Assembly (NCBI GenBank): GCA_021732285.1
Contig: JAKFVH010000201.1
Location: 1-36,766 of the forward strand
Length of the DNA stretch: 36,766 bases
Reading direction: 5' to 3'
Origin: Reyranella sp.
GTDB lineage: Bacteria; Pseudomonadota; Alphaproteobacteria; Reyranellales; Reyranellaceae
The notes below the pieces were generated by a model that ran no database searches, had not been told where the DNA came from, and saw nothing but the letters and a program-made list of their open reading frames with translations. This document shows, piece after piece, positions 1 through 36,766 of this stretch. Position numbers and translations under genes: made by a program. Each line of letters opens with the position of its first letter. Within the stretch, counting starts at the first letter, position 1.

Positions 1-51
1 GTCATGCTGCGGATAAGCGGCGAGGGTCTCGATGCAGTGCGAGGTCGTCAT
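1..51 (-). CDS. Start of an unidentified leftward gene (partial)
   Basis: On the minus strand an ATG at 51-49 follows a strong Shine-Dalgarno sequence (GGAGGAAG, about 54-61). Seventeen open codons run to the left edge, reading MTTSHCIETLAAYPQHD. The fragment is too short to identify. It would be transcribed away from the ABC cluster that begins at 235, so 52-234 would be a divergent intergenic region. The ribosome-binding site is the main support; the alternative is that this is chance sequence. Confidence 0.5.
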   Translation of the reverse strand, partial: MTTSHCIETLAAYPQHD

Positions 52-120
52 GACTTCCTCCGTAGGTTGCTTGGTCGCACTCCAAATCTACCTCTCGAAC
101 TCTCGTCGCCCCATAGAATC

Positions 121-223
121 TGAGGAGGGCGCGCAGCGCCCGTCTCGAAGGATGGGCGACGCGAAGGAAGACGCTTGCCGACCCTTCGAGACGCGGCCCT
201 GCGGGCCGCTCCTCAGGGTGAGG
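121..223. repeat. Intergenic hairpin repeat, family C
   Basis: An inverted repeat with perfect 11-bp arms, CGTCTCGAAGG at 141-151 and CCTTCGAGACG at 183-193, is flanked by a weaker outer pair (TGAGGAG at 121-127, CTCCTCA at 209-215). This sequence style resembles dispersed intergenic palindromes common in alphaproteobacteria. It fills most of the gap before the first ATPase gene. Open frames across it are products of the repeat and are not called as genes. Confidence 0.6.
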
Positions 224-234
224 CAATTCGTGCC

Positions 235-1200
235 ATGACCCCTTTATTGTCAGTCGAGGGCGTAACCGTAGACCTCCCGACGCCGCGCGGCCCTCTGCGT
301 GCGGTCGACGGCGTCGATCTCACCTTGGCACCCGGCAGCACGCTGGGTATCGTGGGCGAGTCCGGCTGCGGCAAGACCATGCTGTCGCGCTCCATCCTGC
401 AGCTCCTGCCCAAGCGGGCCAGGCTCGGCGGCCGCATCATGTTCGCCGGCCGTGATCTCGTCTCGCTGGCGCCCGAGGAGCTGCGCCGGCTGCGCGGGCC
501 CGAGCTCGCCGTCGTCTTCCAGGACCCGATGACCTCGCTCAACCCGGTGCTCACCATCGGCACGCAGATCATCGAAACCCTGCAGGCCCATCTCGGCATG
601 GACACCGCCACCGCCACGCAACGCGGCGTCGAGCTTTTGGCCGCCGTCGGCATCCCCGCGCCCGAGCAGCGCCTGCGCCAGTACCCGCACCAGCTGAGCG
701 GCGGCATGCGCCAGCGCGTGGCCATCGCCATCGCGCTTAGCTGCGAGCCCAAACTCCTGATCGCCGACGAGCCGACGACGGCACTCGACGTCACGGTGCA
801 GGCGCAGATCCTCGACCTTTTGGCGCGCGAGCAGCAGCGCCGGCACATGGCGCTGATCCTGATCACCCACGATCTCGGCGTCGTCGCCGGCCGCACCGAC
901 GAGGTGGCGGTGATGTATGCCGGCCGCGTCGTCGAGCGCGCGCCGACTAAAACGCTCTTCACGCGCATGCGCATGCCCTACACCGAGGCATTGCTGGCCG
1001 CGATCCCCAAGCTCGATTCCCCGCCGCACACGCCGCTTCCGGCAATTGCCGGCCGGCCTCCCGACCAGACGCGGCCGCTGAAAGGCTGCTCCTTCGAGCC
1101 GCGCTGCCGCTACGCCGACGATCACTGCCGCGCCGTCAAGCCGCCGCTCGCCGATCCCGAACGTTTGGGCGGCCTCTTCGCCTGCTGGCATCCGCTATGA
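235..1200 (+). CDS. Dipeptide/oligopeptide ABC transporter ATPase (DppD/OppD type), first copy
   Basis: This is a cytoplasmic ATPase that powers peptide-type import through a DppBC permease. The 321-residue protein has Walker A GESGCGKT (residues 41-48), the Q-loop region VVFQDPMTSLNP, the ABC signature LSGGMRQR (about 154-161) and Walker B ending [10 protein letters not shown]. The C-terminal oligopeptide-transporter domain has a Cys cluster near CSFEPRCRYADDHC, typical of DppD/OppD. An in-frame start lies upstream at 175, but ATG 235 fits the family's N-terminus (MTPLLSVEGVTVDL) and avoids the repeat. The Shine-Dalgarno sequence is weak (GAGG about 11 bases upstream). The stop overlaps the next gene's ATG in ATGA, so the two are translationally coupled. 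The family is certain; the substrate is not known. Confidence 0.93.
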   Translation: MTPLLSVEGVTVDLPTPRGPLRAVDGVDLTLAPGSTLGIVGESGCGKTMLSRSILQLLPKRARLGGRIMFAGRDLVSLAPEELRRLRGPELAVVFQDPMTSLNPVLTIGTQIIETLQAHLGMDTATATQRGVELLAAVGIPAPEQRLRQYPHQLSGGMRQRVAIAIALSCEPKLLIADEPTTALDVTVQAQILDLLAREQQRRHMALILITHDLGVVAGRTDEVAVMYAGRVVERAPTKTLFTRMRMPYTEALLAAIPKLDSPPHTPLPAIAGRPPDQTRPLKGCSFEPRCRYADDHCRAVKPPLADPERLGGLFACWHPL

Positions 1201-2153
1201 GCGCGCTGCTCTCCGTCAGAAACCTGGTCGTCGAATACGCCATCGGCGGCAAGACGCTGTCGGCGGTGTCCGACGTCAGCCTCGAGGTCGGCAAGGGCGA
1301 GACCTTGGGCCTGGTGGGCGAATCGGGCTGTGGCAAGTCGACCTTGGGCCGCGCCGTCTTGCAACTGCGCCGCCCGACCGCGGGCAAGGTGGTGTTCGAC
1401 GGCACCGAGCTCACCGGCCTCGACGCCGAAAAGATGCGCCTGATGCGCCGCCGCCTGCAGTTGATTTTCCAGGACCCGATCGCCTCGCTCAATCCCAGGC
1501 GGACCATCGGCGACATCGTCGCCGAGCCGCTGATCATCATCGGCATCACCGACAAGGCCGAGCGCGACCGCCGCGTGCGCGAGGTTTTGACGGCCGTCGG
1601 CCTCGACGCCGACCTGGTCACCGGCCGACTGCCGCACGAGTTCTCCGGCGGCCAGTGCCAGCGCATCTGCATCGCCCGCGCGCTGATCCTCGAGCCGGAA
1701 CTCGTGATCTGCGACGAGCCGGTGTCCGCCCTCGACGTCTCGATCCGCGCCCAGATCCTGAACCTTTTGGAGGACATGAAGCGGCGCTACGGTCTCACCC
1801 TCCTGTTCATCGCCCACGACCTCGCCGTGGTGAAGGCCGTGAGCGACCGCATCGCCGTCATGTATCTCGGCAAGTTGTGCGAGGTCGGCCCGACCGAGAA
1901 GCTGTTCTCGCAACCGGCGCACCCCTACACGGCGCTGCTGCTCGAGGCGATCCCCGTGCCCGACCCCGCGGTGAAGCCCGCCAACAACGTCCCGATCGGC
2001 GAGCCGCCGTCGCCGCTGTCGCCGCCCTCGGGCTGCCGCTTCCGCACCCGCTGCCCGCGCGCCGACGCCGTCTGCGCCGAGGTGGTCCCGCCTCTCGAGG
2101 AGATCGCCGACGGCCAGTTCGCCGCCTGTCATCATCCGCTTACCGGCGACTAA
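1197..2153 (+). CDS. Dipeptide/oligopeptide ABC transporter ATPase (DppF/OppF type), first copy
   Basis: This is the partner ATPase of the preceding gene, forming the heterodimeric motor of a peptide-type importer. The 318-residue protein carries Walker [10 protein letters not shown] near residue 40, a Q-loop in IFQDPIASLNPR, the signature FSGGQCQR, and Walker B with the OppF-type continuation [12 protein letters not shown]. The C-terminal oligopeptide-transporter domain has the usual Cys residues (CRFRTRCPRADAVC). The signature has Cys where most relatives have Arg (GGQC instead of GGQR), a mild variation. The gene starts in a 4-base ATGA overlap. The synthetase gene begins 2 bases after its stop, so all three genes are probably on one transcript. 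Confidence 0.93.
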   Translation: MSALLSVRNLVVEYAIGGKTLSAVSDVSLEVGKGETLGLVGESGCGKSTLGRAVLQLRRPTAGKVVFDGTELTGLDAEKMRLMRRRLQLIFQDPIASLNPRRTIGDIVAEPLIIIGITDKAERDRRVREVLTAVGLDADLVTGRLPHEFSGGQCQRICIARALILEPELVICDEPVSALDVSIRAQILNLLEDMKRRYGLTLLFIAHDLAVVKAVSDRIAVMYLGKLCEVGPTEKLFSQPAHPYTALLLEAIPVPDPAVKPANNVPIGEPPSPLSPPSGCRFRTRCPRADAVCAEVVPPLEEIADGQFAACHHPLTGD

Positions 2154-2155
2154 CC

Positions 2156-4009
2156 ATGCCGGCCCCCATGCGTACCCTCAATCGGCCCAAGCCGACGGTC
2201 GACGTCGAGCGGCGCGCCGACGGCACGCTCATCCTCTCCGCCGGCCGGTCGCTTCCGGCCGACCTGCCGCTGGTCATCGACCTTTTAGGGCGCGCCGTCG
2301 AGCGCCGCCCACATGTCACCTTCCTCGCCGAGCGCCGCGGCCCCGATCGTGCCTGGCAGCGCCTCACTTATTCCGAGGCCTGGGCGCACACCGGCGCCAT
2401 CGCCTCGTGGCTGATCGCGCAAGGTTTCGGTCCCGACAGCAAGCCCATCGCCATCCTGTCTGACAACAGCCTCGAGAACGCACTGCTCGTCTTCGGCGCC
2501 CTGCGCGCCGGCGCACTTTTAGCGCCGATCTCACCCAACTATTCGCTGTCCGGCGACTTCACGCGCCTCGACCACACGCTGTCGGTCGTCGATCCCGGCC
2601 TGGTGTTCGCGCAGGACTCTACGCGCTACGCCGCTGCCATCGACCGCACCAGGGCGCGCGTGGTCACCGTCGACGGCAAGCGCGGTGTGGCCTTCGGCGC
2701 GCTGGCCAGCTGCTCGATCGATGCCGCGGTGTCCGAGCGGCGCCTGCACATCACGCCCGAAACGCCGGCCAAGATCCTGTTCACCTCAGGGTCGAGCGGC
2801 CTGCCCAAGGGCGTCTTGAACACCCACGGCAATCTCGCGTCGGCCGCCGAGATGAACCGCTCGCTGGGCGAGCCGCTCGACGAGAACCGCATCGGCGTGT
2901 CGCTCGACTGGCTGCCCTGGCATCACACCTGGGGCGGCAACTCCAACCTGAACGGCACCGTCCGCTCGGCCGGCTCCTTATATATAGACGGCGGCCGCCC
3001 CCTGCCGGGCCGCTTCCAGGAGACCCTGGAAAACCTGCGCGAGCTCTCGCCGTCGGGCTTCGCCACCGTCCCCGCCGCCTATCCTCTGCTGCTCGAGGCG
3101 CTCGAGAAGGACGAGGACCTGCGCCAGAAATTCTTCAAGAACCTGCGCGGCCTGGGCTACGGCGGCGCTCTGCTGCCGCAGGAGAGTTTCAACCGCCTGC
3201 AGGACCTGGCCGCGGGCCAACTCGGCGAGCGCCTGCCCTTCGCCTGCGGCTGGGGCATGACCGAGACCACCAGCGTCGGCCTGATGGTTTACTGGAACGT
3301 CGACCGCTCCGGCCTTTTAGGCCTGCCGCCGCCCAGCGCGCTGGTGAAGCTCGTGCCAGCCGGCTCAGAGTCTTCCGGACCGCGCGCGTCCCGCGCGCTC
3401 ATGAGCGCGCGAGACGCGCGCGGTCCAGAAGAGCATGACGGTCGCTACGAGCTGCGCGCAAAAGGCCCGCACGTCATGGCAGGCTACTACAACGATCCCG
3501 CCGCGACCGCGGCCGCGTTCGATGAGGAAGGCTTCTTCAAGACCGGCGACGCCGCGCGCTGGGTCGACGAGACCGAGCCCGTGGCCGGCATCGCCTTCGC
3601 CGGCCGCCTCTCCGAGGAATTCAAGCTCGCCTCGGGCACCTGGGTGCGCGCCACCACCTTGCGCACGCAGTTGATCGACGCCCTAAAACCCTGGGTGCGC
3701 GAGCTTTTAGTCGCCGCGCCCGACCGGCCATATCTCGGCGCACTGATTTGGCTCGACGAGGCGGCCTGCGCCGAGGCGGGCTGGAAACCCGCGTTGGCGC
3801 GCCAGCTGGCGGCCTTCAACGCCAGGCCGGGTGGCTCGAGCAACCGCGTACTGCGGCTCTTGGTGCTCGACGAGCCGCCGTCGGTGGCCGCAGGCGAAGT
3901 AACCGACAAGCGCTCGCTGAACACGCGGCGCGTGCTCGAGCGGCGCTCGGCCGACGTGGCGCGGCTCTATGCCGAGCCCGCCGACCCCGACGTCATTGTT
4001 TTTTGTTGA
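2156..4009 (+). CDS. Feruloyl-CoA-synthase-like AMP-binding ligase with in-frame palindromic insertion
   Basis: An adenylate-forming enzyme expected to activate an aromatic or other carboxylic acid to its CoA thioester with ATP. The 617-residue product has the AMP-binding P-loop TSGSSGLPKGV, the feruloyl-CoA-synthase-like block LPWHHTWGGN, the A5 motif GWGMTETTS and the A7/A8 region FKTGDAARW...FAGRLSEEFKLASG. Length and motifs fit the feruloyl-CoA synthase group better than generic acyl-CoA synthetases. Residues about 406-426 (SSGPRASRAL onward) are encoded by a 62-bp palindrome; homologues would be expected to run directly from KLVP to YELR. The start is 2 bases after the dppF-type stop; in-frame sequence upstream of 2156 overlaps that gene and is not used. 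It shares a block with a peptide-type importer, so the imported ligand may be a carboxylate. The exact substrate is unknown. Confidence 0.82.
   Translation: MPAPMRTLNRPKPTVDVERRADGTLILSAGRSLPADLPLVIDLLGRAVERRPHVTFLAERRGPDRAWQRLTYSEAWAHTGAIASWLIAQGFGPDSKPIAILSDNSLENALLVFGALRAGALLAPISPNYSLSGDFTRLDHTLSVVDPGLVFAQDSTRYAAAIDRTRARVVTVDGKRGVAFGALASCSIDAAVSERRLHITPETPAKILFTSGSSGLPKGVLNTHGNLASAAEMNRSLGEPLDENRIGVSLDWLPWHHTWGGNSNLNGTVRSAGSLYIDGGRPLPGRFQETLENLRELSPSGFATVPAAYPLLLEALEKDEDLRQKFFKNLRGLGYGGALLPQESFNRLQDLAAGQLGERLPFACGWGMTETTSVGLMVYWNVDRSGLLGLPPPSALVKLVPAGSESSGPRASRALMSARDARGPEEHDGRYELRAKGPHVMAGYYNDPAATAAAFDEEGFFKTGDAARWVDETEPVAGIAFAGRLSEEFKLASGTWVRATTLRTQLIDALKPWVRELLVAAPDRPYLGALIWLDEAACAEAGWKPALARQLAAFNARPGGSSNRVLRLLVLDEPPSVAAGEVTDKRSLNTRRVLERRSADVARLYAEPADPDVIVFC
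3371..3432. repeat. 62-bp palindromic element inside a coding sequence
   Basis: The two 31-base arms meet at 3401/3402 and pair at 29 of 31 positions; the mismatches are 3376/3427 and 3391/3412. The arms are rich in GCGC (GGACCGCGCGCGTC followed by a second GC tract). The centre is GCTCATGAGC with no loop. The element lies in frame inside the AMP-binding ligase gene and adds about 21 residues between the KLVPAG and GRYELR segments. It looks like a mobile intergenic palindrome that landed in a surface loop, comparable in principle to Rickettsia palindromic elements. Confidence 0.85.
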
Positions 4010-4034
4010 CAGTTTTCCGGGGGCGTTCGCAAAT
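4006..4034 (+). promoter_or_regulatory. Possible sigma-70 promoter for the GntR regulator gene
   Basis: A perfect TTGACA lies at 4006-4011, overlapping the stop codon of the ligase gene. The matching -10 region about 17 bases on (near 4029-4034, GCAAAT) is poor. If used, transcription would begin about 40 bases before the preferred GTG start at 4081, giving the regulator its own promoter. Confidence 0.3.
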
Positions 4035-4080
4035 GCCTGCAACGACGGGCGCCGCCAAGAGCGTACTGCGGGAGGAAATC

Positions 4081-4860
4081 GTGGACGGGACAGCTATGCG
4101 CCCTGAGCGCCCGAATGGCGCGCCGACACCGCAGAGTGAACCAGCCGGACCGCCGATCTGCGCCCTGACCTTGCCGCAGCAGATCGCCGACCATCTCGGC
4201 CATCGCATCATGAATGGCGAATGCCGGCCCGGCAGCCGCCTGAAGGAGGAGGAGTTCGCCGAGGCCTACCGCGTCAGCCGCGGGCCGGTGCGCGAGGCGT
4301 TCCGCATCCTGGAGCGGCGTGGCTTTGTTGAAATCATCCCGCGCCACGGTGCGCGCGTGCGCGCTTTCGATCCGGCCGACCTCGCCTCGCTGTTCGGCGT
4401 GCGCGCCGTGCTGTTCGGCCTGGCCGCGCGACAGGCCGCCGAGCGGCCCTCTCCGGAACTTTTAGACCAGCTCGCCGTCGAGGTCGCGCGCCTCTGCCAT
4501 TCGGCCGAAACGATGGACATCAGCCCGCGCGACCATGCCGTGATCGCGGGCGACGCCCAGCACCTGATCGCCCGCTTCAGCGGCAACCGCCCGCTGCTGC
4601 GCGTGCTGGAGGAGATCACCAGCCGGGCCTTGTGGCGCATGGCCTGGAGCGACCCGCCGCTCGACCTCACGACTCGCGCGCGCCGCCAGCAGTCGGCGCG
4701 GTTCTGGAGCGACCTTTTGGCCGCGATCCGAGCGGGCGACGCCACTGAGGCGGAGCGCACCGCCCGGCTGCTGCTTGAAGCCTCGCGCGATCACATGATC
4801 GCGGCCATGGCCGCGCTCCAGCCCGAGCTCGCGCCCAAGTTCGCTGTGGAGGCCGACTGA
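4081..4860 (+). CDS. GntR/FadR-family transcriptional regulator
   Basis: A DNA-binding regulator with an N-terminal winged helix (QQIADHLGHRIMNGECRPGSRL through SRGPVREAFRILERRGFVE, about residues 30-95) and a C-terminal all-helical FCD ligand-binding domain (about 105-245). I chose GTG 4081 because GGAGG lies just upstream (4071-4075); ATG 4033 is an in-frame alternative adding 16 residues and has no good ribosome-binding site. The product is about 259 residues, normal for the family. It sits between the ligase and permease genes. FCD regulators usually respond to small carboxylates, so it may control this import and activation cluster; that is an inference. The next gene starts 1 base after its stop. 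Confidence 0.88.
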   Translation: MDGTAMRPERPNGAPTPQSEPAGPPICALTLPQQIADHLGHRIMNGECRPGSRLKEEEFAEAYRVSRGPVREAFRILERRGFVEIIPRHGARVRAFDPADLASLFGVRAVLFGLAARQAAERPSPELLDQLAVEVARLCHSAETMDISPRDHAVIAGDAQHLIARFSGNRPLLRVLEEITSRALWRMAWSDPPLDLTTRARRQQSARFWSDLLAAIRAGDATEAERTARLLLEASRDHMIAAMAALQPELAPKFAVEAD

Positions 4861-4861
4861 C

Positions 4862-5818
4862 ATGCAGGCCTATATCATCCGCCGGCTGCTGGCACTGATC
4901 CCGACCCTGATCTTCGCCAGCCTGATCGTGTTCATCACCGTGCGGCTGATCCCGGGCGACATCATCGACCTGATGCTCTCCTCCAACGACATCGGCGCCG
5001 ACAAGAAGAGCCGCGTCCAGCTCGAGGCGGCGCTCGGCCTCGACAAGCCGATGGTCTCGCAATACTTCCGCTGGCTCGGCGCCATCCTGTTCGAAGGCAA
5101 CCTGGGCAAGTCGCTGTGGCAGAACACGTCGGTGATGGAGGAGATCCTGCATCGCCTGCCCATCACCTTCGAGCTCGGCCTGATGGCGCTGTTCGTGGCG
5201 CTGATCGTCGGCATCCCGATCGGCGTCTATTCGGCCGTGCGCCAGGACACGGTGGGCGACTACGTCACGCGCTCCTTCGCGATCCTCGCGCTGGCGCTGC
5301 CCGGCTTCTGGGTCGGCACCCTGGTGATGGTGTTCCCCTCGATCTGGTGGGGCTGGTCGCCCGAGGTGAAGTACATCTCCTTCACCCAGGATCCGCTCAG
5401 GAACCTGGCGCAGATGGCGATCCCGGCGCTGATCCTGGGCAAGGCCTTCTCGGCGGTCGTGATGCGCCTCACCCGCACCATGATGCTGGAGGTGATGCGC
5501 CAGGATTACATCCGCACCGCGCTCGCCAAGGGACTGGCCACGCGCACCACCATCATCCGCCATGCGCTGCGCAACGCGCTGATCCCGGTGGTGACCCTGG
5601 TCGGCTTGCAGGCGCCGGTGCTGGTCGGCGGCACGGTCATCCTGGAGCAGATCTTCGTCATTCCCGGCATGGGCCTGCTGCTGCTCGAGGCGGTGAGCCA
5701 GCGCGACTATCCCATCATCACCGGCGTGTTTTTAGTCGTCGGCGTCGCCGTGGTGCTCATAAATCTTCTGGTCGACCTCAGCTACGGGCTGCTCGATCCC
5801 AAGGTGAGGTACCGCTGA
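4862..5818 (+). CDS. Dipeptide ABC transporter permease, DppB type
   Basis: An inner-membrane permease subunit. The 318-residue protein begins with the classic DppB N-terminus (MQAYIIRRLLALIPTL), a membrane segment followed by the RLIPGD motif. The binding-protein-dependent transport domain occupies about residues 95-315, with the coupling-helix EAA loop near DYIRTALAKGLATRTTIIRHALRNALIPVV. About six membrane segments are visible. It overlaps the DppC-type gene by one base (TGATG), so the two permeases are translated together. Only one permease pair exists in this window, although there are two ATPase pairs and two binding proteins. Confidence 0.94.
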   Translation: MQAYIIRRLLALIPTLIFASLIVFITVRLIPGDIIDLMLSSNDIGADKKSRVQLEAALGLDKPMVSQYFRWLGAILFEGNLGKSLWQNTSVMEEILHRLPITFELGLMALFVALIVGIPIGVYSAVRQDTVGDYVTRSFAILALALPGFWVGTLVMVFPSIWWGWSPEVKYISFTQDPLRNLAQMAIPALILGKAFSAVVMRLTRTMMLEVMRQDYIRTALAKGLATRTTIIRHALRNALIPVVTLVGLQAPVLVGGTVILEQIFVIPGMGLLLLEAVSQRDYPIITGVFLVVGVAVVLINLLVDLSYGLLDPKVRYR

Positions 5819-6717
5819 TGGTCGCCGTCGCCGAAACCATCCGTCCGCGCCGCCGCCGCCTTCCCGCCGCCGGCACGCTGTCCTTCCTCGGCCGGCTGTT
5901 CCGCGACAAGCCGCTCGGCGCCTTCGGCTTCGTGATCTGCGTCATCTTCCTGTTCTGCGGCATCTTCGCCGACGTTCTGGCGCCCTACGGCTACAACCAG
6001 ATCAGCCCGATCAATCGCCTGAAGCCGCCCAGCGCCCAGTTCTGGCTGGGCACCGACAATCTCGGCCGCGACATGCTCTCGCGCGTCCTCTATGGCGCGC
6101 AGCTCTCGGTGATCATCGGCCTCTCCGCCGCGGCGCTCGCGACCGTGGTGTCGATCCTGATCGGCATCGTCTCGGGTTATCTCGGCGGCAAGTTCGACAT
6201 GATCATGCAGCGCTTCGTCGATGCCTGGATGAGCTTCCCCGACCTGATCATCCTGATCGTCGTGGTGTCGGTGGTGGGCCCGGGCATGGGCCCGGTGATC
6301 GTCCTGCTCGGATTGCTCTATGGCATCGGCGGCAGTCGCATCATCCGCGGCGCCGTGCTGTCGGTGCGCGAGAACGCCTACGTCCATGCCGCGCAATCGA
6401 CCGGCGCCACGCTGCCTAGAATCCTCTGGAAGCACATCCTGCCCAACGTCATGGCGCCGGTGATCGTGCTGTTCACCACGCGCGTCGGCGCGGTGATCCT
6501 GGCCGAATCGGGCCTGGCATTCCTCGGCCTCGGTGTGCCGCCGCCGGCGCCGACCTGGGGCGGCATGCTGTCGGGCTCGGGCCGCTCCTTCATGTATCTC
6601 GCGCCGTGGCTCGCTCTGGCGCCCGGCCTCTGCATCACCATCGTGGTCTACGCCATCAACGTGTTCGGCGACGCGCTGCGCGACTTGTTGGATCCGCGCA
6701 TGCGGGGGAGCCGGTGA
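5818..6717 (+). CDS. Dipeptide ABC transporter permease, DppC type
   Basis: The second inner-membrane permease of the importer, 299 residues. A short basic cytoplasmic N-terminus (RPRRRRLP) precedes the first membrane segment. It has the DppC hallmark FWLGTDNLGRDMLSRVLYGAQ (about residues 78-98) and the EAA coupling loop near AYVHAAQSTGATLPRILWKHILPN. The C-terminus ends GDALRDLLDPRMRG, typical of DppC. ATG 5818 overlaps the DppB stop by one base; the longer open frame upstream lies inside dppB and is not used. A hairpin repeat separates it from the first binding-protein gene, which may help set different expression levels. Confidence 0.94.
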   Translation: MVAVAETIRPRRRRLPAAGTLSFLGRLFRDKPLGAFGFVICVIFLFCGIFADVLAPYGYNQISPINRLKPPSAQFWLGTDNLGRDMLSRVLYGAQLSVIIGLSAAALATVVSILIGIVSGYLGGKFDMIMQRFVDAWMSFPDLIILIVVVSVVGPGMGPVIVLLGLLYGIGGSRIIRGAVLSVRENAYVHAAQSTGATLPRILWKHILPNVMAPVIVLFTTRVGAVILAESGLAFLGLGVPPPAPTWGGMLSGSGRSFMYLAPWLALAPGLCITIVVYAINVFGDALRDLLDPRMRGSR

Positions 6718-6730
6718 TGCGCCACCACCA

Positions 6731-6843
6731 CCGTCATCCCGAGCGAAGCGAAGCGAAGTCGAGGGACCTTCTCTTCGCGGCAGGCGAAACAAAAGTAGGT
6801 CCCTCCGCTACGCCGCGCTACGCGGCTCCGGTCGGGATGACGG
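6731..6843. repeat. Intergenic hairpin repeat, family A, copy 1
   Basis: A long imperfect inverted repeat runs from CCGTCATCCCGA (6731) to TCGGGATGACGG (ending 6843). An inner pair, GAGGGACCT and AGGTCCCTC, brackets a variable centre. The same outer and inner blocks recur at 8567-8677 and, in shorter form, at 26041-26107. It occupies most of the gap between the permease and first binding-protein genes and ends about 24 bases before the ATG at 6868. RNA from it could fold as a long stem and influence mRNA stability or termination. Confidence 0.8.
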
Positions 6844-6867
6844 GGGCGTCTTTAAGGGAGGAAACAA

Positions 6868-8562
6868 ATGACAAAACTGAAAGGTGCGTTGCTCGCTAGT
6901 GCGCTGATCCTGATGGGCGGCAGCGTCTCGGCGGAGAACGGCGTCAAGCCGCAGTACGGCGGCTCGCTCGAGATCGGCACGGTCTATGTGACTATCTCCG
7001 CATTGTCGTGGGACCCGGCCGACTTCAACTGGAAGCTCAACCACGACACCGGCCTTTTCTACGAACAGCTGTTCGCCGGGGACCTCTCCAAGAGCAAGAA
7101 GGCGGGTGGGCCCTACAACTTCATCCCTGACGCCTGGCTCGCCACCGACGCCATCCGCGGCGAGCTGGTCGAGAAGTGGGAATGGAAGCAGGACCCGCTG
7201 CGCGTCGAGATGAAGGTGCGCAAGGGCGTGATGTTCCCCGAGAAGCCCGGCGTCATGAAGAAGCGCGAGCTCACTGCCGAGGACATCGTCTTCACCTACA
7301 ACCGGCTGAACACCAGCCCCAAGAAGCTTCTGGCCTATTTCGACCACGTCGATCGCGTCGAGGCCGCCGACAGCCACACCGTCGTCTTCTACATGAAGCA
7401 CTACTTCGCCGAATGGGACTACCGCTTCGGCTGGGGCTACTACTCGGCGATCCACCCCAAGGAAGTGGCCGACGCCGGCGCCAACAACTGGAAGAACGTC
7501 AACGGCACCGGCCCCTATACGCTCGGCGAGTTCATCTCCGGCAACTCCAACGTCTACGTCAAGAACCCCGACTACTGGGACAAGGAGAAGATCGGCAACG
7601 AAGAGTACAAGCTGCCGTTCGTCGACAAGATCACCTATCGGACGATCAAGGACGAGGCGACCTTCATCACGGCGCTGCGCACCGGCAAGCTCGACATGCT
7701 GGAGGCGATCCGCTGGCAGAACGTCGACTCCTTGAAGAAGAGCGCGCCGCAGCTGCAGTGGAACCGCTGGCTGAACCAGTCGGGCACCTTCATGGCGATG
7801 CGCATCGATGTCGACGGGCCGTTCAAGGACATCCGCGTGCGCCGCGCGCTCAACTACGCGGTCAACAAGGACGAGATCGTAAAGGCCTACTACAACGGCA
7901 ATGCCGAGCTGTTCTCCTATCCGCAGCATCCCGACTATGTCGGCTACTTCGAGCCGCTCGACAAGCAGCCGGCGTCGGTACAGGAGCTCTTCAAGTACGA
8001 CCCTGCGAAGGCCAAGAAACTCTTGGCCGAAGCAGGATTCCCCAAGGGCTTCACCACCAAGGTGCAGGTCTGCTCGTGCAATCCCGACCACATGGACCTG
8101 CTGCCGCTGGTCGCGGGCTATCTCGAGCAGGTCGGCGTGAAGCTCGAGATCGTGCCGCTGGAGTACGGCGCCTTCCTGTCGGCGATGACCTCGCGGACGC
8201 ATACGGCCGCCTACTTCATGAACAACGGCCACACCAACCCGACGACGACGATCCGCAAGAGCTTCGTCACGGGCCAGCAATGGAACCCGTCGGGCTGGTC
8301 GGATCCGGAGTACGACAAGAAGATGGACGTGGTCTATCGCGAGCCCGACGAGGCCAAGCGCCAGGCGATGCTGCGCGAGATGACCACCGAGATCCTCGAC
8401 AAGGCGCCCTACATCTGGCTGCCGACGCCGTACGTCTATTCGGCGTGGTGGCCGTGGGTGAAGAACTATCAGGGCGAGCTGCGCGCGGGCGCGGTGCGAC
8501 CCGGGCCGATTTACGCGCGTATCTGGGTTGATCAGGAGTTGAAGAAGAAGATGGGTTACTAA
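6868..8562 (+). CDS. Peptide-type ABC transporter substrate-binding protein (family 5), paralogue 1
   Basis: A periplasmic ligand-binding protein for the DppBC-type permease. The 564-residue product starts with a signal peptide (basic MTKLKG, a hydrophobic stretch, then a likely cut after VSA). The SBP_bac_5 fold follows, with recognisable blocks [38 protein letters not shown] and FKDIRVRRALNYAVNKDEI. A CSC pair (near QVCSCNPDHMD) also occurs in the second paralogue. A good GGAGG precedes the ATG by 7 bases. The next gene encodes a close relative of similar length, so this is a tandem duplication. No basis for a specific ligand is visible. Confidence 0.92.
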   Translation: MTKLKGALLASALILMGGSVSAENGVKPQYGGSLEIGTVYVTISALSWDPADFNWKLNHDTGLFYEQLFAGDLSKSKKAGGPYNFIPDAWLATDAIRGELVEKWEWKQDPLRVEMKVRKGVMFPEKPGVMKKRELTAEDIVFTYNRLNTSPKKLLAYFDHVDRVEAADSHTVVFYMKHYFAEWDYRFGWGYYSAIHPKEVADAGANNWKNVNGTGPYTLGEFISGNSNVYVKNPDYWDKEKIGNEEYKLPFVDKITYRTIKDEATFITALRTGKLDMLEAIRWQNVDSLKKSAPQLQWNRWLNQSGTFMAMRIDVDGPFKDIRVRRALNYAVNKDEIVKAYYNGNAELFSYPQHPDYVGYFEPLDKQPASVQELFKYDPAKAKKLLAEAGFPKGFTTKVQVCSCNPDHMDLLPLVAGYLEQVGVKLEIVPLEYGAFLSAMTSRTHTAAYFMNNGHTNPTTTIRKSFVTGQQWNPSGWSDPEYDKKMDVVYREPDEAKRQAMLREMTTEILDKAPYIWLPTPYVYSAWWPWVKNYQGELRAGAVRPGPIYARIWVDQELKKKMGY

Positions 8563-8566
8563 AACT

Positions 8567-8677
8567 CGTCATCCCGAGCGGAGCCGCCCGCAGGGCGGCG
8601 TAGTCGAGGGACCTCGTCTTGTCGATGCATCGACAGAACAGGTCCCTCCACTCCGCTTCGCTCCGGTCGGGATGACG
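8567..8677. repeat. Intergenic hairpin repeat, family A, copy 2
   Basis: The outer arms are CGTCATCCCGAGCGGAG and its inverse copy ending GGGATGACG at 8677. The inner arms are GAGGGACCT and AGGTCCCTC. The apex contains the perfect palindrome TGTCGATGCATCGACA at about 8620-8635. The element fills nearly the whole gap between the two binding-protein genes and ends 19 bases before the second ATG; the ribosome-binding site GAGGAGGGAA lies between them. Confidence 0.85.
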
Positions 8678-8696
8678 GTAGTGAGAGGAGGGAACG

Positions 8697-10412
8697 ATGA
8701 AAACACTTGGACACGCATTGCTCGGCGGCGCCGCGGCCGCGTTGCTCGCGATCGGCGGAGCGTACGCCGCTTACGCTCAAGGCGGCGAGAAGCCCGAGAA
8801 GCCGCAGTATGGCGGCACGCTGGAAGTCGCCACCATGTTCGCAACGCTGTCGGCGCTGTCGTGGGATCCGCACGACTGGAACTGGAAGCTGAACCACGAC
8901 ACCGGCCAGTTCTACGAACAGCTGGTGGCGGGCGACCTCGACAAGAGCAAGCGCAAGGGCGGCAAGCATCCCTTCGTCGCCGACGCCTATCTCGCGACCG
9001 AGGCCCAGCGCGGCGAGCTCGCCGAGAAATGGGAGCTGGTCGACAACCCGCTGTCGGTGGTCTTCACCTTGCGCAAGGGCATCATGTTCCCCGAGAAGCC
9101 GGGCGTCATGCAGAGCCGCGAGCTCACGGCCGAGGACGTCGTCTTTTCCTTCAACCGGCTTCGCTCGAGCCCCAAGGCGCTCCCCACCTACTACGACTTC
9201 CTGGGCGACGTCGTGGCCAAGGACAGGTACACCGTCGTCTTCAACCTCAAGGAATACACCGCCGAGTGGGACTACCGGCTGGCCTGGGGCTTCTACAGCG
9301 TGATCATGCCCAAGGAGGTGGCCGATGCCGGGGCCACCAACTGGAAGAACGTCAACGGCACCGGGCCGTTCATGCTGACCGACTTCGTCGCCGGCAACTC
9401 CAACACCTACACGAAGAATCCGGTCTACTGGGACAAGGAGAAGATCGGCGGCCAGGACTACAAGCTGCCGTACCTCAACAAGCTGGTCTATCGCACCATC
9501 AAGGACGAGGCGACTCAGCATGCGGCGATCCGCACCGCCAAGATCGACCTCCTGGAGACGATCAATGCGCGCTACGTGCCGGAGTTGAAGAAGAGTGCGC
9601 CGCAGCTCCAGTGGGCCAAGCGTCTGTCGATCCTCGGGTCGTTCATGGCGCTACGCAACGACATGAAGCCGTTCGACGACGTACGCGTGCGGCGCGCCAT
9701 GAACATGGCGATCAACAAGAAGGAGATCATCGAGGCGCACTACAGCGGCGAGGCGATGATGCACGCCTATCCGATGTATCCCGACTGGGACGGCTACTTC
9801 GATTCGCTCGACAAGATGCCGGCTTCGGTCAAGGAGCTCTACGAGTACAACCCCAAGAAGGCCAAGGAGCTCCTGAAGGAGGCGGGCTATCCCAACGGCT
9901 TCACCTTCAAGATGCAGTTCTGCTCCTGCGCGCCCGACCATGTCGATCTGGCGCCGCTGCTCGCGGCCTATCTCGAACAGGTCGGCGTCAAGGCCGAGCT
10001 GCAGCCCACCGAGTACGGCGCGTTCCTGTCGGCCATGTCGACGCGCAAGCATGCGGCCGGCTACCTGATGAACTCCAGCCACACCAATCCCACGACCAGC
10101 ATCCGCAAGAGCTTCGTTTCGGGTGCGATGTGGAACCCGGCGATGTTCACCGATCCCAAGTACGACGCCAAGATGAACGAGGTCGTGGCGACCCGCGACG
10201 AGAACAAGCGCAAGGAAATGCTGCGCGAGATGACCGTCGAGATCATGGACCAGGCGCCCTACATCTGGCTGCCGACGCCGTATGTCTACGCGGCGTGGTG
10301 GCCGTGGGTGAAAAACTACGGCGGCGAGATGAGCGTGGGCTCGATCCGCCCCGGCCCGATCTACGCCCGCATCTGGATCGACCAGGAGCTGAAGAAGAAG
10401 CTGGGGTACTGA
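8697..10412 (+). CDS. Peptide-type ABC transporter substrate-binding protein (family 5), paralogue 2
   Basis: A periplasmic binding protein of 571 residues that is clearly a tandem paralogue of the preceding gene. Both share the KPQYGG start of the mature region, [11 protein letters not shown], the [11 protein letters not shown] block, [10 protein letters not shown], the CSC pair and an almost identical C-terminus ([10 protein letters not shown] to ELKKKxGY). The signal peptide is [20 protein letters not shown] followed by a short Ala-rich stretch. Divergence is concentrated in the ligand-binding middle, which suggests a different ligand range served by the same permease. Its Shine-Dalgarno sequence GAGGAGGGAA is strong. 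It is followed by the family B repeat and then a second ATPase pair. Confidence 0.92.
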
Positions 10413-10435
10413 TGACCGTGACGTGTGTTGCAGCG

Positions 10436-10571
10436 TTCCTCCCCTTCGCGGATTCCGCGAAGGGGAGGTGCCCGCGAAGCGGGCGGAGGGGTCATGAGCA
10501 CCACGACTGACGCCCGTGACCCCTCCGTCGGCGTAAGACGCCGACACCTCCCCAGCTTCGCTGGGGAGGAA
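10436..10571. repeat. Intergenic multi-hairpin repeat, family B, copy 1
   Basis: Five nested or adjacent hairpins are visible. They are a 13-bp stem (10438-10450 with 10456-10468), CCCGC/GCGGG (10471-10483), a central 10-bp stem GGAGGGGTCA/TGACCCCTCC (10485-10494 with 10517-10526), GTCGGCG/CGCCGAC (10527-10545), and a 10-bp stem CCTCCCCAGC/GCTGGGGAGG (10547-10569). The outer ends TTCCTCCCC and GGGGAGGAA are inverse copies, so the whole unit can form a cruciform. A second member with the same plan lies at 23570-23701. The last arm also contains the ribosome-binding site of the following ATPase gene. Confidence 0.88.
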
Positions 10572-10576
10572 GCGCT
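10563..10576 (+). promoter_or_regulatory. Repeat-borne ribosome-binding site for the second DppD-type ATPase
   Basis: The sequence GGGGAGGA at 10563-10570 is both the 3' arm of the last family B hairpin and the only Shine-Dalgarno sequence for ATG 10577 (GGAGG at 10565-10569, 7 bases before the start). In the transcript it can pair with CCTCCCCAGC at 10547-10556 across a 3-base loop, which would hide it from the ribosome. Whether this lowers translation is not known. Confidence 0.55.
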
Positions 10577-11560
10577 ATGACCGCGCCTCTCCTCTCCGTC
10601 AAAGGCCTGTCGACCGAGTTCCGCACCGAGCGCGGCATCGTCAAGGCGGTCGACGACGTCTCCTTCGATCTGGCGGCCGGCGAGACGCTGGCCATCGTGG
10701 GCGAATCGGGCTCGGGCAAGAGCGTCACCGCGATGTCCCTCCTGCGCCTGATCCCCAACCCTCCGGGCAAGATCTCGGCGGGCGAGGTGGTGTTCGACGG
10801 CCAGAACCTTCTGACGTTGAGCGACGAGGAGATCCGCGCGATCCGCGGCAACCGGATCGCCATGATCTTCCAGGAGCCGATGAGCTCGCTGAACCCGTCG
10901 CTGACCATCGGCCTGCAGATCGCCGAGCCGATCAACCTGCATCGCAAGACGCCGTGGGCCGCCGCCATGGACATGGCGGTCGAGTTGCTGGGCCGCGTGC
11001 GCATGTCCGATGCCACGAGTCGCGTAAAAGCCTATCCCCACCAGTTCTCCGGCGGCATGCGCCAGCGCGCCATGATCGCCATGGCGCTGGCCTGCCAGCC
11101 GCAGCTCATCATCGCCGACGAGCCGACGACGGCGCTCGACGTCACCGTGCAGGCGCAGATCCTGGCGCTGCTCAAGGAGGTGACGCGCGCCGCCAACTCC
11201 GCGCTGATCCTGATCACCCACGATCTCGGCGTGGTGGCGCGCTATGCCGATCGCGTCTGCGTCATGTACGGCGGCCGCATCGTCGAGGCGGGGCCGGCGC
11301 GCGAGATCTACGCGCGGCCGCGCCATCCCTACACGATCGGCCTGATGGCCTCGGTGCCGCGCCTCGACCAGGAGGCGGGGAGCCGCCTGGTGCCGATCGA
11401 GGGCTCGCCGCCCAACCTCGCCAACCTGCCGCCGGGCTGCGCCTTCGCGCCGCGCTGTCGGCGCGCCGCCGACCTCTGCCGCAACCATCGCCCCTTGCTG
11501 GTCCCGAGCGCTCCCGATCATCTCTCGGCTTGTCATTTCCATGCCCAGCTCAGCACCTGA
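10577..11560 (+). CDS. Dipeptide/oligopeptide ABC transporter ATPase (DppD/OppD type), second copy
   Basis: The second copy of the DppD-type motor subunit, 327 residues. It has Walker A GESGSGKS near residue 45, a Q-loop in [12 protein letters not shown], the signature FSGGMRQR, Walker [11 protein letters not shown] and the C-terminal Cys-containing oligopeptide-transporter domain ([14 protein letters not shown]). It differs from the first copy enough to be an older paralogue or separately acquired. It probably serves the same DppBC permeases, because no second permease pair is visible, or a permease outside the window. The ribosome-binding site comes from the family B repeat. The stop lies 20 bases inside the next gene, so the two are coupled. 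Confidence 0.93.
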
Positions 11561-12536
11561 CACCGTCCTCGAGGTCAAGGACCTGAAAGTCCACTTCCCG
11601 GTGATGGCCGGTGCGGTGATGCGCCGCCAGGTCGGCAGCGTGAAGGCGGTCGATGGCGTGTCGTTCGACGTGCGCCGCGGCGAGACCTTGGGCCTGGTGG
11701 GCGAATCGGGCTGTGGCAAGAGCACGACCGGTCTCGCCATCCTAAAGATGATCGACATCACCTCGGGCGAGGTGAAGTTCGAGGGCGAGGACATTTCCGC
11801 TTACGACCGATCCCGCATGCGCCCGATCCGACGCCGCATGCAGATGGTCTACCAGGATCCGTTCGGCTCGCTGAACCCGCGCATGAAGGTGTCGGAGATC
11901 GTGGGCGAGCCGCTGGAAGTGCACGGCATGGCGTCCGACCGTGCCGCCTACGACGCCCGCGTCGCCAGCCTTTTGGACATGGTGGGCCTCTTGCCCGACA
12001 TGGCCGATCGCTATCCGCACGAATTCTCCGGCGGCCAGCGCCAGAGGATCGGCATCGCCCGCGCGCTGGCGCTCGATCCGGCGCTGATCATCTGCGATGA
12101 GCCGGTGTCGGCGCTCGACGTGTCGATCCAGGCGCAGGTCGTGAACCTGTTCCAGGAGCTGCAGGAGCGGCTGGGCCTCACCTACATCTTCATCGCCCAT
12201 GACCTCGCCGTGGTGCGCCACATCAGCCATCGCATCGCCGTGATGTATTTGGGCCGCATCGTCGAGATCGCCCCGCGCGGCGAGCTCTACGCCAAACCCT
12301 TGCATCCCTACACCCAGGCCCTGCTGGCCGCGATCCCGATCCCCGATCCCGAGGTCGAGGCCTCGCGGCCGCAGCAGATCATCACCGGCGAGGTGCCGTC
12401 GGCCATGCGCCCGCCGCCCGGCTGCCGGTTTCACACCCGCTGTCCCCAGGCGATGGACGTGTGCAAGAGCGCCGACCCGTCGATGCGCGACATGGGCGGT
12501 GGCCGCGCCGTCGCTTGTCATCTATACGACACCTGA
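11541..12536 (+). CDS. Dipeptide/oligopeptide ABC transporter ATPase (DppF/OppF type), second copy
   Basis: The second DppF-type ATPase, 331 residues. Walker A is GESGCGKST (about residues 54-62), the Q-loop is in [12 protein letters not shown], the signature is FSGGQRQR (the usual Arg, unlike copy 1) and Walker B continues [12 protein letters not shown]. The C-terminal domain has the [14 protein letters not shown] cluster. The start overlaps the previous gene by 20 bases. Its stop overlaps the ATG of the acid phosphatase by one base (TGATG), so the phosphatase is almost certainly translated from the same mRNA. Confidence 0.93.
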
Positions 12537-13219
12537 TGAACTTGAAGCGTCGCGCGGTCCTCGTGCTCGCGCTGCTCGCGGCCGTTCCGGCCGCGGCGCG
12601 CGACATGCCCTACCTCACGGTGCAGGAGCTCGACCTCGTGTCGGTCCTGCCGCCGCCCGTCGTCGATCCCGAGCAGCTGGCGATGGTGCTGGCCGCGCAA
12701 CTCGCTGCGTCGCCCGAGCGCATCGAGCAGGCCAAGCGCGACGTCGACGAATCGCCCGACACCATGTTCGGCGCCGTGCTCGGCAAGCCGCTCGATGCCG
12801 CGGCGCTGCCCAACATGACGCGGTTGTTCGAGCGCATGCGCGACACCGAGGATGCGGTGACCGGCCCGGCCAAGAAGGCCTTCAAGCGCGTCCGTCCCTA
12901 CATGAGCAGCAGCGAGATCAAGCCGCTGGTGCGGCCCTCGATCAGCGGCTCCTATCCGTCGGGCCACACCACCAACGCCACCTTGGCGGCCATCGTCATG
13001 GGCGACATCGTGCCCGAGAAGCGCGACGCGATCTGGCTGCGCGCCGCCGACTACAGCCACAGCCGCGTCGTCGGCGGCATGCACTATCCCAACGACCTTC
13101 TAGGCGGCAAGCTCGCCGGCACCGCGATCGCCGTGGCGCTGCAGAGTCGCCCCGAGTTCAAGGCCGACTTCGCGGCGGCGCGCCGCGAGCTCAGGCAGTA
13201 TCTGGGACTCGCGCCCTAG
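12536..13219 (+). CDS. Class A non-specific acid phosphatase (PAP2 superfamily), secreted
   Basis: A periplasmic phosphomonoesterase expected to release phosphate from organic phosphates. The 227-residue protein has a signal peptide ([21 protein letters not shown], likely cut after AAA) and the complete three-part active site: KxxxxxxRP (in KKAFKRVRP), PSGHTT, and SRx5Hx3D (SRVVGGMHYPND), whose His is the usual catalytic residue. Length is normal for bacterial class A acid phosphatases. It is the last gene of the ABC block. Its TAG stop is directly followed by the stop codon of the convergent acyl-CoA dehydrogenase, with no base between them. Coupling to a peptide importer suggests that phosphorylated ligands may be processed before uptake; this is inference. 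Confidence 0.9.
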   Translation: MNLKRRAVLVLALLAAVPAAARDMPYLTVQELDLVSVLPPPVVDPEQLAMVLAAQLAASPERIEQAKRDVDESPDTMFGAVLGKPLDAAALPNMTRLFERMRDTEDAVTGPAKKAFKRVRPYMSSSEIKPLVRPSISGSYPSGHTTNATLAAIVMGDIVPEKRDAIWLRAADYSHSRVVGGMHYPNDLLGGKLAGTAIAVALQSRPEFKADFAAARRELRQYLGLAP

Positions 13220-14398
13220 CTACATCTTGCCTGACACGATGCGCGCGCCGAGCGCCCAGCGATGGACCTCGGACGGGCCGTCGTAGATGCGGAAGGCTCT
13301 TGTGTCGCGGAAGATGCGCTCGACCACGGTGTCGCGCGTCATGCCCATGCCGCCCAGGATCTGCATCGACCGGTCGGCGACGCGGGCGATCGCCTCGGAG
13401 CACACGACCTTGGACATGGAACTTTCGTTCGACGCGCGCTCGCCTTTGTCCAGAAGCCAGGCGGTGTGCAGGATCGAGAGCCGCGCCTGGTGGATGTCCA
13501 TGTGGTTGTCGGCCAGCATGAAGGAGACACCCTCGTGCTCGCCCAAGGTCTTGCCGAAGGCGACGCGATGGCGCGCATAGTCGGCGGCGATTTCCTGCGC
13601 GCGCACCGCCGAGCCCAGCCAGCGCATGCAGTGGCTGAGCCGCGCCGGCGCGAGCCGCACCTGGGCGTAACGGAAGCCCTTGCCGACCTCGCCCAGCACG
13701 GCGTCGGCCGGCAGGCGCAGGTCCTTGATCTCGAGCACGGCGTGACCGCCGGTGAAGCTGGAATCGATCGTGTCCAGCGTGCGCTCGATCCTGATCGCGG
13801 GATCGGGCAGGTCGGCCAGGAACAGCGTCGCATGGCCATCCTGCGGGCCGCCGTCGACCTTGGCCATGATGATGACGAAGCCCGCGCCCTCGGCGCCGGT
13901 GATCAGCCACTTGCGGCCGTTGATCACCCATTCGTTGCCGTCGAGCCGAGCCGTGGCCTGCAGCATGCCGGGATCGGAGCCCGCGCCGCCCGGCTCGGTC
14001 ATGGCGAAGCAGGAGCGGATTTTTCCTTCTGCCAGCGGCTTCAGGAAATGGTCGCGCTGGTCGGGCCGCGCCACGACGTCTAAAAGATGGATGTTGCCCT
14101 CGTCGGGCGAAGCGCAGTGAATCGCGGTCGGCCCCAGGATGGAATAGCCCGCCGCCTCGAACACGAAGGCGCGGGCGACGAAGCCGATGGCGTTGCCGCC
14201 ATACTCCTTGGGCACATGCGGCGCGAACACGCCGGCTGAGCGGGCGAGATCGTTCATCTCCACGCGCAACGCGTCGGTCGGCCCGTGCGGCGTCCAGCGC
14301 GGGTCCTTCTCGTACGGCACGATCCTGGTCTTGACGAAGTCGGCCACCCGCCGCGCGAGGTCTAAAACCTCGGCGGGCGGGGCAAAGTTCAGGTCCAT
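13220..14398 (-). CDS. Acyl-CoA dehydrogenase (ACAD10/11-like)
   Basis: A cytoplasmic FAD enzyme that introduces a trans-2 double bond into an acyl-CoA. The 392-residue protein has the N-terminal helical domain, the middle beta domain with AMTEPGGAGSDPG and NGRKWLITGAEGAG, and the C-terminal helical domain ending ILGGMGMTRDTVVERIFRD...YDGPSEVHRW. At the position of the medium-chain enzyme's catalytic Glu (YEGT) this protein has Asp (YDGP), as in the ACAD10/11 branch. I chose ATG 14398 (MDLNFAPPAEV); GTG 14401 is directly upstream, and a longer frame to 14428 lacks support. A GGGGAG ribosome-binding site precedes the start. It is the last gene of a leftward group with a monooxygenase and a Bug receptor. 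Confidence 0.88.
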   Translation of the reverse strand: MDLNFAPPAEVLDLARRVADFVKTRIVPYEKDPRWTPHGPTDALRVEMNDLARSAGVFAPHVPKEYGGNAIGFVARAFVFEAAGYSILGPTAIHCASPDEGNIHLLDVVARPDQRDHFLKPLAEGKIRSCFAMTEPGGAGSDPGMLQATARLDGNEWVINGRKWLITGAEGAGFVIIMAKVDGGPQDGHATLFLADLPDPAIRIERTLDTIDSSFTGGHAVLEIKDLRLPADAVLGEVGKGFRYAQVRLAPARLSHCMRWLGSAVRAQEIAADYARHRVAFGKTLGEHEGVSFMLADNHMDIHQARLSILHTAWLLDKGERASNESSMSKVVCSEAIARVADRSMQILGGMGMTRDTVVERIFRDTRAFRIYDGPSEVHRWALGARIVSGKM

Positions 14399-14453
14399 CA
14401 CACTCCCCTTTGTGCGGGAGTCTAACACTCGGCGGCTCTGCAGAAACGCAGAG

Positions 14454-15689
14454 CTAGACGAACGATGGGCGTATCCGGAGCGACTCGCGGTCGAAGCCCG
14501 CGACCTGCTTGTAGCGGTCGGAGATCGCTAGAAGCTCGGCGGGCGAGATCACGTCCTCGATGCGCTCGAAGCGCTGGCCGCCGGAACGCTGCCAGACCTC
14601 GCGCAGGATGGCGTCGGGCGGATTGTTGCGGTTGGCCAGCACGACATTGGCGGTCGCAGGCCCACGCACGGCCTCGTATTGCTGCAGCGCCTGTTCCGTG
14701 GCGCCGAGCTTCTTGATCTCTCCGGTGAGATAGCGCGCATCGATGATCGACTGGCCCGCGCCGTTGGAGCCGCGCGGATACATCGGGTGGGCGGCGTCGC
14801 CCAAGAGCGTGATGCGGCCGAAGGTCCAGCGCGGCAGCGGATCGCGGTCGACCATGGGGTATTCCAGGATCTCCTCGGTGCTCTCGATCATGCCAGTGAT
14901 GTCGAGCCAGTCGAACTTCAGGCCGGCGAAGGCCGGCATCATGTCGGCCAGCCGGCCGCGCCCGGTCCAGTCCTGGCGTACCGCCTCGGGCCGCTCGATC
15001 TCGGCCACCCAGTTGATCAGGGGTTCGGGAGTGCCCGGTCGCACGGGATAGATCACCGTCTTGCCCACCGTCATCCAGCCGGTCGAGACCATGGTGTCGC
15101 CGCCGAGGAACGCCGGCCAGCGCACCGCGCCGCGCCACATGTTGACGCCCGAGTACTTGGGCGGTCCCTGGTCGGGATAGAGCTGCCAACGCAGCGCCGA
15201 ATGGATGCCGTCGCAGCCCACTGCGACCTTGCCGCGCCGGGGCTCGGCCTTGTCGAAGTGAAGCGTGACGCCCGTGCCGTCCTGCTCGACCTTGAGGCAG
15301 CGATGATCGAGCCGTACGGCGTCGCGGCCCAGGCGCTGCACCGTGGCGTCGAGCAGCACCTTGTGCAGGTCGGCGCGATGGATCGAGAGCTGCGGCCAGT
15401 CGTAGCCGGCATAGCGGCCGCGCGGCTCCTTGTAGATGAACTGGCCGTGGCGGCTGTAGAAGGCGAGCTCGCGCGTCTCGATGGCGCACGCCGCCAGCGC
15501 GTCCTGCAGGCCGAGCTCGCAGAGCTCGCGCATGCCGTGCGGCAGGATGTTGATGCCGACGCCGAGCGGCTGAACCTCGGGCGCCGCCTCGAACACGCAC
15601 GAGGAGATGCCGGCCTGATGCAGGCTGAGCGCCAAGGTCAGCCCGCCGATGCCGCCACCGACGATCAGGACATCGGCGTCGTCACTCAC
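14454..15689 (-). CDS. FAD-dependent aromatic-ring-hydroxylase-like monooxygenase
   Basis: A 411-residue class A flavoprotein monooxygenase expected to hydroxylate an aromatic or related substrate with NAD(P)H and O2. The N-terminal dinucleotide-binding motif is VLIVGGGIGGLTLALSL, the DG motif is VGCDGIHSALR and the second FAD motif is LLGDAAHPMYPRGSNGAGQ. The PRGSNGAGQ continuation resembles salicylate/3-hydroxybenzoate hydroxylase relatives. The start is GTG 15689, overlapping the stop of the upstream Bug receptor by 4 bases (GTGA), so expression is coupled. The substrate cannot be named from the sequence. Confidence 0.88.
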   Translation of the reverse strand: MSDDADVLIVGGGIGGLTLALSLHQAGISSCVFEAAPEVQPLGVGINILPHGMRELCELGLQDALAACAIETRELAFYSRHGQFIYKEPRGRYAGYDWPQLSIHRADLHKVLLDATVQRLGRDAVRLDHRCLKVEQDGTGVTLHFDKAEPRRGKVAVGCDGIHSALRWQLYPDQGPPKYSGVNMWRGAVRWPAFLGGDTMVSTGWMTVGKTVIYPVRPGTPEPLINWVAEIERPEAVRQDWTGRGRLADMMPAFAGLKFDWLDITGMIESTEEILEYPMVDRDPLPRWTFGRITLLGDAAHPMYPRGSNGAGQSIIDARYLTGEIKKLGATEQALQQYEAVRGPATANVVLANRNNPPDAILREVWQRSGGQRFERIEDVISPAELLAISDRYKQVAGFDRESLRIRPSFV

Positions 15690-16642
15690 TCAGGCTTGAT
15701 CCCGCGCTTGGCCACGACGTCGGCCCAGCGCCCCTTGTCGCGCACGACGATCTCGCCCAGCGCCGCCGGTGTCGAGGTGGCGGGGATCAGTCCCTGCGCC
15801 TCGAACGCGGCCTTGGCTTCGGGCGACTCGAGGATGGCCGAGATCTCCTTGTTCAGCCGCTCGACAAGTTCAGGCGGCGTGCCTTTGGGGGCGAAGAAGC
15901 CGTACCACATGTCGACATCGACGCCCGCCAGACCGCTCTCGGCCAGGGTCGGCACGTCGGGCAGTTGCGGCAGGCGCTGCGGGCTGCCGGCGGCGATCGC
16001 CTTCAGCTTGCCGGCGCGGATATGCTGGGCCGAGACATGGACCGGCAGGAACATGTAGCCGATCTGGCCGCCCAAAAGATCCTGAACGGCGCCGGCGGTT
16101 CCTTTGTAGGGGACGTGCACCATCTCGATGCCGGCCGCGGTCTCGACCAGCGCCATCGAAAGGTGATGCGGCGTGCCGACGCCGGGGCTGCCGTAGGTCA
16201 GCGTCTTGGGCGAGGCCTTGGCCGCCGCGATCAGCTCGGCGAGCGTGGCGGGCTTCTGACTCGGATGGGCGACCAGCACCAGCGAGCCCCAGGCGCTCAA
16301 GCCCAGCGGCGCGAAGTCGGCCACCGGATCGTAGGTCAGGTTCTTGTACAGGCTGGCGTTCATCACCAGCGTGTTGACCGACGACATCAAGGTGTGGCCG
16401 TCGGGCTTGGCGCGCGCCACCTGCTGGCTGCCGATGTTGCCCGAGGCGCCGGCGACGTTCTCGACGACCACGGGCTGGCCGATCTTGGCCGACAGCCGCT
16501 CGGCCACGAAGCGCGCGATGATGTCGGGACCGGTGCCGGGCGTGAACGGCACGACCAGCTTCACCGGCTGGTCGGGCCAGGCGAAGGCTGCGGGAGCGGC
16601 CAGCAGGGCCGCGGTGGAGGCCAGTATTTGACGACGGCGCAT
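15686..16642 (-). CDS. Bug-family (TctC-like) tricarboxylate-type solute receptor, solitary copy 1
   Basis: A periplasmic binding protein of the Bug/TctC family, 318 residues. It starts with a signal peptide (MRRRQILASTAALLAAPAAFA) followed by the family opening WPDQPVKLVVPFTPGTGPD. Further family blocks are GQPVVVENVAGASGNIG, YGSPGVGTPHHL, VPYKGTAGAVQDLLGGQI and the WYGFFAPKGTP loop. Bug receptors bind organic acids or other small ligands, often for TctAB transporters or signalling; no TctA or TctB gene is present here. It heads a leftward operon with the monooxygenase and the dehydrogenase, so its ligand may be the monooxygenase substrate (inference). Confidence 0.93.
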   Translation of the reverse strand: MRRRQILASTAALLAAPAAFAWPDQPVKLVVPFTPGTGPDIIARFVAERLSAKIGQPVVVENVAGASGNIGSQQVARAKPDGHTLMSSVNTLVMNASLYKNLTYDPVADFAPLGLSAWGSLVLVAHPSQKPATLAELIAAAKASPKTLTYGSPGVGTPHHLSMALVETAAGIEMVHVPYKGTAGAVQDLLGGQIGYMFLPVHVSAQHIRAGKLKAIAAGSPQRLPQLPDVPTLAESGLAGVDVDMWYGFFAPKGTPPELVERLNKEISAILESPEAKAAFEAQGLIPATSTPAALGEIVVRDKGRWADVVAKRGIKPE

Positions 16643-16693
16643 GGCGTTATTGAAGCAGGCCGTTCGCAGGCCGTCGATACAACTTACGCGAGA

Positions 16694-16721
16694 TTTACTT
16701 ATTTAAACTGCTTGCTATGAT
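16694..16721 (+). promoter_or_regulatory. Probable sigma-70 promoter for the ComM/YifB gene
   Basis: In the A+T-rich divergent gap between the Bug receptor and ComM genes, TTTACT (16694-16699) and TATGAT (16716-16721) are separated by 16 bases. Initiation would fall near 16728, about 20 bases before the ATG at 16749. The gap must also hold the leftward promoter of the Bug operon, which I could not place. Confidence 0.45.
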
Positions 16722-16748
16722 TGTTCACGATTTGTATCGGAGAACAGC

Positions 16749-18380
16749 ATGCAGGCAAAGGTGCGGACCGTGGCTTTCCAGGGCATCGATGTCCTGCCGG
16801 TCGATGTGCAGGTCCTGATCGCGCCGGGCAATCTCGCCTTTGCCATGGTCGGCCTGGCCGACAAGGCGGTCGGCGAAAGCCGCGAGCGGGTGCGCGCCAC
16901 TTTCCGCGCGCTTGGTCTTTCCCTGCCGCCGCAGCGCATCACCGTCAATCTCTCGCCGGCCGACCTCGCCAAGGAGGGCAGCCACTACGACCTGCCGATC
17001 GCGCTCGGTCTTCTGGCCGCCATGGGCGTGGTGCCGCGCGAAACCATTGCGGGCTACGTCGTGCTGGGCGAGCTGGCGCTAGACGGCTCGCTCAGCCGCG
17101 TTCCCGGCGTGCTGCCGGCGGCGATCGCCGCCCGCGCGGCGGGGCGCGGCGTGATCTGCCCCGCGGTGTGCGGCGGCGAGGCCGCGTGGGGTGGCTTCGA
17201 CACCGCGGATGCCGCCGATGGAGATAAGGGGCCGCCGATCATCGCCGCGCCTTCGCTGCTCGCCCTGATCAACCACCTGCGCGGCCAGCAGAGACTGAGC
17301 GCGCCCGAGGCGCTGATCGCCGAGGATCGCGCGAGCTATCCCGACCTCGCCGAGATCAAGGGCCAGGAGAGCGCCAAGCGCGTCTTGGAAGTGGCGGCGG
17401 CGGGCGGCCACAACCTCTTGATGATCGGCCCGCCCGGCTCGGGCAAGTCGATGCTGGCCGCGCGCCTGCCCGGCATCCTGCCGCCCCTGGAAGCGGAGGA
17501 GGCGCTGGAGGCCTCGATGGTGCGCTCGCTGGCGGGTGACTTGGGCGAGGGCAAGCTCAGCCGCCGCCGCACCTTCCGCGATCCGCACCATTCGGCGACC
17601 CTGCAGGCGCTGGTCGGCGGCGGCCCGCGCGCGCGGCCGGGCGAGGTCTCGCTCGCCCATCACGGCGTGCTCTTCCTCGACGAATTGCCCGAGTTCAACC
17701 GCGCCTCGCTGGAGGCGCTGCGCCAACCCTTGGAATCGGGTCGCGTCACCGTGGCGCGCGCCAATGCCCATGTCACCTATCCCGCGCGCTTCCAGCTCGT
17801 GGCGGCGATGAACCCCTGCCGCTGCGGCCATCTCATGGAGCCGCCCCGCGCCTGCGGCCGCGCCCCGCGCTGCGGGCTCGACTACCAGGGCAAGATCTCC
17901 GGTCCCTTGCTCGACCGCATCGACCTCTGCATCGACGTGCCGCCGGTCAGTGCTGCCGACCTCGCCTTGCCGCCGCCGGCCGAGACCTCGGCCGACATCG
18001 CCGCCCGAGTCGCGGCGGCGCGCACCATCCAGCGCGAGCGGCTGGAAGAGTTCGACCGCAAGGGCAAGCTTTTAGCCGTCGAGGCCGACGAAACGGCAGG
18101 CCTGCTGGCCGACCGCGTGCGCAACTGGTCCAAGCCGCGCTGCAACGCCGACACCGATGGCACCGTGCTGGCGGCCATCGCGGAACCTGACGCTGAAGGC
18201 CGCGCCTTGCTCTTGCGCGCCGCCGAGCGACTCGGCCTGTCGGCGCGCGCCTGGCATCGCACCTTGCGCGTGGCCCGCACGCTCGCCGACCTAGATGGTT
18301 CGGATGCCGTGCGGCGGCTGCATATCGCCGAGGCGTTGAGCTACCGCCGGCCGCAGCCGCGGCAGGCGATGGCGGCATAG
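16749..18380 (+). CDS. comM: ComM/YifB-type AAA+ ATPase (Mg-chelatase subunit-like)
   Basis: A 543-residue cytoplasmic protein. In naturally transforming bacteria ComM is a hexameric helicase promoting branch migration during DNA integration; the family is widespread in non-competent species too. The N-terminal domain (about residues 1-175) has the Lon-protease-like ChlI fold. The AAA+ core follows, with Walker A GPPGSGKS (227-234) and Walker B-like VLFLDELPEFNR. A C-terminal Mg-chelatase helical domain ends RLHIAEALSYRRP. A Cys-rich stretch (NPCRCGH...ACGRAPRCG, near residue 357) is typical of the family. The ribosome-binding site GGAGA lies just upstream of ATG 16749. It precedes a small coiled-coil gene and the kai operon, but a functional link is not evident. 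Confidence 0.92.
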   Translation: MQAKVRTVAFQGIDVLPVDVQVLIAPGNLAFAMVGLADKAVGESRERVRATFRALGLSLPPQRITVNLSPADLAKEGSHYDLPIALGLLAAMGVVPRETIAGYVVLGELALDGSLSRVPGVLPAAIAARAAGRGVICPAVCGGEAAWGGFDTADAADGDKGPPIIAAPSLLALINHLRGQQRLSAPEALIAEDRASYPDLAEIKGQESAKRVLEVAAAGGHNLLMIGPPGSGKSMLAARLPGILPPLEAEEALEASMVRSLAGDLGEGKLSRRRTFRDPHHSATLQALVGGGPRARPGEVSLAHHGVLFLDELPEFNRASLEALRQPLESGRVTVARANAHVTYPARFQLVAAMNPCRCGHLMEPPRACGRAPRCGLDYQGKISGPLLDRIDLCIDVPPVSAADLALPPPAETSADIAARVAAARTIQRERLEEFDRKGKLLAVEADETAGLLADRVRNWSKPRCNADTDGTVLAAIAEPDAEGRALLLRAAERLGLSARAWHRTLRVARTLADLDGSDAVRRLHIAEALSYRRPQPRQAMAA

Positions 18381-18411
18381 GACGTTTGGGTCTAGTCTCG
18401 AGGTCGGTTCA

Positions 18412-18783
18412 ATGACGACGATGACATTCGACAAACTCGCTTACATCGATCGGTTGAAAGCGGCGGGCTTCGCCGAGCCGCAGGCGCGAGCCATGGCCGA
18501 TGGTCTCGATCAGGCGTTGCGCGAAGAAGTTGCCACCAAGAGTGATGTTGCCGCGCTCCGCAATGATATCGATCTTCTTCGGGTCGAGTTTAAGAACGAC
18601 TTTGGGATGCTCAGGAGTGAGTTCAGGGCTGAGCTGGTCGGCGTGAAGGGTGAAATGGGCGGGCTCAAAGGCGAGCTATTGGCGTCGGCGAAAACCGACA
18701 AGGTCGACTTCCTCAAATGGGTGGTGATGCTGATCGTCGGACAGACGGCTGTCTTCACCGCATTGAAGCTGCTCGGCCACTAG
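18412..18783 (+). CDS. Small coiled-coil protein with C-terminal membrane anchor (DUF1640/CCDC90-like)
   Basis: A 123-residue protein. An N-terminal segment (FDKLAYIDRLKAAGFAEPQARAMADGLDQAL) is followed by a coiled-coil-like stretch rich in charged residues (about 40-95) and one C-terminal membrane span (FLKWVVMLIVGQTAVFTALKLL, about 100-120). This arrangement resembles the DUF1640/CCDC90 family, whose bacterial members often sit alone. The start could be ATG 18412 or ATG 18421; the choice affects three residues. It lies between comM (31-base gap) and the kaiC gene (180-base gap). Its role is not known. Confidence 0.75.
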   Translation: MTTMTFDKLAYIDRLKAAGFAEPQARAMADGLDQALREEVATKSDVAALRNDIDLLRVEFKNDFGMLRSEFRAELVGVKGEMGGLKGELLASAKTDKVDFLKWVVMLIVGQTAVFTALKLLGH

Positions 18784-18963
18784 TCCTTTGCACTGCGAAT
18801 AGCTCGCACTTCGCTGACCTCTTCTTGCAGTCGATAGCTTCCGTGCCGCTGTCGAACCACTCCAAAGTGGAGCTAATTCCGTTCGGATATCCGCATCGCC
18901 AGTGCGATAGTGAGTTTGCGCATAGGTAAACTTCAGAAAATTCATACCCACTGAGCGGCGCGA
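18784..18963. other. Leader region upstream of the kaiC-kaiB-kinase operon
   Basis: This 180-base gap is lower in G+C than its surroundings. It contains a perfect 10-bp palindrome, CGGATATCCG (18884-18893), and a small hairpin, CCACT-CCAA-AGTGG (about 18857-18870). A TTTGCG near 18915 has no convincing -10 partner. No stress-sigma (EcfG-type) promoter with correct spacing was found. The promoter of the kai operon presumably lies here but I cannot place it. Confidence 0.4.
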
Positions 18964-20703
18964 ATGACCAGACAACCCCGCCTTTTGACGGCCGAGGCCC
19001 TCGCCAAATGCCCGACCGGCATTCGCGGGCTCGACCAAGTGACCGACGGCGGCCTGCCGCGTAATCGTTCGACCTTGGTCTGCGGCGGACCCGGCGCCGG
19101 CAAGACCCTGCTGGGCCTAGAATTCCTGGCGCGCGGCGCGCGCGACTTCCGCGAGGCCGGCGTCTTCGTGAGCTTCGAGGAGCGGCCTGAGGATCTGGCG
19201 AAGAATGCGGTCTCGCTGGGCTTCGATCTCGGCCGTCTGGCCCGCAGCAAGCGGCTGGTCGTCGAGCACATCGCTCTCGACCGAAACCAGCTCCTCGAAG
19301 CCGGCGAGTACGACCTGGAGGGATTGTTCATCCGCCTCGAGGCGGCCATCGCCTCGGTCGGCGCCAAGCGCGTCGTGCTCGACACGATCGAAGCCTTGTT
19401 CGGAGCGCTGACCAACCAGGGCATTCTGCGCGCCGAGCTCAATCGCCTGTTCTCCTGGCTGAAGGACAAGGGCGTCACGACGGTCATCACGGCCGAGCGC
19501 GGCCAGGGGGCGCTCACCCGCCATGGGCTCGAGGAGTACGTCTCGGACTGCGTGCTCATGCTCGATCAGCGCGTCGACGACCAGATCGCGACCCGGCGCC
19601 TGCGTATCGTCAAGTATCGCGGCTCGACCCACGGGACGAACGAGTACCCGTTCCTGATCGATCGCTCGGGCTTTCTGGTCCTGCCCATCACGGACGTTTC
19701 GCTCGACTATGCCTCGCCCAAGCAGTTCGTTTCGAGCGGCGTCGCCAAGCTCGATGAGATGCTGGGCGGCAAAGGCTACTTCCAGGCCAGCACGGTCATG
19801 GTGTCGGGCACGGCGGGTACGGGAAAGACCAGCCTGGCGGCACATTTCGTCGATGGCGGCTGCCGGCGCGGCGACCGCTGTCTTTATTTCGCGTTCGAAG
19901 AATCGCCGGCGCAGATCATGCGCAACATGCGTTCGGTCGGCATTCACCTTCAGAAGTGGGTGGATCGCGGCTTGCTGACCTTCCATGCGATGCGTCCGAC
20001 GAGCGTCGGCATGGAGACCCATATCAGCTTGATGCTGAAGCAGCTCCAGGATTTCCGGCCACACGTCGTCGTCCTCGATCCTATCTCGAGCTTCGAAGCG
20101 GCGGGCACGCCGCTCGACGCGCACGCCATGCTCATACGTGTGATCGATCTGTTGAAGGCGCGAGGTATCACGACGCTGTTCACCAGCCTGACGTCGGGCG
20201 AAGTCGCCTCCGAGCAAGCCGGCTCAGGCGTATCCTCGCTGATCGATGCCTGGATCTTGCTGCGCAACCTGGAGCAGGGTGGCGAGCGCACCCGGAGCCT
20301 CTACGTGCTCAAAGCGCGTGGCATGCGCCACTCGAATCAGATCCGGGAATTTCTCCTGACCGACCGTGGCGCCGACCTTCAGGACATCTACATCGGCCCC
20401 GAGGGCATTCTCGTTGGATCGGCTCGCGCGGACCAGGAGATGCGCGACCGCGCCTCCGCGGTCGCCTCGCGGCGGGACATCGAGCAGAAGAAAGAGGTGC
20501 TCGAGCGCAAGCACAAGGCGTTCCAGGCGCGCATCGCCGAGCTCGAAGCAGCCTATGCGGCGGAAGCTCACGACCTCAAGGGGGCGATCACCCAGGAAGA
20601 GGGGCGCCTGAAGATCGGGCTGACCGGGCGGACCACTCTGGCTGCTGACCGGCAACGCACGGACAGGACCAGCACCGGGACATCAGGGAGGGCCAGGCGA
20701 TGA
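18964..20703 (+). CDS. kaiC: KaiC-like double-ATPase clock protein with C-terminal coiled-coil tail
   Basis: A 579-residue KaiC homologue, the central ATPase, autokinase and phosphatase of Kai timing systems. It has two RecA-like domains. CI (about residues 15-255) has Walker A GGPGAGKT (41-48) and the catalytic Glu pair E72-E73 in SFEERPED. CII (about 257-485) has Walker A GTAGTGKT (282-289) and E312-E313 in FAFEESPAQ. S424-S425 in GVSSLIDAWILL align with Ser431-Thr432 of the Synechococcus protein, so the phosphosites are Ser-Ser. After CII, a tail of about 90 residues (from ~487) with a heptad-like stretch (ASRRDIEQKKEVLERKHKAF) replaces the short KaiA-binding end. This matches the KaiA-independent purple-bacterial type, in which the tail joins two hexamers. 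The Shine-Dalgarno sequence is weak. The stop overlaps kaiB by 4 bases (ATGA). Confidence 0.93.
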   Translation: MTRQPRLLTAEALAKCPTGIRGLDQVTDGGLPRNRSTLVCGGPGAGKTLLGLEFLARGARDFREAGVFVSFEERPEDLAKNAVSLGFDLGRLARSKRLVVEHIALDRNQLLEAGEYDLEGLFIRLEAAIASVGAKRVVLDTIEALFGALTNQGILRAELNRLFSWLKDKGVTTVITAERGQGALTRHGLEEYVSDCVLMLDQRVDDQIATRRLRIVKYRGSTHGTNEYPFLIDRSGFLVLPITDVSLDYASPKQFVSSGVAKLDEMLGGKGYFQASTVMVSGTAGTGKTSLAAHFVDGGCRRGDRCLYFAFEESPAQIMRNMRSVGIHLQKWVDRGLLTFHAMRPTSVGMETHISLMLKQLQDFRPHVVVLDPISSFEAAGTPLDAHAMLIRVIDLLKARGITTLFTSLTSGEVASEQAGSGVSSLIDAWILLRNLEQGGERTRSLYVLKARGMRHSNQIREFLLTDRGADLQDIYIGPEGILVGSARADQEMRDRASAVASRRDIEQKKEVLERKHKAFQARIAELEAAYAAEAHDLKGAITQEEGRLKIGLTGRTTLAADRQRTDRTSTGTSGRARR

Positions 20704-21080
20704 AGCGCGCGGCTTCGACGAAGAAGAAGGTGACCCGCGCGAGCGCCCGAAAGGCAGCCTCGCCCCGTCCGCAGCGGAACCGTGCCTCCGCAGCGACCGA
20801 CTATGACCTCGTTCTGTTCATCAGTGGTGCCTCCGAGCGGTCCAGGGTGGCTCTCGCCAACATCAAGGTCATCGCCAACGAGCATCTGAAGGGGCGCTAT
20901 AGGCTTTCGGTCGTCGACCTGTACCAACAGCCCCAGCGGGCGCGCGAGCATGAGATCATCGCGGTTCCCACCCTCGTCAGGCGCCTGCCGGCACCCCTGC
21001 GGCGGCTGGTTGGCGACCTGTCGGATGGGGATCGGGTCATGATCGGCCTCGATATCGTGCCGAAGTCGCGTAACGGATAG
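20700..21080 (+). CDS. kaiB: KaiB-like clock protein with basic N-terminal extension
   Basis: A 126-residue protein. Residues about 35-122 form a KaiB domain: YDLVLFISGASERSRVALANI matches the first strand and helix. VVDLYQQPQRAREHEIIAVPTLVRRLP matches the cyanobacterial block with the conserved TPTL-type turn. GDLSDGDRVMIGLDI matches the C-terminal block. In Kai systems KaiB switches fold to a thioredoxin-like form and binds KaiC during the cycle. The first ~33 residues are rich in Lys, Arg, Ser and Ala and are absent from standard KaiB. The gene overlaps kaiC by 4 bases and lies 5 bases before the kinase gene, so the three are co-transcribed. No kaiA is present. Confidence 0.92.
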   Translation: MKRAASTKKKVTRASARKAASPRPQRNRASAATDYDLVLFISGASERSRVALANIKVIANEHLKGRYRLSVVDLYQQPQRAREHEIIAVPTLVRRLPAPLRRLVGDLSDGDRVMIGLDIVPKSRNG

Positions 21081-21085
21081 GGGCA

Positions 21086-22900
21086 ATGGCGAGACGGCCC
21101 GATCCGCGCAGCGCTCGCCGAGCCGAACATCTCGAAGAGCTTGCGGCGCTGCGGGCCCGTGTGAGCGAGGCCGAGGATCTGCTGCGCGCGATCGGCCGCG
21201 GCGAGGTCGATGCCATCGTGAGGCAAGGACCGGCCGGCGATCAGGTCTTCACGCTGGAAGGCGCCGATCGACCCTATCGCACGATGATCGAGACGATGGC
21301 CGAAGGTGCGCTCAGCCTCACCACCGACGGGGCCATTCTCTACGCCAACACGCGCTTTGCCGAGCTGATCGGCTGTGATCTCGACCAGATCATCGGCGCG
21401 TCGCTCAAGGGCTTTGTCTCGCCAGACGACTCCGCCCGCTTCGACGAAGCCCTGCGCCGTGCCGCCGACGGCACGACCCGCGAGCGTCTTCAACTGCGTC
21501 GCGCCGACGGTCGGTTGTTCCTCGCCCAGGTGGCGCTGCGCGGCCTGGATGGCGAGGGCCGCCGGACCATCGTCGCGATCGTCACCGAGCTGGAGGGCGC
21601 GCCGATCGACACCGGCATCGGCGAGCCGGCCCGCAAGGCGGCGCAAATTCTCATGGGCGTGATCGGCGATGTCGAGCAGCGCATGAATCTCGAGGAGCAG
21701 CTCGAGCAGGAGCGCGCCCGGCTGCGGTCGGTCGTCGAGGCGAGCGGCGCCTTGATCGCCCTGGTCGATCCCAAGCTGCAGATCGCCATGGTGAACAAGG
21801 CGTTCACGGCCATCACCGGCATTGGCGAGGCAAAGGCGATCGGCATGCCCTTCGAGCAGGTGATCGACTGCTCCCTGGAGCGCGCCGCCATCGCCGAATG
21901 GCTCGGCAGGACGCCGCCCGGCGACGACGCCCGGACGGTCCAGTTCACCCGGCGCCTGACCGACCCGCAGGGCCGTGAACGCAGCATCTCGATAACGGCG
22001 GCGCCCGTGCTCGATGCCGACGGCAAGACGACCAGCGTGGTTTTCGTGGGCGTCGACGACACCGAACGGCGCGACGCCGAGCAGGCGCTGAACGATGCCG
22101 AGCGTTTCGCCACGGTCGGCGAGATGGCGGGCACGATGGCGCACGAGGTCAGCCAGCCGCTGCAGGTGATCAACCTCGCCTGCGAATCGGCGCGCGACGA
22201 GCTGCTGGAGGCCCGTGAGCGCGGCGATGCTCCCGATGCGGAGTTCGTGAGAGCCAAGCTCGACCGCATAACCCACCAGATCGAGACCGCGAGCCGCATC
22301 GTCGAGGACCTGCGCAACTTCGTCCGCGGTGGCGATGCCCGTTCGACCGCGCCCTTCGATCCCACCGAGGCGGTCAACAGCGCCGTCCGCCTGACCGAGT
22401 ACGGGGCGCGGCAGGCGGGCATCGAGCTATCGTTGGAACTGGCCGGGCATCTTCCGCGGGTGGTCGGCAATGCCGGCCAGCTCGAGCAGGTGCTGATAAA
22501 CCTGATCAACAATGCGCGCGACTCGGTCAGCGCGATCCAGGATCGGCAGGCGACCAAGATCATCGAGGTGTCCGCGTCGACGGTGATCCATGACGGCGTC
22601 GACCTGGTGCAGATCGCGGTCGCCGACAGCGGTCCCGGCATCCCGGCGCATGTCCTGCCTCACCTGTTCAATTCGTTCATCACCACGAAGGCCCGCGGCA
22701 AGGGCACGGGTCTGGGACTTCGCATCTGCCGACGGATCGTCGTGGAGATGCACGGCAACATACAGGCCACGAATCGTCCCCAGGGCGGCGCTCGTTTCGA
22801 GATCACCCTGCCGGCGATGCCCACCGTCGACCGGGACAGCCCGGGGCGCGCCTGGCCGGACCTTGCGGCATTGTTATCCGCGAAATCCACAGAACCGTAA
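21086..22900 (+). CDS. Soluble PAS-PAS histidine kinase, likely output kinase of the Kai operon
   Basis: A 604-residue kinase without membrane segments. The N-terminus has a helical stretch with AIGRGEVDAIVRQG and VFTLEGADRPYRTMIETMAEGA, a signature common in kinases next to kaiBC in Proteobacteria. PAS domains lie at about residues 58-175 and 210-335. The dimerisation and phosphoacceptor domain has H353 in GTMAHEVSQPLQVINL. The ATPase domain (about 440-585) has an N box in LINLINNARDSV, G1 ADSGPGIP, an F box in LFNSFITTKARGKG and G2 GTGLGLRIC. The domain order suggests an NtrB/FixL-like soluble sensor. It probably reads the state of KaiC or KaiB, though a redox or light signal at the PAS domains is also possible. 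No response regulator gene is in the window. Confidence 0.9.
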   Translation: MARRPDPRSARRAEHLEELAALRARVSEAEDLLRAIGRGEVDAIVRQGPAGDQVFTLEGADRPYRTMIETMAEGALSLTTDGAILYANTRFAELIGCDLDQIIGASLKGFVSPDDSARFDEALRRAADGTTRERLQLRRADGRLFLAQVALRGLDGEGRRTIVAIVTELEGAPIDTGIGEPARKAAQILMGVIGDVEQRMNLEEQLEQERARLRSVVEASGALIALVDPKLQIAMVNKAFTAITGIGEAKAIGMPFEQVIDCSLERAAIAEWLGRTPPGDDARTVQFTRRLTDPQGRERSISITAAPVLDADGKTTSVVFVGVDDTERRDAEQALNDAERFATVGEMAGTMAHEVSQPLQVINLACESARDELLEARERGDAPDAEFVRAKLDRITHQIETASRIVEDLRNFVRGGDARSTAPFDPTEAVNSAVRLTEYGARQAGIELSLELAGHLPRVVGNAGQLEQVLINLINNARDSVSAIQDRQATKIIEVSASTVIHDGVDLVQIAVADSGPGIPAHVLPHLFNSFITTKARGKGTGLGLRICRRIVVEMHGNIQATNRPQGGARFEITLPAMPTVDRDSPGRAWPDLAALLSAKSTEP

Positions 22901-22979
22901 CTTGGGTTTCGCGTCGGGCTCAGCCTAAGACTGCAGACGGGCTGCGACCGCGGTCCGCGTCTTATCTCACAGGTCCAAC

Positions 22980-23561
22980 ATGACGACGGTTGCCGATACC
23001 GACAACGGCCGCGACCCGCGCGCCCTGCGCCCGATCCCGCGGTTCATCTTCGCCTCGCGCTGGCTGCAGTTGCCGCTCTACCTCGGCCTGATCGTGGCCC
23101 AGATGGTCTACGTCTACCTGTTCCTCAAGGAACTGATCCATCTCGTCCTGGAGAGCCCCGGCGTCACCGAGCAACAGGCCATGCTGATCGTGCTGGGCCT
23201 GATCGACGTGGTGATGATCTCCAATCTCCTGATCATGGTGATCGTCGGCGGCTACGAGACCTTCGTGTCGCGCATGCAGCTGAACCGCCATCCCGACCAG
23301 CCGGAGTGGCTGAGCCACGTCAACGCCAGCGTGCTCAAGATCAAGCTCGCCATGGCCATCATCGGCATCTCGTCGATCCACCTGCTGCGGACCTTCATCG
23401 AGGCCGGCCAGCTCGGCAGGCCCAGCGCGGCCCTCACCGAGGCCGGCATCATGTGGCAGTCGATCATCCACGGCCTGTTCATCCTGTCGGCCATCGGCAT
23501 CGCCCTGGTCGACTGGATCTCGCAGCAGACAGGCGCAGCGCCCAGGGGCGGGCATCACTAG
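22980..23561 (+). CDS. YqhA-type (UPF0114) integral membrane protein
   Basis: A 193-residue inner-membrane protein of the UPF0114/YqhA family. It shows four hydrophobic segments: near FASRWLQLPLYLGLIVAQMV, MLIVLGLIDVVMISNLLIMVI, LAMAIIGISSIHLLRTFI and ILSAIGIALVDWI. The family signature IMVIVGGYETFVSRMQL is present between segments. The function of the family is not established. It begins 79 bases after the kinase stop and may be read by transcription from the kai operon. A family B repeat follows its stop and separates it from the convergent amidohydrolase gene. Confidence 0.9.
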   Translation: MTTVADTDNGRDPRALRPIPRFIFASRWLQLPLYLGLIVAQMVYVYLFLKELIHLVLESPGVTEQQAMLIVLGLIDVVMISNLLIMVIVGGYETFVSRMQLNRHPDQPEWLSHVNASVLKIKLAMAIIGISSIHLLRTFIEAGQLGRPSAALTEAGIMWQSIIHGLFILSAIGIALVDWISQQTGAAPRGGHH

Positions 23562-23569
23562 TTAGTAGT

Positions 23570-23701
23570 CTTCCTCCCCAGCGAAGCTGGGGAGGTGGCG
23601 CCGTCATACGGCGACGGAGGGGTCATGGGCAGCATTACTGATGCTCATGACCCCTCCGCCCGCTGCGCGGACACCTCCCCACGCGAAGCGTGGGGAGGAA
23701 G
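23570..23701. repeat. Intergenic multi-hairpin repeat, family B, copy 2 (bidirectional terminator position)
   Basis: It has the same plan as 10436-10571. The first stem is CCTCCCCAGC-GAA-GCTGGGGAGG (23573-23595), then CGCCGT/ACGGCG (23599-23613), a central GGAGGGGTCAT/ATGACCCCTCC (23616-23626 with 23647-23657), a short CCGC/GCGG hairpin and a last 11-bp stem with a GAA loop (23674-23698). The ends CTTCCTCCCC and GGGGAGGAAG are inverse copies. It occupies the space between two convergent genes, where its strong symmetric hairpins could stop transcription from both sides. Confidence 0.88.
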
Positions 23702-23704
23702 GTC

Positions 23705-24946
23705 TTACGGCCGATGCAGGCGAACGGGCTCGCGCGTCACGGTGCGCCGGCCACGCTTGTAGGCCATCAGCACCGGCGCCACGGTGCGCAGCGCCGTCAC
23801 GGGGTCGGGCGCGTCGAGCACGACGAGGTCGGCCGGCGCACCGACGGCGATGCCGTAGTCCTTTAGCCGCATTAACCGCGCCGCCGATGAGGTCGTCATG
23901 TCCCAGGCCGCGCGCACCTCGGCGTCCGTGCCGCGCTGGGTGACGATTGCCTGCATGTTGACCTGACGCAGCAGCTGGCCGTCGCCGAACGGCGTGAAGG
24001 GGTTGAGGATGTTGTTGGACGCGACCGAGCAGAGCACGCCCTGCTCGGTCAGCCGGTTGGCGTCGACGACGTTGCGCGGCACGTTGTGGTCGGTGTGCCG
24101 GCCGCCGAGATAGAGGTCGGTCGCCGTCAGCACCGTCAGCGCGACGCCGGCATCGGCCATGCGCTTGGCCACCTTGTCCATGTCGGGCTGGCGCATGCTC
24201 GCGAGCTTTGACACGTGCCCGATCGCGACCCGGCCGCCCCAGCCGTATTTCTCGGTGAGCTCGCACACCAGCAGCGTGTCGAGCTCCTCGGCCGAGGCGC
24301 CGCTGTCGAGGTGCATGTCGATATCGACATCGAACTCGCGCGCCATCTCGAAGACGCGGCGGATCTGCGCCGGCCGGTCGGTGTCGTAGTTCGGCGCCGC
24401 GCCGACGACGGTTGCGCCGTTCTTGAGGGCGGCGACCATGAGCGCGTCGGTGCCGGGATTGTTGGTCAGCCCCTCCTGCGGCATGACGCAGATCTCGAGA
24501 TCGATCGCCCAACGATAGCGGTCGATCAGGGCTTTCACGCCTTCCAGGCCGCGCAGCCCGACCTTCGGGTCGACCTCGACATGGGTGCGCATGCGCGTGC
24601 AGCCGTGCGAGATGCACTTCTCCAGGGTGCCGCCGGCGCGTTCGGCCACGTCTTCGACCGTGAAGGTGTGCTTGACCGCCGAGACGCGCTCCATCGCCAG
24701 GTGCGGGAAGCGCTTCTTCTCGTGGTCGCAGCGTCCCAGGATGCAGGACTTGTCGAGATGGATGTGCGTCTCGACGAAGCCCGAGCAGACCAGCCGGCCG
24801 CCGGCCTGCGCCTGCTCCTTCGCTGCGCCGGCGAGCCCGGAGCCGATGGCGGCGATGCGCCCGTCCTTCACGCCGATGTCGACGGCGGGCTGATCGGGCC
24901 GGCTGTCGGGAAGTCGCGTGTCGCGGAGCACAAGATCGAAATCCAT
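23705..24946 (-). CDS. Cytosine-deaminase-like metal-dependent amidohydrolase
   Basis: A cytoplasmic amidohydrolase-superfamily enzyme of about 413 residues. The metal site begins with HIH (H61, H63) in VETHIHLDKS. A His in DMHLDSGAS and one in IGHVSKLAS match the further ligand and catalytic His of cytosine deaminase. At the position of the metal-binding Asp of E. coli CodA (HDDVFDP) this protein has Asn-Asn (ASNNILNPF, N311-N312), so it belongs to an atypical subgroup and its substrate is probably not cytosine. The start is ATG 24946; GTG 24949 is directly upstream. It is divergent from a Bug receptor gene, with only 78 bases between them. Confidence 0.85.
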   Translation of the reverse strand: MDFDLVLRDTRLPDSRPDQPAVDIGVKDGRIAAIGSGLAGAAKEQAQAGGRLVCSGFVETHIHLDKSCILGRCDHEKKRFPHLAMERVSAVKHTFTVEDVAERAGGTLEKCISHGCTRMRTHVEVDPKVGLRGLEGVKALIDRYRWAIDLEICVMPQEGLTNNPGTDALMVAALKNGATVVGAAPNYDTDRPAQIRRVFEMAREFDVDIDMHLDSGASAEELDTLLVCELTEKYGWGGRVAIGHVSKLASMRQPDMDKVAKRMADAGVALTVLTATDLYLGGRHTDHNVPRNVVDANRLTEQGVLCSVASNNILNPFTPFGDGQLLRQVNMQAIVTQRGTDAEVRAAWDMTTSSAARLMRLKDYGIAVGAPADLVVLDAPDPVTALRTVAPVLMAYKRGRRTVTREPVRLHRP

Positions 24947-24964
24947 CACCGACTCTCATTGCTG

Positions 24965-24992
24965 TTGGACGGCACGCATGTTGCAGTATGCG
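24965..24992 (+). promoter_or_regulatory. Weak candidate promoter for the second Bug receptor gene
   Basis: TTGGAC (24965-24970) and TATGCG (24987-24992) are separated by 16 bases in the 78-base divergent gap. The -10 match is moderate. Divergent promoters for the amidohydrolase and the receptor must share this short region, so they may be co-regulated. Confidence 0.25.
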
Positions 24993-25024
24993 TCCCGGCT
25001 TTCATAGTCTTTGAGGGATCGGCC

Positions 25025-26008
25025 ATGCTGTCTCGCCGTCGCTTCGCGGTTCTCGCCGCCCTTGCTGCTCCCCCTCTTGTGCGTGGGGGCGTCGCCGCGG
25101 CACAGACTCCCTGGCCGTCGAAGCCGATCCGCTGGATCGTTAACTTTCCGCCGGCGGGCGCGGCCGACATCCTGTCGCGAACCCTGGCCGAGTATTTCGG
25201 CAGCCGGCTCGGCCAGCCGATCGTCGTCGAGAACAAGCCCGGCGCCGGCGGCCTTTTGGGCGCCGACATCGTCGCCAAGGCGCGCGGCGATGCGCACGTC
25301 GTCATGATGTCGAGCGCCGCGTCGCACGGCATCGGACCGGTCCTCTACAAGGACGTGCCCTACGATCCGCTGGGCGACTTCACGCACATCCATCCGGTCG
25401 GGACGTTTCCCAGCGTGCTTGCCGTGAACGGCGGTTCGACGATCACGAGTGCCCGGCAGCTCATCGATCTGGCACGCAGCAAGCCCGGCGAGGTCACCTA
25501 CGGCTCCGGCGGCAACGGCACGATGAACCATCTCGTCGGCCAGCTGCTGGCGCGGTCGGCCGGCGTGCAACTGACCCACATTCCCTATCGCGGCTCGGCG
25601 CCGGCGATGAACGACCTTTTGGGCGGCCAGATCACGGCGCTCATGGAGAGCCTGCCGACGGCGATCGGCTACTTCAATGCGGGGCGCATGCGTCCGCTCG
25701 CCGTCAGCGAAGCGGAAAGATCGCCGTCGCTGCCCGACACCCCGACCCTCCGCGAAGCCGGCTTCCAGGATGTCGTCGCGACCAACTGGTTCGGGTTCTC
25801 GGCGCCAGCCGACATCCCTCGTGACGTAGCCCTCCGATGGGAGACGGAGATCGCGACAGCGTTGCAGAGCAGCCAGGTCCGTGAGGCCTTCGGCAAGATC
25901 GGCGTCAGGCCCGGCGCCTTGGGAGCGGCCGCCTATACCGACTTGATCCGCAGCGAACTCGCGCGATGGAAGGAAGTCATTCGCATCGGCAACATCCGCG
26001 CCGATTAG
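25025..26008 (+). CDS. Bug-family (TctC-like) solute receptor, solitary copy 2
   Basis: A periplasmic binding protein of about 327 residues. The N-terminus MLSRRRFAVLAALAAPPLV has a twin-Arg-like pattern (SRRRFAV), so export may be Tat-dependent. The mature region opens WPSKPIRWIVNFPPAGAADILSR, followed by GQPIVVENKPGAGGLLGADIV, the YGSGGNGTMNHL block, IPYRGSAPAMNDLLGGQI and NWFGFSAPADIPRD. There is no TctAB partner, as with the first copy. It is divergent from the amidohydrolase, which may act on its ligand. ATG 25025 is chosen because the upstream frame runs antisense through the amidohydrolase gene. Confidence 0.92.
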   Translation: MLSRRRFAVLAALAAPPLVRGGVAAAQTPWPSKPIRWIVNFPPAGAADILSRTLAEYFGSRLGQPIVVENKPGAGGLLGADIVAKARGDAHVVMMSSAASHGIGPVLYKDVPYDPLGDFTHIHPVGTFPSVLAVNGGSTITSARQLIDLARSKPGEVTYGSGGNGTMNHLVGQLLARSAGVQLTHIPYRGSAPAMNDLLGGQITALMESLPTAIGYFNAGRMRPLAVSEAERSPSLPDTPTLREAGFQDVVATNWFGFSAPADIPRDVALRWETEIATALQSSQVREAFGKIGVRPGALGAAAYTDLIRSELARWKEVIRIGNIRAD

Positions 26009-26040
26009 TACCAACTATCATTGAACGGTGACTCACGGCT

Positions 26041-26107
26041 GTCACCCCGAGCGCAGCGAGGGGCCTTTGAAGCCACAGGAAAGGTCCCTCGCTGCGCTCG
26101 GGATGAC
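26041..26107. repeat. Intergenic hairpin repeat, family A, short copy 3 (possible bidirectional terminator)
   Basis: The inverted repeat runs from GTCACCCCGAGCGCAGCGAGG (in which the first 20 bases begin at 26041) to the inverse copy ending GGGATGAC at 26107, with an inner CCTTT/AAAGG pair and a loop of about 11 bases. It shares the GTCATCCCGAGC and GGTCCCTC blocks with 6731-6843 and 8567-8677 but lacks their long centre. It lies between convergent stops at 26008 and 26144, a suitable place for a terminator for both strands. Confidence 0.8.
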
Positions 26108-26143
26108 ACCGGGGCCTGTATCAGGCAACTGCGATTCCGCGTA

Positions 26144-26785
26144 CTAGCGCTCTTCGGCGGCGAGCTTCACGCCCAGCCCGATCAGGGCCACGCCCGTGAT
26201 GCCGTCGAGCGTGCGGCGGATGCGCGGCCGGCGCAGGGCGTCGGCCATGCGCGCGGTCGCCAGCGCATAGCCCGTCAGCCACAGCAGCGTCATGGCGCTG
26301 AACAGCAGGCCCAGTGCCGCCAAGCCCGTGAAGTCCGTTGCGCCAGCCGGCGCGAACTGCGGCAGCATCGAGGAGAAGAAGGCGGCAATCTTGGGATTGC
26401 CGAGGTCGCTCACCACGCCCTGCAGATAGGCCTGTCGCGGCCGCAATCCGCGGGCCGCCGGCTCAGCGATCGCCTGCTGAAGCGCGCTGGGGCCGAAGGC
26501 GGCGCGCAGCGATTGCACGCCCAGCCATATGAGATAGGCGGCACCGGCGTATTTGACGGCGAGGAACAGCGGCTCGGAGGCGATCAGCAGGGCCACCAGG
26601 CCCGCCGAGGTGGCGAGCGCCCAGATCGCGAGGCCGGTGGAGACGCCGAGCGCCGTCGCCAGGCCGGCCGAACGGCCGCCCAGCAGGGCGTTGCGGATGG
26701 TCATGGCGGTGTCGGGTCCCGGCGTGCAGATCACCAGGGCGGCAATGCCGATGAAGGCGATGAGTGGTCCGGTCAGGTACTCCAT
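26144..26785 (-). CDS. LysE/RhtB-family amino-acid or metabolite exporter
   Basis: An inner-membrane exporter of 213 residues with about six hydrophobic segments. The N-terminal signature IGIAALVICTPGPDTAMTIRNALLGGRSAGL is diagnostic of the LysE/RhtB superfamily, and the middle block KYAGAAYLIWLGVQSLRAAFG is also conserved. Members export amino acids such as lysine, homoserine or threonine; the ligand here cannot be read from the sequence. The start follows a good AAGGAGAG ribosome-binding site and lies 15 bases after the DUF4239-like gene. It is the last gene of the leftward operon that begins with the TauD-type dioxygenase. Confidence 0.92.
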   Translation of the reverse strand: MEYLTGPLIAFIGIAALVICTPGPDTAMTIRNALLGGRSAGLATALGVSTGLAIWALATSAGLVALLIASEPLFLAVKYAGAAYLIWLGVQSLRAAFGPSALQQAIAEPAARGLRPRQAYLQGVVSDLGNPKIAAFFSSMLPQFAPAGATDFTGLAALGLLFSAMTLLWLTGYALATARMADALRRPRIRRTLDGITGVALIGLGVKLAAEER

Positions 26786-26800
26786 CGAGCTCTCCTTCGG

Positions 26801-27586
26801 CTAGCCGCTCTTGCGGCTCTCCATGATGGTGATCGTCTGCATGATCATGCCCGGATCGACGGCTGATCGCCCCTTGAACGGCTGGTCCATGACGAACACG
26901 AAGCCGATGAAGGTGCCCAGCACGGCCATCTGGCAGCCCAGGATGATGGCGCGAAAGCGCGTCCGCTCGATGTTGCTGCTGACGAACAGCAGCAGCACGA
27001 CGGCAAACCCGATGGCCTCCCAGAAGACCGCCGACAGCGACACAGTCACGGCGTTGAGCCGCGAATCGCGCGCCTCGGCCACCTGGTCGAACGAACGCAG
27101 CATCTCGGCGTAGATCGTGACCTGTCGCCCCTGCAACGGCTCGAGGGCCAGCACGCCGCGCGAGACGAGGCCGAAGGCGTCCTGGGTCTTGTCGCTGCCG
27201 TCGCCGTGCGCCAGCTTCGGCCATTCGTCGCTGACGATCGACCGCGCATAGGCGAGAAGATGGGGCCGGACCGCATCCGCCGTTTCGTGGCCATAGCGCA
27301 CCAGCAGCCGGTCGAAGCGGTTGATGCTGGAAGCCTCCGCCGAGACCAAGGCATCGACCTTGCGATAGTTGGACTCCGCTTCGACCAGCGTGAAGGCAAT
27401 CACGAAGCTCGTGGCCGTGAACAAAGTGCCCTGCAGCCGCAGCACGAAGTCGGTTTTTTCGGCGTCGGGATTCAGCCAGGGAAGGCGATGGGTCACCGGC
27501 GGCAGGACCGTAATCAGTCCGGACAGCACGGCGGCGCAGGCGACCAGCAGCAGCCAGTCGGGGAGGGAATAAAGCCAGTCGATCAC
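26801..27586 (-). CDS. DUF4239-like (bestrophin-related) membrane protein
   Basis: A 261-residue protein starting at GTG 27586. Two N-terminal hydrophobic segments (LLLVACAAVLSGLITVL and a weaker one near TLFTATSFVIAFTLVEAE) precede a soluble central region, with two C-terminal membrane spans (AIGFAVVLLLFVSS and AVLGTFIGFVFVMD). The pattern E-A-ES-Y-K after the second segment, the central helical part and the final paired spans resemble DUF4239 proteins, which may be bestrophin-like channels. The function is not established. It is spaced 15-16 bases from both neighbours, so it is in the operon, but no link to the flavoprotein or dioxygenase is evident. Confidence 0.7.
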   Translation of the reverse strand: MIDWLYSLPDWLLLVACAAVLSGLITVLPPVTHRLPWLNPDAEKTDFVLRLQGTLFTATSFVIAFTLVEAESNYRKVDALVSAEASSINRFDRLLVRYGHETADAVRPHLLAYARSIVSDEWPKLAHGDGSDKTQDAFGLVSRGVLALEPLQGRQVTIYAEMLRSFDQVAEARDSRLNAVTVSLSAVFWEAIGFAVVLLLFVSSNIERTRFRAIILGCQMAVLGTFIGFVFVMDQPFKGRSAVDPGMIMQTITIMESRKSG

Positions 27587-27602
27587 AGTCGGATGCTTCG
27601 TC

Positions 27603-29192
27603 TCACGGGTCGATCAACACGCCGGGATTCATCATCCCCTTGGGATCGAGTTCGCGCTTGGCGCCGCGCAAGGCCTTGGCGAACAGCTCCGGTCGTTGCT
27701 TATCATAGAACGGCCGGTGGAAGCGACCGACGGCATGATGGTGGGTGGTCGTCCCGCCATGCTCGACGGTGGCCGCCGTGCAGGTCGACAGCACCTCCAT
27801 GAACTGATCGAGCGCGATGCGCTTGTCCAGGATGCCGCCGAAGGTGAAATAGAGGCAGGGGCCGTCGGGATAGACGTGGGTGAAGCGGCAGGTGACGGTG
27901 CCTTCGCGGCCTGTGACGCGCTTGATCGTGTCCCGGGCGATCTTCGTGATCTTCCGGTGGAAGTCGGGGACACGCTCCCAGGTCATCGACGTCTCGAAGG
28001 TCGAGGAGAGGATGCCGCGCGCCACCGCGTGCTCGCCGTAGTGTGGGGCCCGGATGAACTTGTTGCGCCAGGCGCCGGCTGCGCCCGAGCGATGGGCGTT
28101 CTCGTCGTCGGCGCCGGGCTCGGGCACGCCGCCGTGGCCGGCGCAGATCTCCAGCGCCCGCTTCATCCAGGCATCGAGCGGATGGTCGGCCGATTCGAAG
28201 GCGAGCACGAGCACCGCTTCCTCATTGCTCCACGGGATGTTGGGCAGCGCCTCGCGCGCCTCGAGCAGCCGGCAGTTGGCGGGATAGAGCCCCGCCTGGG
28301 TGATCTCGCGCACCGCGTCGGCGCCGTCGAAGAAGCTCTTGAAGCGCACGGAAGCCGAAGCGCGGAACGTCGGCTTCTTGCGCAGGCGCACCCAGGCTTC
28401 GGTGATGATGCCCAAAATGCCCTCGGAGCCGATGAACAGGCGGTCGGGGCTGGGGCCGGCGCCGGAACCGGGCAGGCGGCGGCTCTCCAGCGTGCCGGCC
28501 GGCGTCACCACGCGGGTGCTTTCGACGAAGTCGTCGATGTGGGTGTAGAGCGTGGCGTAGTGGCCGCCCGAGCGCGTGGCGATCCAGCCGCCCAGGGTCG
28601 AGCAGCGATAGGCCTGCATGTAGTGGCGCATGGTGAAGGGGCTGTCGCGCAGCTGGTCCTCGATCGCGGGCCCATAGATGCCGCCCTGGATGCGCGCGGC
28701 GTGGCTCACCGCATCGACTTCCAGCACCTTGTCCATGTGGCGCGTCGAGATCGTCACCACCTTGTCGAACTGGGCGCCGGGCTCGATGCCCTTCACCACC
28801 GACGAGCCGCCGCCGTAGGGGATCGCCTTGGCGCCGATCCTGTCGCACCAGTCGAGCAGGCGCACGACGTCCTGCTCGTTCTCGGGGAAGGCCACGGCGT
28901 CGGGCGGGTTGGGCACTTGCCGCATGAACATGCGCGTGGTGTCGAAGCCCGCCTTGCCGTAGCTGTGCTCCAGCCGCGTCAGGTGATCGGTGCGCACGAT
29001 GTCCTTCAGCGCATCGGGCACGGCCATGCGCGGCGCGCGTAGCGTGATCTCCTCGGGCTTGGGCGGCGGCGTGATGTCGAAGCCGTTGAGGCCGTAGCGC
29101 TGGGCGATCTCGGCTTCCCAGGGCTTGATCTCTTCCGGCGTCAGGTCCTCGTCGGCATAGCCCCAGGCATAGAACTTCTTCTGCCGCCGCAT
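27603..29192 (-). CDS. FAD-binding oxidoreductase, alkylglycerone-phosphate-synthase-like
   Basis: A 529-residue flavoprotein. The FAD-binding type 4 (PCMH) domain has the PYGGGSSVV motif and a PxxxxDVVRLLDWC block; the C-terminal FAD-oxidase domain includes TCRFTHVYPDGPCLYFTF and ends TTHHHAVGRFHRPFYDKQ...DPKGMMNPGVL. The HHH segment and overall plan match alkyldihydroxyacetonephosphate synthase (AGPS), which in eukaryotes makes ether-lipid precursors. Bacterial relatives may act on other 2-hydroxy acids or ketones. The start at 29192 (MRRQKKFYAWGY) follows a perfect GGAGGAAAC; the longer frame to 29330 runs antisense-like over the dioxygenase end and is rejected. It is 23 bases after the dioxygenase stop. 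Confidence 0.87.
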   Translation of the reverse strand: MRRQKKFYAWGYADEDLTPEEIKPWEAEIAQRYGLNGFDITPPPKPEEITLRAPRMAVPDALKDIVRTDHLTRLEHSYGKAGFDTTRMFMRQVPNPPDAVAFPENEQDVVRLLDWCDRIGAKAIPYGGGSSVVKGIEPGAQFDKVVTISTRHMDKVLEVDAVSHAARIQGGIYGPAIEDQLRDSPFTMRHYMQAYRCSTLGGWIATRSGGHYATLYTHIDDFVESTRVVTPAGTLESRRLPGSGAGPSPDRLFIGSEGILGIITEAWVRLRKKPTFRASASVRFKSFFDGADAVREITQAGLYPANCRLLEAREALPNIPWSNEEAVLVLAFESADHPLDAWMKRALEICAGHGGVPEPGADDENAHRSGAAGAWRNKFIRAPHYGEHAVARGILSSTFETSMTWERVPDFHRKITKIARDTIKRVTGREGTVTCRFTHVYPDGPCLYFTFGGILDKRIALDQFMEVLSTCTAATVEHGGTTTHHHAVGRFHRPFYDKQRPELFAKALRGAKRELDPKGMMNPGVLIDP

Positions 29193-29215
29193 GTTTCCTC
29201 CGATTTGTTCGTTGT

Positions 29216-30082
29216 TCAGGCCGCGAACGCGACGGGCCTGTTCGTTCCCTTGATCTGCGTGCGATGCATGATGCGCCGCGCCGCGCCGTCGAACGGATCG
29301 CGCCGGTGCATGGTCGAACGGTTGTCCCACATCACCAGGTCGCCGAGCTTCCAGACATGCTGGTAGACGAAGCGCGGCTCAGTGGCGTGCGCCCACAGGT
29401 CCTCGAGCAGCGCGTCGGACTCCTCGCGCGAATAACCTTCGATGTAGGAATTGCGCCGCCGGCCGAAATAGAGCGTGGCACGGCCGTTGCCGGGATGGCG
29501 CAGGATCGCCGGATGCCAGGCGCCGGGTGCCGCCATGGGATCGTCGGTCGGCGTCACGCCCTTGCGCAGGTAGCCGCCCGAATTGTAGGTGCCGTCGTGT
29601 TTTATGCGCCGGCCCTCGATCCGCAGCGCCAGGTCGGCGGGCAGCGCCGCGCAGGCCGCCTGCATGCCGCAGAACCAGGTGTTGCCGCCGCTTTCGGGGA
29701 TCTCCAGCGAATAGAGCATGGAGGCGTCGGGCGGCGTGTCGAGGTAGCTCATGTCGGTGTGCCACACCGCCTCGCCGGCGCCGAGTGCGCCGATCGGATC
29801 GCCCTTGGCGTCGAGCACATTGGAGACGACGTAGATGTCGGGATAGCCGGGCGGGCTGATGCGGCCGCGCTCCTGGTTGGGCGGTGGGTCGAGCTCGCCG
29901 AAGCGGCGGCTGAAGGCCAGAAGGTCTGTTTCGCTGAGCTGCTGGCCGCGCAGCAGGATCATGGAATGCTCGGTCCAGGCGCGCTCGATCGCCGCGAAGT
30001 CCTGATCGCTCAGTGATCGCAGATCGACGCCGGAAATCTCCGCGCCCACCGCCTCGCTCACCGGACGCACCGTCACGGCCAT
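29216..30082 (-). CDS. TauD/TfdA-family Fe(II)/2-oxoglutarate dioxygenase
   Basis: A 288-residue cytoplasmic oxygenase that couples 2-oxoglutarate decarboxylation to substrate hydroxylation, often releasing sulfite, a phenol or an aldehyde. The iron ligands appear intact: H108 and D110 in VWHTDMSY, and the distal H259 in NRSTMHRRDPFD. The 2-oxoglutarate Arg is probably in GAARRIMHRTQIKG. The N-terminus (VGAEISGVDLRSLSDQDFAAI) and length fit the family. It is the first gene of a leftward operon with an AGPS-like flavoprotein, a DUF4239-like protein and a LysE exporter. The substrate is unknown; sulfonates, aryloxy acids and small carboxylates are all possible. Confidence 0.92.
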   Translation of the reverse strand: MAVTVRPVSEAVGAEISGVDLRSLSDQDFAAIERAWTEHSMILLRGQQLSETDLLAFSRRFGELDPPPNQERGRISPPGYPDIYVVSNVLDAKGDPIGALGAGEAVWHTDMSYLDTPPDASMLYSLEIPESGGNTWFCGMQAACAALPADLALRIEGRRIKHDGTYNSGGYLRKGVTPTDDPMAAPGAWHPAILRHPGNGRATLYFGRRRNSYIEGYSREESDALLEDLWAHATEPRFVYQHVWKLGDLVMWDNRSTMHRRDPFDGAARRIMHRTQIKGTNRPVAFAA

Positions 30083-30172
30083 GTCTCTTCCTCCGTATGC
30101 GACCGGATGATCGGCTCGCAGCGGCGGTCGATCAAGCGTCGAGGATTGCCGTGATCAGCGGCTTAACCGTCA

Positions 30173-30475
30173 CTAAGGAAAGCCCCAGGGGTCGCGAGCT
30201 TCCATCGGAAGGTTGGCTGGGTTGGTTTCCCCACAGCTGTTTTCCAGCACTTGCACGGCATTGCTGGGCATCGTCGATACAGAATGATTGTCTATTTTGT
30301 AGCGGTAGCAGAGCGACAGGGTGAAGTACGTTAGCCCGAGCGCAACAATCGCAGTAGATGTCGTGTGTTTGACGATCGCCATCTTTGGATGGATCTCGTC
30401 GATCACGTGCAACAATCCTACGATGATGCAGAGGATTGCGGCGACGTAGTAGGTGATGCTGAAGTCGGGATACAA
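30173..30475 (-). CDS. Small two-span membrane protein of unknown function
   Basis: A 100-residue reading frame that starts at TTG 30475, supported by a perfect GGAGG five bases upstream (30481-30485 on the plus strand as CCTCC). Two membrane segments are visible: YYVAAILCIIVGLLHVI and TTSTAIVALGLTYFTLSL. A hydrophilic C-terminal tail of about 40 residues contains two Cys. I recognise no family. It lies in the A+T-richer patch with the orphan gene at 30989, and its base use differs from the chromosome around it. The alternative is that this is a chance frame, but the ribosome-binding site and the hydrophobic pattern support a real gene. Confidence 0.5.
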   Translation of the reverse strand: MYPDFSITYYVAAILCIIVGLLHVIDEIHPKMAIVKHTTSTAIVALGLTYFTLSLCYRYKIDNHSVSTMPSNAVQVLENSCGETNPANLPMEARDPWGFP

Positions 30476-30841
30476 TGCTGCCTCCAGACGTTGGGCAGCT
30501 TCCCAAATATCGGCATTCGAGTGCCTTTGCTGGCGAGCGATTCAACTATTAATCCCGACTCCCAAAAGCTTTGTGTTGATGCTTTTTCTTCCGACAGGAT
30601 CGCCTTCAAGTCAGAACTTCAGAGAATTTCGGCGAATCGGCCAACCGAGGATTGGGCGATTCAAAGGCACAAATGGCCCGACGGGAAATTTTCGAAATCG
30701 CTGCGAGCGCGGTGGTCGGCGGTATCAAATTTTCCCCAAGGGACCTTCAAGCAGTTAGGTGCTTTTGTGCCTACAACCAGGGAATGCGACGCCCGACGGG
30801 GCGATATACTATTGCTAGTTGCAGCCAACAATTGGTCCTCC

Positions 30842-30871
30842 TTGTGAACCTTGTTCCGCCGACCATATTAT
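30842..30871 (+). promoter_or_regulatory. Candidate promoter for the orphan gene at 30989
   Basis: TTGTGA (30842-30847) and TATTAT (30866-30871) are separated by 18 bases. Transcription would start near 30878, leaving a leader of about 110 bases that contains the inverted repeat at 30932-30948. Confidence 0.3.
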
Positions 30872-30931
30872 TTGTCACATGGGTGGACTGATCACGATGT
30901 CAGTCCAGGGAAGGCAAATGCCGGCACAATT

Positions 30932-30948
30932 TTCCGAAATTTTCGGAA
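30932..30948. promoter_or_regulatory. Perfect 7-bp inverted repeat, possible operator
   Basis: TTCCGAA, a 3-base ATT spacer and TTCGGAA form a perfect inverted repeat about 40 bases before the start of the orphan gene. A further TTCGG follows at 30951. The size and symmetry would suit a dimeric repressor site. It could instead be a small RNA hairpin; its GC content is too low for a strong terminator. Confidence 0.3.
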
Positions 30949-30988
30949 GTTTCGGTGACACAAAAGTGCCGGTGTGTGTGGGGAGAAA

Positions 30989-31696
30989 ATGGTCGATCTC
31001 TCGTTAAGGTCTAGCCGTCTCTTTGAAGTGCGCAACCTCGGCGAAGTGCTTCCAACGCTTGGCTATCCTCCGACGGAAGGCGGATACGAACGCCTGCGGA
31101 GCGACTTCAAGTCGCTCGATGGCCAACGAAACCTCTTCAGCAAGACCGATACACTCCGCGACTTCGGGAAAATGATGAGCCGGTTCAACGATCGGCTTGA
31201 GCCGCCGAGCGGACGGCTGGTCTATCAACACATGAGGCGGGAAGTCTTCCTGAAGTACTCCACTGGAGGCTACATCGCCGGCATGGTGTACGTAATGGGC
31301 GTGGAGAAAGGCATTTTCGCCCACGGCGATGGAAATGTAGAAGCGGCCATCAATAAGCTGATCGTGAAACACACCTTTTGTGTCGATGGTCTCAGAGAGG
31401 CGTGCCGCGACATGGCCAAAAAGCGCAATGGCCACGCCGACGGGCACGGCGACTGGGTGGGTGTAGTGGCCGAGATCGCCGGTGCCGCCAAACTGCACAA
31501 CGATGTCGTTCAGATGGTCGCAAATCGATATCGAACGCGAGAGGATGTCTGCAACCGGATCAACGAAGCCGCCAAGGAAGTTTGCGGTCCTGGCATCTCA
31601 ACCATGGTTCACGACCAAGCTCACCTGAAGAGGTTTCGCAAGCGCCGAGGCTTTGAGGCGATCCCAGCCAGGCTCCTGCCCCCACTTCCGGAGTAA
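30989..31696 (+). CDS. Orphan protein of unknown function in A+T-richer patch
   Basis: A 235-residue soluble protein from ATG 30989 (MVDLSLRSSRLFEVRNL). GGGGAG lies directly before this ATG, close spacing but the best available; GTG 30974 is an alternative. No signal peptide or membrane segment is visible. The composition is mixed, with many basic residues near the C-terminus (HLKRFRKRRGFEAIP). Segments such as GGYERLRSDFKSLDGQRN and VQMVANRYRTREDVCNRINEAAKEVCG look like helical protein, so it is probably a real gene, but I recognise no domain. Its G+C is below that of its neighbours. It stops 14 bases before the convergent hydrolase gene. Horizontal acquisition is likely, by inference. Confidence 0.65.
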   Translation: MVDLSLRSSRLFEVRNLGEVLPTLGYPPTEGGYERLRSDFKSLDGQRNLFSKTDTLRDFGKMMSRFNDRLEPPSGRLVYQHMRREVFLKYSTGGYIAGMVYVMGVEKGIFAHGDGNVEAAINKLIVKHTFCVDGLREACRDMAKKRNGHADGHGDWVGVVAEIAGAAKLHNDVVQMVANRYRTREDVCNRINEAAKEVCGPGISTMVHDQAHLKRFRKRRGFEAIPARLLPPLPE

Positions 31697-31710
31697 CGGG
31701 CGCGCCTGCA

Positions 31711-32736
31711 TCAAGCTCCCAGCAGCTGCTTCATCCAGCTCGTCAGCTTGGCCGCGGCGGCGAGCGCGATCGGCCCTGCGAAACCGGCATCGGTCGGCCA
31801 TTGCGCCACCTTGAGATTGTGGCTGGCCGCGGGAATGACCACCGCTTCGCCGGGCGCGTCGCGCTTGCCGAGCGCGTCGATCAGGGGCTGCACGTCTTCC
31901 ATGGGCACGACCTGGCGATCGGCCGCGCCCTGCAGCACCAGGCAGGGCAGGCGCGATGCTAAAAGCGCCTGCGCGGGATCGAACGCCAGCAGCTGCTGCA
32001 GGAACGGCCCGGCATAGGGCGGAAAGAGCGCGCCGAGCTCGCGCGGCAGGTCGGCCGGCACGTGGCCGGTCGCCTCGATGGCGGCGATGGCGCGATCGGT
32101 CGGCGCTAAAAGATTGGGGGCGCCGCGTCCGATCTGGGCGCGCAGGATGTCTGAAAGCTTCCGGCCGGGCGCGGCCACCAGCACCATGCCGTGCGGCGGG
32201 TTTTTGGCGATGGTGGGCGCCGCGGCCAGCACCAGCAGACCGCCCTCGCTGTGGCCCAGCAAGGCCGTGGCATAGGCCTTGATCTCGTCGTGCTTCACCA
32301 GCTCGCCGTGGGCGGCGGCGACGTCGGCGACGAAATTGTCCCACGAGAAGAAGCGCTCCAGCTCGGCGACCGAGCCGTTGGGCTTGGACGTCGAGGCGCC
32401 GATGCCGCGCTTGTCGTAGCGCAGGCTGGCGATGCCGGCCTCGGCCAGAAGCTCGGCGATCTGCTTTAGAAGATCGATGCGGTCGGGGACCAGCGTGTTG
32501 TTGCCGTCGCGGTCGGTCGGGCCGCTGCCCGAGACCAGCACGACGCCCGGCACCTTCTCGAGCTCGCTCCAGATCGGCAGCAGCAAGGTGCCGGCGAGCG
32601 TGGCGCCGTCGCTGCCGGCAAAGCGCACGGCGCGCTGCTTGGTGCCCTTGGCATAGAAGCGCGGCCGCGGTTGCTGCGCGTCTGCCGCCGTTGGCGCAAG
32701 GGCGGCCAGCGCCAGCAGTGCGCGACGCGCGATCAT
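31711..32736 (-). CDS. Exported alpha/beta hydrolase (serine hydrolase)
   Basis: A 341-residue protein with a signal peptide (MIARRALLALAALAPTAADA). The alpha/beta hydrolase core has the oxyanion region LVSGSGPTDRDGN, a DKRGIGAS block, the nucleophile elbow GHSEGG, an acid-residue region VLQGAADRQVVP and the catalytic His in AASHNLKV. This resembles the bacterial esterase/dienelactone-hydrolase-like group that acts on unknown esters in the periplasm. The ATG overlaps the stop of the HIT gene in ATGA, so the two are coupled. Its link to histidine synthesis is probably only positional. Confidence 0.88.
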   Translation of the reverse strand: MIARRALLALAALAPTAADAQQPRPRFYAKGTKQRAVRFAGSDGATLAGTLLLPIWSELEKVPGVVLVSGSGPTDRDGNNTLVPDRIDLLKQIAELLAEAGIASLRYDKRGIGASTSKPNGSVAELERFFSWDNFVADVAAAHGELVKHDEIKAYATALLGHSEGGLLVLAAAPTIAKNPPHGMVLVAAPGRKLSDILRAQIGRGAPNLLAPTDRAIAAIEATGHVPADLPRELGALFPPYAGPFLQQLLAFDPAQALLASRLPCLVLQGAADRQVVPMEDVQPLIDALGKRDAPGEAVVIPAASHNLKVAQWPTDAGFAGPIALAAAAKLTSWMKQLLGA

Positions 32737-33101
32737 TCGTGGACGCGACCCCAGCGCGGCCGCTGCTTGCCGCTCACGATATGGACGTGGAAATGGAACA
32801 CGATCTGGCCGCCATTGGCGCCGTTGTTGGCGACCAGGCGATAGCCGTCCTGCTCCAGGCCGAGCTGGCGCGCCACGGTGCCGACGGCGCGCCAGAAGCC
32901 GGCGACGGTCTCGGTCGGCGCCTTGGCGCTGAAGTCCATGTTGGAGACGTACTCGCCCTTGGGGATCACCAGCACGTGGACCGGCGCCTGTGGGTTGATG
33001 TCATGGAAGGCAAGCGCATGGTCGTCTTCGTAGACCTTCTTGCATGGCAGCTCACCGCGCAGGATGCGGGCGAAGATGTTGTTGCGATCGTAGTCGGCCA
33101 T
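32733..33101 (-). CDS. HIT-family nucleotide hydrolase (Hint-like)
   Basis: A 122-residue cytoplasmic protein of the histidine triad superfamily. The triad HxHxH is in FHFHVHIVSG near the C-terminus, and the opening NNIFARILRGELPCKKVYEDDHALAFHDI is typical of bacterial Hint proteins, which hydrolyse adenosine phosphoramidates and related nucleotides. It is 45 bases after hisE, and its stop overlaps the hydrolase start. HIT genes next to hisE are frequent in alphaproteobacteria, so the order is ordinary. Confidence 0.93.
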   Translation of the reverse strand: MADYDRNNIFARILRGELPCKKVYEDDHALAFHDINPQAPVHVLVIPKGEYVSNMDFSAKAPTETVAGFWRAVGTVARQLGLEQDGYRLVANNGANGGQIVFHFHVHIVSGKQRPRWGRVHE

Positions 33102-33146
33102 GGCCCCGGTTTAGCGCGAGGCCGGCGGCCCGTCACCGTGGGCCCG

Positions 33147-33536
33147 TCACTTCTGCTTGCGTGACGCCTTCTCGGCGATGCCCGACAGGCCCTCGCGGCG
33201 GGCGAGCTCGTTCCACACGGATTGGGGTTTTACGCCGATCGCCGCCCACAGGGTGAGCAGGTGGTAGAGCATGTCGGCGCTCTCGCCCACGAGCTTGGGC
33301 CGGTCGCCGCGGATGCCCTCGATCAGCGCCTCGACGGCTTCCTCGCCCAGCTTCTTGGCGATCTGCTGGCGGCCGCGGCTGAACAGGCGGGCGGTGTAGG
33401 AGGTGTCGGGGTCGGCGCCCTTGCGGCTGTCGATCACGAGATAGAGGCGGTCGAGCACGTGCTCGTCGACGCCGCTGGCAGCGCCGTTGCCGCGCTTCTT
33501 CTTGTGCGCTTTCTTGGCTTTCTTGTTCTTGGCCAT
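33147..33536 (-). CDS. hisE: Phosphoribosyl-ATP diphosphatase HisE
   Basis: The second step of histidine biosynthesis: hydrolysis of phosphoribosyl-ATP to phosphoribosyl-AMP and pyrophosphate. The 129-residue protein has the MazG-like helical fold with metal-binding acidic residues in [14 protein letters not shown] and [14 protein letters not shown], and [17 protein letters not shown] is a HisE hallmark. The first ~20 residues are very rich in Lys ([16 protein letters not shown]) and are not part of the usual fold; the true start may be later, but no better start codon with a ribosome-binding site was found. It follows hisF by 81 bases in the leftward operon. Confidence 0.93.
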
Positions 33537-33617
33537 CCGGGGAAGTACTCCACGCCCGAGGGGACGGGCGATTGCGTGCGCCTCTTACTGGAGCGCTACG
33601 GCAATTCTACTTCAAAA

Positions 33618-34391
33618 TCACGCGTTGCGCGAGATTTGTCGGATGGGAACGCCGGCCTGGGCGAGTCGCTCCTTGGCCTGGGCGATGGTGAACTCGCCGA
33701 AATGGAAGATCGAGGCGGCGAGCACCGCCGAGGCGCCGCCCTGCACGACCCCCTCGACCAGGTGATCGAGCGTGCCGACGCCGCCCGAGGCGACGACCGG
33801 CACCGGCACGGCGTCCGACACCGCGCGGGTGAGCTCGAGGTCGAAGCCCGACTTGGTGCCGTCGCGGTCCATCGAGGTCAGCAGAATCTCGCCTGCGCCC
33901 GAATCGGTCATCTGCTTGGCCCAGCCGACGGCGTCGAGGCCCGTGGCCTTGCGGCCGCCATGGGTAAAAACCTCCCAGCGGCCGGGCGTGGTCTGGCGGG
34001 CGTCGATCGCCACCACGATGCACTGGTCGCCGTACTTCTCGGCCGCCTCGCGCACGAACTCCGGCCGCGCCACGGCGGCCGAGTTGATCGAGACCTTGTC
34101 GGCGCCGGCCAGCAGCAGGCGGCGGATGTCCTCGACCTGGCGCACGCCGCCGCCCACGGTCAGCGGCATGAAGCACTGCTCGGCCGTGCGCGCCACGACG
34201 TCGAGGATGGTGTCGCGGTTCTCGTGGCTCGCCGTGATGTCGAGGAAGGTGAGCTCGTCGGCGCCGGCGGCATCGTAGACGCGCGCCTGCTCGACCGGAT
34301 CGCCGGCATCGCGCAGCCCGACGAACTGCACGCCTTTGACGACGCGGCCGTCCTTGACGTCGAGGCAGGGGATGATGCGGACTTTTAGCAT
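33618..34391 (-). CDS. hisF: Imidazole glycerol phosphate synthase subunit HisF
   Basis: The cyclase subunit of imidazole glycerol phosphate synthase, which uses ammonia from HisH to form imidazole glycerol phosphate and AICAR. The 257-residue protein is a complete TIM barrel. The first catalytic Asp is in [16 protein letters not shown] and the second in VVAIDARQT. Phosphate-binding loops are seen in [16 protein letters not shown] and VASGGVG. ATG 34391 is chosen; the frame upstream overlaps hisA in another frame and does not form a fusion. It starts 2 bases after the hisA stop, so the two are coupled. hisH, its glutaminase partner, is not in the window. Confidence 0.96.
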
Positions 34392-34393
34392 CG

Positions 34394-35122
34394 CTATTCG
34401 CCCTTCAGCACGCGGATGGCGTCGGGCACCGTGACCCGCCCATCGTAAAGCGCACGGCCGACGATGGCGCCGATGATGCCGAACTCCTCGGCGGGCCGCA
34501 GCTCTCGCAGGTCGTCGAGCGAGCTGACGCCGCCGGACGCAATGACCGGCGTGGTGAGATGCTGGGCAAGCGTCACCGTGGCGTCGACATTGACGCCGCC
34601 CATGGCGCCGTCGCGGTCGATGTCGGTGTAGATGATGGCGGCGATGCCGGCGTCCTCGAAGCGCAGCGCAAGGTCGAGCGCACGCACCGTGCTCTGCTTG
34701 GTCCAGCCGTCGACGGCCACGAGCCCGTCGCGCGCATCGATGCCGACGGCGATCTGGCCGGGCCACTGCTTGCAGGCGGCCTTCACCAGGCCCGGCTCCT
34801 TGACCGCCACGGTACCCAGGATGACGCGTTGCACCCCTGCCTCGATCCACTGGGCGATGCTCTCGATGGTGCGGATGCCGCCGCCGAGCTGGGCCGGGAC
34901 CTTCACTTCCTTGAGGATGCTCTGGACGGCGGCGCGGTTGACCGGATGGCCCTCGACCGCGCCGTTGAGATCGACCAGGTGCAGCCATTCGCAGCCGGCA
35001 TTGGCGAAGGCCTTGGCCTGGGCCGCCGGGCTGTCGTTGAACACCGTGGCCTTGGCCATGTCGCCGCGCAGCAGGCGCACGCACTTGCCGTCCTTGAGAT
35101 CGATGGCGGGAAACAGGAGCAT
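34394..35122 (-). CDS. hisA: Phosphoribosylformimino-AICAR isomerase HisA
   Basis: This enzyme catalyses the isomerisation of ProFAR to PRFAR, the step before HisF/HisH. The 242-residue TIM barrel has the first catalytic Asp in [16 protein letters not shown] and the second in [13 protein letters not shown]. The phosphate sites are AQLGGGIRT and [23 protein letters not shown] is also typical of HisA. It is followed at 2 bases by hisF. Upstream, instead of the usual hisH and hisB, there is a small unknown gene and then a divergent M20 gene. Confidence 0.96.
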
Positions 35123-35181
35123 GGCGGCGCGGATTTAGCGTGTCGGGCCGCGCCGCGCCACCCTCCGGTGCGTCGCGTTGG

Positions 35182-35472
35182 CTAATACTCCCGGCGCGGC
35201 GGCCGGCTGCGGCGGTCGGCCGGCTGGGCCTCCATTTCGAGCTCAGGGCCGCGCTTGCGCAGCGTCTGCTCGATCATGCCGCGCCCCAGGCGCGTCTTGT
35301 CGTCGCCTTCGATCAGCCAGGCGACGCCGCCGGCGCGGGCGACCTGGCCGGCCCGGCGCAGGGCGTCATCGAGCATTTCGTAGGTTGCCGGCAGCAGGCG
35401 GTGCTTGGTGGCGAGGAATTCGCGTTCGGTGGTGCAGGTGTAGCCGACGGTCCACCAAAGCCTGTAGGTCAT
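35182..35472 (-). CDS. Small conserved-looking protein of unknown function upstream of hisA
   Basis: A 96-residue reading frame beginning [13 protein letters not shown]. It has no signal peptide or membrane span; the second half is charged and ends in an Arg-rich tail ([13 protein letters not shown]). An AGAAGGGAA ribosome-binding site lies about 7 bases upstream of ATG 35472. I recognise no domain. It may share the hisA promoter, with a gap of 59 bases to hisA. It could be a lineage-specific gene, or less likely a chance frame. Confidence 0.6.
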
Positions 35473-35621
35473 GCGAAGTTCCCTTCTCTGCGACCCACGA
35501 CGGACCGGCGGTCAATCTAGTCCAAACGCGGTGCCGATCACAGGCCGGTATAGCGTTGTCGGAGTCGCATGGCGAAGCGGCAAAGTGGCGGCTAATCTGC
35601 CCCCCGAACACAAGGACCACC
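35473..35621. promoter_or_regulatory. Divergent intergenic region between the his cluster and the M20 gene
   Basis: These 149 bases separate two divergent genes and so should contain promoters for both. No clear -35/-10 pair stood out. No hairpin leader or run of His codons typical of his attenuation is visible in front of the leftward genes. Confidence 0.35.
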
Positions 35622-36766
35622 ATGACCCGTTTCACGCCCGATCTCTTTGCCGGCTCCGCGGCCGAGCTCACCGCCATCCGCCGCGACATCCATCGCCATC
35701 CCGAGACCGCCTTCGAGGAGCAACGGACCGCGCAGATCGTCGCCGAAAAGCTGCAGTCGTGGGGCATCGAGGTCCATCGCGGGCTCGCCACCACCGGGGT
35801 GGTCGGCACGCTGAAGGGCAAGCGGCCGGGCCAGAAGACGATCGGCCTGCGTGCCGACATGGATGCGCTGCACCTGCAGGAGAAGAACGACTTCGACTAC
35901 GCCTCGGTGCACGCCAACAAGATGCATGCCTGCGGCCACGACGGGCACACCACCATGCTTTTGGGCGCGGCGAAGCATCTGGCGAAGGCGCCCGATTTCG
36001 CCGGCACGGTGCACTTCATCTTCCAGCCGGCCGAAGAGGGGCTGGGCGGCGCGCGGGTGATGATCGAGGAAGGCCTGTTCGAGAAGTTCAACTGCGATGC
36101 CGTCTACGGCATGCACAACATGCCGGGCTTCCCCTCCGGCCACTTCGCCATCCGCGCCGGCGCCATGCTGGCCTCGTCCGACAGCTGGCAGGTCACCTTC
36201 AAGGGCACCGGCGGCCACGGCGCCATGCCTGAGCGCGGCACCGATCCGACCTTCGTTGCCGCCCAGTTCATCGTGGCGGTGCAGGGCATCATCGGCCGCA
36301 ATGTGTCGGCCAGCCAGTCCGCCGTCCTGAGCGTCGGCCATATCGCGGCGGGCAGCGCGGGCTCGCCCAACGTCATTCCGTCCGAGGTGCTGGTGAGCGG
36401 CACGGCGCGCAGCTTCTCGGCCGACGTGCGCGATCTTTTAGAGCGGCGCCTGGCCGAAGTGGCCGCGGGCATCGCCCAGGCCGGCGGCTGCACGGCGGAG
36501 AGCAAGTACCTGCGGCGCTATCCGGCGCTGGTCAACAGCGTCGAGCAGACGTCACTGGCGGTCGAGGCTGCGGCGATGACAGTGGGTCGCGACAAGGTCG
36601 ATCCCAACACGCCGCGCATCTCGGGCGCGGAGGACTTCGCCTTCATGCTGGAGAAGAAGCCCGGCGCCTACATCATGATCGGCAATGGCGGCCCGGACGA
36701 AGGCGGCTGCCACAACGTCCATTCGCCGCTCTACGACTTCAACGACCGCATCCTGACGACGGGCGC
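35622..36766 (+). CDS. M20 family amidohydrolase/aminoacylase (hippurate-hydrolase-like), partial
   Basis: A zinc- or cobalt-type metallohydrolase that removes acyl groups from amino-acid amides. The frame starts at ATG 35622 (MTRFTPDLFAGSAAELTAIRRD) and is still open at the right edge after 381 codons. Seen in order: RRDIHRHPETAFEE, LRADMDALHLQE, MHACGHDGHTTML (C104 and H106 as metal ligands), FQPAEEGLGGARVM (E138-E139), YGMHNMPG, the dimerisation domain with GHGAMPE, and near the end GAEDFAFML and HNVHSPLYDFND. The M20D/aminoacylase-1-like (HipO) group fits best. The last residues of the family should follow just outside the window. Confidence 0.93.
   Translation, partial: MTRFTPDLFAGSAAELTAIRRDIHRHPETAFEEQRTAQIVAEKLQSWGIEVHRGLATTGVVGTLKGKRPGQKTIGLRADMDALHLQEKNDFDYASVHANKMHACGHDGHTTMLLGAAKHLAKAPDFAGTVHFIFQPAEEGLGGARVMIEEGLFEKFNCDAVYGMHNMPGFPSGHFAIRAGAMLASSDSWQVTFKGTGGHGAMPERGTDPTFVAAQFIVAVQGIIGRNVSASQSAVLSVGHIAAGSAGSPNVIPSEVLVSGTARSFSADVRDLLERRLAEVAAGIAQAGGCTAESKYLRRYPALVNSVEQTSLAVEAAAMTVGRDKVDPNTPRISGAEDFAFMLEKKPGAYIMIGNGGPDEGGCHNVHSPLYDFNDRILTTG

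Follow-up and report, generated by a model that had tools for sequence, protein, structure and literature searches.

The window, meaning the whole stretch of 36,766 nucleotides of Reyranella sp. DNA analysed here, carries kaiC, kaiB and a gene for a PAS-PAS histidine kinase as a tight three-gene operon. By the ORF calls, kaiC and kaiB overlap by 4 bases and a gap of 5 bases separates kaiB from the kinase gene, in agreement with the three tightly packed genes claimed by a first-pass annotation, whose observations were confirmed as a whole. Since the kaiC-kaiB-PAS/kinase arrangement is already published for R. palustris and R. sphaeroides, the operon is a further member of this kind. Its features are as follows.

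18964..20703 (+), kaiC, 579 aa, apparently of the coil-tailed KaiC2 type (ORF; 626 bits to 8dba)
19087..19107 (+), CI Walker A, GPGAGKT, residues 42-48 (motif)
19177..19182 (+), CI catalytic Glu pair E72-E73 (motif and alignment)
19807..19830 (+), CII Walker A, GTAGTGKT, residues 282-289 (motif)
19897..19902 (+), CII Glu pair E312-E313 (motif and alignment)
20233..20238 (+), predicted phosphosites S424-S425, R. sphaeroides S413-S414 (alignment)
20428..20700 (+), putative C-terminal coil tail, residues 489-579 (alignment to 8dba, without gaps up to residue 563)
20700..21080 (+), kaiB, 126 aa, of the distal type among the paralogs (KaiB-b), N-terminal extension basic (ORF, Pfam, tree)
20814..21056 (+), KaiB domain (Pfam PF07689, 82 bits)
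21086..22900 (+), soluble histidine kinase, 604 aa (ORF, Pfam)
21104..21253 (+), helix plus beta-hairpin front module, residues 7-56, with D42 at 21209-21211 (profile, alignment)
21275..21574 (+), PAS1, residues 64-163 (Pfam, structure prediction/fold search)
21734..22072 (+), PAS2, residues 217-329, inside the region common to the genus kinases (Pfam, similarity)
22118..22330 (+), HisKA with H353 in HEVSQPL (Pfam, motif)
22469..22816 (+), HATPase_c with what we take to be the N, G1, F and G2 boxes (Pfam, motif)
22938..22957 (+), possible terminator-like hairpin 3' of the kinase gene (weak: 6 such in the region against 2.7 expected)

The cassette genes have a GC content of 65-68%, close to that of the window (67%), so base composition was discarded as a guide to recent acquisition. 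Scans of the window for repeats, tRNA and Rfam families gave nothing useful.

KaiC and KaiB

We then compared the products with their relatives. The related loci were the best 80 of 573, and the set thus samples near relatives. Among seven other loci of the class, L119, L120, L121 and L123 entered the 85-locus table and L122, L124 and L125 were left out, L124 and L125 forming the outgroup. L122, which stands outside the counts, encodes a KaiC of 53% identity with Ser-Ser and no coil tail, and the 1.4 kb after it holds neither kaiB nor the front module. G020, of the window's genus, has a KaiC fragment of 44 residues (59%) from the start of the protein, which does not reveal the type.

KaiC contains two RecA-like domains, each with the Walker A motif (from residues 42 and 282) and the catalytic Glu pair (72-73 and 312-313) that the first-pass annotation had assigned, and EE occupies both Glu sites in 102 of 105 aligned KaiC rows, outgroup included. 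The nearest solved structures are those of R. sphaeroides KaiC (8dba, 8fwi and 8db3; 607-626 bits), the 8dba match covering residues 12-563. The assignment of S424-S425 as phosphosite positions was likewise borne out, as these residues fall in the exact columns of the Glu-Glu in 8fwi, the S413E/S414E entry; the pair is SS in 95, TS in two and AS in one of 98 in-group KaiC rows, with the window and R. sphaeroides counted in. The claim of a coiled-coil tail of about 90 residues stood in part. The tail, of 91 residues, aligns gap-free to the dodecamer-forming R. sphaeroides coil, but its own heptad signal is insignificant (1778 of 5000 shuffles were equally strong). Taken together, the 98 rows give 3.53 as the best period, equalled by 252 of 5000 shuffles, with large residues conserved at 513, 520, 524, 527, 531 and 559, and R563 in 97 of the rows. 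The tail is thus probably a coiled coil by homology rather than by its own signal and, as judged from these alignments, KaiC is a KaiC2-type, coil-tailed protein of the R. sphaeroides kind. The KaiA of a self-sustained KaiABC circadian oscillator (PF07688) was not found in a genome-wide search of the 81% complete assembly, in line with the earlier claim of no kaiA, a result that applies to the PF07688 family rather than to the divergent KaiA3 type.

KaiB is intact as claimed, with its PF07689 domain, but is not of the R. sphaeroides type, and it stays below the thresholds that NCBIfam sets for its two KaiB equivalog models, with 78.7 against 110 and 75.7 against 145.3 bits. Two kaiB paralogs occur in 62 of the 85 compared loci, and the window carries only the second (distal) one, the first (proximal) being missing. 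Indeed, the KaiB tree places the window on the distal side and R. sphaeroides KaiB on the proximal side (split support 98; 91 columns, no bootstrap), and a single KaiB was found in the genome, at 81% completeness. Published KaiB behaviour may therefore not transfer to this protein; in open-licence papers we found no test of a distal KaiB alone and, supplements excepted, no account of paired kaiB in coil-tailed loci. An AlphaFold2 model of KaiB (pLDDT 65) was too uncertain as a guide to the ground versus the switched fold. That KaiB-b might be a split SasA sensor was also left as no more than an idea, no ORF among the loci having both KaiB and kinase matches.

The kinase and its front module

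The downstream protein is soluble, as the first-pass annotation had stated, with two PAS domains, HisKA and HATPase_c; no segment is of membrane type, the mean hydropathy over 19 residues peaking at 1.2. Its core scores 209-291 bits to 15 genus paralogs, whereas no other kinase of the locus set exceeds 87 bits, and groups with the genus kinases in the tree (branch 96). Of the 24 close kinases 23 carry the front module, against 0 of the next 96 matches listed, and six of the 15 genus paralogs align across PAS1 as well, from residue ~50-60. By these comparisons the kinase is composite, its first ~60 residues being a module of KaiBC cassettes and PAS2 with the catalytic core belonging to a kinase family of its own genus; since the core belongs to that family, the output part seems to have been exchanged behind a conserved, putative front reader, at a point that may lie before or after PAS1.

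The helix plus beta-hairpin module precedes PAS in all 71 linked downstream proteins, across which D42 is invariant, and in the R. sphaeroides kinase. The 71 all exceed 20 bits on the module profile, 70 of them 40 bits, a result partly conditional on their selection, for which the window kinase served as query (E up to 1e-8); that kinase scores 120 bits and is itself one of the 28 profile rows. At E 0.01 the module is absent from all 26 other kinase-like ORFs of the compared loci. A linked protein is lacking in 14 of 85 loci, in three through too little room; for the remaining 11 of 82, seven genomes were searched and none held a module protein anywhere.

Genome-wide searches in three overlapping samples tied the module to kaiB, which it adjoins in 5/5, 9/9 and 45/46 matches. 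In the class sample it occurs in five of 385 genomes; any KaiB was found in 14 (E 1e-8), of which the nine with other KaiBC types have no module, and the other 371, all without KaiB, yielded none either. The phylum sample yielded it in nine of 329 genomes, each time behind kaiC-kaiB. The 50 locus genomes gave 46 matches, 43 in the cassette, two beside a second kaiB pair and one orphan without kaiB nearby (L171). The hairpin and D42 lie ahead of the PAS fold. A fold search with the front region returned PAS domains, mostly over ~115 columns, the longer alignments of the top 50 having rmsd 5-10, and none of these 50 was seen to match the helix-hairpin itself; nor did we find a published description of the module in open-licence papers, supplements excepted.

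By raw counts, the module accompanies KaiB-b in 67 of 69 loci against 3 of 13 without KaiB-b; adding five plasmid loci, with KaiB typed by eye, makes this 68 of 70 and 7 of 17. As strict partners the two were rejected, since phylogenetically independent pairs were insignificant (of 6 pairs, a mean of 2.1 agreed in direction and 0 ran opposite) and since the only KaiB that accompanies the module in R. sphaeroides is proximal. Behind the module, ten tested outputs comprise HisKA, HisKA_3 (one with a receiver), HATPase only, HD_5, GGDEF-EAL, a sigma-54 activator with HTH, and PAS only; L021 is a complete linked protein of 238 aa without a catalytic part recognised by Pfam.

Discussion

SasA is the kinase output of cyanobacterial KaiABC, a system that the cassette resembles in outline in its KaiB, double-domain KaiC and kinase output. 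Unlike that system, the window has Ser-Ser instead of Ser-Thr and no KaiA was found, and the N-terminus of its kinase is helix, hairpin and PAS rather than a KaiB-like domain. The closest counterpart is KaiBC of R. sphaeroides KD131 (8dba, 8fwi, 8fwj; PMC10076222), alike in the KaiC domains, Ser-Ser, the gap-free coil tail and the kaiC-kaiB-kinase order, where the kinase also bears the front module (68.5 bits). There, however, the single KaiB is proximal and the kinase is annotated HWE, against a distal KaiB and a HisKA kinase of the genus family here. The word 'histidine' is absent from the main text of that structural study, which thus seems silent on the kinase. To judge from its description, the R. 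palustris operon, of a kaiC-dependent, proto-circadian system, has the same make-up (PMC4794148). RtaNt kinases of kaiB-less kaiC loci (Ramlibacter; PMC3164672) likewise have a conserved front domain that marks KaiC-linked kinases, but by description theirs is receiver/KaiB-like, whereas ours is a helix-hairpin before PAS, behind kaiB.

We propose, as an even call, that in this KaiC2-type cassette without a detected kaiA the front module reads the KaiC/KaiB state and switches the attached output. By homology, KaiC hexamers would join tail to tail through the coil into a dodecamer, and KaiC would autophosphorylate S424-S425 at high ATP and lose the phosphates at high ADP. The distal-type KaiB would bind the CI ring and favour dephosphorylation; the module, as reading head, would sense this state and, via PAS1, switch whichever output is attached, the signal presumably running in this direction. 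In the window the output would be the PAS2-HisKA-HATPase kinase of the genus family, probably acting on an unlinked response regulator, and the whole may, by homology, keep time as an hourglass or damped timer. Of the first-pass interpretation, the kind of cassette and the absence of a detected KaiA hold, and output through the downstream kinase is plausible; the type of KaiB and the composite kinase depart from it or go beyond it.

KaiBC may instead be an energy or stress switch that responds to ATP:ADP without timing anything, an idea of appreciable though minor weight. R. sphaeroides KaiC phosphostate tracks the ATP:ADP ratio, its ATPase is not temperature compensated (PMC10076222), and a cited title ties the Legionella kai operon to stress; against this, R. 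palustris is described as showing kai-dependent growth under 24-h cycles as opposed to other conditions (PMC4794148).

It is somewhat unlikely that the front module is a mere N-terminal cap or dimerising helix travelling with the operon. A long helix ahead of PAS is common, and the module-KaiB-b link is insignificant once kinship is removed; yet the module stays constant while the outputs behind it differ, includes a hairpin and D42 before the PAS fold, and is missing from the KaiB-less genomes of the class sample. Rather improbably, the downstream PAS protein could act on the input side, as a sensor of oxygen, redox or light by which KaiC is set, and not as a reader of KaiC. Its PAS domains would suit this role, and the R. 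sphaeroides kinase is suggested as a redox input in passages of PMC5520375 and PMC10931921, but several of the ten linked proteins end in effector-like GGDEF-EAL, HD-type or sigma-54 activator parts, and L021 is complete with no recognised catalytic part. That faulty binning or assembly has attached a foreign cassette to this genome is very improbable: the genome is a draft (313 contigs) and 36 other genomes of the genus hold no full KaiC of at least 50% identity, but the cassette lies on one continuous 36.8-kb contig, its kinase core is of the family proper to the genus, in five cases KaiC, KaiB and the kinase have close relatives that coincide, and a KaiC relative at 85% bears the name Reyranella sp.

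Tentatively and at somewhat less than an even chance, KaiA-less coil-tailed KaiC timers of bacteria and some archaea would share one reading head that touches KaiC or KaiB, with kinases of several families, c-di-GMP enzymes and sigma-54 activators as interchangeable outputs, and would descend from a cassette with two role-divided KaiBs, of which the window keeps the reading head's commonest companion. Given the two kaiB paralogs, results for one KaiB type should not be extended to all KaiBC systems. The module, of ~50 residues, with few exceptions located behind kaiB and present in R. sphaeroides too, is a testable candidate for KaiBC output coupling and a sequence tag for finding KaiBC outputs. 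A front piece shared by very different outputs suggests how non-cyanobacterial KaiBC timers may relay their signal.

The kaiC–kaiB–kinase operon

The first-pass annotation had described three tightly packed genes, with a 4-base overlap and then a 5-base gap, and the coordinates agree:

18964–20703, kaiC (ORF)
20700–21080, kaiB, overlapping kaiC by 4 bases
21086–22900, kinase gene, 5-base gap after kaiB

In KaiC the two Walker A motifs and the two Glu pairs are indeed present, and among solved structures it is closest to the KaiC entries of R. sphaeroides (607–626 bits; next entry 364). S424-S425, proposed as the phosphosites, aligned with both columns turned to Glu in 8fwi, the R. sphaeroides KaiC structure with S413E/S414E, and the pair is SS in 95 of the 98 in-group KaiC rows (window and R. 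sphaeroides counted), TS in 2, and AS in 1. The tail aligned gap-free with R. sphaeroides KaiC up to residue 563, but taken by itself the window tail showed no significant heptad signal (1778/5000 shuffles), while the 98-row tail profile gave a marginal one (best period 3.53; 252/5000 shuffles); the predicted coil thus rests on homology. KaiA, claimed to be absent, was not found in the genome searched (81% complete), which contains a single KaiB. KaiB has a basic N-terminal extension of ~34 residues (20700–20801), with similar lengths in most close relatives listed. Upstream of the operon, a TctC-type solute-binding protein (Pfam) is encoded at 15686–16642; a putative second look-alike lies downstream, near 25200–26000.

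PMC4794148 describes a kaiC-kaiB-PAS/kinase operon in both R. palustris and R. sphaeroides, PMC3164672 places kinases or GGDEF/EAL proteins behind kaiC-kaiB, and PMC10076222 describes Ser-Ser sites, a C-terminal extension in the kaiC2 group, a dodecamer, and hourglass behaviour dependent on ATP:ADP. Since the operon, sites, extension, dodecamer, and hourglass are already in print, the window operon is a new member of a kind already known.

A conserved front module

In the 71 downstream cassette proteins linked by similarity to the window kinase (E up to 1e-8), the match begins at about residue 5–25, and many of them have little likeness to the kinase core. The shared front module has the consensus L-R-x-R-L-x-E-A-E-E-T-L-x-A-I-R-x-G-E-V-D-A-L-V-V-x-G-x-x-G-x-Q-V-F-T-L, followed by PAS; D42 is conserved in 71/71, N88 in 70/71, and R65 in 69/71. 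AlphaFold2 predicted a helix (7–37), a beta-hairpin (43–56), and then PAS, with a mean pLDDT of 91. The PDB matches listed for this front were PAS proteins, and no Pfam family was found over residues 7–56. A module profile (28 rows, 81 columns) scored above 20 bits with all 71 linked proteins and above 40 bits with 70, and gave only partial matches (≤22 bits) with the other ORFs of 85 compared loci. In Sinorhizobium sp. B11 (L167, 7979–9461), the annotation splits the module protein that follows kaiB into two overlapping genes, a PAS protein and a kinase.

The module occurred in 5 of 385 class-sample genomes, one copy each, all adjoining kaiB; KaiB was present in 14, of which 9 lack the module, and no module was found in the 371 without KaiB. 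In the phylum sample, all 9 positive genomes (of 329) have it behind kaiC-kaiB. The prefilter of both searches scored only part of the candidates per genome, so that absences are not proof, and the samples overlap (e.g., G532 and G457 are one and the same place). The 50 locus genomes gave 46 matches in 43 genomes: 43 cassette proteins (recognised by identical open-frame lengths), 2 adjoining a second kaiB pair, and 1 orphan, the only copy found away from kaiB, which forms the start of a multi-PAS hybrid kinase of 1750 residues in an Acidobacteria genome (L171, 5019–10271). Of 285 plasmid records matching KaiC, the five loci examined, R. sphaeroides KD131 included, all carry it. The module seems to accompany coil-tailed KaiC, because other KaiBC types lack it, as does L122 (KaiC 53%, Ser-Ser), the only in-group KaiC of the class sample without a coil tail, behind which neither kaiB nor module lies.

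Apparently swapped outputs and a composite kinase

A Pfam scan of ten linked proteins detected HisKA (1), HisKA_3 with or without receiver (2), HATPase without known HisKA (1), a sigma-54 activator with HTH (1), HD_5 (2), GGDEF-EAL (1), and PAS only (2, one ending with its contig).

Sequence comparison identifies the window kinase as a composite. Residues ~180–580 match 15 further kinases of its own genus, 6 of them already from residue ~50–60, with core scores of 209–291 bits versus at most 87 for any other kinase of the locus set. In a core tree, which took in only the 17 linked proteins with enough core match, the window core lies inside the genus family (branch 96). The module is present in 23 of 24 close kinases (74–92% identity; 2 of the 23 cut short); the 96 next listed matches gave nothing beyond a 9-bit piece. 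Equal-size longest contigs were shared by KaiC and kinase in 5 close relatives, KaiB and kinase in 8, and KaiC and KaiB in 12; these are lower bounds, covering all 24 close kinases and part of the KaiB/KaiC lists, and equal size is no proof of one contig.

Two kaiB paralogs

Across 85 loci (the window, the best 80 of 573 related loci, and 4 of 7 other class loci), 62 have a proximal as well as a distal kaiB (KaiB-b), the first and second copies behind kaiC, 9 proximal only, 9 distal only, including the window, and 5 none. A KaiB tree of only 91 columns, without bootstrap, parts the two with branch support 98: all proximal copies group with R. sphaeroides and three cyanobacterial KaiB, and all distal copies with the window KaiB. 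The two systems are thus mirror images, R. sphaeroides having the proximal and the window the distal KaiB. The earlier interpretation is partly supported: it holds for a coil-tailed, R. sphaeroides-like KaiC in a kaiC-kaiB-kinase operon; the KaiB is not of R. sphaeroides type. The kaiC locus of an uncultured archaeon (L019, 7686–8894) has three consecutive kaiB, one of them distal and the other two proximal.

Mapping the distal-only label onto the KaiC tree requires 5 changes, and well-supported branches impose at least 3 of these. In another Reyranella sp. MAG, the KaiC and KaiB pieces both have a 2223-base longest contig listed; once KaiC (572 residues) and the distal KaiB (90 residues) are accounted for, 234 bases would remain, too short for a proximal kaiB, so its loss seems to predate the window's genome.

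No full-length KaiC with at least 50% identity was found in 36 other genus genomes searched; G020 has a 44-residue KaiC start (59%), G022 (L091) another type of KaiBC, whose long-tailed KaiC (39%) reads SM rather than SS at the phosphosites, and five others KaiC at 34–35%. With few genus KaiC and ~30 metagenome relatives at 74–86%, the distribution looks like sporadic keeping or transfer. The window's own genome encodes a second, 500-aa KaiC-like protein with a hybrid kinase, but no kaiB, behind it (L008, contig C27, 6484–9668); its phosphosites are TY by eye, as in the kaiB-less group described for Ramlibacter.

Proposed working

By homology, KaiC hexamers would assemble tail to tail, KaiC would phosphorylate S424-S425, and KaiB would bind CI of KaiC. 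Because the outputs vary, the downstream protein would act as output rather than input, and we infer that the conserved module, rather than the variable output, would touch KaiC or KaiB. The response regulator of the window kinase would be unlinked. Alternatively, the module may simply form a passive cap. Against a contact, the module is lacking in 11 of the 82 loci that had room for it; genome-wide searches gave no match for L044, L049, L056, L073, L074 (all proximal KaiB only), L079 (both), and L080 (none), all with coil-tailed KaiC. The co-occurrence with KaiB-b (67/69 versus 3/13 without, raw counts) was also not significant with kinship taken out. New in the window are the distal-KaiB-only make-up and the composite kinase, and the front module, as the putative contact, is the main point of interest of the cassette.
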